Made by a program: the position numbers and the translations under genes. The notes under the pieces were generated by a model. It searched no databases. It was not told the origin of the DNA and saw only the letters and a program-made list of their open reading frames with translations. DNA of 49,863 bases from Candidatus Bathyarchaeota archaeon JdFR-07 (GTDB lineage Archaea > Thermoproteota > Bathyarchaeia > Bathyarchaeales > Bathycorpusculaceae), in the NCBI GenBank assembly GCA_002010975.1, contig MTLU01000001.1:1-49863 (forward strand). The letters run 5' to 3'. Position 1 is the first letter of the stretch. Each line of letters opens with the position of its first letter. Below, in pieces: positions 1-49,863 of this stretch.

Positions 1-159
1 GACAGCACCTGGTTGTAGCCATATTTCTAAGTCTCCCACTTCCATTTCAAAATCTTCAAGTTCCACTTCCTGAAGTTGAGCTAGAAGTTCAAGTAGGCGA
101 GGGTTAAGCTTCAGCCCTAAAAGATCCCCTTTCTTCTCCTTTTCAGGCAAAAATTTCAC
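1..159 (-). CDS. cdhD: CODH/ACS delta subunit, N-terminal fragment (partial)
   Basis: This reading frame is too short for the ORF track and runs off the left edge. It starts with GTG inside the stop of cdhC (GTGA, 4-base overlap) and gives 53 residues beginning VKFLPEKEKKGDLLGLKLNP with no stop. The acidic stretch ELEDFEMEVGDLEIWL resembles the N-terminus of the corrinoid-binding delta subunit and not the Cys-rich N-terminus of the gamma subunit CdhE. CdhD and CdhE form the corrinoid iron-sulfur protein that passes the methyl group from the pterin carrier to the A-cluster on CdhC. Position directly after cdhC matches archaeal CODH/ACS operons, and the overlap implies translational coupling. 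The assignment rests mostly on context because only the least conserved end is visible. Confidence 0.7.
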   Translation of the reverse strand, partial: MKFLPEKEKKGDLLGLKLNPRLLELLAQLQEVELEDFEMEVGDLEIWLQPGAV

Positions 160-1565
160 CTTTTCTTTGATTTCTCGGTTTTTATCTGGCGAATTATGAC
201 TTTTTTGGCGTAGATTTTAGCATCTTTTAAAATTATTTTGAAGCCACCAGCGGTTATGGGCAAGGTTGGGGCTGTAATAATAGGTCCAGGTGCCATTTCT
301 TCAACTGCTTCAGCTGGAACTGCTTCTTCTACGGCAACTACTTCTTCTTTCCACTGCTCTACAATTGGATGGTTACGTTCTTTTAGGAAAGCTTTTAGTT
401 CGTCTATAGTTTTTGCGTCCTCCTCTGTGGCAATTTTGCCGACAAGTTCAGTAGGAATAAAATCCTTAACTCTTTCTTTAACTTCTTTGGGAATCCAGAC
501 TACTCGTTTCCATCCCCCGTCAGCTTGCAAGAATTTTGGAGATCGCATGTATTCAATGGATATTCCATGAAATCCGTCTACTTGACGTCCGCCTGCGGTG
601 GAGTCTGCTAAGGTAGAGAAAGGTAAACCGTTAACTGCTATGTCTTTGTATCCTCTGTGGATTATTCCAAAACCGTCTACTTCCGGAATGTAGAAGGCAA
701 CGCCTTCAAAACAACCGCAGGATGTATGAGGATAGCCAAAAGCTGTATAAAGCCATACTTTCGTTATTTCGCCTAAGGTTCTCTTTTTTGCGGTCTCGTT
801 TACTCCTGAAAATTCTCCTTTAACAGGGTCGAGGAGTTCTCCTTTTTCTATGGGGAAAACGGGTCCTTTAGGATCTATGCTAGCTGCAGCTCTTCCATCA
901 AACCAGCTTATAGCTCCACAGTTTGAATATCTTTGTGGTGTTATTACACACACATGGGTTGGGGCAAAGGACTGACATAGAACACAGCCATAGAACTTGT
1001 CCACTTCTTCATCTTTAAGTCCCCTTGCTCTAGCATCTCGCGCCTCGTAAATCTGTAATGCCTCGTTGTAAAGTTCCTTCACTTTTTCTGGGTCTGTAAT
1101 AAAGGTGACTTGCATTTTTTCGATTATAGGCAGTTCGCTTTTGAATAGTGTGTGCAGAACTTTGCCGATGTATTGAAAGGAGTTTAAACCTTTTTGGAAT
1201 GATTTCTTGCTTAGTCTAAGCCAAATGTCATAGCGTTGGTTAAGATGCATGAATCCTTCAATGAAGTTGCAGTATTCATGGATGCGTCTTTCTATTACTC
1301 CTTCAAGTTCTGGTTCAAGCTTTGGTCCAGCAACTTCGATAAGTATTCCTAGAGGATAGCTTTTTCCTTCTTCCATGTCTTTTATGTCTGACCCGATGAT
1401 GGATACTTTTCCGTCTTCAACTTCTTCTGGTTTTTTTACTCTTGTGAGTTCAAATTTTTCTTTTATGTTTGGTCCGCCAAGTTCCACATACATATCTTTT
1501 CTACGGATTCTTTCTCCTTCATAGATAACGCCTACATCAACCGGTATACCTTCAAACATGGACAT
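156..1565 (-). CDS. cdhC: Acetyl-CoA decarbonylase/synthase beta subunit
   Basis: This subunit joins a methyl group, CO and CoA to make acetyl-CoA at the nickel-iron A-cluster. The 469-residue protein carries the expected ligands: C194 and C197 (YGCVLCQSF) and C283 and C285 (SCGCFEG). The spacing is the same as in the family, where the Methanosarcina ligands are at 189, 192, 278 and 280. Residues C206 and C216 (HVCVI, SNCGAISWFDG) lie in the same conserved block. The last 70 residues (acidic VVAVEEAVPAEAVEE then a basic tail ending EKSKKR) are lineage-specific and look partly disordered. The protein has the short archaeal form and lacks the N-terminal CODH-binding domain of bacterial AcsB. 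It begins 1 base after cdhB ends and overlaps cdhD by 4 bases, so it belongs to the same transcript. Confidence 0.97.
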   Translation of the reverse strand: MSMFEGIPVDVGVIYEGERIRRKDMYVELGGPNIKEKFELTRVKKPEEVEDGKVSIIGSDIKDMEEGKSYPLGILIEVAGPKLEPELEGVIERRIHEYCNFIEGFMHLNQRYDIWLRLSKKSFQKGLNSFQYIGKVLHTLFKSELPIIEKMQVTFITDPEKVKELYNEALQIYEARDARARGLKDEEVDKFYGCVLCQSFAPTHVCVITPQRYSNCGAISWFDGRAAASIDPKGPVFPIEKGELLDPVKGEFSGVNETAKKRTLGEITKVWLYTAFGYPHTSCGCFEGVAFYIPEVDGFGIIHRGYKDIAVNGLPFSTLADSTAGGRQVDGFHGISIEYMRSPKFLQADGGWKRVVWIPKEVKERVKDFIPTELVGKIATEEDAKTIDELKAFLKERNHPIVEQWKEEVVAVEEAVPAEAVEEMAPGPIITAPTLPITAGGFKIILKDAKIYAKKVIIRQIKTEKSKKR

Positions 1566-1566
1566 T

Positions 1567-2109
1567 TCATGCGCCTCCTTCTATTTTTTCAATTATTACT
1601 TTAAGATTTTCTATCCAATCTTTTATAGAAATGTTTGGGAAAGACCAGCTTGCGTTAGGATGATAAACGTTGTCTAATGTTATGGTTTTAAGATTTTGGG
1701 CAAAATGTTTTAAACCTGAAAGTATGGTCCACTCCATGTAGTAGGGTAATCCAACGAACAAAGCCATGTCGTAAGGGCCTTTTCCGTCAAGGCCGTTCCA
1801 TTCTGGATCAGTGAGCCTGTTGCCGATGTCTACTGCAGGCATGAATCCTGCTGGCTTGTAATTTCTTTTTAAAAACTCGTTGATCATATGAGCAGTAGCT
1901 ACGATTGGAATTTTAGCTTTTTCAGCGAGTTCAATCATATAATCTACTACTTTTTTGTTTCCAAGCTCGATTTCTACAGCTTTATGGCCTACTATGAGAA
2001 CTGGTCGTTGGGCTCTTTTCATCATCGCTACTACTACTTCGGGTTTAGTTATGACTAAAGCTTTTTTTGGCCCTGGGATTTCTGCGGTTTGCCAAGGTTC
2101 TACAGCCAT
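1567..2109 (-). CDS. cdhB: CODH/ACS epsilon subunit
   Basis: CdhB is the small partner of CdhA in the alpha2-epsilon2 CO dehydrogenase component. It has no metal centre and adopts a Rossmann-like fold; a role near the FAD or electron-transfer site has been proposed. The 180-residue length and the order cdhA-cdhB-cdhC fit the family. Recognisable parts are ALVITKPEVVVAMMKRAQRPVLIVG near the N-terminus and NGLDGKGPYDMALFVGLPYYMEWTILSGLKHF in the second half. The start is ATG, 7 bases downstream of the cdhA stop, and the stop is 1 base before cdhC, so the three genes are almost certainly co-transcribed and coupled. Confidence 0.95.
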   Translation of the reverse strand: MAVEPWQTAEIPGPKKALVITKPEVVVAMMKRAQRPVLIVGHKAVEIELGNKKVVDYMIELAEKAKIPIVATAHMINEFLKRNYKPAGFMPAVDIGNRLTDPEWNGLDGKGPYDMALFVGLPYYMEWTILSGLKHFAQNLKTITLDNVYHPNASWSFPNISIKDWIENLKVIIEKIEGGA

Positions 2110-2116
2110 TTTTCTT

Positions 2117-4465
2117 TCACTCCTTCTTTTTTCTTATTAGTCGAGGCAAAAGTGTTGGATCCGGAATTACTGTTTCTTTCCAATCCTTCTTTTCTAGAAT
2201 CTTTATTATTTCATCTTTCATAGTTACCGGGACATCAGCAATTGTTCTCACAAACAAGTGAATGTCTTCAGGCATAATGCCATATAATCGTTTATGTAAG
2301 TCTATATAATGCGTAAGTTTTATAGCTCTTCCCTTTGTTGTGTCATTAGGTCTCATACAAAGCTTAGCTATCATAACCATGGCTTCCTCCTTTGTTTCAG
2401 CCGCATAGAACAAATGTTCTGGCGTAGGTCCTACATACACTTTTTCACCTGTTCTAGCATCATACACATACCAATCTTCCTGCTTGTCTGCTCTTCCGAG
2501 AAGCATCCGCCGATATTTTATTCCATGCGGCCCGACAATTACAGGTACGCCCAAACGCCAGAAACCGCTTGCGATTGATGCAGCCTTTTGTGACATTGCA
2601 CCCCAAGCTACACCTACCGCACCTACACGATTAAGCACATAGTCGGCAATTTCCTCATAATTGGCGCGTAATTTACGTTTTGCAAATATGCTTGCGATTT
2701 TTATGGCTGCTCCTGCTATGTGCGGGTTTGAAACGCAAGAACCCACGTTTAGAATACCACCAGCGTCGAAATCGCCGGAATAAATTTCGTAAGGCGTCTT
2801 TCCTTCTTCGTTCTTGTACATGCCAGCTGACATAGCAGCACAACCCGAAGTCACGACAATGAACCTTCTCTTTGCAAATTCCATGACCATTTCAGCTATC
2901 TCCTTTCCTCCCTTTGGATAGTTGGCACATCCAACAAAGGCTACTACGCCTGGAATTTCACCTAAAACTATTGGACCACCCACATTTCTTATTTCAACAT
3001 CCTGAATCGGGCCTCTTCCAGCTCTAACTTTAAAAGTTTCTGCTTTCATCTTTTTCTCAGCAGCTTTCACTATAAAATTGTGGACGGGTATGTTTTCTGG
3101 GCAAGCATGCTCACATCTTGCACAACCTATACACGCATCGTATAACTCGTTAAGTTTCTCTAGGTTTCCTTCAACCGCTGCTTTCATTGCCTCTGGAATC
3201 GGCAGGTCATTGGGGCATGCTCTTCTACACTTATCGCATTGTCTGCAACGTTTTGCTTCTTCAATTACATTTTCAACGTTAGGAATAACCTTGAATTTTC
3301 CTCTTCTGGGCATAACTTCTATGGCAACTCTAACAGCTACTTCACCTGCTTTCTCTGGATCTAAGATAAGAACGCCTGGAACTTTTCCAGTGACTAGATC
3401 TTCCACTATCTTGTCTGGGGAGTCATGGGTTCTGTCTTCAAGGCCTTGACAGTTCTTTTCGCTTGTTGCAATAAAGGGGGCTTTAACTTTTTGAGCCTCT
3501 ATAAGTATATCTGTACGTATACATTGCTCATCAACAATTACAACGTCCGGAACTCCGCTTCTAACGAAACGGAGCTGCCAGGAAATGGGTCCTACAATTT
3601 TTGCTTTTGGATTGTATCTTGTTATGTCGTGTGCCGTGCAGCACAAACCGCAAACTTCAACTTCGCCTTGTAGACCGTTTTCAGTTAGGTAGTCTACTAT
3701 TCCTATGGCTGGAGGCACGTTGTGGCCTATGCATAGAATAACTGGTTTTTGTATGTCTATTGCTCCGAAGCCAAGCTCTACTAAAGGAGCTTCAGGGTTA
3801 GCTTTTGGAAATCCGTAAGCAGAAATCTGAGCTAGGTCGGCTATTTCCATTCCAACCTGGTCAATCATTCCTGCATGGAAAACTTTTGACTCAAAGTCAA
3901 GATTGCTTCCTTCTTGACCCGTGTGAGTTATGGAAAGCAAGTGTGTAAGCTGGTTTTCACAGTAGTCAAGTGCAGCTTCCAAGTCGCCGAGTGTTTCAGG
4001 TTTTATACCACAAACTAAACGAGTAACCGGAGCCTCTACTTCGACATTTACTCCACCTACATCAACAGGGTGTCTGCGACCGAATTCTTCTATTAGATGT
4101 TCAACCAAGTGGCGGGCATGTCCAATATGGGTTGCTGCTCCGATGCAGCAAGCTAAGAGCACTATTCGTGATTGTTGAGCTGACATGTTTAGTCCGCATG
4201 CCCCACGTTTGTTTCCAGTTAGATCGCATTTTCCAAAAGTGCACAAGCAGCAAACATCGCAGAAAGGTAAATAAAATGGTTTGAAACGTTGAAGAAGTTT
4301 AAAGTCCCAGTCTCTAAGCGTTGTCAAAGATGGAAAGGGCGTTGGTCCCATGGGTTCTTCCCATTTTTCTTCGATGATTTTGCCGATGGAAATTTCAAGG
4401 TTTTTTATGAGTCCGATGTTCCCTTTGAATTCGTCAACTTTTAAATGAACGTTTTTTCTGCTCAA
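2117..4465 (-). CDS. cdhA: CO dehydrogenase alpha subunit of CODH/ACS
   Basis: CdhA oxidises CO or reduces CO2 at the Ni-Fe-S C-cluster. The 782-residue protein has the N-terminal cluster-binding Cys set (CDVCCLCTFGKCDLTGNKRGACG), conserved His/Cys segments around CCIGAATHIGHARHL and CGLCCTAHD, two central 4Fe-4S ferredoxin motifs typical of archaeal CdhA (CRQCDKCRRACP and CIGCARCEHACP), and late Cys segments such as FVGCANYPKGG and NVGSCVSNPH. The start is TTG (sense of the caa at 4463-4465) with a weak GGTG upstream; no better in-frame start is evident and the residues after it fit the family. A 116-base gap to the upstream CooC-like gene holds its own TATA-like element, so cdhABC(D) may have an internal promoter as well as read-through from mer. 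Confidence 0.97.
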   Translation of the reverse strand: MSRKNVHLKVDEFKGNIGLIKNLEISIGKIIEEKWEEPMGPTPFPSLTTLRDWDFKLLQRFKPFYLPFCDVCCLCTFGKCDLTGNKRGACGLNMSAQQSRIVLLACCIGAATHIGHARHLVEHLIEEFGRRHPVDVGGVNVEVEAPVTRLVCGIKPETLGDLEAALDYCENQLTHLLSITHTGQEGSNLDFESKVFHAGMIDQVGMEIADLAQISAYGFPKANPEAPLVELGFGAIDIQKPVILCIGHNVPPAIGIVDYLTENGLQGEVEVCGLCCTAHDITRYNPKAKIVGPISWQLRFVRSGVPDVVIVDEQCIRTDILIEAQKVKAPFIATSEKNCQGLEDRTHDSPDKIVEDLVTGKVPGVLILDPEKAGEVAVRVAIEVMPRRGKFKVIPNVENVIEEAKRCRQCDKCRRACPNDLPIPEAMKAAVEGNLEKLNELYDACIGCARCEHACPENIPVHNFIVKAAEKKMKAETFKVRAGRGPIQDVEIRNVGGPIVLGEIPGVVAFVGCANYPKGGKEIAEMVMEFAKRRFIVVTSGCAAMSAGMYKNEEGKTPYEIYSGDFDAGGILNVGSCVSNPHIAGAAIKIASIFAKRKLRANYEEIADYVLNRVGAVGVAWGAMSQKAASIASGFWRLGVPVIVGPHGIKYRRMLLGRADKQEDWYVYDARTGEKVYVGPTPEHLFYAAETKEEAMVMIAKLCMRPNDTTKGRAIKLTHYIDLHKRLYGIMPEDIHLFVRTIADVPVTMKDEIIKILEKKDWKETVIPDPTLLPRLIRKKKE

Positions 4466-4486
4466 CTATAACACCGAAAGGTTTTG

Positions 4487-4530
4487 AAGATTTAACATAA
4501 TCACTGAATTATTTTAAGTTTTTCTAGAAA
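4487..4530 (-). promoter_or_regulatory. Probable cdhA promoter with adjacent palindrome
   Basis: In the 116-base gap before cdhA the minus strand reads TTAAAATA at about 4517-4510, a TATA-like box whose expected start site (about 25 bases on) falls near 4488, giving a short leader to the TTG start. Directly upstream, where the BRE would be, is the perfect 10-base palindrome TTTCTAGAAA (4521-4530). A regulator bound there would block TFB/TBP loading. No transcript data are available. Confidence 0.4.
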
Positions 4531-4581
4531 CTTTTTCTATTTTACAAGAAGAGAGTTTAGCATGATTAAGAACAAATTATG

Positions 4582-5346
4582 TTACGTGTAACCAGCATTT
4601 TTCAGTACGTTCTTCACGGAAACATAAGCTGGAGAATTCGAAGGAAGATCTAGTAAGGACTTACCAGCAAGAACATACTCTTCTACCTTCTCATCCCGTG
4701 ATATCTTTCCTAAATATTGCAGTTCTAAATTTTTTCCGGCCTTTTCCTTTAATTCTTCTGGAAATCTAAAACCACCTACAATGTAAAAGTTTTTGAAATC
4801 CATTTTCACTTCTTTCGCTATGCGATAGGCTCTTTCAATATGACTAAAGGATTTTTTTGAAGGATCTATAATGTCAAATATGTCATCTACCTTTGACGTT
4901 ATCCGCCTGTTTAGGTGTTCTAAACCTGCTGGCGAATCTATAAGCACATACTTGTAGTTTTTTGTCAGTGACTCTAATGCTCCTTTTAAAGCGGCGTTTG
5001 GTAGGCAATAACACCCTTCCACCCATTTTGTGCCGAGGGCAATAAAATCAAAATGATCACTTTCGTACATGCCGTAAGTCCAGATCCTACTTTCAATACG
5101 TTCGGTGGGCGGAACGCCTACAGTTGTACCTCCCTCTTCCAAGAAAGTTTGAACAAGCAGTTCTGAAACTGTCATTTTTCCTTTTTCTTTTAGGTCTACA
5201 CCCACCATTTCTCCTAGATTTTGGTCTGGATCCGCATCTACTAAAAGTAGTGGCGTTATGCCTTTTTCGATGAAGTATTTTGTCATAAGGGATACAAAGC
5301 TTGTTTTTCCAGTTCCTCCTCTTCCAATAGTGACCAAGATCTTCAT
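4582..5346 (-). CDS. CooC-like nickel-insertion ATPase, second paralog
   Basis: This is a SIMIBI-class P-loop ATPase of the CooC/AcsF type, which couples ATP hydrolysis to nickel insertion into CODH or ACS. The deviant Walker A at residues 8-15 reads GRGGTGKT, so the signature lysine of the MinD/CooC/NifH class (GKGGxGKT) is replaced by arginine. Other marks are LLLVDADPDQNLG (residues 35-47), the CYC metal-binding pair in EGCYCLPNAAL, which corresponds to the CxC of CooC dimers, and LIDSPAGLEHLNRR. It starts with ATG 40 bases after the neighbouring canonical CooC and lies immediately upstream of cdhA. The pair may serve the two different nickel clusters, C in CdhA and A in CdhC, but which serves which cannot be decided from sequence. 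Confidence 0.88.
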   Translation of the reverse strand: MKILVTIGRGGTGKTSFVSLMTKYFIEKGITPLLLVDADPDQNLGEMVGVDLKEKGKMTVSELLVQTFLEEGGTTVGVPPTERIESRIWTYGMYESDHFDFIALGTKWVEGCYCLPNAALKGALESLTKNYKYVLIDSPAGLEHLNRRITSKVDDIFDIIDPSKKSFSHIERAYRIAKEVKMDFKNFYIVGGFRFPEELKEKAGKNLELQYLGKISRDEKVEEYVLAGKSLLDLPSNSPAYVSVKNVLKNAGYT

Positions 5347-5386
5347 ATTTTTCGCCTTTGTGCATAGGTAAAGCTTTTCAAACTTA

Positions 5387-6172
5387 TTAGTTGTTCTTTG
5401 CCATAGCCACTAGTTTATCGCATATTCTTTCTATAGCACATATGGCTACTGAATTTTTATGTCTTAACGGTGTTTCCCCTTGCATTTCTGCATCTAAAAT
5501 GGTTTGATCATATGGTACGAAATCTAAAACTTTTATGCTGTTTTTGTCGGCGAAAGATTCAATTGTTTTTTCTTCAAGGCTCTTTCTAATCTTGTTTCCT
5601 ACTAGAAAAATCTGTCTGATTCCAGCTTGGTTCGCTAATTTGTAAATTGAATGGGCTGTTTCAAGGGACTTCATGTTTGCATCGGCCACTATAAGCATGA
5701 GATCGACATGTTGAGCTGTTCCTCGGCCAATATGTTCTATGCCTGCTTCCATGTCCATAATTATTGCTTCGTTTCGTTCAACTATAAGATGACGAAGTAA
5801 GGCACGAATAACTGCATTAGCTGGACAAGTACATCCAGATCCCATGGACTGTACGGTTCCCATTACAATTAAATTAACACCGAAAGGTGTTATTACAGAA
5901 AAATCGCGGACTATATCATCTACTGTAAATGATAAACGGAAAACACCAGCGTATCCTGTGCCAGTTTTGGATTCAATAAGTTCTTTATTTTCTGATATAG
6001 GCAATATTTGTCTTGCTTCTTCTATAGGTAAGCCTAATGTAAGAGCGAGATTGGGTGAGGGATCAGCGTCAATAGCCACCGTTTTTATTCCCCTAGAGAC
6101 AAGAGAATAGGCCAAACCTCCTGCAATGAGCGTTTTACCCACGCCACCCTTACCAGATACTGCGATTTTCAA
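5387..6172 (-). CDS. cooC: CooC-type nickel-insertion ATPase for CODH
   Basis: This 261-residue P-loop protein has the canonical deviant Walker A GKGGVGKT at residues 7-14 including the signature lysine, switch region AIDADPSPNLALTLGL, the CxC nickel/zinc-binding pair in GSGCTCPANAVI, Walker B-like AIIMDMEAGIEHIGRGT, and a base-recognition segment VGNKIRK. These are the hallmarks of CooC, which dimerises through the CxC metal site and matures the CODH C-cluster. The protein starts MKIAVSGKGGVGKT, so the ATG start is secure. It sits between cofE (60-base gap) and the second paralog (40-base gap), inside the mer-to-cdh gene string. Confidence 0.93.
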   Translation of the reverse strand: MKIAVSGKGGVGKTLIAGGLAYSLVSRGIKTVAIDADPSPNLALTLGLPIEEARQILPISENKELIESKTGTGYAGVFRLSFTVDDIVRDFSVITPFGVNLIVMGTVQSMGSGCTCPANAVIRALLRHLIVERNEAIIMDMEAGIEHIGRGTAQHVDLMLIVADANMKSLETAHSIYKLANQAGIRQIFLVGNKIRKSLEEKTIESFADKNSIKVLDFVPYDQTILDAEMQGETPLRHKNSVAICAIERICDKLVAMAKNN

Positions 6173-6232
6173 GTTTCATGTTCCCCAATTTTAGCATTCA
6201 AGAATGTGCAGAGGATCGTGTTTTCACAAGGC

Positions 6233-6991
6233 TTATCGAAATAAATCCTTTTCCTTCGGTCTTATAAGCTCTGTTGCTTTAGCATCTTCAGATTTTGGAT
6301 AGTTGTAGCCTCTAATTATCGCAACTGGGATGCCTTCATCTGCCTGTCCTATCACAAGCTCAGCAGCAGAAGCCAGCTCATCGGCAATTGCCGTTTGTTT
6401 CACTCGCAAAACATAACCAAACAAATCCTTTTCGTTTCTTCTATCTCTTATGGGTTTTAAGCCAGCTACACCTATGGCGATATTTATTTCGCCCTCTCTT
6501 AGAGGGCGTCCGTGCGTGTCAGAAATTATAACCGCGACATCGCAGCCGGTAAGATTTTTTATTTCTTCCCTAATTTTTTGAGCTGAAATGTCAGGATTTG
6601 CAGGTAACAATGCAACAACTCTCTCACCAGGTACATTAGATTTATCCACACCAGAATTAGCACAAACAAAACCTTGTTTGGTTTCTGTAATTAATTTACC
6701 ATCACCCATACGCACAATATTTACAGCCTCGCGGAGGACAATTTCTACTAAAGCTGGATCTTTTTCATAAGGCTCAGCTATCTTCTTGGCAAATTCTGAT
6801 GGCTTAATCTTATCAAGGTTCAAGATTCTTCCTTCTGCCCGTGAAACAATGACATGAGTAATTACAATTATGTCTCCATCTTGGATAGGGGTGCCTTGTT
6901 TTTCAGCTGCTTTACATAAAAGTTCAGCTAAATTGTTTCCTTCTTTCACAATTGGCAATCCTTTAATTCCAATTATTTTTATACTGTTCAA
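6233..6991 (-). CDS. cofE: Coenzyme F420-0:L-glutamate ligase
   Basis: CofE adds the glutamate tail of coenzyme F420 using GTP. The 252-residue protein matches the single-domain archaeal enzyme in length. Diagnostic segments are GIKGLPIVKEGNNLAELL near the N-terminus, GDIIVITHVIVSRAEGR, ANSGVDKSNVPGERVVALLPANPD (a strongly conserved block including the metal/GTP region), VIISDTHGRPLREGEINIAIGVAGL and IADELASAAELVIGQADEGIP. Its place in the mer-CODH string makes sense because Mer uses F420H2 as electron donor. The start ATG gives MNSIKIIGIKGLP, and the family motif begins at once after it. Confidence 0.96.
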   Translation of the reverse strand: MNSIKIIGIKGLPIVKEGNNLAELLCKAAEKQGTPIQDGDIIVITHVIVSRAEGRILNLDKIKPSEFAKKIAEPYEKDPALVEIVLREAVNIVRMGDGKLITETKQGFVCANSGVDKSNVPGERVVALLPANPDISAQKIREEIKNLTGCDVAVIISDTHGRPLREGEINIAIGVAGLKPIRDRRNEKDLFGYVLRVKQTAIADELASAAELVIGQADEGIPVAIIRGYNYPKSEDAKATELIRPKEKDLFR

Positions 6992-7021
6992 AATTTTCCC
7001 TTCTTTGAAGCAATAGACTGC

Positions 7022-7261
7022 TTATCTCTTGCGGAAAGTGATCATCGTTGTGGTAGCGGTGAGTCCAGATATTTTCCTTAATTCGTTGTAAATGAAAAAG
7101 TTGAGTTCTTCTATTGAGTTTGTTTCTGTTTTTATTACAATGTCATATTCGCCGTATACTGGGGTAACCTCCTCTACAAAGCGCAGTTTACTGATTTTGC
7201 TGATTAGTTTTCCAAGTTTTGAACGATCTGTTCGAACAAGAGTATACGCAGTAACGACCAT
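7022..7261 (-). CDS. Stand-alone Lrp/AsnC ligand-binding (RAM) domain protein
   Basis: The 79 residues are a complete RAM/SAM-type alpha-beta domain of the Lrp/AsnC family without any helix-turn-helix: MVVTAYTLVRTDRSKLGKLISKISKLRFVEEVTPVYGEYDIVIKTETNS, then a helix and the closing strand TATTTMITF. The VYGEYDIVIK motif is the usual signature of the ligand-binding fold. Such proteins oligomerise and bind amino acids or other small effectors. It lies 19 bases after the CBS gene and 30 before cofE, so it is in the operon. A related 85-residue protein is encoded two genes upstream. The effector is unknown; it may work as a sensor partner of an Lrp regulator. Confidence 0.85.
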   Translation of the reverse strand: MVVTAYTLVRTDRSKLGKLISKISKLRFVEEVTPVYGEYDIVIKTETNSIEELNFFIYNELRKISGLTATTTMITFRKR

Positions 7262-7280
7262 GAGAAATTCTTCCTTGATT

Positions 7281-7715
7281 TTAGAGGAGGGGCCTGAAAG
7301 AAATTATAACATGAAAGGCTAAGGCACGTAATAGGTCTCTTTGAGTTACTATTCCAACAAGCTTTCCATCGTCTATTATTGGAAGATGTCTTACCTTTTT
7401 CTTTTCCATAACTCTTATGGCATTAATTATTGGCATGTTTTCTTTTATTGTTACTAAAGGTTTGCTCATAATCTCTTTCATTTTGATTTTAGAAGCATCC
7501 ATCCCTTTGGCTACAACTCTTTGAAGCAGGTCTCTTTCGGTAGCAATTCCCACGGGTGTGCCTTTGTCTGTCACCACGATGCAACCAATATTCTTTTTAC
7601 CCATAATTTTAGCAGCTTCATAGACAGAGCATTCTTTATCTACAGTTACTACAGGCCTCGCCATCACATTTTTCACAAGGGAAGGCGGTTCTTTATCTTC
7701 TCTCACTTTTTTCAC
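7281..7715 (-). CDS. CBS-domain pair protein
   Basis: The 144-residue protein is essentially two tandem CBS domains (about residues 18-70 and 82-135), each with the usual pattern: VMARPVVTVDKECSVYEAAKIMGKKNIGCIVVTD with GIATERDLLQRV, then IMSKPLVTIKENMPIINAIRVMEKKKVRHLPIIDDGKLVGIVTQRDLLRAL. CBS pairs bind adenosine ligands such as AMP, ATP or S-adenosylmethionine and report energy or methyl-donor status. There is no fused catalytic or DNA-binding domain. The ATG start lies inside the end of the preceding RAM gene (23-base overlap), showing tight coupling. The position between two RAM-domain genes in a C1 operon suggests a sensory role; this is inference. Confidence 0.9.
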   Translation of the reverse strand: MKKVREDKEPPSLVKNVMARPVVTVDKECSVYEAAKIMGKKNIGCIVVTDKGTPVGIATERDLLQRVVAKGMDASKIKMKEIMSKPLVTIKENMPIINAIRVMEKKKVRHLPIIDDGKLVGIVTQRDLLRALAFHVIISFRPLL

Positions 7716-7950
7716 CAGGAACCTTTATGATAATGAGAGTAGTGGATCCTTCCACTCCTTTGATTGTTCGCACAGTATCAAAAATGAAGGAATCTAGGTC
7801 GTCTAGGGTTTCCATTTCAACTTTGAGAAGTAGATCATATTCTCCATAAAGGGTTTCTGCTACTTTCACTTGAGGAAATTTTTCTACCGTGTGCAATACT
7901 TTTCTGTCCATTCCAGGCTTAATTCTCAGCAAAACGTAAGCACCAATCAT
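7693..7950 (-). CDS. Stand-alone Lrp/AsnC ligand-binding (RAM) domain protein
   Basis: The 85-residue protein is a second helix-turn-helix-free RAM domain: MIGAYVLLRIKPGMDRKVLHTVEKFPQVKVAETLYGEYDLLLKVEMETLDDLDSFIFDTVRTIKGVEGSTTLIII. The LYGEYDLLLKVE motif matches that of the 79-residue paralog (VYGEYDIVIKTE), so the two could form hetero-oligomers. The start ATG overlaps the mer stop by 4 bases (ATGA) and the stop overlaps the CBS start. Translation of mer, this gene and the CBS gene is therefore probably coupled. Function beyond ligand sensing is not visible. Confidence 0.87.
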   Translation of the reverse strand: MIGAYVLLRIKPGMDRKVLHTVEKFPQVKVAETLYGEYDLLLKVEMETLDDLDSFIFDTVRTIKGVEGSTTLIIIKVPGEKSERR

Positions 7951-8963
7951 TTCTTTATTTTCTCCGTTGATTCTTTAAAATGTGGGAATACTTGTGTAGC
8001 TATCATGTTAATAGATTTTCGCATATTCGGACCTATAGGTGAACCAGCAACTACTTGGTTAACACCTACTTTAACAAGTTTATTGATTTTCTCTACGCAT
8101 TTTTCTGGGTTTCCACAAATAGAAAACGTTTCTACCATATGTTCGTCAACTAGAGAGAATGCTTCTTTCCATTTGCCATGGACTATAGATTCGCGAATTC
8201 TATAAGCCTGTTCCATAGAAATTCTATGTTTTTCTAATATTATGCTTGGTGAACCAGCAACTATGTATGCTACAACGGGGAGCACAGCTTTTAATGCTTT
8301 TTCATAAGTAGAGGCTATAGAAAAAGAGGTGTAAGCACTAATCTCTAAATCGCTGGTTTTTTTACTCGCCCTTTCTGCCCCTTCTCGAATGAATTTTACA
8401 GCATTTTCTACGTCTTGTGGGTGTGAAGCATTTATTAGTACACCGTCCCCGATTTCTGCCGCCAGAGCTAACATCTTTGGACCTTGAGCTCCAATGAAAA
8501 TTGGAACCTGATTAGCCACTTTAAAGTTCAGTTTAGCTCCTGAAACTTTGAAAATTTTCCCTTCCATTTCCACAGTTTTCCCAGAAACAAATTCGCGGAT
8601 AATTCTTACAGATTCTCTTATAGTGCCTAAGGGTTTTTTAGGTTCTACATTGACTATCTGTAGCGTTGTTTTATCTCCAACACCAAGGCCGCATACAACT
8701 CTTCCTGGGGCTATTTCGTTAAGAGTAGCCACAGCTTGAGCCGTAACCACGGGATGCGACAGATATGGATTGGTAACTCCTGGGCCGAATTTTATTCTTT
8801 CAGTATAGGCTGATATTATGGCGAGGGAGACGTACACATTTCTATTATTAAAATGGTCCGTAATCCAAAGGTAATCGAATCCGATTTTTTCGGCTTGTAT
8901 TGCATAAAAGGTGGTTTTCCAGTAAAGGTCTCTCGGGACAAATTCTATTCCAAATTCGATCAT
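7947..8963 (-). CDS. mer: F420-dependent methylene-H4MPT reductase (Mer), luciferase-like
   Basis: This luciferase-like TIM-barrel protein should reduce methylene-tetrahydromethanopterin (or a relative) to the methyl form with F420H2. The 338 residues follow Mer closely, with N-terminal FGIEFVPRD and FDYLWITDHFNNRNVYVSLAIISAYTERIKFGPGVTNPYLSHPVVTA, then CGLGVGDKTT, VPIFIGAQGPKMLALAAEIGDGVLINASHPQD and the C-terminal NQVVAGSPIGPNMRKSI. The NPY segment carries the non-prolyl cis-peptide region used for F420 binding in this family. Other F420-dependent luciferase-like enzymes share the fold, but the repeated Mer signatures and linkage to cofE and CODH/ACS favour Mer. The ATG has GGAGAAA about 8 bases upstream. 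It is the first gene of the C1 string. Confidence 0.92.
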   Translation of the reverse strand: MIEFGIEFVPRDLYWKTTFYAIQAEKIGFDYLWITDHFNNRNVYVSLAIISAYTERIKFGPGVTNPYLSHPVVTAQAVATLNEIAPGRVVCGLGVGDKTTLQIVNVEPKKPLGTIRESVRIIREFVSGKTVEMEGKIFKVSGAKLNFKVANQVPIFIGAQGPKMLALAAEIGDGVLINASHPQDVENAVKFIREGAERASKKTSDLEISAYTSFSIASTYEKALKAVLPVVAYIVAGSPSIILEKHRISMEQAYRIRESIVHGKWKEAFSLVDEHMVETFSICGNPEKCVEKINKLVKVGVNQVVAGSPIGPNMRKSINMIATQVFPHFKESTEKIKK

Positions 8964-8989
8964 GGAAGTCGTTTCTCCAATCCCTTTAG

Positions 8990-9030
8990 GAATAGTTTTA
9001 TTTTGTTTTAAAATGTTTTATAAAAAAGGG
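8990..9030 (-). promoter_or_regulatory. Probable promoter of the mer-cofE-cooC-cdh string
   Basis: On the minus strand upstream of mer the sequence TTTTTTATAAAAC (around 9013-9025) is a good archaeal TATA box. A start site 25 bases downstream would be near 8993, giving a leader of about 30 bases with the GGAGAAA ribosome-binding site before the mer ATG. The preceding gene on the same strand ends at 9052, so this gap is the natural place for the operon promoter. Confidence 0.5.
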
Positions 9031-9051
9031 AAAATAGAGAATTGTTTAACC

Positions 9052-9342
9052 TTATTTCATTGTTTCTTTCAGCATTACTGCGATTTCATGAACACCTAAT
9101 TCTTCCATAAGATTGATGGTTTTCTCATGTTCCAAAATCATGGCAGCTTCAAGAAGGCGTTGTAGCCCAATTTCAGTGGCGAGCTGATCTCTTTGCCAAT
9201 AATAAAGAATTGTTTTTGCAAGATCACTGGGCATGTTACTGGCGTTGGGAGAGTTTAAAATAATATCTATCAACTTTTCAGAGGCTTCGTTCCATAGGGA
9301 AGTAGGAATTTTCCGTGCTATTTTTTCCATGGCCATTAACAT
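9052..9342 (-). CDS. Small helical protein of unknown function
   Basis: This gene is not recognised. It encodes 96 residues, predicted almost wholly helical (for example KLIDIILNSPNASNMPSDLAKTILYYWQRDQL and LLEAAMILEHEKTINLMEELGVHEIAVMLKETMK), with no cysteines, signal peptide or membrane segment. The ORF opens MLMAMEK, so either the first or the second ATG may be used; both lie after a plausible promoter region. It is divergent from the Lrp regulator at 9605, and the 260-base gap between them contains the GTTTAT repeat cluster, so that regulator may control it. Its position just upstream of mer and its helical composition hint at a regulatory or adaptor role, without further support. Confidence 0.7.
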   Translation of the reverse strand: MLMAMEKIARKIPTSLWNEASEKLIDIILNSPNASNMPSDLAKTILYYWQRDQLATEIGLQRLLEAAMILEHEKTINLMEELGVHEIAVMLKETMK

Positions 9343-9436
9343 AACACTCCAATTGCATATCTACTTTTAATATATACTATAGTTAAAAAATAAGGTTTAT
9401 TGTAATGGAAAACGTCACTGTAATGTTCGAGATAAT

Positions 9437-9510
9437 GCATAAACAATCTAAATTACTTTGTTTATTGTTTGTAAATTATAAACGATTTGATTGTTTATCG
9501 TTGTTTATGC
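9437..9510. promoter_or_regulatory. Operator-like cluster of GTTTAT/ATAAAC half-sites
   Basis: The divergent gap holds several copies of one motif in both directions. ATAAACAATC (9439-9448) is repeated exactly inverted as GATTGTTTAT (9489-9498), and GCATAAACAA (9437-9446) is repeated exactly inverted as TTGTTTATGC (9501-9510). Between them lie TTGTTTATTG and the near-palindrome GTTTGTAAATTATAAAC. This kind of phased inverted array is usual for Lrp/AsnC octamers, and an Lrp gene starts 95 bases downstream. It is a probable autoregulatory site also serving the 96-residue protein gene. Confidence 0.6.
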
Positions 9511-9604
9511 TATATGTTTTTGCATATTAAAAGTCATTAGACGTACGAAAAATGTATAAAGATTAACATATAATTAATTATTTTCAGAATCTGGTGAACA
9601 AAAA

Positions 9605-10054
9605 ATGGCGTTTATCGACATGCTTGATATGAAGATACTTAAGGCGCTTCAAGTGGATGCTAGAAAACCTGTAATCCAAATAGCTAGGGAAGTAGGAGCC
9701 AATGAAGCTACCGTTAGGAGACGCATAAATAAACTCATAGAACAGGGTATCATTGAGAGATTTACTGTGGTTTTGGATTATCACAAACTTGGACGTATTA
9801 TAAAAGCTTTCATTGGACTTAAAGTACAGCCAGCTAAACTTAAAGAAATTGTTGATCACCTTTCGAGACATCCTGACATCCAAGTACTATATCGGACAAG
9901 CGGAGATACAGATATATTTGCTGAAGTTATCTTTGAAAAAATGGAGGATCTGAAAGAATTTCTTGAAAAAGAATTAGGAATAGATGGAATTTTAGGAACA
10001 ATAGTCACTATTGTTATTGGACCCTATAAAAAGTGCCCATGGACAGGACTTTAA
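9605..10054 (+). CDS. Lrp/AsnC family transcriptional regulator
   Basis: This is a full-length Lrp-type regulator of 149 residues. Residues 1-50 form the helix-turn-helix (MLDMKILKALQVDARKPVIQIAREVGANEATVRRRINKLIEQGIIERF), and residues 60-145 the RAM ligand-binding domain (AFIGLKVQPAKLKEIVDHL, VLYRTSGDTDIFAEVIFEKMEDLKEFLEKEL, IVTIVIGPYKKCPW). These proteins bind DNA as dimers to octamers, with amino acids or related metabolites as effectors. Upstream is an array of inverted GTTTAT motifs that could be its operator. It converges on the flavoprotein gene, overlapping its stop by 4 bases. A link to the stand-alone RAM proteins of the mer operon is possible through mixed oligomers. Confidence 0.93.
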   Translation: MAFIDMLDMKILKALQVDARKPVIQIAREVGANEATVRRRINKLIEQGIIERFTVVLDYHKLGRIIKAFIGLKVQPAKLKEIVDHLSRHPDIQVLYRTSGDTDIFAEVIFEKMEDLKEFLEKELGIDGILGTIVTIVIGPYKKCPWTGL

Positions 10055-12153
10055 AGTCTCTGAAGTTGACCCGCATCTATTTCTTTCAGATGAGACGCAA
10101 AATTTGCAGCGATTCTGATGATCGCGTCCTTTTCCGCAGCGGATGCTTTTCCCATATGTAGTTTTTCAGGATTTATTCCAACGGCTTTAAGCCAAATTTT
10201 CGTTTCTTTTATTCTTTTGGCAGTGGTTAGAGCTCCAAAACCGTAATGGCAGTCATTTTCTGAACAGCCTATAATTAGTACACCGTCAGCTCCAGTTTGG
10301 AATGCTTGAAGTATGTGATAAGGGTCAACTCTGCCAGTGCACTTAACTGGAATTATCTGAAAGCCTGCTTTTTCTTTAAGCTGGTTTATATCTTCACGGT
10401 GAGACCAGTTGCATATAAAGGCAACAATACGGGGTTCATTGTCTCTCCAGATTTTTTTTGCTTCCATTACTAAATTGGAGAGTTTCTCATTTGTGAAGTT
10501 AGTCATAGAAATTGCTAAAGCCGGGCATTCAACCGCACAGGTTCCACATCCCTTGCACAAATTTTGATTGACTTTAGCCACGAATTTTTCAACTTTTATG
10601 GCTCCAAACTCGCATATTTTTTCGCAGTTGGCGCAGGCAATGCATTTATCTTCATCCACTATAACATCATCAGGTTCACATAACTCTTCCATTTCTAAGC
10701 ATTGCACACATGGGGCACAGAAGAAACATCTATATGCTTCCCTTATACCCGTCTCTACATCATAACCAAGTTCTACTTCTTGAAAGTTAGTAGAACGTTC
10801 AGAAGCTGCTAGAACTGGCATTAACTGTCTGGGTCTTTTTTCAAAAACTTCTTCGCTTGGAACCCAAGTAGTTTCTGGTATTTCCTTTTCTCTTCCAGCT
10901 TTTAGGTCCATTCCTCTTAGGTAACGATTTATGGAAACTGCTGCCTTTTTACCAGCCGCAATGGCATCTATAACTGATGCGGGTCCTGTGACAACATCTC
11001 CGCCAGCAAAAACTCCCGGCATTTTTGTCTCTAGCGTGAGGGGATCAACGATTATTGTGTTCCTTTTAGAAATTTCAATTGTTTTTGGTAAGAAGGAAAC
11101 ATCTGGTTTTTCTCCTATTGCCAATATGGCTGTATTAACCTGAACCAAGAACTCAGAACCTTCGATGGGAATTGGCCGTCTTCTGCCACTTTCATCTGGT
11201 GGACCCAATCTCATTTTAAGACATTCTACTGCGACTAATTTTCCATTGTCGCCAATGAACCTTTTCGGTGAAGCTAGAAAAAGGAACTTTACTCCTTCGG
11301 CCTTCGCTTCTTCAACTTCTTTATGATGCGCTGGCATCTCCATTTCTGATCGTCTATAGATTATTGTTACTTCATCCACTCCTAGGCGTTTTGCTGTTCT
11401 GGCTGAGTCGATGGCAACGTTCCCTCCTCCTATAACAGCTACTTTTTCTCCCAGTTCAATCTTTTCTCCAGCATTAACTTTTTTTAGAAATTCGATAGAG
11501 TGAAGCACTCCGTGAAGGTTTTCTCCTTCGCAATTAAGATTTAGGCTTTTTGGGGCGCCTGTAGCTATAAAAATAGCTTTATAACCTGCATCAGATAGAC
11601 TTTCTATAGTGAAATCTTTACCAAGGGCAGAGTTCGTTTTTATTTCTACACCTAAATCCATAATATACTGTAACTCTGCGTCAAGCACATCTTTGGGCAA
11701 ACGATACGAAGGAATACATTCTCGAAGCATACCTCCAGCTTTAGAAGATTTTTCAAAAATGGTTACTGGATAGCCTATTCTAACGAGCTCGTAAGCTGCG
11801 GCAATTCCTGCTGGACCAGAACCAATTATCGCTATTTTTTCTTTATATTTTCTTGGTGCTGGTTTTGGCTTTTCATATTTTCCGTCTTTAAGCTCATAGT
11901 CTGCTACAAGTCTTTTTAATGCTCGGATGCTTAGAGCCTCGTCAATGTCTTTTCTTGTGCAAACATCTTCACAGGGGCTGAAGCATACTCTTCCACAAAC
12001 GGCTGGAAGGGGAATATCTTTTCTTATAATTTCTAAGGCTTCTTTCAGTTTTCCTTGACTTATTAAAGCTATATAGGCTTGGATGTTGATGTGGGCGGGG
12101 CAAGCTTTACGACAAGGAGGATAGCATTCTTCAGCATTTTTAACGGATGTCAT
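10051..12153 (-). CDS. GltD/HdrA-like FAD-NAD(P) iron-sulfur oxidoreductase with MvhD domain
   Basis: This is a multi-domain electron-transfer flavoprotein of about 700 residues. In order it has a GltD-type Cys-rich N-terminus (CYPPCRKACPAHINIQAYI, CGRVCFSPCEDVC), an FAD-binding fold (AIIGSGPAGIAAAYELV), an NAD(P)-binding fold (VAVIGGGNVAIDSARTAKRLG), a second FAD segment (MPGVFAGGDVVTGPASVIDAIAAGKKAA), a Cys cluster (CFFCAPCVQC), two 4Fe-4S motifs (CIACANCEKIC, CKGCGTCAVEC) and a C-terminal MvhD/FlpD-like domain (KCTGRVDPYHILQAFQTGADGVLIIGCSENDCHYG). I chose the ATG at 12153, preceded by AGAGGCTC, over the ORF start at 12258 because the extra 35 residues are hydrophobic and unlike the family. 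It is divergent from the MetV-MetF fusion and probably delivers its electrons, perhaps with bifurcation. Confidence 0.87.
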   Translation of the reverse strand: MTSVKNAEECYPPCRKACPAHINIQAYIALISQGKLKEALEIIRKDIPLPAVCGRVCFSPCEDVCTRKDIDEALSIRALKRLVADYELKDGKYEKPKPAPRKYKEKIAIIGSGPAGIAAAYELVRIGYPVTIFEKSSKAGGMLRECIPSYRLPKDVLDAELQYIMDLGVEIKTNSALGKDFTIESLSDAGYKAIFIATGAPKSLNLNCEGENLHGVLHSIEFLKKVNAGEKIELGEKVAVIGGGNVAIDSARTAKRLGVDEVTIIYRRSEMEMPAHHKEVEEAKAEGVKFLFLASPKRFIGDNGKLVAVECLKMRLGPPDESGRRRPIPIEGSEFLVQVNTAILAIGEKPDVSFLPKTIEISKRNTIIVDPLTLETKMPGVFAGGDVVTGPASVIDAIAAGKKAAVSINRYLRGMDLKAGREKEIPETTWVPSEEVFEKRPRQLMPVLAASERSTNFQEVELGYDVETGIREAYRCFFCAPCVQCLEMEELCEPDDVIVDEDKCIACANCEKICEFGAIKVEKFVAKVNQNLCKGCGTCAVECPALAISMTNFTNEKLSNLVMEAKKIWRDNEPRIVAFICNWSHREDINQLKEKAGFQIIPVKCTGRVDPYHILQAFQTGADGVLIIGCSENDCHYGFGALTTAKRIKETKIWLKAVGINPEKLHMGKASAAEKDAIIRIAANFASHLKEIDAGQLQRL

Positions 12154-12314
12154 TCTTGAGCCTCTAATTTTTATGCTCAACTGGGTGAAGAGGGTAAAAG
12201 GAATACATAGCGAGAATATTAAACTTACGTTATAAACAACCGCCATCTTATAGAGCAATTCTTATATTTTCCGTTTTGGCTCATATGTGCTTCTTCAAGG
12301 AGGCAAGTTCATAC

Positions 12315-13937
12315 TTGATAATAGTACAACAGAAACCGTTAGAAGAAATTTTTGAAATGACTAAAGATTTTCAAAAGATTCTGGTAGCTGGTTGTGATGG
12401 ATGTGCTGCTATAATCCAAGTTGGAGGAGAAAAACAAGCTGAAATACTGAAGATGCTACTGGAAATGAATAGAAAACTAAAAGGCAATGATGGGTTAAAG
12501 GTCAAAGCGTTTTCGGTTTTAAGGCAATGTGATAGACAAATAGTCGCCAGTTCCCTTCGTGCCTTAGTAGAGGATTATGATGCGGTTGTCAGTTTGGCTT
12601 GTGGTGTAGGTGTGCAAACAATTGCCGAGTTATACCCAAATATGCCTGTTATACCAGCCAATAATACTGAATTTATCGGAATGCATGACTTAAAGGAGGA
12701 CAAGTTTTATGAAATGTGTAGAGCATGTGGAGATTGTATTCTTTTTGAAACTGGTGGAGTATGCCCAATAACGAGATGCGCTAAAGGCCTTCTTAATGGT
12801 CCTTGCGGAGGCCAAGCCAAAGGAAAGTGTGAGGTTGGTGGCTGGAAGAAGGATTGTGCTTGGGTACTTATTTACAATCGTTTAAAAGAAAGGAATAGAT
12901 TAGATCTTTTCAAAAAATTCAGAATTCCAAGAGATTATAGGATTTCGGAACATCCAAGAGAGATTGGCGGCGAATATGTTTTAGAAAAAAAAGTGGAGAT
13001 CGAAGAGGTAATCACTCAGTGGAAGGGTGAAGCTTATAGTGAGCTTATGAAGCAGATAAAAGAAGGCAAATTTGTTTTTACAGGAGAACTTGAACCTGTA
13101 AAAACAACAAGTCTTCACGAAGTTATCGAAGGCGCTAAAACGTTAAAGGGGCATGTTGTAGCAATCAACATAACTGATAACCCTACAGCTTTCGGATATA
13201 TGAACGCACTTGTCCCCTCATATCTAATTCAAAAAGAGGCTGGGGTTGAAGCTGTTTACCAGATGACTGCTAGGGATAGAAACCGTCTGGCTCTTCTTTC
13301 CGATGTTCTGGCAGCAGGCACTTTAGGAATAAAGAACATTTTAGTTTTGACTGGCGATTATACAACTGTGGGTGATACGCCTCAATCAAAACCTGTATTT
13401 GATCTTGATTCTGCAACTTTTACGTATATGCTTAGGAAAGTAATAGATGAGGGTGTGGATCTGTCTGGAAATAAAATAGAGAATCCTCCAAAGATGAACA
13501 TAGGGATTGCTGCAGCGCCTAATGCGGATCCTTTAGAACCGGAAATCCTTAAGATTGAGAGAAAAGTGAAGCTTGGAGTCGATTTCATCCAAACACAATG
13601 TGTTTACAGCGTAGAGCAGGCTAAACGTTTTCTAGAAGCAGCATCCTACCTTAAAACTCCGATTCTGATTGGTATTGCACCTTTTAAATCTCGAGCTATG
13701 ATGGACTGGATGATAAAATTTGTTCCAGGGATAAAGGTTCCTGAGGAAGTTGAGCAGCGTCTTCGGAGAGCTAGAGAGAAAGGCAAGGAGGCTTTTCAGG
13801 AAGAGAACATCGAAATTTTTGGTGAGATAATTAGGGAGATTCGAAAGACAACTAATGCTGCGGGGATTCACATGATGGCTATAGGTTTTGAATGGATTGT
13901 ACCGAAAATAATTGAAAGAAGTGGCATAATATCTTAA
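12315..13937 (+). CDS. MetV-MetF fusion: methylenetetrahydrofolate reductase-type protein
   Basis: The first about 210 residues are the MetV/MTHFR_C module (VAGCDGCAAII, then CRACGDCILFETGGVCPITRCAKGLLNGPCGGQAKGKCEV), with Cys ligands for zinc or Fe-S. The remaining about 310 residues are a MetF-type TIM barrel (FVFTGELEPVKTTSLHEVIEGAKTL, YQMTARDRNRLALLSDVLAAGTLGIKNILVLTGDY, GVDFIQTQCVYSVEQAKRFLEAA). In acetogenic bacteria MetV and MetF are separate subunits that reduce methylene-tetrahydrofolate with help from flavoproteins; here they are one chain. I place the start at the TTG 11 bases after AAGGAGG; the track's ATG at 12276 lies upstream of that ribosome-binding site. It is divergent from the MvhD-containing flavoprotein, its likely electron donor. 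Confidence 0.87.
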   Translation: MIIVQQKPLEEIFEMTKDFQKILVAGCDGCAAIIQVGGEKQAEILKMLLEMNRKLKGNDGLKVKAFSVLRQCDRQIVASSLRALVEDYDAVVSLACGVGVQTIAELYPNMPVIPANNTEFIGMHDLKEDKFYEMCRACGDCILFETGGVCPITRCAKGLLNGPCGGQAKGKCEVGGWKKDCAWVLIYNRLKERNRLDLFKKFRIPRDYRISEHPREIGGEYVLEKKVEIEEVITQWKGEAYSELMKQIKEGKFVFTGELEPVKTTSLHEVIEGAKTLKGHVVAINITDNPTAFGYMNALVPSYLIQKEAGVEAVYQMTARDRNRLALLSDVLAAGTLGIKNILVLTGDYTTVGDTPQSKPVFDLDSATFTYMLRKVIDEGVDLSGNKIENPPKMNIGIAAAPNADPLEPEILKIERKVKLGVDFIQTQCVYSVEQAKRFLEAASYLKTPILIGIAPFKSRAMMDWMIKFVPGIKVPEEVEQRLRRAREKGKEAFQEENIEIFGEIIREIRKTTNAAGIHMMAIGFEWIVPKIIERSGIIS

Positions 13938-13940
13938 TTC

Positions 13941-14474
13941 TTAAAATTCCATGCTTTCTTTTTTGGTTGCTATAAAAACATTTACACCTTTAATTTTTGA
14001 CGGATGTTTTTCAAATTTGAAGCCAAACATCCCTTCAAAATAACCTCTTAAATACGGTGTAGGGAGAGGACAAGATTCTATTTTTATTTCGTTTTTTACA
14101 CGAGAAAATCTACCCCATCCCATAATTTCTAACTCTCTAAGCACTATAGACCAGTTCTGCGGGTCAGAAAAATCTACATCTTTGAAAAAGGGATTTGTAA
14201 GTTTTCTTTTGAAGGCTGTAGCTTTTGCGGCGTTGAGTATTTTCTGGTTTGATAATCCATGAAACAGATCGGATATCATGGTCGTATCCATTAAGATGAC
14301 TCTGCCTCCTCCCATGCGGTATGTATATGGAAGCCAATCATGCATGGCGAGTCTCCTATAAAACTCTAAGGCTGTGGTTAGAGCTTCTTCTTTACTTTTA
14401 ATAAATTTAGATTTTTCAAGAAAAGTAAGATAGTTATACAGATTGTCTGGAATTGTTAAGACGATTTCTTTCAA
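13941..14474 (-). CDS. Uncharacterised protein with ribbon-helix-helix-like N-terminus
   Basis: Not recognised beyond its first part. Residues 1-40 (MKEIVLTIPDNLYNYLTFLEKSKFIKSKEEALTTALEFYRRL) follow the strand-helix-helix pattern of ribbon-helix-helix DNA-binding proteins. The rest, about 135 residues, is a mixed alpha-beta domain with RMGGGRVILMDTTMISDLF, WSIVLRELEIMGWGRFSRVKNE and PTPYLRGYFEGMFGFKF. This second part is loosely like archaeal sensor or V4R-type domains, but I would not assign it. A single Cys is present and no membrane segment. The gene converges on metVF (4 bases between stops) and is divergent from the FrhB-like gene, so it may regulate that gene. Confidence 0.75.
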   Translation of the reverse strand: MKEIVLTIPDNLYNYLTFLEKSKFIKSKEEALTTALEFYRRLAMHDWLPYTYRMGGGRVILMDTTMISDLFHGLSNQKILNAAKATAFKRKLTNPFFKDVDFSDPQNWSIVLRELEIMGWGRFSRVKNEIKIESCPLPTPYLRGYFEGMFGFKFEKHPSKIKGVNVFIATKKESMEF

Positions 14475-14562
14475 AGGATTCTTCCTCTTTAAAGCTTTAA
14501 CTTTATTCCAAAACTTTAAAACTTAAACTTATACGTTATTCTTTAAAGGGCGTGTTGAATTC

Positions 14563-15603
14563 ATGGGCTTTGCAAAAATAAGCTATGAGGAATCTCTAGA
14601 AAAGAGTGTTATAGCAACAGGAAAATGTGTGGGTTGTGGCACTTGTGTTGTTGTCTGCCCCTTTGCTTGTTTAGAATATGTTGATGGTAACCCTAAACTG
14701 GTGAAAGAATGCAAAGTTTGCGGCATTTGTGCAGGTGCTTGTCCAAGATATGAATGGTCATGGTCTAAGGCTGAAAATTTTGTTTTTGGTCGAGAGAAAA
14801 AGAATGATGAAAATTTTGGTATATATCGGAAAATGGTGGTTGCTAAGGCGACAGATGATGAGATATTGAAGATCTGTCAAGATGGGGGCGTTGCAACTGC
14901 TTTAGTAGCCTTTGCTTTGGAAGAAGGGTTGATTGATGGTGCAATTCTTTCTGGAAAAAACCGAGAGAAACCCTTCTCTCCGATTCCGAAACTGGCAAAA
15001 AGTAGAGAAGATGTTTTAGAATGTGCTGGAACTAAATACTCTTATTCTCCCAATATTCTTGCAATTACAGATGCTTTAAAGGAGAAAAAGACAAATCTAG
15101 CTTTCGTTGGAACTCCTTGCCAAATCCACGCCATAAGAAAAATGCAAATGGCTGGATTGAAGAAGTATGTTGCCCCGTTAAAGTTTTTGATCGGGCTTAT
15201 GTGTTCTGAAAGCTTCACTTATAAAGGTCTGATGGAGACTCATCTGCAACAAACTTTGGGCATCAACTTACATAAAATAAGGAAAATGAACATTAAAGGT
15301 AAAATGTTGGTAACATTACCTTCAGAGGTTAAGGCTGTCCCCTTAAAGGAAATAAAGAAGTATGTACGAAACAGTTGCAAATTGTGCGATGACTTTAGCT
15401 CTGAGTTGGCTGATATCTCCTTAGGTGGTTTGGGCTTAAATGAGTGGACGTTTGTGATTCTACGTACAGAGACAGGCGAAAAACTTTTTGAATCTGCTCA
15501 AAAAGCTGGGGCTCTAAAAACTAGACCATTAGAGAAGGATGAGTTTGCCTTAAATTTGCTTGTTAAGCTTTCAGCTAAAAAAAGAAAGCAAAAGGTTGAG
15601 TAG
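14563..15603 (+). CDS. Coenzyme F420-reducing FrhB/FdhB-type iron-sulfur flavoprotein
   Basis: The 346-residue protein combines two N-terminal 4Fe-4S motifs (CVGCGTCVVVCPFACL at about residues 22-37 and CKVCGICAGACP at about 48-59) with the FrhB N- and C-terminal domains, which bind FAD and F420. Characteristic segments are CQDGGVATALVAFALEEGLIDGAILSG, AGTKYSYSPNILAITDAL, LAFVGTPCQIHAIRKMQ, FLIGLMCSESF and CKLCDDFSSELADISLGGLG. FrhB-type proteins move electrons between F420 and an iron-sulfur partner such as a hydrogenase, formate dehydrogenase, Fpo or a heterodisulfide reductase-type protein. No hydrogenase gene lies nearby, so the likely partner is the flavoprotein and MetVF cluster or a distant complex. 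The cofD gene follows directly. Confidence 0.92.
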   Translation: MGFAKISYEESLEKSVIATGKCVGCGTCVVVCPFACLEYVDGNPKLVKECKVCGICAGACPRYEWSWSKAENFVFGREKKNDENFGIYRKMVVAKATDDEILKICQDGGVATALVAFALEEGLIDGAILSGKNREKPFSPIPKLAKSREDVLECAGTKYSYSPNILAITDALKEKKTNLAFVGTPCQIHAIRKMQMAGLKKYVAPLKFLIGLMCSESFTYKGLMETHLQQTLGINLHKIRKMNIKGKMLVTLPSEVKAVPLKEIKKYVRNSCKLCDDFSSELADISLGGLGLNEWTFVILRTETGEKLFESAQKAGALKTRPLEKDEFALNLLVKLSAKKRKQKVE

Positions 15604-15637
15604 TTTCAAGCGAATATGTTGTTTTCGAGATGTCTTT

Positions 15638-16564
15638 ATGAGCCTTGTCACAGCCTTAGCCGGAGGAGTAGGAGCAGCTCGCCTATTAAAAGGCTTGGTC
15701 CATGTTATTCCTCCAGAAAGACTGGTTATTATAGGCAATACAGGAGATGATGTTGAATTTTACGGCCTTCACATATCCCCTGACCTAGACATTCTGATGT
15801 ATACTTTAGCTGGCATTGTAGATGAAACCAAAGGTTGGGGAGTTTCTGGCGATACTTTTAACTGTCTTGAAATGCTCGGCAAGTTAGGTTTTGAAATATG
15901 GTTTAAGCTTGGTGACAGAGATCTTGCAATTCACATTGCTAGAACAAAATTTCTAAATGAAGGTATAACTCTTTCCGAAGTTACATGTAAACTTTGTCAG
16001 AGGTTAGGAGTTAAAGCTAAACTTGTGCCCATGACTAATGACCGCGTTAGTACCAAAATTATTTCAGGTAATCTTTGGTTGGATTTTCAAGAATATTTTG
16101 TGAAGAGGAAAACCGAGGACACAGTAACAGAAGTGGTGTTTGAAGGAGCGGATAAGGCTCAGCCGGCCCCTATGGTTGTTGAAGCATTGGAGGAAGCTGA
16201 AAAAGTAATAATTTGTCCGAGTAACCCGATTTTGAGTGTATCACCCATGCTTTCGATTCCCAAGATAAATGCTGCTTTAAAAAAAACTGACGCGTATATT
16301 GTAGCTGTCAGCCCCATTGTAGGTGGAAAAGCCCTGAAAGGGCCTGCTGACAGAATAATGGCCAGTATGGGCTTAGAAGTTTCAGCTTATGGAGTTGCTG
16401 AATTCTACAAGGATTTTCTTGACCATATAATCATCGATGAAGTTGACAAACACCAGAAGAAACGCATAGAAGCTATAGGTATAAAAGTTACAGTAGCCGA
16501 TACCATTATGAAAAGTCTCGAGGATTCTATTCACTTGGCAAAAATCGTTATGAACGCACAATAA
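15638..16564 (+). CDS. cofD: 2-phospho-L-lactate transferase
   Basis: CofD transfers the phospholactyl (or phosphoenolpyruvyl) moiety onto the deazaflavin Fo to make F420-0 (or dehydro-F420-0). Key segments are ALAGGVGAARLLKGLVHVIPPERLVIIGNTGDDVEFYGLHISPDLDILMYTLAG near the N-terminus, FKLGDRDLAIHIARTKFLNEGITLSEVT, MTNDRVSTKI, ICPSNPILSVSPMLSIPKI and AVSPIVGGKALKGPADRIMASMG. I use the ATG at 15638, preceded by GAGATG, because the ORF start at 15560 adds 26 basic residues overlapping the FrhB-like gene and the family begins at MSLVTALAGG. With cofE about 9 kb away this gives two steps of F420 synthesis in the window. Confidence 0.96.
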   Translation: MSLVTALAGGVGAARLLKGLVHVIPPERLVIIGNTGDDVEFYGLHISPDLDILMYTLAGIVDETKGWGVSGDTFNCLEMLGKLGFEIWFKLGDRDLAIHIARTKFLNEGITLSEVTCKLCQRLGVKAKLVPMTNDRVSTKIISGNLWLDFQEYFVKRKTEDTVTEVVFEGADKAQPAPMVVEALEEAEKVIICPSNPILSVSPMLSIPKINAALKKTDAYIVAVSPIVGGKALKGPADRIMASMGLEVSAYGVAEFYKDFLDHIIIDEVDKHQKKRIEAIGIKVTVADTIMKSLEDSIHLAKIVMNAQ

Positions 16565-16567
16565 ATT

Positions 16568-16762
16568 TTAGATTTCGCGAATTTCACATTGAAGCTTTTT
16601 GATAACCTCTTCAGCTTTTACAGGTTCTACCTTCAGAGTGTAAAGTCGTCTGGGTGTACGCAATTTCAGCTTTACTACACCTCTAGTTCGTTTTACGTCA
16701 CAATACTCTGCTCGTTCACTTATGGCAATAAATTCTTCCACATCATGGATTTCCGATGGCAT
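16568..16762 (-). CDS. rpl38e: Ribosomal protein eL38
   Basis: This 64-residue ORF matches eL38 through most of its length: it opens MPSEIHDVEEFI (eukaryotic MPRKIEEIKDFL), continues with an Arg/Lys-rich strand (CDVKRTRGVVKLKLRTPRRLYTLKV against [30 protein letters not shown]) and ends KAEEVIKKL. The RLYTL segment is the strongest match. eL38 is a small large-subunit protein found in eukaryotes and in crenarchaeal, thaumarchaeal, korarchaeal and related lineages. The gene converges on cofD with 3 bases between stops, and lies upstream of tRNA-Val on the same strand orientation. The opposite-strand ORF at 16589 is a shadow. Confidence 0.82.
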   Translation of the reverse strand: MPSEIHDVEEFIAISERAEYCDVKRTRGVVKLKLRTPRRLYTLKVEPVKAEEVIKKLQCEIREI

Positions 16763-16943
16763 TTTTTAAATCACTTTGGATAACTTTTTGATCAGAAGCA
16801 TGCTTTTATCTGTTTTGGTAGCGACAATATGCGTATAGGTTTAGTAAACTTAGATGACTGTGAAGGTTTGAAAGTAAGTTTATATAGAAAGAAGTTAAAA
16901 GCATTTTCATTTCTTCTGGTGAAAAGTGTTAACCGTCTTTAGA

Positions 16944-17021
16944 TGGTGGGCCGGGCCGGATTTGAACCGACGACCTTCCGCACGTCAAGCGGATGTCCTA
17001 ACCGAGCTAGACTACCGGCCC
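16944..17021 (-). tRNA. tRNA-Val (GAC)
   Basis: On the minus strand the sequence folds as a full cloverleaf: acceptor GGGCCGG with CCGGCCC, anticodon stem TCCGC/GCGGA enclosing loop TTGACGT (anticodon GAC), and T arm GTCGG-TTCAAAT-CCGGC. The discriminator is A at 16947 and the CCA end is encoded (16944-16946). There is no intron. Confidence 0.95.
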
Positions 17022-17160
17022 TTCTATTTCTGTTATTACAGCTTAAATTATTAAGATTTAGGTCAATGGTATTTTACAAAAATGTTAGGATCGTTTATTT
17101 CTGTTGATATTTTTAAAAGATGATTTCAGTTTTGCTTCGGCTTAGTATTTTGTTTCTTAA

Positions 17161-17667
17161 CTATTGTTTAGCTAGGTATTCTTTTAAAGTTCTAAAGGTA
17201 AAATATCTGTATTGTATAGGGTCTTTTAAGCTGGCTACAAAACTTCCTACCACTTCGGTGTTAGCGGTTTCCAGTTTGAGGTTTCTGCTGAATTGGATGA
17301 ATTCAGCATAGTCTTTATGGAAAGAGATCATCAAGTAGTCGCATCCGAACCCTTCCCCTCTCACAGCAGTAACAACGTTTGGATTTCTCTTAAGGAAAGA
17401 TTCCGCGTTTCTCTGAATTTGGGCAATACTATTCTTAGTAGTTTCAGGACGAAGCTTAATTAAAGTAAAAGCTATAATTTCCAAACCTATTTTTGAAAAT
17501 TCTGGTATTACCGTATATTCTCTTATAAAACCGTTTTTCTCCAACCAACCCCGAGCACGAGTAATAGTAGGCTGCGAAACACCTAAAGCCTTAGCAAGCT
17601 CCCTATCGCTTCGCTTACAGTTGGCAACCATCTCAATAAGCAATCTCTTATAAATATCCTTCAACAC
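17161..17667 (-). CDS. Lrp-like transcriptional regulator
   Basis: The 168-residue protein has an N-terminal winged helix-turn-helix of the Lrp type (MVANCKRSDRELAKALGVSQPTITRARGWLEKNGFIREYTVIPEFSKIG, residues 12-60) followed by a longer alpha-beta domain (EIIAFTLIKLRP, VVTAVRGEGFGCDYLMISFHKDYAEFIQFSR, TEVVGSFVASL). The second part resembles a divergent RAM domain with an inserted helix, longer than in the classical Lrp at 9605. The ligand is not predictable. The gene stands alone between two tRNA genes, with no obvious operon partner, so it may act on distant targets. Confidence 0.85.
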   Translation of the reverse strand: MLKDIYKRLLIEMVANCKRSDRELAKALGVSQPTITRARGWLEKNGFIREYTVIPEFSKIGLEIIAFTLIKLRPETTKNSIAQIQRNAESFLKRNPNVVTAVRGEGFGCDYLMISFHKDYAEFIQFSRNLKLETANTEVVGSFVASLKDPIQYRYFTFRTLKEYLAKQ

Positions 17668-17770
17668 ACTAACCTCTTCAAATGAGAAGTAAACTTTTAC
17701 TTCCTAAATTTAATTAAGCCTTTTGCAAAAAGGAAAAGTTTTAGAAACTGCAAACATCTTCTAAAAAAGC

Positions 17771-17858
17771 GCCGGGATGGCGGAGTGGATAACGCGCAGG
17801 CCTTGAGAGCCTGTGGCCTTTCGGGGCCGCGTGGGTTCAAATCCCACTCCCGGCGCCA
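17771..17858 (+). tRNA. tRNA-Ser (TGA)
   Basis: The acceptor stem is GCCGGGA with TCCCGGC, the anticodon stem CAGGC/GCCTG encloses loop CTTGAGA (anticodon TGA), and a long class II variable arm (GGCCTTTCGGGGCC) marks a serine tRNA. The T arm is GTGGG-TTCAAAT-CCCAC. Discriminator G at 17855 and encoded CCA at 17856-17858 complete it. Confidence 0.95.
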
Positions 17859-18000
17859 AATTTGCACAAGTTTGTTTGTATCCTGCGATAGGTTCAAATA
17901 TCGGTTTAATTATGGTTTGTTGGTTTACTTAATATTTCAATAAGACTTTAACTTTTATTATAGAAATTGGTGTCAGATCTGATTTGGAGGATAATATTCA

Positions 18001-18801
18001 ATGAAAGTTGCTGTTAGCTCTCGTAATTGTTGCTATTGGCCGCTTCCATTTAAAAAGAGAATTCAAGCCTTTTGTGATTTGGAAATGAGGAAAATAGAAT
18101 ATCACTTATTCTTCGAGTCTGATGTGACCGAACCAAATATCAAGTTTCTCCAAGAAAAGGTGGATAAAGGCGAGGTGGAAATTGTCGGGGTGCACGGAAA
18201 TCTTACGGACAATAGATTAGAGCATATAGCAGATAAATTAGGATGCTCAACAATTTCAGTTCACGTAAATAGAATTGACCTTCAACGAATTTCCGAACTC
18301 TCAGGAAGGTATAAACTTCTCATAGAGTATCCCGAAGACAATGCAGAGAACAAGCAATATCTTATGCACCTTCTAGATAAAGTAGGAGAAAGTGTTGGTG
18401 TTCTTGTCGATTTGCCTGAGGTCTATCACTACGGATTAGTCAAGGGAACCATAAGGAAGCACTTATTGAGTTTCTGGGATAGAATAAGAGCTTTCCACAT
18501 CTCAGACATCACAGGTTACCTTTACAATATGGCTGTTGGGATGGGTTTAGGCAAAGTTGATTTCACAGTCATCAGGGAATTTGATGCGCCTGCAATAATA
18601 GAAATTCACCCAAACTATGGAATCTTTGACTTGATCGCCTCAAAATATAATCTTGAGAAAATAGTTTATGGAAAAGCACAGCTTCCAAATACCAGAATGT
18701 TAGAGAAATATTCTAAGGAATTTGATTTGAAAAATTATGAGTTCAAATCGAAATTTCATGAAATATCTGAGAAAGACCGACTAGCTGAGAAACTCGGTTA
18801 G
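18001..18801 (+). CDS. Xylose isomerase-like TIM-barrel protein
   Basis: This 266-residue protein looks like the sugar phosphate isomerase/epimerase and AP-endonuclease-2 superfamily. Features are an N-terminal barrel strand (MKVAVSSRNCCYWPLPFKKRIQAFCDLEMRKIEYHLFFE), GVHGNLTDNRLEHIADKLGCSTISVHVNRID, LLIEYPEDNAENKQYLMHLLDKV with a candidate metal Glu, VLVDLPEVYHYG, RIRAFHISDITG (metal His), GMGLGKVDFTVIREFDAPAIIEIHPNYG with a further Glu/His pair. These acidic and His residues suit a divalent metal site. The ATG has GGAGG about 9 bases upstream (TTTGGAGGATAATATTCAATG). No linked pathway genes allow the substrate to be named. Confidence 0.8.
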   Translation: MKVAVSSRNCCYWPLPFKKRIQAFCDLEMRKIEYHLFFESDVTEPNIKFLQEKVDKGEVEIVGVHGNLTDNRLEHIADKLGCSTISVHVNRIDLQRISELSGRYKLLIEYPEDNAENKQYLMHLLDKVGESVGVLVDLPEVYHYGLVKGTIRKHLLSFWDRIRAFHISDITGYLYNMAVGMGLGKVDFTVIREFDAPAIIEIHPNYGIFDLIASKYNLEKIVYGKAQLPNTRMLEKYSKEFDLKNYEFKSKFHEISEKDRLAEKLG

Positions 18802-19058
18802 TTCAAAAAAGGTCAGCGTCAAGGTGCCAAATTTTGTAGCCTTGGGAGAGTGTTCCAATGCTTTATTAAATTGGCAATTTTAACTGCCTTTGTGTTGAGG
18901 GAAAACAAGGATTTAAACCAAGGTTTGGATCTAACTTGGCGTCATTAAATCTATGATCAGTGTGTTGTTTAATCTAGATGAACTTAATGAAAATACTGGT
19001 AGTTTTAGTTTTAAAATCACAAAGTATTTAGAAAACTTTTGTTACATATCTTTTTTAC

Positions 19059-19615
19059 ATGAAGTACTTTGAACTTTTAGAAGGCGAAAAGATAATTGAA
19101 GATATTAAACCGTTAATAGGCCTAAGAAAGTATTTTGCCTTCATCAATTATGCACTCATTACTTTTGCCATTGCACTTCTGATTTTCCGTTCCTGTTAAT
19201 CGATGTGACTATTAGCCATTCCCCATTTCAAAGGGGCCCATTCATTCCGTTGTGGATTTACACTTCTATATTCTTCCTGTATATCCTGCTTCTAATGTTG
19301 GGTAGGTGGGTCGCTGTTAGGCGATACGATCACCGACATTATTGGATTACCGATAAAAGAATTATTTCTAAGAGCGGAATCAATGGTTACAAAGTTAAAT
19401 CCATTCCTCTTGAAAGAATTTCAGACGTTACAATATCAAGAAGTTTCCTTGAAAGATACTTTGGTTTTGGAAGTATTCTAATTCAGAGCTTAGCCGGACA
19501 ACTGTCGTATGGCAGAATGGGGGCAGAATGCCATCTCGCAGCAATCCCTGATCCAGAAAAAATTCAAAAGAAAATATTTGAACTTATAAAAGAAAAGAGA
19601 AAAAAGAAAAATTGA
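19059..19615 (+). pseudogene. PH-domain (bPH2/YdbS-like) membrane protein, frameshifted
   Basis: Two frames together make one protein. The first, from ATG 19059, gives MKYFELLEGEKIIEDIKPLIGLRKYFAFINYALITFAIALLIFRSC and stops at 19200. The second frame reads FPFLLIDVTISHSPF and continues into the track ORF at 19205 (136 residues). One extra base in the TTTT run at 19183-19186 would join them as ALLIFPFLLID with no stop. The intact product would have two membrane segments (residues about 28-50 and the WIYTSIFFLYILLLML stretch) followed by a bacterial-type PH domain with the usual YWITDKRIISKSGI, KVKSIPLERISDVTISRSFLERYFGFGSILIQS. Whether the frameshift is real or a sequencing error in a homopolymer cannot be told here. 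Confidence 0.75.
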
Positions 19616-19786
19616 CTATGTAGTTTCTGTTTCACAGTATCACGTTGGCAATTGCTTTTAGAAGCATAAAGCCGCTATCTACCCACTAACAAAAACACCT
19701 GCACTTAAGGTTTCATTTTTTCTAAATTTCAGCTTTCGTTTTATATATCTGTTTAAGAAATATAGGAACGATTTGGGGTTATTCAG

Positions 19787-21355
19787 ATGGCAACGCGTAA
19801 AGAACCTACTGTTAAGGATAAGATTAAACGGTTAAGTGAATTGCGGGAGCAGGCAAAACTCGGTGGCGGTCCAAAACGTATTGAAGCACAACATGCAAAA
19901 GGCAAGTTAACAGCCAGAGAGCGTATTGAACTTTTGCTTGATCCTGGAAGTTTCAACGAATTAGACATGTTTGTTGTTCATCAATGTACTGAGTTCGGTA
20001 TGCAAGAGCGCAAGATTTTAGGCGACGGTGTAGTGACTGGCTATGGGACGATTGACGGTAGATTGGTCTACGTTTTCAGCCAAGACTTTACAGTTTTCGG
20101 AGGTTCTCTTGGTGAGATGTTTGCCAAAAAAGTTTGTAAGCTTATGGATCTAGCCTTAAAAACAGGGGCACCGGTTATAGGTCTTAACGATAGTGGGGGG
20201 GCACGCATCCAAGAGGGTGTTGCGAGTCTTGCAGGTTATGGTGACATATTTTTCCGCAATGTTATAAGCTCTGGTGTGATTCCTCAGATAAGCGCTATTA
20301 TGGGGCCTTGTGCAGGTGGAGCTGTTTATTCTCCTGCTTTGACGGACTTTATAGTAATGGTGGATAAAACGGCCCACATGTTTATTACTGGTCCAGATGT
20401 TGTGAAGGCTGCCTTGGGACAGGAGGTTACTTTTGAAGAGCTTGGTGGCGCTATGGTGCACAGTTCAACCAGTGGCGTTGCCCATTTTATTGCTAAGGAT
20501 GAAGAGCACTGCATCCAGATTATCAAGAAGTTGTTGAGCTATTTGCCCAGCAACTATTTGGAAGATCCGCCTGTAATAGAGCCTACAGACGACCCGAATA
20601 GGGCTGATGAATCTCTTGCGGAAATTCTTCCTGACGATCCAGATAAGCCTTACAATGTCAAGGAAATCATAAGTTGTGTGGTTGATAACGAAGATTTCTT
20701 TGAAGTTCAATCGTTATGGGCTCCAAATATCGTGGTGGGTTTTGCACGTTTAAATGGCAAACCTGTTGGCATAGTAGCTAACCAGCCAGCCCACTATGCT
20801 GGTACATTAGATATAAACAGCAGTATGAAAGCAGGGAGATTCATAAGATTCTGTGATTGCTTCAATATACCTATAATTACTTTTGTTGATGTTCCAGGGT
20901 TTCTTCCAGGCTTAGATCAGGAGCATGGTGGAATAATTCGTCATGGCTCTAAGCTTTTGTATGCTTATTGTGAGGCTACGGTGCCTAAAGTAACTGTTAT
21001 TTTGCGTAAAGCCTATGGAGGAGCTTACGATGTTATGGGGAGCAAACATTCAGGGGCGGATATAAACTATGCTTGGCCGACGGCTGAAATCGCTGTTATG
21101 GGGCCTCATGGAGCTATAAACATAATTTTCCGGAAGGAAATTGCTCAGTCTGGAGATCCTGAACAGAAGCGTTTGGAGCTTGTTAGTGAGTACCGTGAGA
21201 AATTTGCGAATCCTTATGTGGCTGCTCAAAAAGGCTACATAGACGAGGTGATACAACCAGCGGAAACCAGACCCAAACTTATAAGTGCCTTAGAAAGTTT
21301 GAGCACAAAGCGGGAGCCGAGGCCTTCTAGAAAGCATGGGAACATACCGCTATAG
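19787..21355 (+). CDS. mmdA: Propionyl-CoA/methylmalonyl-CoA carboxyltransferase beta subunit
   Basis: The 522-residue protein is a biotin-dependent carboxyltransferase of the PccB/MmdA family, moving CO2 between biotin and an acyl-CoA such as propionyl-CoA. It has both crotonase-like halves: [85 protein letters not shown] and [16 protein letters not shown] in the first, and [59 protein letters not shown] with [14 protein letters not shown] in the second. Downstream come a PycB/OadA-type carboxyltransferase, a biotin carrier protein and methylmalonyl-CoA mutase, so a role in propionyl-CoA and succinyl-CoA interconversion is likely. A biotin carboxylase is not in the window. The start has no strong ribosome-binding site but the N-terminus fits. 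Confidence 0.95.
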
Positions 21356-21385
21356 AGACAGTAAGCTTCGAGCTGAGCAGCTAGT

Positions 21386-22209
21386 ATGGAAAAAAGAATA
21401 AGTGCTCCCATAACAAAGAATCGCTTGATTACAGATCTAAAGAAGCTTGGAGTTGCTTTTGGCGACACTTTAATGCTTCATGCTTCTGTAAAAGCCCTTG
21501 GATGGGTTGTAGGGGGTCCAGACGTTGTTCTTCAAGCTTTGTTAGATGTATTGGGCGAAGAAGGAACTTTGATGATGTATGTGGGCTGGGAAGATTCTCC
21601 ATGGGAAGCTCCTAACAATTTTGCTGGATGGCCAAAGGATTGGCAGAAAGCATACTTGAAAGAGTTTCCTCCTTTTAATCCTGCTACTTCAAGGGCAAAT
21701 AGGAAATGGGGCATACTAACTGAATATTTGCGTACCTATCCTGGAGCCTACAGAAGTGCTAATCCTGAAGTTCATGTGCCGCTGTCGGTGCTAAAGCTCG
21801 GTGGCTAACCGAAAACCATCCTCTCCAATATGGATATGGTCCCCGTTCTCCCTTAGCAAAGTTGTGTGAGGTTAAGGGCAAGGTTTTGCTTCTTGGAGCG
21901 CCTTTCAGCTCTATAACCCTATTGCATTATGCTGAGCACTTGGCGAGAATACCTAACAAGCGTATAGTGCGTTACAAAGTTCCGATTTTACGGGAAGATG
22001 AAAAAGTATGGATAGAGATTGAGGAATTTGACACGTGTGGGAATGTTCTTCCAGAGGTTGAAGAGTATTTTGAAGCTATTCCTAGCGAATTTCTGGCTTC
22101 TGGTAAAATGCGATGTGGAAAAGTTGGAATGGCGGAATCCTATCTCTTTGACGCTGCAGAATTTGTCAAATTTGCGGTTAAGTGGCTTGAAGAGAAATAC
22201 CGAAATTGA
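21386..22209 (+). pseudogene. AAC(3)-family N-acetyltransferase, frameshifted
   Basis: The track shows two ORFs, 21386-21808 (140 residues) and 21862-22209 (115 residues), which are halves of one antibiotic N-acetyltransferase (AAC(3)/YokD) family protein. The first half has LKKLGVAFGDTLMLHASVKALGWVVGGPDVVLQALLDVLGEEGTLMMYVGWEDSPW and ANPEVHVPLS. The correct frame then continues without stop as VGAKARWLTENHPLQYGYGPRSPLAKLCEVKGKVLLLGAPFSSITLLHYAE. One base is missing around 21783-21792. The family acylates aminoglycosides, but archaeal members probably act on other amines. It lies between two carboxylase genes without an obvious link to them. Either a degraded gene or a sequence error. Confidence 0.82.
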
Positions 22210-22312
22210 AGGGTTAAAAGAACGTAAAATAACCATATAAATTAATAAGAGCGTTTCCTTTTTTCAAGCAAAGCGGCAATAAGAATTGTAACCTCTTGAG
22301 GATAGTCAATTC

Positions 22313-23848
22313 ATGGCTTCCAAATCGGTTAAAATTACAGATACTACATTCAGGGATGCGCATCAAAGCCTTATGGCAACTAGGATGCGCACAGAAGCTA
22401 TGTTGCCAATAGCTGAAAAAATAGATCAAGTAGGCTTTTTCTCCATTGAAATGTGGGGCGGAGCCACCTTTGACGTATGTATACGCTATCTCACAGAAGA
22501 TCCTTGGGAACGCATCCGCACTTTAAAACGACACATAAAAAATACTGCTTTTCAGATGTTGCTTCGTGGACAAAACGTGGTAGGATATCGCAACTATCCG
22601 GATGATGTTGTCATAAAATTTGTGGAGAAGGCAGCTGAAAACGGTATAGACATTTTCCGAGTTTTCGATGCTTTAAACGATGTACGCAACATGGAAGTAG
22701 CCATAAAAACCATCAAGAAATGTGGCAAACATGCACAAGGCACTATTTGTTACACTATAAGTCCAGTTCACACAATTGAGTATTATTTGGATGTTGCCAA
22801 AAAACTGGCTGAACTGGAATGTGACTCTATATGCATAAAAGATATGGCGGGTATGCTTGCTCCTCAGCCTGCTTACGAGCTAATTGTTGCTCTTAAGAAG
22901 GAGATAGGTTTGCCAGTGCATTTGCACTGTCACAGTACTAGTGGTATGGTGATGATGACTTATCTTCGTGCATGCGACGCGGGTGTAGATATACTTGACA
23001 CGGCCTTTTCCCCCCTTGCATGGGGGACCTCCCAGCCGCCTGTGGAATCTGTTGTGGCTGCTCTAAGAGGAACACCATACGACACAGGTTTAGACTTGGA
23101 GCTTCTTCATGAAATCGCAGAATATTTCCAAGAATTACGTGAGAAATATTATGATTCGCTTAAGCTTATCAATAGAAAATCTGAACGGGTTGACGCTTCA
23201 ATCCTTCTTCATCAAATTCCTGGCGGAATGTTCTCTAATCTCTTGGAACAACTTAAAGAGCAAAACGCTATCCACAGATTAAAGGAAGTACTGGAAGAAG
23301 TTCCCAAAGTGAGAAAAGAACTTGGTTATCCACCCCTCGTGACGCCGACAAGCCAGCTTGTGGGAATCCAAGCGGTTTTTAATGTGCTTTCTGAGAAACG
23401 CTACAGCATAGTTCCAAAAGAAGTGAAGGATTATGTGAAAGGCTTTTATGGTAAACCTCCGGCACCTATAGATGAGAAAGTGAAAAAGCTAATTATTGGC
23501 GATGAAGAACCTATAACGTGTCGTCCAGCAGATCTTTTGGAACCAACATTAGATAAAATCCCTGAGGAAGTGAAACCATATATCGAAAATGAAGAAGATA
23601 AGCTAACATACGCACTTTTTCCACAGGTAGCATTAGAATTTTTCAAGAAAAGACAAGCAAAAAAGAAAGAAGCAAAAACTGGAATTCCTCCAGAAAAAAT
23701 CGGGGAACTAGAAGAAGCTGCCGCTATTTCAGTTGCCATCGCAGCTTATCTAACAAGTTCACGTGGGATCAAGGCTTTGATACCTGCAAGGGTAAAAGGT
23801 GTGCTCTCTCCCTGGGTTTTGGCTGGCAGACAAGGTCTGATTGAATAG
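22313..23848 (+). CDS. Pyruvate/oxaloacetate carboxyltransferase (PycB/OadA type) with OadG-like tail
   Basis: The 511-residue protein has the DRE-TIM barrel carboxyltransferase domain: ITDTTFRDAHQSLMATRMR (metal and substrate residues), IEMWGGATFDVCIRYLTEDPWERIR, CIKDMAGMLAPQPAYEL with the carboxylatable lysine, and LHCHSTSGMVMMTYLRACDAGVDILDTAFSPLAWGTSQPP with metal His. The conserved carboxylase domain follows (ILLHQIPGGMFSNLLEQL, LVTPTSQLVGIQAVFNVL). It lacks the biotin domain, which is a separate gene downstream. The last about 45 residues (IGELEEAAAISVAIAAYL ... [18 protein letters not shown]) resemble the C-terminal peptide of OadG/MmdD gamma/delta subunits, which tether the carboxylase parts. 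The reaction is likely pyruvate carboxylation or oxaloacetate transcarboxylation. Confidence 0.92.
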   Translation: MASKSVKITDTTFRDAHQSLMATRMRTEAMLPIAEKIDQVGFFSIEMWGGATFDVCIRYLTEDPWERIRTLKRHIKNTAFQMLLRGQNVVGYRNYPDDVVIKFVEKAAENGIDIFRVFDALNDVRNMEVAIKTIKKCGKHAQGTICYTISPVHTIEYYLDVAKKLAELECDSICIKDMAGMLAPQPAYELIVALKKEIGLPVHLHCHSTSGMVMMTYLRACDAGVDILDTAFSPLAWGTSQPPVESVVAALRGTPYDTGLDLELLHEIAEYFQELREKYYDSLKLINRKSERVDASILLHQIPGGMFSNLLEQLKEQNAIHRLKEVLEEVPKVRKELGYPPLVTPTSQLVGIQAVFNVLSEKRYSIVPKEVKDYVKGFYGKPPAPIDEKVKKLIIGDEEPITCRPADLLEPTLDKIPEEVKPYIENEEDKLTYALFPQVALEFFKKRQAKKKEAKTGIPPEKIGELEEAAAISVAIAAYLTSSRGIKALIPARVKGVLSPWVLAGRQGLIE

Positions 23849-24425
23849 AAAATGGTGCGAAAAATTGGCTTTTTTCGAGATTTTCATTGATGGAAAGCCT
23901 CATAGAATAGAGTTAACAAAAACTGGAGAGAATACTTTTGCTGTTAAATTAGATGGAAGAACTGTTAAAGCAAAGCTTCCACCAGATAAGCCTGACGTAG
24001 AGGGAGATACTTTTTATATAAATATCAATGGAAAAAAATACTCAGTGTCCCTTCCGAAAATTGAAAAGGGAAAAATCTTGTTTGTAAAGGTTGAAGAAGC
24101 AACGTTTAAGGCAGAAATAAAGCCGCTGGCAAGAAAGGCTGCCGCAGCAACTTATACACCAGTTGTTACTTTGCCTATAAGAAAAGCCCAAGGCACTAAA
24201 CAGCAAGTTGCAGAGGGCATTATTACAGCGCCTATGACGGGGAAAATTCTCTCTGTTAAAGTTAAAAAGGGAGAGACTGTAAAATCTGGACAAATTTTGT
24301 GTATCTTGGAAGCAATGAAAATGGAGAACGAAATTGCAGCTGTGAAAGCTGGGATGGTTCGTGAAGTTTATGTTTCTGAGGGTTCCTCGGTAAGTGAAGG
24401 GGAACCGCTTTTTCTGGTAGATTAG
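23841..24425 (+). CDS. Biotin carboxyl carrier protein
   Basis: The C-terminal about 70 residues are a biotinyl domain with the acceptor lysine in the canonical AMKM motif ([45 protein letters not shown]). The preceding part ([36 protein letters not shown]) is the beta-rich carrier N-domain seen in methylmalonyl-CoA and oxaloacetate decarboxylase gamma/BCCP subunits. A Pro/Ala-containing linker lies between. The track's TTG start overlaps the carboxyltransferase stop by 8 bases; the second TTG at 23865 (MAFFEIF) fits the family better, but neither has a clear ribosome-binding site. The overlap implies coupling with the carboxyltransferase gene. It could serve both carboxyltransferases of the region. 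Confidence 0.93.
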
Positions 24426-26101
24426 AAAATGGATGGTGGCTTATACTCGCCGAAAACTTCTCGTAGGGTGTTGCATATCTCTCCTAATGTAGCGTATTCT
24501 TTTACTGCCTCTATTACGAAGGGCATGAGGTTTACATTTTCCTTTTCTGCAGCATCTTGCAATTTATTTATGGCTTCTTTGACTCTGGTTTGATTTCTTT
24601 GTTTTCTTATATGATTTATGCGTTTAACAAGCATCTTTTCTATTTCTGGATTTATCCGTAGAATTTTTATTGGAACTTTTTCTCCAGAAACAAATTCATT
24701 TACACCCACTATTATTTGTTTTTTTGCTTCCATAGCTTTTTGGAAGCGGTAAGCGCTTTCTGTGATTTCTTTTTGCATGAAGCCTTTTTCGATGGCTGCT
24801 ACAGCTCCTCCTAGGTCATCAATTTTTTCTATGTATTTCAAAGCTTTTTCTTCGATTTCCTTTGTCAGATACTCGATGTAGTAGGAACCTCCGAGGGGGT
24901 CTACAGTGTCTGCTACTCCGCTTTCATATGCGATTATTTGTTGAGTTCTAAGGGCTACGGTGACGGCGTCTTTACTTGGCAAGGCGTAGGCTTCATCAAA
25001 AGAGTTTGTATGTAGGGATTGGGTTCCTCCTAGAACCGCTGCTAGTGCTTGGAGGGCTACACGTACGATGTTGTTGTAGGGCTGTTGAGCTGTGAGGGAG
25101 ACTCCTGAAGTTTGAGTATGAAACCTTAATGTCCAAGATGTAGGTTTTTTGGCCCCGAAGCGTTCTCGCATGATCTTTGCCCATAATCTTCGGGCTGCTC
25201 TGAATTTGGCTATTTCTTCAAAAAAGTTATTATGGGAAGCGAAAAAAAATGAGAGTCTTCCTGCAAATCTGTCTAAATCTAAACCTCTTTCTATGGCAGC
25301 TTGTACATAGGCAATGGCGTTTGCAAGGGTGAAGGCGATTTCCTGAACAGCTGTGGCACCGGCTTCGCGAATGTGGTAGCCGCTTATGCTTATAGTGTTC
25401 CATTTAGGCATTTTTTTAGAGCAATATTCGAAAATGTCGGTGACAAGTCTCATGGAGGGTTTAGGTGGAAAGATGTACATGCCTCGTGCTACGTATTCTT
25501 TTAGGACGTCGTTTTGAACAGTTCCTCTTAGATTAAGCTGTTCGACTCCCTGTCTGTTTCCCACCGCGATATACATGGCAAGTAGGACCATGGCGGGAGC
25601 ATTGATGGTCATGGATGTTGTAACTTTGTCTAGCGGTATCCCGTTAAAGAGGATTTCCATGTCTTGTAAGGTGCTTGCGCTTACACCCACTTTGCCTACT
25701 TCGCCTTTTGCCATGGGGTGGTCGCAATCGTAGCCTACTTGTGTTGGAAAATCGAATGCTACGCTTAAGCCCATCTGGCCTTGTTCCAGCAGGTACTTGA
25801 AACGTTGATTTGTTTGTTCTGCTGTTCCGAAACCAGCATATTGTCTCATGGTCCAAAATCTTGCTCTATACATGGTGGGATAAACGCCTCGGGTGAAGGG
25901 ATATTCTCCTGGAAAGTTCAAATCTTGCAAATAGTCAAAGTTACGAATATCAAGAGGTGTGTAGACACGGGAAACGGGAATGCCGGAGCTAGTGGAAAAT
26001 TCGTTTCTTTCAGGGATTCTTTCAAGACTTTTAGATACAGTTTCCCTCTCCCATTTTTTCTTAGAGCTCCGGATTTCTTCAATTTTTTTTGTTTCAAACA
26101 C
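24422..26101 (-). CDS. mcmA1: Methylmalonyl-CoA mutase, large (catalytic) subunit
   Basis: The 559-residue protein is the substrate-binding TIM barrel of B12-dependent methylmalonyl-CoA mutase, which interconverts R-methylmalonyl-CoA and succinyl-CoA. Diagnostic blocks are [32 protein letters not shown]-type sequence near residue 85, [81 protein letters not shown] and the later [44 protein letters not shown]. The TMY tyrosine that distinguishes the mutase from isobutyryl-CoA mutase is present. The cobalamin-binding domain is absent, as usual for archaea where it is a separate gene; that gene and the epimerase are not in this window. The stop overlaps the convergent BCCP stop by 4 bases. Confidence 0.95.
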
Positions 26102-26232
26102 CTTGGAGCCACCTAAAAACTAAACTGTTCGAGGAAGATAAAGAATTATCGGAAGATTAAAACGAACAAAATAAATAACGAAGCTAAATCTAAACTATAT
26201 TGGATGCTTAAGTCTTAGGAGGCTACCCCATT

Positions 26233-26523
26233 TTGAGGGTTAAAGTGGAATATCTTGGGCATATAAAAAACATAATTGGGAGTCAAAGAGAAGAGGAAAT
26301 CGAGTTAAAAGAGGAAGCCTCCATAGCTGATTTGTTAAATACTCTTTCTCAAAGATATGGGGAGCCTTTTCAAAAGGCTGTTTATGAGCCGAGAGAAACG
26401 GATGTAAAGTCAAATTATATAATTACTGTTAATGGTTATCTGCTTAATCAGTTGAAAGGAATCAAGACTAAGCTAAAACATGGGGATCATGTAACTTTAT
26501 TACCTATTGTGAGCGGTGGATAA
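26233..26523 (+). CDS. MoaD/ThiS-family ubiquitin-like protein
   Basis: The 96-residue beta-grasp protein ends in the functional Gly-Gly (LLPIVSGG), as do MoaD, ThiS and archaeal SAMPs. Supporting segments are VKVEYLGHIKNIIGSQREEEIELKEEASIADLLNTL and HGDHVTLLP. The C-terminus would be adenylated and thiocarboxylated for sulfur transfer to molybdopterin or tRNA, or joined to proteins as a SAMP-type modifier. The TTG start follows AGGAGG at about 8 bases (TTAGGAGGCTACCCCATTTTG), which supports it. No molybdopterin partner gene is adjacent, so the choice among these roles stays open. It is divergent from methylmalonyl-CoA mutase. Confidence 0.9.
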   Translation: MRVKVEYLGHIKNIIGSQREEEIELKEEASIADLLNTLSQRYGEPFQKAVYEPRETDVKSNYIITVNGYLLNQLKGIKTKLKHGDHVTLLPIVSGG

Positions 26524-26567
26524 GGCAAAAGTTTTAGGGCGAGAAAGATAGAAACTTCTTCTTCTCG

Positions 26568-27650
26568 GTGAAAATCTTGAGTAAAGTTGAGAAATTAAAA
26601 CAGTTGGCTTTCAAAGAGAAAGGTTTTGATGCATTCTTAATTACTGACCAGATTAATATGTTATATCTATCTGGTTTTCCAGGAGCTGCATGTTTACTCC
26701 TTCATAGAAATGGCGATGATATGCTCTATGTTTACAATGTTAATTATGAGCGAGCAAAAGAAGAAGTGAAGGATTTTCATGTTGTGTTGGTGAAAAGAAG
26801 CGAGGATTTGATGAAAGAAGTGGCATCATGCATCACCAATTTAAGAATTGGGAAAGTAGCTGTGGATGTTCTTAGCTATGAGAACTATCGAAGTTTGGCA
26901 GATTCCCTTAGAAGTAGGGCAATGTTAAAAATGCAAGGTAAACTTTTGTGGGAGCTTCGAAAGGTTAAGGATAAAGCAGAAATCGAGCTTATGCGAAAAG
27001 CTGGGGAACTCACTAGCAAAGGAATAAAGACGGCTTATGAGACAATAAGGCCTGGTGTGAGGGAATATGAGGTGGCGGCTGAAATCGAGTATGCAATGCG
27101 TAAATGTGGTTCTTGTGGGACAGCTTTTGATACCATAGTAGCTTCTGGTTCACGTTCTGCTTTCCCCCATGGAGGATGTACAGATAGGGAAATTCAAGAA
27201 GGCGATCTTGTGGTTGTCGACGTGGGAGCGGTATATCGTTACTATCGTTCTGATATGACTCGAACTGTTGTTGCTGGAAGGCCATCGGAGAAACAGCAGA
27301 AAATCTTTGAGATTGTTAGGGAGGCGCAGGCAAGGGCTTATGAGGCTGTAATGGCAGAGGTGACAGCCAAATACTTGGATGGAATAGCGAGAAAAATTAT
27401 AGAGGATGCTGGGTATGGCAAATTTTATGTTCATGGTTTAGGTCATGGAGTAGGTTTAGAAGTTCATGAACCGCCAACATTAAATCAAGAAAGCAACGAT
27501 AAATTGGTTGTCGGGAATGTAGTAACAATTGAGCCTGGTATATATTTGCCAGGTTTCGGAGGTGTTCGCATAGAAGACACGGTGCTAGTGCAAAAAGGCA
27601 AAGCTGAAAAACTAACAAAAGGACCATATGTGTTACACACTCAATTGTAA
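26568..27650 (+). CDS. pepQ: Xaa-Pro aminopeptidase/dipeptidase (M24 family)
   Basis: This is a 360-residue pita-bread metallopeptidase that removes residues before proline. The N-terminal creatinase domain ([31 protein letters not shown]) is followed by the catalytic domain with all five metal ligands: Asp in [21 protein letters not shown] (two Asp), His in [17 protein letters not shown], Glu in [14 protein letters not shown] and Glu in [26 protein letters not shown] carries the conserved substrate-site His. The GTG start (GTGAAAATCTTGAGT) gives [13 protein letters not shown]. The peptidase is probably cytoplasmic, as no signal peptide is seen. It follows the MoaD-like gene by 44 bases. Confidence 0.94.
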
Positions 27651-27700
27651 ACCAGTTTAAATATAGTTTGTAACATAAATAATTCTGGAGGGGTGCTATT

Positions 27701-28270
27701 TTGAAAAATGCAGCTGTTGTAATTATCGACATGCTTAACGACTTTGTTACTGGCGATTTAAAATGTGAAAGGGCTCAACACATAATTCCTAATCTCAAAA
27801 AGCTAATTGAAGCTGCCCGCAAACATAGCATTCCAGTAATCTACAGTAACGATGCCCATTACCCACAGGACATTGAAGTTGTTCGTAAATGGGGAAAACA
27901 CGCCATAAAAGGAACAAAAGGAGCAGAAGTAATCCCAGAACTAAAACCCACAGAAAAAGATTTCATCGTTGAAAAACGGACATACAGCGGCTTCTACGAT
28001 ACTGGACTAGACTCTTTACTAAGAAGCCTATACAAGGGCGAAGGCGTAAAAACCGTGATTTTAGGCGGACTACATACTCATATATGTGTCAGACATACTG
28101 CTGCAGACGCCTTTTTCCGAGGATACAGAATAATAATCGCAAAAGACGGTGTTGAAACCTTCAGACAAGAAGATCACGAGCAGGGATTGAAATATTTAGA
28201 AAATGTTTACGACGCAAAATTAATGACTGTAGACGAAATCATAGAAGAAATGGGCACAAAACCGCGTTAG
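27701..28270 (+). CDS. Isochorismatase-family cysteine hydrolase
   Basis: The 189-residue protein has the nicotinamidase/isochorismatase triad: Asp in VIIDMLNDFVTGDL (residues 7-20), Lys in DFIVEKRTYSGFYDTGL and Cys in ILGGLHTHICVRHTAADAFFRGYRIIIAKDGVETF. Length and motif order fit nicotinamidase-like enzymes of NAD salvage; the Asp-His metal pair is suggested by SNDAHYP. I keep the family name because substrates in this group vary. The first codon is TTG with GGAGG about 9 bases upstream (TCTGGAGGGGTGCTATTTTG). The gene overlaps the next acetyltransferase gene by 1 base (TAGTG). Confidence 0.92.
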   Translation: MKNAAVVIIDMLNDFVTGDLKCERAQHIIPNLKKLIEAARKHSIPVIYSNDAHYPQDIEVVRKWGKHAIKGTKGAEVIPELKPTEKDFIVEKRTYSGFYDTGLDSLLRSLYKGEGVKTVILGGLHTHICVRHTAADAFFRGYRIIIAKDGVETFRQEDHEQGLKYLENVYDAKLMTVDEIIEEMGTKPR

Positions 28271-29076
28271 TGCCTAAAATGCAGCAGAAAGTAAGAATCG
28301 AAAATCTCTCAAACTCAAACATAGAAGACTTAATCTACGTCTGCTCTTCAAAAAGGCTAGATGACCCAATCCATCAACAAGGAATCAAATTGAAAAAACA
28401 ATGGCTTTGTACTATGCTCGAAAAATATGGACCGTGCGCTAAAATCGCATTTTTCAATGAGAAACCTGTCGCCCAAATCCTTTACTATCCGGAAGAAGCA
28501 GACATAACCAAACCATACACACGAAAAAACGTTCTCATAATAAGCTGCATATACAATCCAACGATTGAGGCTCAGAAAAAAGGAATAGGCACCAAACTCT
28601 TGCATAGCCTAATCCAAGACGCGAAACACAGAAAAACATGTCTGGGCAATAAACCATGCAATTTCCTTGTCGCAAGGGCCTTTAACACCGGCGAATTTTT
28701 CCCAATGCCAGAGTTTTACAAGAAAAATGGTTTTATTCCTACACCCGAGGGAGACATGCTTTACCTACCCATAGAAGGAAACTACGAGTCTCTACCTTCG
28801 ATAGGAAGTTATGAGCCTTTACCCGAAGATAAAAACAAAGCAATAATTTTTTATGGGTCTTCCTGCCAATTCGGTTATCCTTTCGCAAAAAAGATAGAGA
28901 AACTAATAAAAGAAGTAGCACCCCACATCAAAATCGAAATAATAAACGAGTGGGAAAAACCACAAGAATCCATAAAACGCAAAAAATCATGGCTAATAGT
29001 AAACGCCAAACCCATACATACTTTCTTTATGCAAACAGAGAAATTCAAGGAAGAAATAAGACAGGCAATAGGCTAA
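28270..29076 (+). CDS. GNAT-family N-acetyltransferase with C-terminal extension
   Basis: The first about 150 residues are a GNAT acetyltransferase: IENLSNSNIEDLIYVCSSKR, KIAFFNEKPVAQILYYPEE, IISCIYNPTIEAQKKGIGTKLLHSLIQDAKHRK, which has the acetyl-CoA loop (QKKGIGT in place of Q/RxxGxG/A), then FFPMPEFYKKNGFIPTPEGDMLYLPI. The last about 95 residues contain IIFYGSSCQFGYPFAKKIEKLIKEVAPHIKIEIINEWEKP, which looks like a thioredoxin-like sulfur/thiol domain with a single Cys. This two-part build occurs in some archaeal and clostridial GNAT proteins of unknown substrate. The GTG start shares a base with the previous stop; an ATG at 28279 is an alternative. Confidence 0.83.
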   Translation: MPKMQQKVRIENLSNSNIEDLIYVCSSKRLDDPIHQQGIKLKKQWLCTMLEKYGPCAKIAFFNEKPVAQILYYPEEADITKPYTRKNVLIISCIYNPTIEAQKKGIGTKLLHSLIQDAKHRKTCLGNKPCNFLVARAFNTGEFFPMPEFYKKNGFIPTPEGDMLYLPIEGNYESLPSIGSYEPLPEDKNKAIIFYGSSCQFGYPFAKKIEKLIKEVAPHIKIEIINEWEKPQESIKRKKSWLIVNAKPIHTFFMQTEKFKEEIRQAIG

Positions 29077-29134
29077 AACCGCTAAAAAACTCCTATTTTC
29101 ACATTTTTTCAGAGGTTAAATTTAAACTTAAAGG

Positions 29135-29150
29135 AAAAGTTTAAAAGCAA
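29135..29150 (+). promoter_or_regulatory. Promoter of the candidate hairpin RNA
   Basis: AAAAGTTTAAAAGC (29137-29150) reads as a purine-rich BRE followed by a TATA box TTTAAAAG. The expected start site 25 bases downstream is near 29168, immediately before the long hairpin at 29171. No ORF starts within the next 300 bases on this strand, so the promoter appears to serve an RNA gene. Computed from spacing rules only. Confidence 0.45.
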
Positions 29151-29167
29151 CATGTTATCCATTAGTG

Positions 29168-29269
29168 AAGAATGTGTGAGGAGAATGGTGGGTTAAATTT
29201 TCTCCCTTCTCTCCTTTCTCCCCTCGTAAACGTATCCGCCATTCTCCTCACGAACATTTTTGCTTTTTT
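29168..29269 (+). ncRNA. Candidate structured non-coding RNA (long hairpin with pyrimidine loop)
   Basis: Between the acetyltransferase gene and the tRNA lies a 21-base-pair hairpin. AATGT-GTGAGGAGAATGG-TGG (29171-29191) pairs with CCG-CCATTCTCCTCAC-GA-ACATT (29236-29258), including 13 perfect consecutive pairs, with only a two-base bulge (GA). The 44-base loop is strongly pyrimidine-rich (TCTCCCTTCTCTCC...). A TATA-like promoter sits about 25 bases before the hairpin and T5 and T6 tracts follow it directly, which fits archaeal termination. No coding potential is seen. The loop could pair with purine-rich Shine-Dalgarno sequences, but no target is demonstrated. It does not match box C/D, H/ACA, SRP or RNase P RNA. 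Confidence 0.6.
29257..29269 (+). terminator. Oligo-T terminator after the hairpin RNA
   Basis: TTTTTGCTTTTTT directly follows the base of the hairpin. T-tracts of five or more are the main archaeal termination signal, so this marks a likely 3' end of the candidate RNA. Confidence 0.5.
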
Positions 29270-29428
29270 ACTACTTATAGCTTATGGAAAAATCTTCTAT
29301 GTTTCTTGTTAAGGAAATTCTAACATTTTATCTCTCAAATGCCGAATTCTCAATGGTGTATTAAGCTATTTAATGTTGAAAAAGATTTACAAAAAATAGC
29401 TGTAAAAAGCAATTAAATAATACGGTAA

Positions 29429-29503
29429 TGGGCCCGGCCGGATTTGAACCGGCGACCAACAGGTTATGAGCCTGTCGCTCTAACCTAGCTGAGCTACGGG
29501 CCC
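29429..29503 (-). tRNA. tRNA with CAT anticodon (elongator Met or Ile2)
   Basis: On the minus strand acceptor GGGCCCG pairs with CGGGCCC, the anticodon stem ACAGG/CCTGT encloses CTCATAA (anticodon CAT), and the T arm is GCCGG-TTCAAAT-CCGGC. The discriminator is A. CCA is not encoded, unlike the other three tRNAs in the window. The acceptor rules out an initiator. GGGCCCG acceptors occur in archaeal isoleucine tRNAs as well as methionine, so it may be the agmatidine-modified tRNA-Ile2. Confidence 0.93.
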
Positions 29504-29622
29504 CTTTCAGATACGTTCAATTAATATGCTATTCAAAGTTTTAATTTAAACGTTTTCTGCTCTATTTATGGAAAATTTTAAAGGCCATTCTCGGTCTAAT
29601 AACTGGTTTTGAGGAGAAATCT

Positions 29623-29910
29623 ATGGAATTGAAGGTTTTTACGCTTCCAACATGTCCCACATGCCCTATAGCCAAAAAATTGACTTCTCAGATTGCCGAG
29701 AAGTTTGGCGTCGCCTTTAAAGAGGTAAATATGGCTACTAAAGAAGGTTTAAAGGAAGGTTTAAGCCATGGCATTCAGAGTACCCCCAGCATAGTTATAG
29801 ACGACGAAGTTATAGTCATGGGCAGACTTATTTCTCTGGAAAGATTAGAAGAAGAGGTTAAAAAAAGACTAGAAAAATGGAAAAAGAGAGCTTCAAGTGC
29901 ACAATTTTAA
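29623..29910 (+). CDS. Small thioredoxin/glutaredoxin-like protein
   Basis: The 95-residue protein has a thioredoxin fold with N-terminal MELKVFTLPTCPTCPIAKKLTSQIAEKFGV, giving a CPTC redox motif, and the cis-proline loop STPSIVIDDEVIVMGRL. It resembles the small archaeal glutaredoxin-like or redox-active disulfide proteins that reduce protein disulfides. The start ATG has GAGGAGAA about 8 bases upstream. No signal peptide is present, so it is cytoplasmic. The next ORF overlaps its end by 34 bases in another frame. Confidence 0.92.
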   Translation: MELKVFTLPTCPTCPIAKKLTSQIAEKFGVAFKEVNMATKEGLKEGLSHGIQSTPSIVIDDEVIVMGRLISLERLEEEVKKRLEKWKKRASSAQF

Positions 29911-30326
29911 AGAGGAAGCATAAGACTTATTCGACCTTAAACTTATGTGTCTTTGAGAGAAAACCTTTGCAGGAAATCAAAAAAGCCATTTTAATTTTTC
30001 ATTATGCTGAGAAAATAAAATCCAATCTTATAATTGCCATAAGCATGCTAGAAGTCTTAGAAACGCTTGACAACGCTGAAATTTCCGGCGGAGAAAGACT
30101 TATGGAAGCATACTTTAATGCCCTAATCCGTGAAGTTAACATTGCAATTAATGCTTCTAAGGCTCAGAACTTTAGCAAAGTAAGAGATAAACTTGAAGAA
30201 GCTTCAGAACAGATAAAACAGCACAACTATAGCAATGCGATTAAACTTGTTTCTGATGCAATCTCATTGACAACAACAAACGGAAGCCAAGCAGCAGAAA
30301 TACTGAAAGATAAAGACTTAATTTAA
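29877..30326 (+). CDS. Helical protein of unknown function
   Basis: Not recognised. The frame encodes up to 149 residues; the last about 100 are strongly helical and charged (KSNLIIAISMLEVLETLDNAEISGGERLMEAYFNALIREVNIAINASKAQNFSKVRDKLEEASEQIKQHNYSNAIKLVSDAIS), with a TPR-like feel to the repeated NA-AI pattern. The first 50 residues overlap the thioredoxin-like gene and are basic and less ordered, so translation may start later, for example at the TTG near 29976 preceded by GAGAG. The stop overlaps the convergent glycosylase gene by 9 bases. The reading frame seems real because of its composition, but the start is uncertain. Confidence 0.6.
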   Translation: MEKESFKCTILKRKHKTYSTLNLCVFERKPLQEIKKAILIFHYAEKIKSNLIIAISMLEVLETLDNAEISGGERLMEAYFNALIREVNIAINASKAQNFSKVRDKLEEASEQIKQHNYSNAIKLVSDAISLTTTNGSQAAEILKDKDLI

Positions 30327-31196
30327 ACTGCGTTTTCGTTCGTAATGGTAAAGATATTCTTGCGCGTATCCAGCATATTTGCCAAAATAGTTTCGTCCAA
30401 AAGAATTTATCATTTCATATTCTTGTCTTGTAATACCTTTTTTAAACGAAACTCTATTTACAAAATCGGGAGGAAAACTTTCTGCATAATGTCTCAGGAT
30501 AGCCCGTTTTATCCAAACGTCAACAGGAAAAGCGTCCAGTTTCTCAAGAGAAAAAAGCAAGACACAATCTGCAACTTTCAAACCTACCCCAGGAAAAGCC
30601 AATAGCTTTTTTCTCGCTTCTTTATAGGGCAACTTCCTCAAACTTTCAACGTTAAAACCAGCGTCATATACTTCCCTAGCTGTTTTAGATACATATTTGG
30701 CTCGGTAACCAAGACCGCACTTTGCCAATTCCTTTGTAGATGTACTGGCTAATTTTTCTGGTGGTGGGAAAGTATAAAACAAGTAACCATCAAATTCTAG
30801 TTTGTCACCAAATTTTCTGCAAAGATTGTATAGCATGTGTTTAATAGCACCAATGTTTTTGTAGGTTGCACAAATGTAGGAGATTAAACATTCCCATGGA
30901 TCTTGCCGTAGAATTCTTAAACCTCTAGATTCTTCAATAGCTTGCTCAATAATTTTATCCTTTTTAATCTGCTTTAGAATTTCTCCTAAATCTTCTTTTA
31001 ACCCAAAATAATTTTCTATAAAAGCCTTACTTACATTTTCAAATTCAAGTTTATCGCTCAATTGCCGTATTTTCACAATTTTATCCGAAACAACACCATA
31101 CCACCATTCTTCCAGTTTATCCCATCTGAAAGCCTGACCGCAACAAAGGGTAACATCCAAATTAAAAGGGTTAGAAGAGTCTAGACGAATCTTCAT
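30318..31196 (-). CDS. ogg: 8-oxoguanine DNA glycosylase/lyase, OGG1 type
   Basis: This DNA repair enzyme removes 8-oxoguanine and nicks the abasic site. The 292-residue protein has the OGG1 N-terminal domain (FNLDVTLCCGQAFRWDKLEEWWYGVV) and the helix-hairpin-helix-GPD core, with LLAFPGVGLKVADCVLLFSLEKLDAFPVDVWIKRAIL carrying the catalytic Lys of the hairpin and the catalytic Asp (as in human GVGTKVADCICL and VPVDVH). Near the C-terminus YFGKYAGYAQEYLYHY matches the YAGWAQ segment. QDPWECLISYICATYKNI is the conserved DP-FE-L-type interface. It is clearly OGG1 type and not the short archaeal AGOG or OGG2 form. It is transcribed behind the EF-2 gene, 13 bases from its stop. Confidence 0.93.
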   Translation of the reverse strand: MKIRLDSSNPFNLDVTLCCGQAFRWDKLEEWWYGVVSDKIVKIRQLSDKLEFENVSKAFIENYFGLKEDLGEILKQIKKDKIIEQAIEESRGLRILRQDPWECLISYICATYKNIGAIKHMLYNLCRKFGDKLEFDGYLFYTFPPPEKLASTSTKELAKCGLGYRAKYVSKTAREVYDAGFNVESLRKLPYKEARKKLLAFPGVGLKVADCVLLFSLEKLDAFPVDVWIKRAILRHYAESFPPDFVNRVSFKKGITRQEYEMINSFGRNYFGKYAGYAQEYLYHYERKRSLN

Positions 31197-31209
31197 GTGA
31201 TTTTCTCAG

Positions 31210-33417
31210 CTATGCTTCATCGATGAACCGGCTTGGCTTTGGAATTTCAGGCGGCAAACCTCTTCTTTCCCGAATCTGCTTTATAACTTCAGCGGCCACG
31301 TTTTCAGGTGTCTTTTCCCAGTGGTCAAAGGTGCATTGCCAGAAAGCATGGCCTGATGTTGCAGAACGCATTTCAGCGGATAAACCGAAGGTTTCCGCTA
31401 CTGGAATGTATCCAGTAATCATTGTTAAGGCACCTTTTTGTCCTGAACTGAGTATTCGTCCGCGTTTCCGTGTTATTATGCTGGAACATTCGCCTACCCA
31501 TTGTGCTGGAACAGATATGCCGATTTTATAAATCGGTTCCAAGAGTACAGGTTTTGCCATTAAGAAAGAGCCTAGTATGGCACGTCTTATGGCTGGCATT
31601 ATTTGAGCTGGTCCCCGGTGTACAGGGTCTTCGTGAAGCTGAGCGTCCATTAACTTCACTTTCAAACCTCTTATTGGTTCTTCGCATAATGGTCCTGCTT
31701 GGCAAGCCCAACGGAAACCTGCAATAATCATTTCTCTGGCTTCGCGAAGATACTGAATGCCCTTTGTTAAATCTATCATTATGTTTCTATGTTCATCTAA
31801 AGCCCAGATGTTCCTTGCCTCTTCTGTTGGCCATTTCGCCTGCTCGTAAAGCACATTACCCATTCTCTTGCGTCCCATTTCCTCAGCCAAATCGCCCTTT
31901 TCAATCATCTCTATAACTTTCTCTTCTAAGGGTTCCACCTGAACCCAGAATCTGTTGTGCTTGTTTGGGCTTTTGGCCATAGCTATGATGCCTTGGCTTG
32001 AAACGCTTTCTCTATACATCACTATTGGACGAGACGTAATTATTTCTATGCCGCCGCCATAGTCTCGTAGAAATTTTACTGCAATCTCTAGATGAAGCTC
32101 GCCCATGCCGCTTAACAGGTATTCCCCTGTCTCCTTGTTTATGGTAGTCACTAGGTTTGGATCTTCAATGGAAAGTCTATTCATGGCATCCACTAACCGC
32201 GGCAGATCCTTGGGGTGTTTCGGTTCAATTGCTAATGTTACCACAGGCTCTGAAACATATTTTATACGTTCAAAAGGAATCATATCCTTATGGGCAATGT
32301 CTACAAGAGTTTCCCCTGCTCTAGCCAAATCTAACCCTAATAACGCGGCTATGTTCCCAGCGGTTATTTGGTCAACAACTTCACGAAATGCGCCCATATA
32401 CATAGAAACCTGTTGTATTCGATGATCCTTCCTTGCACCAACAAGATAGACCTGATCGCCTGCTTTAACTGAACCAGAAAAAAGTCTACCAGTGGCCACC
32501 AAACCAGCCTGCGGATCCATTTGAGCAAGGGTTATCCCCATTACTGTTGGTCCATCATCTTCACAGTTTAGCATCGCTTGACCTATTTCCGAATCAATGT
32601 CTCCCTTCCAAATTTTTGGTAATCTATACTTCTGCGCCTCTATGGGATTTGGCATATTCTTAACTACCATATCCAATATGGCCGTATGCAATGGAAGTAG
32701 CTGAGGTAAAGCTTGATACTCCTCTTTTTTGTAGGCATCTACTATATCCTTAAACTTAATTCCTTTTTGTTGCGCTATTCCTAAAGTGAATCCCCACTTA
32801 TGAAGTGCAGAACCAAAAGCAACTGTTTCTTTTGCCGGATCAACTCTCCACTTATTCTTAAACTCTGGTTCTCCATAAATGTCGATTAAATTGTTAAAAT
32901 CCCGGATTATACGGAGAAGTTTCTTTTGAATCTCGTCTGGATTAAGCTTCAACTCTCTAATAAGCCTATCAACCTTATTTATAAAAAGAACCGGGCGCAC
33001 TCTTTCCTCAAGAGCTTGACGTGTAACAGTCTCTGTTTGAACCATAACTTCTTCTACCGCGTCTACTACTACCACTGCTCCGTCTATCGCACGGAGGGCC
33101 CTAGTAACCTTTCCTGTAAAATCTACGTGTCCTGGCGTGTCGATGAGGTTAATTACATGTGGTGTTCCTTCCATCTCATGAAGCAGTGAAATGTTGGCTG
33201 TCTTTATTGTAATGCCTCTTTTTTGTTCCTCTTCTAAATAGTCAAGGGCCCTGGCTTCGCCAGCTATGCGAGGAGACAGTAGTCCAGCTTCAGCTAGCAG
33301 AGAATCTGTCATTGTAGTTTTTCCATGATCTATGTGAGCTATTATTCCAATGTTACGTATGTTTTCTTTTTTCCCCATGAGTTTGAGTATTTCAGTAGTC
33401 TGTTTGAACTTCGGCAT
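31210..33417 (-). CDS. fusA: Translation elongation factor 2
   Basis: EF-2 drives ribosomal translocation with GTP. The 735-residue archaeal protein shows all GTPase motifs: AHIDHGKTTMTDSLL (G1), KRGITIKTANISL (G2), DTPGHVDFTG (G3), and FINKVDRL (G4). Further domains carry MGELHLEIAVKFL and, near the C-terminus, KLHEDPVHRGPAQIMPAIRRAIL-like sequence in which the His before RGPAQ is the diphthamide acceptor. The diphthamide loop is therefore kept. The start MPKFKQTTEILKLM fits archaeal EF-2. It is divergent from the COG2112-type kinase, 109 bases away, and its stop is close to the start of ogg. Confidence 0.98.
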   Translation of the reverse strand: MPKFKQTTEILKLMGKKENIRNIGIIAHIDHGKTTMTDSLLAEAGLLSPRIAGEARALDYLEEEQKRGITIKTANISLLHEMEGTPHVINLIDTPGHVDFTGKVTRALRAIDGAVVVVDAVEEVMVQTETVTRQALEERVRPVLFINKVDRLIRELKLNPDEIQKKLLRIIRDFNNLIDIYGEPEFKNKWRVDPAKETVAFGSALHKWGFTLGIAQQKGIKFKDIVDAYKKEEYQALPQLLPLHTAILDMVVKNMPNPIEAQKYRLPKIWKGDIDSEIGQAMLNCEDDGPTVMGITLAQMDPQAGLVATGRLFSGSVKAGDQVYLVGARKDHRIQQVSMYMGAFREVVDQITAGNIAALLGLDLARAGETLVDIAHKDMIPFERIKYVSEPVVTLAIEPKHPKDLPRLVDAMNRLSIEDPNLVTTINKETGEYLLSGMGELHLEIAVKFLRDYGGGIEIITSRPIVMYRESVSSQGIIAMAKSPNKHNRFWVQVEPLEEKVIEMIEKGDLAEEMGRKRMGNVLYEQAKWPTEEARNIWALDEHRNIMIDLTKGIQYLREAREMIIAGFRWACQAGPLCEEPIRGLKVKLMDAQLHEDPVHRGPAQIMPAIRRAILGSFLMAKPVLLEPIYKIGISVPAQWVGECSSIITRKRGRILSSGQKGALTMITGYIPVAETFGLSAEMRSATSGHAFWQCTFDHWEKTPENVAAEVIKQIRERRGLPPEIPKPSRFIDEA

Positions 33418-33526
33418 TTTCTAACTCCACCCACTCAAGAAAGTTGCCTCTCCTATTAATCTTACGATACTTCAGCTTTTATTTTATAGATTAAAGCTAC
33501 TACTTGTTTAGAGAAGGCTATGTGAA

Positions 33527-34285
33527 TTGAAGATGGGACAAAAAATAAGTTTCGATAATTTAGCTGAAGAACCCTATGCCTCGATAATATGCTATCCCAA
33601 GCCTAATAATGTAGAACTTAGAAAGCGTTTAAAAGAACTGCAAAGACTGAAGGTTCGGCTAATTGAGTTCTCTGGGGACAAGGAAGTCTTCAATATTTCA
33701 ATTTTGGGCAAAGGATGTGTTGGCATAGTTACTATAGCCTATGTTAATGGAGAAAAGGTAGCGTTAAAAATTCGTAGAGTTGATGCTGACCGTGCTAAAA
33801 TGGAGATGGAAGCAGAAATGCTTAAAAAAGCAAACTCTGTGGGTGTAGGACCTAAGCTTTTAGATTTTAGCAAGAACTTTCTATTAATGCAATATGTAGA
33901 GGGAGATTTGCTTCCTCTATGGCTCGAAAAAACCCCAGAAACTACACGTATAAAAACTGTATTGCATAGAATTTTAGAACAATGTTGGCGCTTAGACAAG
34001 GTTGGATTAGATCATGGAGAGCTAAGTCATGCACCAAAACATGTAATCATCGATTGTAAAGATAACCCCTTCATATTAGATTTCGAAACTGCAAGCATAA
34101 ACCGCAGGCCCTCTAATGTAACTTCCATATGTCAATTTCTTTTTATAAGCGGACAGGTGGCTGAAAAAGTGAATGAAAAACTTGGACTAAAAGATAAAAA
34201 AATGATTATTGAATCTTTACGGACTTATAAGGCATTTAGGACACGAGAAAATTTTGAAAAAGTGTTGCAGGCCTGCAACGTTTAA
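33527..34285 (+). CDS. Archaeal protein kinase-like protein (COG2112 type)
   Basis: The 252-residue protein is a compact kinase-fold protein. It has a nucleotide loop LGKGCVGIVTIAYVNG, the VALKIRR lysine, an alpha-C Glu in MEAEMLKKANSVG, the hinge-like LLMQYVEGD, a catalytic-loop equivalent VGLDHGELSHAPKHVII in place of HRDxxxxN, and FILDFETASINRRPSNVTS in place of DFG. These HGELS and DFETAS substitutions are usual in the archaeal group of predicted Ser/Thr kinases and similar to Rio/Bud32-like atypical kinases. Substrate unknown. The ATG follows a start-proximal GAAGG-like site. It is divergent from EF-2, which raises but does not prove a link to translation. Confidence 0.87.
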   Translation: MKMGQKISFDNLAEEPYASIICYPKPNNVELRKRLKELQRLKVRLIEFSGDKEVFNISILGKGCVGIVTIAYVNGEKVALKIRRVDADRAKMEMEAEMLKKANSVGVGPKLLDFSKNFLLMQYVEGDLLPLWLEKTPETTRIKTVLHRILEQCWRLDKVGLDHGELSHAPKHVIIDCKDNPFILDFETASINRRPSNVTSICQFLFISGQVAEKVNEKLGLKDKKMIIESLRTYKAFRTRENFEKVLQACNV

Positions 34286-34464
34286 ACAATGTATCCTGGT
34301 TTTCGATTTTCTTTATCTTTATTTATATGCTTCTCGATTTTCAATGTCTTAACGAGCTGCCAAAGGTTCAGCCAAGTTTCAATTTGGAGCTGTTTTGCAA
34401 CTCTTTTTTCTTCATAAAGTAAAGGAACAAAATTAACAAACAACCATCCGTAAGTCTCTGCCAA
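34282..34464 (-). CDS. Possible small protein, doubtful
   Basis: A 60-residue frame with TTG start (MAETYGWLFVNFVPLLYEEKRVAKQLQIETWLNLWQLVKTLKIEKHINKDKENRKPGYIV) fills part of the gap between the kinase and purP. It is Trp- and Lys-rich and could be a short helical protein. The GGGAG before it touches the start codon, which is poor spacing, and I recognise no family. It overlaps the kinase stop by 4 bases. The rest of the gap up to 34546 contains nothing I can name. Confidence 0.25.
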   Translation of the reverse strand: MAETYGWLFVNFVPLLYEEKRVAKQLQIETWLNLWQLVKTLKIEKHINKDKENRKPGYIV

Positions 34465-34546
34465 CTCCCTTCTCCCTGTATGAAATCTAAACTTTGCAGT
34501 TTATAATAGTATATGTAAAAACACGATAGAAGAAAACTCTATAAGA

Positions 34547-35632
34547 TTATGTAATAATCTCGTTAACTCTCTTTTGTTTTATAGCATTTTTCACCTCTAA
34601 ACTTATCCTTCTTCCCATATACATATTCTCGCCATACTTCAAATACGCATAAGGAGAAGTTCCTAAACCCACATTTGTGCCAGCCACTATCCTCGCTGAA
34701 ATTTCAAAAGTATATATTTCCAAATTATCGGTTACTACAGTTTCCAAACAGAAAGGGCCTATAATTCCAGGAGGAGCTATTTCCCTTGAGGCTTTTACCA
34801 CGTTGTCCCCCATTCGTATAAGTTCCGGAAGAAGAGATTCTCGAAGGGTAATGGGCATGTTGCCTACTATAGTATAGGTTGGGCTGATTCCTATTTCTAA
34901 CTGCTCCTCTGCCGGTATTCTTCCAATAGCATCCACTGCAGATTCGTATCGTTTATCCACTCCCAGAAATTCCACGTCATCGTCTATTATGGAAGAAAAA
35001 TAATGAGGATAAACGTTCACACCTAGGATGTATTCTTGCAAATGAATATGGGCTACATCCTTTTCGCTTAGAAGGCCCCGCTTAATTATTTCTTTAACTT
35101 TTTTATGGAAAGATTCTCGAGAATTTGCCAAGAAATATCCTTTCCCACCTTTTGCTCCTGGAAGTTTAGCGATTATAAGCCTGTTTATTTCTTCAGGTTT
35201 TTCAAATGTTCTCGGAAGTTTTAGACCCGCTTTAGATAGCCATTTTTTCTGTTTTTTGCGATCTGCTTCCCAATGGAGAAGCTGTCTGTTCCCCAGCATA
35301 GGCACATAGAGTTTATTCGTTATTTCTTCTGTGCTTAAATAGGCAGTGAAGGAACCATGGGGAACCAATACGACATTTAATTCTCGCAGTTTTTCTTGAA
35401 CATTATCATTTAACAGTTCGCTGAAATCTTCAACAAATACTATTTCATCAGCTAGAGGAAATTTTTTGTATATTATAGCATCGCTTTTCTTGCAAATACT
35501 TACCGTCTTGAAGCCTTCTTCTTTTGCACCCTTGAAAATGTTTAATGCAGAGTGGGAGCCTAACGTTCCTATAGCTAATTTTCCTAAATCATAGGTTTTC
35601 AGGATTTCTGCTATCTCTTCTCTGGTTATCAT
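34547..35632 (-). CDS. purP: PurP-family ATP-grasp ligase (formaminoimidazole-carboxamide ribonucleotide synthetase)
   Basis: PurP makes FAICAR from AICAR, formate and ATP, the archaeal replacement for folate-dependent PurH formylation. The 361 residues show IGTLGSHSALNIFKGAKEEGFKTVSIC, NVVLVPHGSFTAYLSTEEITNKLYVPMLGNRQLLHWEADRKKQKKWLSKAGLKLP, ATP-grasp LIIAKLPGAKGGKGYFLANS, HLQEYILGVNVYPHYFSSIIDDDVEFLGVDKRYESAVDAIGRIPAE and CLETVVTDNLEIYTFEISARIVAGTNV. The ATG overlaps the upstream paralog by 4 bases. It is the last gene of purE-purC-purP-purP. This copy keeps the typical PurP motifs more closely than the one upstream, so it is the likelier true FAICAR synthetase. Confidence 0.94.
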   Translation of the reverse strand: MITREEIAEILKTYDLGKLAIGTLGSHSALNIFKGAKEEGFKTVSICKKSDAIIYKKFPLADEIVFVEDFSELLNDNVQEKLRELNVVLVPHGSFTAYLSTEEITNKLYVPMLGNRQLLHWEADRKKQKKWLSKAGLKLPRTFEKPEEINRLIIAKLPGAKGGKGYFLANSRESFHKKVKEIIKRGLLSEKDVAHIHLQEYILGVNVYPHYFSSIIDDDVEFLGVDKRYESAVDAIGRIPAEEQLEIGISPTYTIVGNMPITLRESLLPELIRMGDNVVKASREIAPPGIIGPFCLETVVTDNLEIYTFEISARIVAGTNVGLGTSPYAYLKYGENMYMGRRISLEVKNAIKQKRVNEIIT

Positions 35633-36726
35633 GTCACAATTTCTCCAAGCCTATCCTCCTTAACCGCTCTCCTTATCTCCATAGCAACTCTTCTTCCAGG
35701 ACCCACTTCCTTTCCATACTTATATTTCATATAGGGTGAAGTAGGCTCAACGCAAGGACAACCAGGAACGCGAGGACTCACATCAAATACATAAAACTTT
35801 AAATCCTTTGTCATGGCCCCTTGAAGGGCAAACAACCCTATTATTCCAGGCGGATATTCTTTTTTACAAACTTCTACAAAACGTTCTCCAGCTGCAAATA
35901 TTTTCTCTATTTGGCTTTCTCTCATTGTCACCCCTAAATGGCCTATCTCAATGTTTTGGGTTGCAATTCTAAACTCCAGCTGTTCAGCTGCTGGCAAATC
36001 TAAAACTCCGTCCAAGTCTGTTTGTATTCTCTTGTCGAATCCCAAAAGATCTATTTCGTCGGTCAAGGGAGACCAGAAAAAGTTTGCGTTAAACTTTGCC
36101 CCTATAATATATTCTTCTATAACAGCTCTTTCCAGATCTTCTCGACTGACTATTCCTTTCCTAACCCGTTCTTCAGCTTTTTTCTCAAACTCTTCAGGAG
36201 AAGAAGCGTAAAAAAAGGCCCTCTCTATTTTTCTTTCCCTTTCTGGAACTTTTACTATTGCTAAGCGGTCTATTTCTCTGTAAGAATTAAATGTTTTAGG
36301 TGTCGATATTTCTGCTTTTCTTAGAAGATAATACTGATTTTTTGGCATGTTTCGTTCCTCAATTTTGAGCATATACCGATTCCCCATGATTGGTACGCCA
36401 AATTTTTCTTCAATGTTTTCATATCCCACGTATACTGAGAACGAGCGATTTGGCACAAATATCGTGTTAAGTTCAACTAGCTTTTTCAAGTTATCTTCCT
36501 TTATTACATGAGAGAACTTGTCAAGAAGTAAAAAGTGGTCAAACAAGTTTCGGTAATAAATCGTGTAGGTATTTTCGCGTCCTTTCTGGCAAACTACAAC
36601 TGTTTCAAAACCTTCTTGTTTGGCTCCGTAAGCGATTTCAAGAGCCGAATGGGAACCTAGTACGCCTATTCTAATGTTTCGTGGATCATATTCTAAGAGT
36701 ACGTTTTTAATTTTATTTTTAATCAT
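35629..36726 (-). CDS. PurP-family ATP-grasp ligase, second paralog
   Basis: A 365-residue paralog of the neighbouring PurP, alike in every block: IGVLGSHSALEIAYGAKQEGFETVVVCQKGRE, FVPNRSFSVYVGYENIEEKFGVPIMGNRYML, LAIVKVPERERKIERAFFYASSPEEFEKKAEERV, VIEEYIIGAKFNANFFWSPLTDEIDLLGFDKRIQTDLDGVLDLPAAEQLE and FYVFDVSPRVPGCP. The glycine-rich ATP-grasp loop is changed (PERERKIERAFF in place of PGAKGGKGYF), which suggests altered nucleotide handling or substrate. Paralogous PurP clades of unsettled function are known in archaea. The gene overlaps purC by 8 bases and purP by 4. An alternative substrate or a complex with the other PurP is possible. Confidence 0.9.
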   Translation of the reverse strand: MIKNKIKNVLLEYDPRNIRIGVLGSHSALEIAYGAKQEGFETVVVCQKGRENTYTIYYRNLFDHFLLLDKFSHVIKEDNLKKLVELNTIFVPNRSFSVYVGYENIEEKFGVPIMGNRYMLKIEERNMPKNQYYLLRKAEISTPKTFNSYREIDRLAIVKVPERERKIERAFFYASSPEEFEKKAEERVRKGIVSREDLERAVIEEYIIGAKFNANFFWSPLTDEIDLLGFDKRIQTDLDGVLDLPAAEQLEFRIATQNIEIGHLGVTMRESQIEKIFAAGERFVEVCKKEYPPGIIGLFALQGAMTKDLKFYVFDVSPRVPGCPCVEPTSPYMKYKYGKEVGPGRRVAMEIRRAVKEDRLGEIVT

Positions 36727-37780
36727 AAGTTTTCACCAAATACTTGCGATAATTTTCTATAACCTTTGAGAGAGATGGCACTTCAAACAGATTGCGATTT
36801 GTCATTTCATTTGCAGCAGCCATATACATATCACTAATTATTTTTTTAAGACGTGAATCCAGTGGCGGTGGTTTTGACCTACAAAGCTTTCTCCAGTCGC
36901 TTATGCCTTGAGCTTCTGCCTTTTTCTTTGCTTCCTCCACATCCCTATACCATCCTGTTTTTCGATAAAACTCTCTTGCAATCTCTTTGCTTACATGCAA
37001 TCCATCATACATAAATCTACATTCATCCAGGGTTCCGACAACATCAACTACCATAAGCCTCCTTGCAGGATCGAAGGCCAACTCTATTTTTCCATCCTCG
37101 TTTTTTAGTCCTGCCTTAGAAGCTATGTCACTAATGATATTATTTACTTTTGAAAGAACCATTTTCATTTCTTCGACTTCTCTATCTGTTAACCCTGCTA
37201 TTTCTTTAGCTTCCTTCCATGTAACATATCTGTCCCTTTCCTCCAGTTTTGTGCTAACGTCAAAGATAGGCTTTGAAAGTTTTTCACCTGGTTTTGGGTA
37301 ATGGTCTAAACCTAAATCCTTAAAGGTTATTTTGCCTTGTGCAAGTCTCTTGAAAATTGATGAACCTTCTGGCAGTCCATTTCTATAGATTATTTCAAGG
37401 GGGATCAGATAGTTTTTAAGTTTAGGATTGAAAAAGCTGTAATCATATCTAAGCTTCTCGTTTTCCCTGCAAATTTTAGGTTTAATAACATTGACAAGGT
37501 TAAACTCCATAATGCCTGTAGGTTCTTTCAATTCATCAAAACTTACAATTTTTCCGTCCTTAGAAACTAATCCTCTATAGTGAGTTTTTATGTTATTTTT
37601 TTCAAGTTTTTCAAAACAGTAGGCTCCCATAAGGCATAAGGCTGCTCCCTTACCTAGAATGTGGTCTGGCATTTCTCCCCAGTCAAAAACAGAGTATCTG
37701 TCAGAAAAGTGGAATCGTCCGATACCCATCTTGTCCTTTGTTGGTTTTGTAATTACTTCTAAATCTTTTACACTGCCCAC
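36719..37780 (-). CDS. purC: SAICAR synthase (phosphoribosylaminoimidazole-succinocarboxamide synthase)
   Basis: PurC joins CAIR and aspartate using ATP in purine synthesis. The 353-residue protein has the family N-terminus KDKMGIGRFHFSDRYSVFDWGEMPDHILGKGAALCLMGAYCFEKL, NLVNVIKPK, LIPLEIIYRNGLPEGSSIFKRL, and ELAFDPARRLMVVDVVGTLDECRFMYDGLHVSKEIAREFYRKTGWYRDV. It is longer than the about 240-residue bacterial PurC and resembles the extended archaeal form. The GTG start is preceded by AGGAAAA. Operon order is purE, purC, purP, purP, with 11 bases from purE and an 8-base overlap with the next gene. Confidence 0.94.
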   Translation of the reverse strand: MGSVKDLEVITKPTKDKMGIGRFHFSDRYSVFDWGEMPDHILGKGAALCLMGAYCFEKLEKNNIKTHYRGLVSKDGKIVSFDELKEPTGIMEFNLVNVIKPKICRENEKLRYDYSFFNPKLKNYLIPLEIIYRNGLPEGSSIFKRLAQGKITFKDLGLDHYPKPGEKLSKPIFDVSTKLEERDRYVTWKEAKEIAGLTDREVEEMKMVLSKVNNIISDIASKAGLKNEDGKIELAFDPARRLMVVDVVGTLDECRFMYDGLHVSKEIAREFYRKTGWYRDVEEAKKKAEAQGISDWRKLCRSKPPPLDSRLKKIISDMYMAAANEMTNRNLFEVPSLSKVIENYRKYLVKTYD

Positions 37781-37791
37781 AGCATTTTCCT

Positions 37792-38271
37792 CTACTTAAG
37801 ATTTTTAACAGATTCATCAGCCTTTTCAACTTCTTTTTTCTTCTCTAACTGATACTCTCTCACCCGTTTCGCTAACTCTTCATCTTCTAAAGCGAAAATT
37901 TTTGCCGCAGCAATAGCTGCACCTTCTGGTTCAATTGTCGTTAAGGATCCTATTCCACTGGGAACTCGAAGGGAAGAATATATGTCTGCTCCAGCAAACT
38001 TCTCAGAATATGGCGGGCAAGCAATCACAGGTTTTAAGGTATTTGCATCTACAAAACCGCTTAAAGCGTTAGATCTCCCTGCAACAGTAATGTAAACAAC
38101 TTTTTCATTTTCATATTCCTTAAGGATCTCTAAAGCTTTCCTTGGAGTTTTGTGGGCTGAGGCAACACGAAATTCATAGCTTATCTCCAAAGCCTTTAAG
38201 TAACTGGCTATTTTTTGGCAGAACTCCATGTCCTTTCCTGAACCCATAAGCAATACAACTTTTCTATCCAT
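37792..38271 (-). CDS. purE: AIR carboxylase / N5-CAIR mutase, PurE type
   Basis: PurE interconverts aminoimidazole ribonucleotide carboxylation products. The family core is present: VVLLMGSGKDMEFCQKIASYLKALEISYEFRVASAHKTPRKAL (the SAHKTP block binds phosphate and substrate), YITVAGRSNALSGFVDANTLKPVIACPPYSE and GIGSLTTIEPEGAAIAAAKIFALEDEELAKRVREY. I use ATG 38271 (MDRKVVLLMGSG), which has GGTGA 6 bases upstream; the ORF start at 38313 adds 14 residues not seen in the family. No PurK is nearby, so the direct CO2-using form (class II) is possible. First gene of the purine operon. Confidence 0.94.
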   Translation of the reverse strand: MDRKVVLLMGSGKDMEFCQKIASYLKALEISYEFRVASAHKTPRKALEILKEYENEKVVYITVAGRSNALSGFVDANTLKPVIACPPYSEKFAGADIYSSLRVPSGIGSLTTIEPEGAAIAAAKIFALEDEELAKRVREYQLEKKKEVEKADESVKNLK

Positions 38272-38366
38272 TTTTTCACCAAACTTGTTATATTTCTTAA
38301 AGTCTGAGCCCACTAATTAAATTTTTAAGCACGAATTTTTCCTCAAAATAAATTGGGGATAGACCT

Positions 38367-38681
38367 ATGTCTTCCGATAGGAAACGCAGAAAAAGCATAT
38401 TCGACGAAATTTTCGGGGGCTCTCTATTTAGCGATATAACTGGATTTTTTGATGAGCTTCCTGAAGAGGGATATTCTATAAGTGTGGTGCAAACTCCAGA
38501 AGGAACAAGGGTTCGAGCGAAAGTTGGAAAAGACGTGGATGTAGATATCCTTAAGAAACAACTTCAGGAGCAATATCCTAACGCTGAAATAGAGATAAAT
38601 GGTGGTAGAAAGCAGCCCTTAATTAAAGAAATATCTACAAAACCCTTGAAAGAAGAAGATAGTAAAAAAGAAAACGATTAA
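38367..38681 (+). CDS. Small charged protein of unknown function
   Basis: Not recognised. The 104-residue protein has a basic start (MSSDRKRRKSIFDEIFGGSLFSDITGFFDELPEEG), a central beta-alpha-beta unit (YSISVVQTPEGTRVRAKVGKDVDVDILKKQLQEQYPNAEIEINGG) and a charged disordered tail (KPLKEEDSKKEND). The layout recalls archaeal small Hsp20-like or adaptor proteins, but no motif settles it. The ATG is preceded by GGGG at about 10 bases. It is divergent from purE, with a 95-base gap, and followed by a regulator gene 80 bases downstream. Confidence 0.7.
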   Translation: MSSDRKRRKSIFDEIFGGSLFSDITGFFDELPEEGYSISVVQTPEGTRVRAKVGKDVDVDILKKQLQEQYPNAEIEINGGRKQPLIKEISTKPLKEEDSKKEND

Positions 38682-38817
38682 CAAAGCTCTAAGAAAAATG
38701 ATTAATTAATATCCCCATCATTTAGGTGCAATCAATATCAGTTTTTCATATAGTTTTTGAATGGAAACATCCAAAGTATGGTTCATAATCAGAAACAATG
38801 ATTCGGAAGCATTTATC

Positions 38818-39246
38818 ATGGACGAAGAACAAATTGCCAGCGAATTAAAAGGAAATACCCTGCGTGTATATTGGTATCTATTACATGATCCCAAGAATTC
38901 TGTTGGTCCTAGACAGATTCAAAGAAAGCTTGGTTTTTCAAGTCCAGCTTTAGCTGTCTACCACCTAGACAAACTAGTTGAACTAGGACTAGCAAAAAAA
39001 GTTACTGGCGAATACCACATATCAAAGATGATTAACGTTGGGGTTCTTAAGGAATTTGTTCGGCTTAGAGGTTTTTTCATTCCTAGATATGTGCTATATG
39101 CAACCTTGTTTGTCACTCTCTTCTTGTTTTATCTTTCTCAGTTTAGAGAAGTCAATTTCTATAGTGTTTTTGCCTTGATTTTCGGTTTTTTGGGGACTCT
39201 GATTTTGTGGTATGAGACAATAAGGGTTTGGCGAAGCACACCTTAG
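38818..39246 (+). CDS. Membrane-anchored winged-helix transcriptional regulator
   Basis: The protein has an N-terminal winged helix-turn-helix of the ArsR/MarR type (MDEEQIASELKGNTLRVYWYLLHDPKNSVGPRQIQRKLGFSSPALAVYHLDKLVELGLAKKVTGEYHI) and two C-terminal membrane segments (YVLYATLFVTLFLFYLSQF and FYSVFALIFGFLGTLILWYETI). Such membrane-bound regulators are common in archaea and probably sense envelope or redox cues. I prefer the ATG at 38818, with CGGAAG upstream, to the track start 38761. A TATA-like TCATATAG lies only about 13 bases before 38761, so transcription should begin downstream of it. Target unknown. Confidence 0.82.
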   Translation: MDEEQIASELKGNTLRVYWYLLHDPKNSVGPRQIQRKLGFSSPALAVYHLDKLVELGLAKKVTGEYHISKMINVGVLKEFVRLRGFFIPRYVLYATLFVTLFLFYLSQFREVNFYSVFALIFGFLGTLILWYETIRVWRSTP

Positions 39247-39277
39247 CAATGCGAGTCGCCAGTATCTAGATAGAACC

Positions 39278-39577
39278 TTACACTATTGGCTTTTTATGTA
39301 AATGCTTGTATCCGCATTCACATTTAAACCCTACTATTCTATCTTTATGACATATTTTCCTCCATTTTCTGGCTCTGCACTGAGCATCTTTTTTATGTAT
39401 TTTCCATAACAGCTTAACTTCTTGAAGAGTTAATGGTGCATAGTGTTTTGCTGATGTGAAGTACCATATTGCATAGATTGCAAATAGCCCGCAGAATAAT
39501 GGTGTCAATATTTCTAGATGGCTTGTAAATATTTCAAACATTCTTATCATTGTCTCTATCATTTTCATAACCACCAT
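39278..39577 (-). CDS. Small membrane protein with C-terminal Cys cluster
   Basis: A 99-residue protein with one membrane segment (residues about 23-43, EILTPLFCGLFAIYAIWYFTSA) and a basic C-terminal part containing four Cys and several His (CRARKWRKICHKDRIVGFKCECGYKHLHKK), which could bind a metal such as zinc. I do not recognise a family. It starts 5 bases after the DUF4382 gene and is thus in its operon. The codons and composition look like its neighbours. The two proteins may work together at the cell surface. Confidence 0.65.
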   Translation of the reverse strand: MVVMKMIETMIRMFEIFTSHLEILTPLFCGLFAIYAIWYFTSAKHYAPLTLQEVKLLWKIHKKDAQCRARKWRKICHKDRIVGFKCECGYKHLHKKPIV

Positions 39578-39581
39578 GGGG

Positions 39582-40160
39582 TCATGGTTGATGTATTACA
39601 TTAGCTTCGAATTGCGGATTAAGATTGAGTGAGTGGCTTATTTTTACCAAATCCGCTTCTATGTCGATTAAAAGAACAGTTGTGTTATTAGACTTGATTT
39701 CGAAATGGATTTTGATATCTATATGTCCTGGTGGAACTGTTAGGTCAGCTGTATCCCCGTCTGAGAAAGTGGCGTTTGCAGTTTTTACTTCCATGCGTAT
39801 TTTTGTATAGTTTCCAGTAGGTATATCAGCAATAGAAAGGGGCATAGTCACATTTTCTAGTGTAAGAAGATCAAAATAGACCTCTTCTGTCCCGTTAGCG
39901 AAAGGTATGTCTATCCATGTTTCATTTTCAACGTTGTGAACTGCTAGGTTGTCGATTGTTAAGTTTAGATGTCTTAAATCTACTGGCGCGTCTTTTAGCA
40001 AGACAATTAACGTACCTATGTGAACTTCTGCTGTAGGAAAGATATCCATAGAAAAGCTTGGAAATTGTATACCTGAGACGAATATGCCTCCTATAATTAG
40101 GGAGGCCATCAATATACCTGAGAGTGCATATATGCCAATTTTTCTTTCTTCGTTGTTCAT
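39582..40160 (-). CDS. DUF4382-like secreted or membrane-anchored protein
   Basis: The 192-residue protein starts with a membrane anchor or signal (IGIYALSGILMASLIIGGIFVSGI, residues 7-30). The outer part is an all-beta domain of the DUF4382 kind: HIGTLIVLLKDAPVDLRHLNLTIDNLAVHNVENETWIDI, YFDLLTLENVTMPLSIADIPTGNYTKIRMEVKTANATF, LTVPPGHIDIKIHFEIKSNNTTVLLIDIEADLVKIS. Several N-x-S/T sites fit surface exposure in archaea. The function of the family is unknown. Upstream are three TTGAAC half-sites, so the gene pair may be controlled by a dedicated regulator. Confidence 0.8.
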   Translation of the reverse strand: MNNEERKIGIYALSGILMASLIIGGIFVSGIQFPSFSMDIFPTAEVHIGTLIVLLKDAPVDLRHLNLTIDNLAVHNVENETWIDIPFANGTEEVYFDLLTLENVTMPLSIADIPTGNYTKIRMEVKTANATFSDGDTADLTVPPGHIDIKIHFEIKSNNTTVLLIDIEADLVKISHSLNLNPQFEANVIHQP

Positions 40161-40210
40161 ATTAATTACCTAAGTAAATAAAGGAAATCGTAGGATTTAA
40201 GACAATTTTT

Positions 40211-40237
40211 TTGAACACTTTGTTCAAATAATTGAAC
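40211..40237. promoter_or_regulatory. Operator-like TTGAAC/GTTCAA triplet
   Basis: Three half-sites alternate in direction at helical-turn spacing: TTGAAC (40211-40216), GTTCAA (40222-40227), TTGAAC (40232-40237). Neighbouring pairs form perfect inverted repeats with 5- and 4-base spacers. The cluster lies 51-77 bases upstream of the DUF4382 gene and downstream of copA, so it most likely controls the former. The binding protein is unknown. Confidence 0.5.
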
Positions 40238-40294
40238 AGCCTAATAGATTAGAAAATTGTTGGCGATCTACGCAGTTCTTTCTTTAATTTAAAT

Positions 40295-42772
40295 TTAATT
40301 TTCAATGTAGGAAGGGCGAATTCTTGCTTTTCTAAGCAAGTTGGCGTTTGATACAACTGATACCGAGCTTGTTGCCATGCAAAGTTCCGCGATGACTGGG
40401 TGAAGAAAACCAAAGATTGCAATGGGCATGGCGAGTGTATTGTATATAAATGCCCAAAAAAGGTTTTGCTTAATTTTTCTGAAAGTAGCTCTTGAAAGTT
40501 TTATTGCTGTGACCAAACTGGAAAGGTCTCCTCTTACTAATATTATGTCTCCTGATTCAATGGCTATGTCTGTGCCCGATCCAATAGCTATTCCCACATT
40601 TGCCTGTGTTAAGGCTGGGGCATCGTTTATGCCGTCGCCTACCATGGCAACTATTCCATATTTTTGTTGGGCTTGCTTCACAATTTCCACCTTCTTGTCA
40701 GGCAGCACTTCTGCATAGATTTCGTTTATTCCTATTTGCCTCGCAATAGCCTCCGCGGTTTGACGGTTGTCACCGGTAAGCATAACGGTTTTAAAGTTCA
40801 TGTTTTCCAGTTCCCTTATTGCGTTAACAGTATCCTCCTTTAAAGTGTCTGCAACTGCAATTAGTCCTATAGCTTTACTATTTATTGCAACCACCATCAC
40901 AGTTTTCGCTTGTTTTTGAAGGGTCTCAAGTTTCTCTTCTAGCTGTAACTTTGTTTTCTTATCTTTTGGGTCCAATAACGAAAGTTTTCCTACGAGAACT
41001 TTTGTGCCATTTATAATGCCTGTAACTCCCTTGCCTTTTATAGCCTTGAATGACTTAGGCGTATCCAGTTTTATTCCTTCTTCTTGCGCTTTATTTACGA
41101 TTGCTTTGCCTATGGGGTGTTCGGAGCCTTGTTCAACGCTGGCGGCATAATGAAGGACGACTTTCTCGTCTTTCGGATTGTTGAGCGGAATAACATCTGT
41201 TACCTCCGGTTTTCCCTTGGTCAAAGTACCTGTCTTATCGAGTATTATTGCCTTTACTTCTTTCATGGTCTGTATAGCTTCTCCTTTTCGTATTAGAATA
41301 CCTCTTTCCGCTCCCATTCCTGTTCCCACCATAAGCGCAGTAGGTGTGGCCAATCCTAACGCGCAAGGACACGCAATAACTAAAGTTGCGACGGCAGCGG
41401 AGATGGCCAGCATTATTGGCGGTTGATTTAGGTTAACCCATGGCAGCAAGGATTCTGTCCATCTAGCTACTACCATCATACTTTCAGGGATGGTAATCCA
41501 CAGAATAAATGTTGATAGAGCTATTAGCAAGACTGCCGGAACAAAATATCGCGTGACCTTGTCTGCAAATTCTTGAATTGGTACTTTTGTTCCTTGGCAT
41601 TCTTCAACCATTTTTATGACTTGTGCGAGAAACGTGTCTTTCCCGATTCTCGTGGCCTTAATTTTCAGTAAACCCTCTTGGTTTACCGTACCTCCGATAA
41701 CTTCATCACCTGTTTTCTTTTCTACAGGCATGGATTCGCCGGTTGCCATAGATTCGTCAACAGCGCTTTCTCCTTCGACGACTATTCCGTCGGTGGGTAT
41801 CTTCTCTCCTGGACGAACAACTATTATGTCGCCAACTTTAACTTCATGGATGGGAACCTCTTTCTCTTTTCCGTTAACCAAGATTTTGGCGGATTTAGCC
41901 TCCAGTTTCAGTAATCGCCTAATGGCTTGTGAGGCCCTTCCTTTAGCTTTTGCTTCAAAAAACCTGCCGGTAAGGTGGAAGGCCATGATCATAGCGGATA
42001 CGCCTGCATAATTTAGAATTGATGTGTAGAAGGAGGCGGGTCCCGTAATGAAGGCTATGCCAGTTCCCATCATGATGAGAACGTCCATGTTAGCGGTTTT
42101 ATGTAATATCGCCTTTACAGCTGACTTAAAAGTTGGTAATCCTGCCCAGAAAAGAACGGGGGTCGCTAGCAAAATGAGGCCCATATTATAGGTTGTTGTA
42201 TTTGGCCACACTATGTTAAACATCATTTCTGGAACCATCCAGGCAATTATCGGAATTGTACATATCCAAGCAACAGACATTCTTAAACGGGCTTTTCCCA
42301 TCCCCTCAGCAGATCTATCAACCTCTTCCTCCTCTTCAATCATGTAACCTAAATCTTGGATTGTTTTTCTTAAATCCAAAATTGATATTAAATCAGGAGA
42401 ATATTCGACCGTTGCTTTTTCAGTAGCAAAATTTACATTAGCTGACTTTACCCCTTTCATTTTTCTAAGGGCTTTTTCTATATTGGCTGCACATGAGGCA
42501 CAACTCATACCCGCGATTTGGATGCGAATTTCACGCGTTTTTTCCTCTTCTTTGGGAACTCCAATAGGTTCGTAGCCTGCTTCTCTGATTAATTGGGCTA
42601 TTCTTTCAAGAGTTATTTCTTCAGCATTGTATTCTATTACAGCTTTTTCTGTGGCGAAATTAACGTTAGCTTCAATTATCCCTTTTTGTTTTTTCAGAAT
42701 ATCTTCTGTTGTCTGGGCGCAGGAAACGCAGTGCATTCCACTGATTCTAATGATGAGTTTTTCCTTTCTCAT
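40295..42772 (-). CDS. copA: Copper-translocating P1B-type ATPase
   Basis: CopA exports Cu(I) across the membrane. The 825 residues contain two N-terminal HMA domains ([17 protein letters not shown] and [17 protein letters not shown], both CxxC), eight predicted membrane segments, the actuator motif [12 protein letters not shown], the transport site [11 protein letters not shown] (CPC), phosphorylation [24 protein letters not shown] with the conserved [17 protein letters not shown] and [10 protein letters not shown]. The C-terminal [37 protein letters not shown] has the MxxSS and YN-type residues of the Cu(I) subgroup. The gene is divergent from a PadR-TRASH regulator, with palindromes between them. 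The start ATG precedes [15 protein letters not shown] directly. Confidence 0.96.
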
Positions 42773-42809
42773 GGTTAATGTTCAACTCTTAAGATTTATC
42801 TGGTGAAGG

Positions 42810-42843
42810 AAGATATAAATATATCTTTTAAAGATATATCTTT
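42810..42843. promoter_or_regulatory. Double palindromic operator between copA and the PadR-TRASH gene
   Basis: AAGATATA-AA-TATATCTT (42810-42827) is a perfect inverted repeat with a 2-base spacer, and AAAGATATATCTTT (42830-42843) is a perfect 14-base palindrome; both contain GATATA/TATATC. They fill the centre of the 93-base divergent gap, overlapping where TATA boxes for both genes would lie. A PadR-type dimer binding here could repress both genes. Confidence 0.62.
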
Positions 42844-42865
42844 TAATGATACAACGTGATAACCC

Positions 42866-43315
42866 ATGAGTTCCGAAATAGAAGAATTTGTCTCCGATTT
42901 CCTACGTTTTTACGTACTTGTTATTCTTTATGAGGGGCCAAGCCATGGCTATAATATAATTAGCAAATTCAAGAAAAGACTAGGAAAAGAAATAAGTCCA
43001 AGCTTAGTTTACCCCTTTCTTCAGCATCTCGAGAAAAAAGGATTTGTAAAACATACCATTGACCAAGTTGGTGCTAAGAAGAGGAAAGTATTTGAGCTAA
43101 CTGAGAAAGGAAGAGAATTCTGCAAACGACTGTTCAAACGATTTTCAACTCTTGTTTCTATAGCAATAGAACCAAGTTTAGAAATTTGTGCTAATTGTGG
43201 ATGTAAAGTCTATGAAGGTGGTCACCAAGAAACCATCAATGGACAGAATATGACCTTCTGTTGTGTACACTGTGCACAATCGTACAAAAAAGAAGGGGAA
43301 AAACTTAATTCTTAA
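42866..43315 (+). CDS. PadR-type regulator fused to a TRASH-like metal-binding domain
   Basis: Residues 1-95 are a PadR winged helix (FVSDFLRFYVLVILYEGPSHGYNIISKFKKRLGKEISPSLVYPFLQHLEKKGFVKHTIDQVGAKKRKVFELTEKGREFCKRLF). Residues about 110-145 carry a Cys-rich TRASH/YHS-like module (CANCGCKVYEGGHQETINGQNMTFCCVHCAQSY), which usually binds copper or other thiophilic metals. Domain and context together point to a copper sensor that controls the divergent copA. In archaea copper sensing by TRASH domains is known from CopR/CopT-type regulators, which have a different DNA-binding domain. The ATG follows the palindromes. It converges on nikR with a 4-base overlap of stops. Confidence 0.9.
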   Translation: MSSEIEEFVSDFLRFYVLVILYEGPSHGYNIISKFKKRLGKEISPSLVYPFLQHLEKKGFVKHTIDQVGAKKRKVFELTEKGREFCKRLFKRFSTLVSIAIEPSLEICANCGCKVYEGGHQETINGQNMTFCCVHCAQSYKKEGEKLNS

Positions 43316-43725
43316 GTATTTTCGTCCAGTAACGGTACCATTGTGTATTTGACTTGTTGAATTCCCCTCATTGCACGAATTTTGCTTATAAAACCCAGCA
43401 CTTTCTCCGCTTCTCCTCTTGTGATAAATACTTCTAGACAATATTCTCTTCCAAGATGTATATGCATATCAGCAGAAACTATTTCATCATGTTCATGTCT
43501 TAAACGCATAAGCCTCTGGTCTACATCATGTCTTTCATGTGCTGAAATTACAGTTATAGTTGCTGTTACTTTCCCTTTTTCAAGTTTGCTTAACTCAAAT
43601 TCAGCTAATAAATCCCTTATTCCATCTCTAATTGCTTCTGAACGGCTGGAATACCCCTTATCGCGCATAAACATGTCTAATTTTCTTAATAATTTGCTTG
43701 ATAGGGAAATGCTTATTACAGGCAA
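43312..43725 (-). CDS. nikR: NikR-type nickel-responsive regulator
   Basis: The protein has an N-terminal ribbon-helix-helix (VISISLSSKLLRKLDMFMRDKGYSSRSEAIRDGIRDLL) and a C-terminal ACT-like nickel domain with all high-affinity ligands in order: His in MRLRHEHDEIV, the His pair in MHIHLGREYCLEV and the Cys in the same segment, corresponding to E. coli NikR H76, H87, H89 and C95. The track ORF begins at 43854, but its first 43 residues are AT-driven (FINYFRIYYYGD) and lie in the promoter region. I place the start at TTG 43725 (MPVISISL), where the family begins. Nickel control is pertinent since CODH and ACS need nickel. It is divergent from a P1B ATPase. Confidence 0.92.
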   Translation of the reverse strand: MPVISISLSSKLLRKLDMFMRDKGYSSRSEAIRDGIRDLLAEFELSKLEKGKVTATITVISAHERHDVDQRLMRLRHEHDEIVSADMHIHLGREYCLEVFITRGEAEKVLGFISKIRAMRGIQQVKYTMVPLLDENT

Positions 43726-43756
43726 GGGATCGCCATAATAATAAATTCTGAAGTAA

Positions 43757-43773
43757 TTAATAAAATTTATTAA
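43757..43773. promoter_or_regulatory. Palindrome between nikR and the P1B ATPase gene
   Basis: TTAATAAA-A-TTTATTAA is a perfect inverted repeat centred in the divergent gap. It is all A/T, so it may combine TATA elements for both directions with an operator; NikR is the obvious candidate to bind nearby. Confidence 0.35.
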
Positions 43774-43842
43774 AATGCGCCGCTTTATTAGCACTACTTT
43801 AATAAAAAGATGTTCATAATACTTTCTCGTGAGAAACTCGTA

Positions 43843-45777
43843 ATGACTAACCAAGAAGAAGAATGTAATACATGCACGGTAGAATTTTCAGAGGAAGAGC
43901 TAGCTTCTTCTTCATGGAAGAGCAAAAATGTAATAATCATATCCATTTCAGCCGTGCTTTTTTCTATAGGACTAATGTTAGAATTTATCCTTAAGTTGTG
44001 GATTCTCGCTGAAGTTTTTTTCTCAATTACTGTTATTATTTCAGGATATAGTATAGCTAAAGAAGGTTTTTTCTCTCTACTTTTTCGAAGAAGATTAAGC
44101 ATAGATCTCCTTATTATCATGGCTGCTCTTGGTAGTTTTTTCATTGGTCATGGAAAAGAAGGGGCAGCTGTAGTTTTCCTATTTAATATCGCTGAATTTC
44201 TTGAAGTTTATGCTGGTGAAAGAGCCAAAAGATCGATAGCTTCACTAATGAAAATTGCCCCCGAAGTCGCAACTGTAAAGAAAGATAGTAAAGAAGTTAA
44301 AGTTCCAGTAGGTGAAGTAGCGATTAATGAGATAATAGTGATTAGGCCTGGAGAAAAAATTCCATTAGACGGTGTGGTGATAAACGGCATCTCGAGTGTG
44401 GATCAGTCTCCTATTACTGGAGAATCAATGCCTGTTACAAAACAGATCGGAGATGAAGTTTATTCAGGAACAATAAACAATGAGGGGTTTCTGGAGATAA
44501 AAGTTACCAAAAGATCAAATGAAACTTTGCTTTCTAAAATCGTAAAATTCGTAGCGGAGGCGCAGAAAAAGAAGTCTCCTACTGAACGGTTCATAGATAA
44601 GTTTTCCAAGTATTATACGCCTTCCGTTATGTTATTAGCCTTAATTGTAGCTACAATTCCAACATTTGTATTCGGCTTTCCTTTTAATGAATGGTTTTAC
44701 AAAGCGTTAGTTCTGCTTGTAGTGTCTTGCCCATGTGCATTGGCGATATCAACTCCTGTGGCCATGGTTTCAGCAATAACAAGCGCCGCAAGAAACGGAG
44801 TCCTAATAAAGGGTAGCAGTTATGTCGAAGAAGTAAGTAAGATTAAAACCTTTGCTTTTGACAAAACAGGAACCTTAACTGAAGGTAAACTCGAAGTAAC
44901 AGACATAATTTCGCTTGGGGAATCCAAAGAAAGTGTTCTGGAAGTGGCAGCTTCTCTGGAAGTTTTCTCTGAGCATCCGATTGCAAAGGCAATAATTGAA
45001 AAAGCTAAAAATGAGAAAGTTAAGCTGAGATCGACTCACAATTTTAAAGCTATTGCGGGAAAAGGCGTAACCGGGAAAATTAAGGGAAATACCCATTATG
45101 TTGGTAATAGACGACTGTTTAAAGAGCTTAAAATTGATCTCCCAGAAGAGCATTTTTCAAAACTCGAAAATGAAGGAAAAATAGTGATCATGGTCGGAAC
45201 AGCGAGGAAGATTATGGGACTAATCGCGGTGATGGATAAAATTAGAGATGCAACGATTGAAACTGTACATAAACTTAAAGAAATGGGAATAAAAACCGTT
45301 ATGATAACTGGAGATAACGAGAGAACCGCTCAAGCAATAGCAAAGAGAATAAGCATTTCAGAGTATCGTGCCGAACTGCTACCTGAAGACAAAGTTAAAA
45401 TGGTTCGGAAGCTCGCGAACAATCATGGGCATATAGCAATGGTAGGTGATGGTGTAAATGATGCTCCAGCGCTTGCGAGTGCTAATGTGGGAATAGCTAT
45501 GGGTGCAATAGGAAGTGATGTTTCATTAGAAACAGCCGATATAGCCCTAATGCAAGATGACCTTTCAAAATTACCATACCTAATTAGATTGAGTGAAAAA
45601 ACTCTCAAAATAGTGAAAGAAAACGTTTTTGCATCAATTTTGATTAAAGGAAGTTTTTCATTTTTGGTTTTTCCTGGGCTTGTAACCTTATGGCTTGCAG
45701 TAGCAATCGGAGACATGGGTCTGTCATTGGCAGTAATTCTTAATGCCATGCGTCTGTCAAGATTGAAGGAAATATGA
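43843..45777 (+). CDS. Heavy-metal P1B-type ATPase, Zn/Cd/Pb subgroup
   Basis: The 644-residue ATPase has actuator PITGESMPVTKQ, transport motif VSCPCALAIST (CPC), phosphorylation DKTGTLTEGKLEV, SEHPIAKAI, MITGDNERTAQAIA and GDGVNDAPALASANVGIAMGAIGSDVSLETAD. In the last two membrane segments LIKGSFSFLVF has the conserved Lys and AIGDMGLSLAVILNAMRL the DxG, which mark the P1B-2 group exporting Zn, Cd or Pb. There is no HMA domain; the short N-terminus has a CNTC pair (EEECNTCTVEF). I prefer ATG 43843 with GTGAGAAA upstream to the track start 43810. Divergent from nikR, so nickel as a cargo or signal should be tested. Confidence 0.93.
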   Translation: MTNQEEECNTCTVEFSEEELASSSWKSKNVIIISISAVLFSIGLMLEFILKLWILAEVFFSITVIISGYSIAKEGFFSLLFRRRLSIDLLIIMAALGSFFIGHGKEGAAVVFLFNIAEFLEVYAGERAKRSIASLMKIAPEVATVKKDSKEVKVPVGEVAINEIIVIRPGEKIPLDGVVINGISSVDQSPITGESMPVTKQIGDEVYSGTINNEGFLEIKVTKRSNETLLSKIVKFVAEAQKKKSPTERFIDKFSKYYTPSVMLLALIVATIPTFVFGFPFNEWFYKALVLLVVSCPCALAISTPVAMVSAITSAARNGVLIKGSSYVEEVSKIKTFAFDKTGTLTEGKLEVTDIISLGESKESVLEVAASLEVFSEHPIAKAIIEKAKNEKVKLRSTHNFKAIAGKGVTGKIKGNTHYVGNRRLFKELKIDLPEEHFSKLENEGKIVIMVGTARKIMGLIAVMDKIRDATIETVHKLKEMGIKTVMITGDNERTAQAIAKRISISEYRAELLPEDKVKMVRKLANNHGHIAMVGDGVNDAPALASANVGIAMGAIGSDVSLETADIALMQDDLSKLPYLIRLSEKTLKIVKENVFASILIKGSFSFLVFPGLVTLWLAVAIGDMGLSLAVILNAMRLSRLKEI

Positions 45778-45877
45778 AAGTCTGTAGTCATGCAGCGAAT
45801 AAACTAATTTTGGATATAGGAGAAAGTTAAGAAAGCTGATTTCCAACATCTACCAGTGAGCTGTAAAAAAGGAAGTT

Positions 45878-46132
45878 TTAAGGACCTATTATCTCTTTGA
45901 ATTGTTGGATCGAAGGCTTGCCTTCTATGATGTTCTTTCTATCTATTATGATTGTGGGAACCGCCTTAATGCCATATTCTCTTGCTTTCTTTAAACAAAC
46001 TCTAGTTTTACATTTTTCTCTAATATTATACTCAATTACAGTGCATTTTCTGCATACGTTTTCTCTCACTAACTTCAAAGCCTCTTTGCAAAGTGGACAT
46101 CCACTAGTGAATACTTCAATTTTGTTTTTCAT
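45878..46132 (-). CDS. Small thioredoxin-like protein with extra cysteines
   Basis: The 84 residues form a thioredoxin fold: IEVFTSGCPLCKEALKLVRENVCRKCTVIEYNIREKCKTRVCLKKAREYGIKAVPTIIIDRKNIIEGKPSIQQFKEII. The redox pair is CPLC. Four further Cys (VCRKC and KCKTRVC) are unusual for the family and may bind metal or form a second disulfide. The cis-proline loop is AVPTIII. Placed next to the metal ATPase and divergent from an HxlR regulator, it may take part in metal or thiol stress response. No secretion signal. Confidence 0.87.
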   Translation of the reverse strand: MKNKIEVFTSGCPLCKEALKLVRENVCRKCTVIEYNIREKCKTRVCLKKAREYGIKAVPTIIIDRKNIIEGKPSIQQFKEIIGP

Positions 46133-46229
46133 CTTTTATCGCCTTTACTTTAAATCATCAAGTAAATATAAAATCTTAAGTATTTATAATATGTAGTAGC
46201 ACTGCTCTTACTAAGTAGGGAAAATTACA

Positions 46230-46613
46230 ATGAGTTTACTTTCAGAAACTAATAGAATTAGCTGTCCTCTTGACGAAATTATCAACCTGATTAGCAAAAA
46301 ATGGACACTTCTTATTATTAGCGTGCTTGGCAATAATCAAAAAGTTCGGTATAGCGATATTCTTCGACAGTTGAAGGGGATAAACTCGAAAACTCTCTCA
46401 GACAGACTCAAGGAACTTGAAATACATGGGTTAATTAAAAGGAAAGCTTATGCGGAAATTCCTCCTAGAGTAGAATATTCTCTTACAAAAAAGGGAATGA
46501 CTCTAAGGAAAGCTGTATTACCGTTGATGAAATGGGCATATACTTACAATAAAACAAGAGAAGGAAAAACGCCCTGCGATGCTGCATTCGCTGAAGAAAT
46601 AGGAAAAATTTAG
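46230..46613 (+). CDS. HxlR-family transcriptional regulator
   Basis: The 127-residue winged-helix protein has the HxlR layout: NRISCPLDEIINLISKKWTLLIISVLGNNQKVRYSDILRQLKGINSKTLSDRLKELEIHGLIKRKAYAEIPPRVEYSLTKKGMTLRKAVLPLMKWAY. The N-terminal Cys in SCPLDEII is at the place where redox- or aldehyde-sensing members keep their reactive Cys. It is divergent from the thioredoxin-like gene, with an inverted repeat TAGTA-N10-TACTA (46194-46213) in the gap that may be its operator. A redox-responsive pair is the simplest reading. Confidence 0.92.
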   Translation: MSLLSETNRISCPLDEIINLISKKWTLLIISVLGNNQKVRYSDILRQLKGINSKTLSDRLKELEIHGLIKRKAYAEIPPRVEYSLTKKGMTLRKAVLPLMKWAYTYNKTREGKTPCDAAFAEEIGKI

Positions 46614-46845
46614 ATGAATTCTGCGGTGAAGAAGAAACATGAAAATTCGCTATATTAACACAAAAACCATCTTAGGATAATGCTTAATTGGAAATTCAAT
46701 TTCGAAATAGAAAATGCCAAAAATGGATGTTAAGGCTTTGAATATGTTACTGACAAATACGAGGACAACAGCAAATTTTTCAGAAAGAGAAGCTATTATA
46801 TCTAAATGCTACATCCAAAATAAAAGAGTAGTCGTCCAAGTCTGT

Positions 46846-46924
46846 GGGGTCGTCGTCTAGCTTGGTCAAGGATACCAGCCTGGGGCGCTGGCGGTCCTGG
46901 GTTCAAATCCCAGCGACCCCACCA
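46846..46924 (+). tRNA. tRNA-Pro (GGG), flank of an integrated element
   Basis: Acceptor GGGGTCG pairs with CGACCCC, the anticodon stem CCAGC/GCTGG encloses CTGGGGC (anticodon GGG), and the T arm is CTGGG-TTCAAAT-CCCAG. Discriminator A at 46921 and encoded CCA at 46922-46924. An integrase gene begins its 3' end 24 bases further on, so the 3' half of this tRNA is the probable attachment site. Confidence 0.95.
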
Positions 46925-46948
46925 TTGTTTGGATAAAACCCCAGCACT

Positions 46949-48199
46949 TCACTTGCGTTTTCTAAAAAGCCTAACGCCGCTGATTTCACAAACGTAGTCG
47001 AAGCCAGCCTCTATCAGTTCAGCTGCCTGCTCAACTGTCTTGGCAACTTTGCAAATATATTCTTCATCTCCTTCAGCCTTAACCAGCTGTGTGTAGATCA
47101 ACGTGTTTTTTATGTTTCGGTGACCAAGCACTTCCATAACATGGAGGATATCCTTAGTGCGGTGATACTCCATGGTTGCCTTCCAATGCCTAAATGTTCT
47201 GAAAGATATCCGTAGCAGGCGAGGGTTTCCCAGTCTAAAGGCTGCTTTCCTACGCTGCCTTTGAAAGGAAACTGTCAGAGACTTCAATGTGGAGTACACT
47301 GCGAACACTCTTTCGTCTCCTTTTCGCAGGCCGCTAAGCATGTTTACAAGCTTTGATGAAATTTTGAAGATGCGTGGGTTGCTGCGCTTTTCAGGGGTTA
47401 TTATTAGTGTTTTTCCTTCAAGATCCACGTCGATCCATTTAAGGATGAAAACTTCTCCAGGCCTAGCTCCTGTTTCTTTTAAGATTTGCAGGAAACATGT
47501 AATGCGCTTGTTGCATGAGGCTATGAGATCGTTGATTTCTTGTTCATGGGGAATGAATGGAAGCTTTCTGACGGCCTTGTATCTTGGTCTTTCCCATTTT
47601 AATCCTAGCCATTTTACAAAGGAATCATAGGCGTAAACGGTTGTCTCTTTCCCTGAATCGTTCCAGTTTTGCGATGCTATAACTTCTTTAACGCTTTCTG
47701 GATCCAGCAGGTTAGCTCCAAGCCTTATAAGGCGTTTTAGCCTCTTCACCTTTCCGGTTATTGTTATTTCTTTATAGCCCTCTTTCTTCATCCACCATGC
47801 AAACTCTACAAGTTTACTCTTGATGTGGGGTTGGATCGTTTGGCTTATCGGTGTGGCTCCCGCAGCCCGTTTTTCAGTTCGGGTTTCCACTTCGGCCAAG
47901 GTTTGCACCGCTTTTGGGGCGGAGGGCGCTCTGCGTGGGGCTTCACGGCTCCCTTGGCAATTATAAAAGAAGGCGGATGACGGATTTAAAATAAGCGTTT
48001 GAATTTTTGAGGCGTGTTGAAACATGTCTAGACGGTTGAGTTTTTGTTTTCTGGTTTTGTTTGGATCTGAGAAACGGTATCCGCAATCTCTACATAAGTA
48101 GCGTTGTATGGCTTCACCGTTTTTTAGATAGCGCATTCCGTCTTTATACAGTTGTTCTGAACTGCATTTGGGGCATTTGAGCGGATTTGCGGGGGTCAT
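46949..48199 (-). CDS. Tyrosine recombinase/integrase with N-terminal zinc ribbon
   Basis: The 416-residue protein has an N-terminal zinc ribbon (CPKCSSEQLYKDGMRYLKNGEAIQRYLCRDCGYRFSD), a Pro/Ala-rich linker, a core-binding SAM-like domain (about 125-210) and the C-terminal catalytic domain with the Arg in KETGARPGEVFILKW, the second box RISFRTFRHWKATMEY (Arg kept, first His replaced by Arg) and VMEVLGHRNIKNTLIYTQL with the His and nucleophilic Tyr. The last part FDYVCEISGVRLFRKRK is a tail typical of thaumarchaeal and related integrases. The stop faces tRNA-Pro. It is followed upstream by the MCM-like gene with 16 bases between. Some stretches around 47850-47950 are richer in G+C than the neighbourhood. 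Confidence 0.92.
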   Translation of the reverse strand: MTPANPLKCPKCSSEQLYKDGMRYLKNGEAIQRYLCRDCGYRFSDPNKTRKQKLNRLDMFQHASKIQTLILNPSSAFFYNCQGSREAPRRAPSAPKAVQTLAEVETRTEKRAAGATPISQTIQPHIKSKLVEFAWWMKKEGYKEITITGKVKRLKRLIRLGANLLDPESVKEVIASQNWNDSGKETTVYAYDSFVKWLGLKWERPRYKAVRKLPFIPHEQEINDLIASCNKRITCFLQILKETGARPGEVFILKWIDVDLEGKTLIITPEKRSNPRIFKISSKLVNMLSGLRKGDERVFAVYSTLKSLTVSFQRQRRKAAFRLGNPRLLRISFRTFRHWKATMEYHRTKDILHVMEVLGHRNIKNTLIYTQLVKAEGDEEYICKVAKTVEQAAELIEAGFDYVCEISGVRLFRKRK

Positions 48200-48215
48200 T
48201 ATGGTTCGTGCCTGG

Positions 48216-49863
48216 CTATCTGTTCAAAACGGTTAGGTCTGGAATTCGCTTCTTATGTTTGGGCTGTATTTCATTTTCTTCCGATTTGTTCTTTGTTATG
48301 GAAGCAACCTGTCCAACAATAAGCTGGATGCCATCATTTTTCGAGTGATTTGTTCTAACGTGATGTTCTAAGTCGGCTTGGGTGGCGAAATAAACTGGTT
48401 TAGTACATAGATCACATTTGAAGAGTTTAGCATCAGAAAATCTGGAATTGCTGATATTTGAGCGAGATATCAGTTTTAGATTTTTCTTTTTCAAATCTGA
48501 TGTATTTTCCTGCCTTATCTCAAGGCTTCTCCCCTTCTCAGTAGGATGTAGGAGTCTGGCTTGTTCCACGGCAACGTTAACATGACCATTGTTAACTGTT
48601 ATATGTATAATTTCTCCTGAAAGGGGGTCCACTATATTGTAGCCTTCTATGCCTTGGATGGAACTGGAGAAGTCGTTGAAAAGGCTTAAAATGAAGCCCA
48701 TTAGATGTTTGGAGTTGCTAGCGTTGATATCTGCGATGGATATCAGAGATTTAGGTTCTTTTTCTTGAAGTGTTGAGTAGACGTTTCTACCTTGTTTTTT
48801 GTCTCTAACTAGATAACCTTTCAGTACTAGTTTTTCAAGGTAGGCATAACAAGTTTTATACGGAATTCCGGTTGTGTTGGCAACATATTTAACAGTGGCA
48901 TCATCTGTAGTAATAGCGTTTTTAATAGTCCTATAAATTGCCTGTTCTCGGCTGTTTAGTTCGCTTATTGTTTCGGTTATAGCATCCCATCCAAGTTGCA
49001 ATGCATAGTATAGATCAATTAAGTCGGCTTTTCCGTGTTTTTCTGGAGGTTTCTGGAACCGTCTAACCCAAGCTATTAGACTGATTAAATCGCAGAGCTT
49101 GTCCGGGTCTCTTCGTGATTCACTTCTCGGGCTTTCAAGTAGCTTGATTAATTGTTCAGCGTATGGAATTTTTGGCAGTTCTTCTAATGGTTCTTGGGTC
49201 AGTAGAATGTGGAAAGCGCATTTCCAAAGTTTTAGCTTTTCTTCTGAAAGCAACAGGCGTTTTCCAGCTCTAAACTTAAGCTTTTCAAGCTTAACTTGCT
49301 TTGTTAATTCCTCGCTGCTGTTTGTTGTAAGGATCCACATACCGCTTTCAAGCGCTGTGTCGCCGGTAATAGCGTTGCTTGTTGTTGCCACAGCTTTAAC
49401 TGGTAAACGCACTGTTTTTGTTGTCATCTCTCCTGAAGTTGAGTCACGCATGGCATACTCGCTGATTAATCCACCGTCATCAGACCGCATAAAGCGTAGT
49501 TGGCGGCCCATTTCTCCGCTTAAGGCGGGGCTGTCTGGAATGTACAGTAAGTCTGCATCTTTCATTTCCTTGCTATAGCGTATACTTGCAGCAGTCAAAT
49601 AGCTACGCTCAACGCTTTTAATTGATGGATTTAGAAGGTCAAGCCACATCCGCATCAATGTGTCTTTTGCCGTTCCAGGATCACCTAACAGTTTTATGAT
49701 GCTTGTCATGCCAAGTTTTGAGGCTCCTATCAAAAGTAGTCCGAGTAAACGCTTGTTTCGTTCCTCGCCCACAACAAATCTTGGCTTGTTAATTTTTGAA
49801 ATTACAAAGCCTTGGTCAAACACTTCGCCAAGCTTGTAAAGGAATGCTGGATTTAACAGTAGA
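48216..49863 (-). CDS. MCM-like AAA+ replication protein of the element (5' end beyond window)
   Basis: The frame stays open past the track start (GTG 49823) to the window edge (LLLNPAFLYKLGE precedes it), so the gene is cut. It has an AAA+ core resembling MCM: LLGDPGTAKDTLMRMWL as Walker A (Asp follows the Lys where Ser/Thr is usual), ADLLYIPDSPALSG near Walker B, LPVKAVATTSNAITGDTAL as sensor 1 and a lid region. A winged helix follows (TVKYVANTTGIPYKTCYAYLEKLVLKGYLVRDKKQG), and near the C-terminus a C2H2 zinc finger (CDLCTKPVYFATQADLEHHVRTNHS). It is probably the helicase or initiator of the integrated element. The MCM N-terminal domain is not in the window. Confidence 0.82.
   Translation of the reverse strand, partial: LLLNPAFLYKLGEVFDQGFVISKINKPRFVVGEERNKRLLGLLLIGASKLGMTSIIKLLGDPGTAKDTLMRMWLDLLNPSIKSVERSYLTAASIRYSKEMKDADLLYIPDSPALSGEMGRQLRFMRSDDGGLISEYAMRDSTSGEMTTKTVRLPVKAVATTSNAITGDTALESGMWILTTNSSEELTKQVKLEKLKFRAGKRLLLSEEKLKLWKCAFHILLTQEPLEELPKIPYAEQLIKLLESPRSESRRDPDKLCDLISLIAWVRRFQKPPEKHGKADLIDLYYALQLGWDAITETISELNSREQAIYRTIKNAITTDDATVKYVANTTGIPYKTCYAYLEKLVLKGYLVRDKKQGRNVYSTLQEKEPKSLISIADINASNSKHLMGFILSLFNDFSSSIQGIEGYNIVDPLSGEIIHITVNNGHVNVAVEQARLLHPTEKGRSLEIRQENTSDLKKKNLKLISRSNISNSRFSDAKLFKCDLCTKPVYFATQADLEHHVRTNHSKNDGIQLIVGQVASITKNKSEENEIQPKHKKRIPDLTVLNR

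Follow-up and report, generated by a model that had tools for sequence, protein, structure and literature searches.

Locus and architecture of the RNA

The window analysed here, a stretch of 49,863 nucleotides, is contig C5 of a 64.6%-complete archaeal genome of 0.9 Mb (G000). Between a GNAT-type acetyltransferase gene (28270–29076) and an opposite-strand tRNA-Met gene (29429–29503), which is followed by a thioredoxin/glutaredoxin-like gene, it contains a hairpin which, judging from sequence conservation, is a non-coding RNA gene conserved in Bathyarchaeia, an abundant archaeal lineage of sediments. The relatives bearing this RNA are listed in public records as Candidatus Bathyarchaeota/Bathyarchaeia, and the genomes compared are metagenome-assembled or draft, going by their records.

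Table 1. Features of the RNA gene, in window coordinates
Feature	Position	Strand	Evidence and remarks
TATA element TTTAAA	29140–29145	+	Putative own promoter of the RNA; purine-rich GGAAAAG immediately upstream; kept in nearly all aligned orthologs
Non-coding RNA, ~135 nt	29168–29301	+	Match to covariance model R1 (29172–29301), covariation, fold z −5.4
Main-stem 5' arm GUGAGGAGAAUGGUGGG, purine-rich	29176–29192	+	17-pair helix with 29235–29251
Single-stranded loop with UUUUCUCCCUUCUCUCCUUUCUCCCCUC	29193–29234	+	Invariant columns in alignment A1; unpaired in the fold
Loop core UCUCCUUUCUCC	29210–29221	+	Recurs on unrelated stems elsewhere
Main-stem 3' arm UCCGCCAUUCUCCUCAC	29235–29251	+	Pairs with 29176–29192
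Variable linker containing T tracts	29252–29272	+	Lowest conservation in the alignment
3' element ACUUAUAGCUURUGGAANAAUCUUCUAU	29273–29300	+	Conserved in A1; small 6-bp hairpin at 29284–29300

A sequence-only reading of this DNA had proposed a hairpin with its own promoter and terminator. The hairpin is real, as its inverted repeat arms (29176–29191 and 29236–29251, 44 nt apart) are 94% complementary and the interval 29135–29269 folds at −38.5 kcal/mol against −21.1 ± 3.5 kcal/mol in dinucleotide shuffles (z −5.0), none of 200 shuffles being as good; the z score of −5.4 belongs to the revised interval 29168–29305. The TATA-like element was likewise correctly recognised, since TTTAAA is conserved across orthologs. 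Almost every copy at this locus has TTTAAA, or in two genomes CTTAAA, 62–75 nt upstream of the loop core, a near-constant distance as would be expected of an archaeal promoter. The description of the loop as almost pure pyrimidine holds for an uninterrupted run of ~28 nt, but not for the two loop ends, where A and G occur.

The proposed end of the transcript has to be revised. The oligo-T tracts taken for a terminator exist (29255–29269), but the alignment is at its most variable there and the conserved element at 29273–29300 comes after them, so that they are unlikely to mark the 3' end. A terminator scan found none, and four or more T residues follow the 3' hairpin in only 9 of 32 copies, so that no conserved terminator was found. 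Conservation and the covariance match therefore replace the supposed ~100 bases by an RNA of probably ~135 nt, extending roughly from 29168 to 29301 or beyond, where the start is placed 25–30 nt past the TATA element and the end is set by conservation.

Two observations concern the thioredoxin-like gene. Over 18 nt, the 3' stem arm of the RNA (29242–29259) and the leader of this gene (29601–29618) show 78% complementarity, and the start of the gene is the second best loop-pairing start within the window.

Orthologs, covariation and distribution

As found by BLAST, homologs occur at the same locus in many genera of one Bathyarchaeia family, where the conserved block spans ~29105–29300 and a tRNA-Met gene is nearby in many genomes. 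Alignment A1, which comprises 19 orthologs and was not fitted to a covariance model, reveals a constant pyrimidine loop, compensatory changes in the stem and a previously unreported 3' element; 95.2% of its cells at paired positions are paired, as compared with 92.8% in shuffles, and 7 pairs are changed on both sides. In the wider alignment A4 (47 members, paralogs included), both partners are changed in 19 of 23 pairs; such cells number 85, whereas shuffles give 20.2 ± 4.6 and slid versions no more than 22. These counts lean towards the structure because A4 was fitted to the model. In the same alignment, 15 of the 17 main-stem pairs have both partners changed in one sequence or more, as do 4 of the 6 pairs of the 3' hairpin (29284–29300), where 91.7% of cells are paired. 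The covariation search suggested by the sequence-only reading thus yields covarying, syntenic homologs.

Covariance model R1 matches 29 genomes at E ≤ 1e-10, all within the order, while a second model, R2, matches 72 of the 257 genomes of the class at E ≤ 5e-4, again all in the same order. In a scan of 84,980 species, each represented by one genome, the pattern formed by the loop and the 3' element matches Bathyarchaeia records, with one further match each in an uncultured archaeon and a bacterial record. The latter, a Bacteriovoracaceae record (L124), is an apparent chance match to the pattern, and the covariance model does not recover it. The sequence-only reading had recognised no common archaeal RNA class here, and no Rfam 15 family matches at the gathering threshold, the window and the paralog loci giving only tRNAs, and a permissive Rfam scan returns only chance matches to microRNA precursors, far under threshold.

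A common loop core and its complement

Other loci, of which the same genome has at least three, carry the loop core UCUCCYUUCUCC on stems unrelated to this one, and at least five unrelated stems bear the same core. The loop is far more constant than the stems and is common to unrelated stems within the same genomes; paralogs of other types share the loop and not the stem, and have differing neighbour genes. Type 1 is located between tRNA-Thr(GGT) and tRNA-Leu(TAG) (L097, at C19:5262–5370 of the same genome, L108 and L114). In eight genomes, the core of type 2 (UUGGGUGGAAAGGUUUGGAGA...) lies 64–95 nt past a same-strand gene for a Vps4/CdvC-like AAA ATPase with an MIT domain (L175, L188, L197, which is C25:4091 of the same genome, L226, L228, L236, L243 and L259). 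Type 3 has a conserved ORF on one side and, on the other, a small ORF plus cysS. Type 4 belongs to another family of the order, has the stems AUGGUUGGGAA...UUCCCAACCAU, and in six genomes of that family there are 6–12 loop cores per genome as against about one for the control. Several further copies lie within ~1 kb of tRNA genes (Ala, Lys, Pro, His), by impression more often than tRNA density would give.

Two candidate partners of the loop were rejected. A purine-loop RNA (TTTCCGTCATCGAGGAGAAAGGAGAAGG..., nine genomes), considered as a kissing partner, was dropped because it is the complementary strand of another pyrimidine-loop hairpin, with a TATA element on that strand, and a triplex between loop and stem does not fit the order of the letters.

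The complement of the loop core, GGAGAARGGAGA, has 82 sites in ten genomes. The reversed control 12-mer has 18, and a 12-mer of matched composition that resembles a Shine-Dalgarno sequence equally well has 8, the matched comparison resting on this one control and all counts on whole-genome pattern searches and fetched stretches. The 75 distinct GGAGAARGGAGA sites comprise 39 hairpins read on the other strand, 20 start-proximal sites (no more than 15 nt ahead of a start codon), 6 sites in long ORFs and 10 others, several of which are cysS-type hairpins that missed the cut-off; the matched control has 3 start-proximal sites. These counts suggest an excess of complementary sites at translation starts, which supports the earlier proposal, put forward together with a scan for target sites, that the loop is complementary to Shine-Dalgarno regions. 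The start-proximal sites include tfb and proteins with signal-peptide-like starts, and a conserved protein of 63–65 residues (MTESYGWLFVDFIPLLYEKRRVARQLQVETWLDLTQLLNELK..., MTESYGWLFVD...; L176, L179 and L233), for which no Pfam match was found, also has a GGAGAARGGAGA leader.

In the genome containing the window, GGAGAAAGGAGA stands upstream of the tfb start (C15), separated from it by 8 nt, and overlaps the end of gar1. The leader 12-mer lies 7–10 nt upstream of the start and is exact in 10 of the 20 RNA-bearing genomes of the family (13 with at most one mismatch) and in 7 of 9 genomes of a second, hairpin-rich family (8 with at most one mismatch). It is found in none of the 12 genomes of the RNA-free clade, all of which have 3–5 mismatches, while one subclade (G015, G027, G036, G119 and G127) keeps the RNA yet has 2–3 mismatches in the tfb leader. 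As a single clade, with 99% support in the TFB protein tree, holds the RNA-free genomes, the correlation amounts to a single coincident event and not to repeated evidence, and the joint absence of RNA and 12-mer is no more than suggestive. The gar1 gene ends inside the tfb leader (L262, which is C15:22303–22800 of the same genome; L366 and orthologs), and its reading frame through the 12-mer and purine stretch differs between genomes; protein coding is therefore not what preserves the 12-mer. The pairing energy of the loop with its own tfb leader (−26.5 kcal/mol) is not exceptional, since it is reached by 35 of 500 loops shuffled without change of composition. The tfb matches in three related genomes, G048, G057 and G067 (L290, L291), are reported with one in-frame TAG, which may lie upstream of the true start.

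Proposed function, alternatives and known systems

The best reading, for and against which the chances are about evenly balanced, is a family of anti-Shine-Dalgarno sRNAs acting in trans on ribosome-binding sites. It is favoured because the loop seems to be what does the work and because sites complementary to it appear enriched at translation starts. In this mechanism, an independently transcribed small RNA would consist of a long rigid stem, which presents a pyrimidine loop of ~28 nt built from UCUCC repeats, and of a small hairpin 3' of it, and would be one member of a family of hairpins with unrelated stems and a common loop core. The loop would base-pair in trans with purine-rich ribosome-binding sites (GGAGAAAGGAGA) and would block ribosome loading, the mRNA of tfb (general transcription factor B) being the strongest candidate for a target, with those of exported proteins next in line. 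The sequences show conservation, covariation, the sharing of the loop and the lack of an Rfam match, whereas it is inferred only that the RNA is transcribed, pairs in the cell and represses its targets. The leader sites themselves need no sRNA, as GGAGAAAGGAGA is itself simply a strong Shine-Dalgarno sequence. Rather doubtful is the broader proposal of an RNA regulon in one Bathyarchaeia order, in which many hairpins, perhaps of differing origins, would converge on the UCUCCYUUCUCC loop and, matched by GGAGAAAGGAGA leaders, would control synthesis of TFB and of exported proteins.

The constancy of the loop could also be explained without any complementary target, if UCUCCYUUCUCC bound an RNA-binding protein and the RNA were a decoy or scaffold, titrating, in the manner of CsrB/RsmZ, a protein which also binds similar hairpins in mRNA leaders. 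A nearly invariant repeat of a short motif on many unrelated stems would suit such a protein, as would the leader-like position of the type 3 hairpin; however, the apparent excess of complementary sequences at translation starts is left unexplained and no candidate protein was identified. This alternative is a real rival, though rather unlikely. Less probable still is a cis-acting leader or processing element of neighbour genes, such as the flavodoxin gene which in several genomes starts ~170–240 nt past the RNA start on the same strand. Types 2 and 3, which respectively follow the ATPase gene and precede the small ORF and cysS, would be compatible with a role of this kind, but in the window the RNA is followed by an opposite-strand tRNA gene and is conserved nonetheless, and the neighbours change from one paralog to another. 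A remnant of a mobile element, namely a MITE-like inverted repeat, is very improbable, even though the inverted repeat is flanked by AT-rich DNA and related hairpins occur several times per genome. Several near-identical dispersed copies would be expected of a MITE, whereas the element is single-copy at the DNA level in its own genome, so that the repeat or mobile relic which the sequence-only reading had named as a possible outcome was not found; synteny is stable across genera, the stem changes are compensatory, paralogs of other types have only the loop in common, and the pattern of loop and 3' element has no match in 2.9 million viral contigs.

The Bathyarchaeia hairpin with the UCUCCYUUCUCC loop is thus probably a previously undescribed small-RNA gene, which may have a role as a translation regulator. 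No published small regulatory RNA from Bathyarchaeia was found in the mostly open-access literature covered. Sequence alone suffices to name targets, given how little the loop varies and how readily its complement can be searched for. If tfb is controlled in this way, an archaeon would have its core transcription machinery tied to small RNAs, and a parallel to the rhizobial anti-Shine-Dalgarno loop RNAs would exist in another domain of life.

Among archaeal sRNAs, loop 2 of sRNA154 from Methanosarcina mazei holds an anti-ribosome-binding-site sequence (PMC5867862), while sRNA162 of the same species masks the ribosome-binding site of a transcription-factor mRNA, acts through an unstructured linker and not a loop, and has homologs reported only in Methanosarcina (PMC3510493). 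The Bathyarchaeia RNA resembles both in being archaeal and intergenic; those two are trans-acting, while pairing in trans is here a proposal. The structures differ, sRNA162 using its linker where a loop is proposed here. The rhizobial 'cuckoo' RNAs with a CCUCCUCCC loop (SmelA075/SmelA099) combine a constant anti-Shine-Dalgarno pyrimidine loop motif with variable stems, and are poorly captured by one covariance model because the stems diverge (PMC3927594). The Bathyarchaeia RNA has the same combination of a constant, anti-Shine-Dalgarno-like loop on variable stems and the same poor capture by a single model. However, CCUCCUCCC is absent from the A1 loops, the window and the aligned loops carrying UCUCCCUUCUCUCCUUUCUCCCC. 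The rhizobial RNAs are bacterial, with three or four hairpins each, whereas this RNA is archaeal, with a 17-bp stem, a single large loop made of UCUCC repeats and a hairpin conserved on the 3' side. It is thus best read as probably working like the rhizobial CCUCCUCCC-loop sRNAs while not being a member of their group, a likeness for which no homology is claimed.
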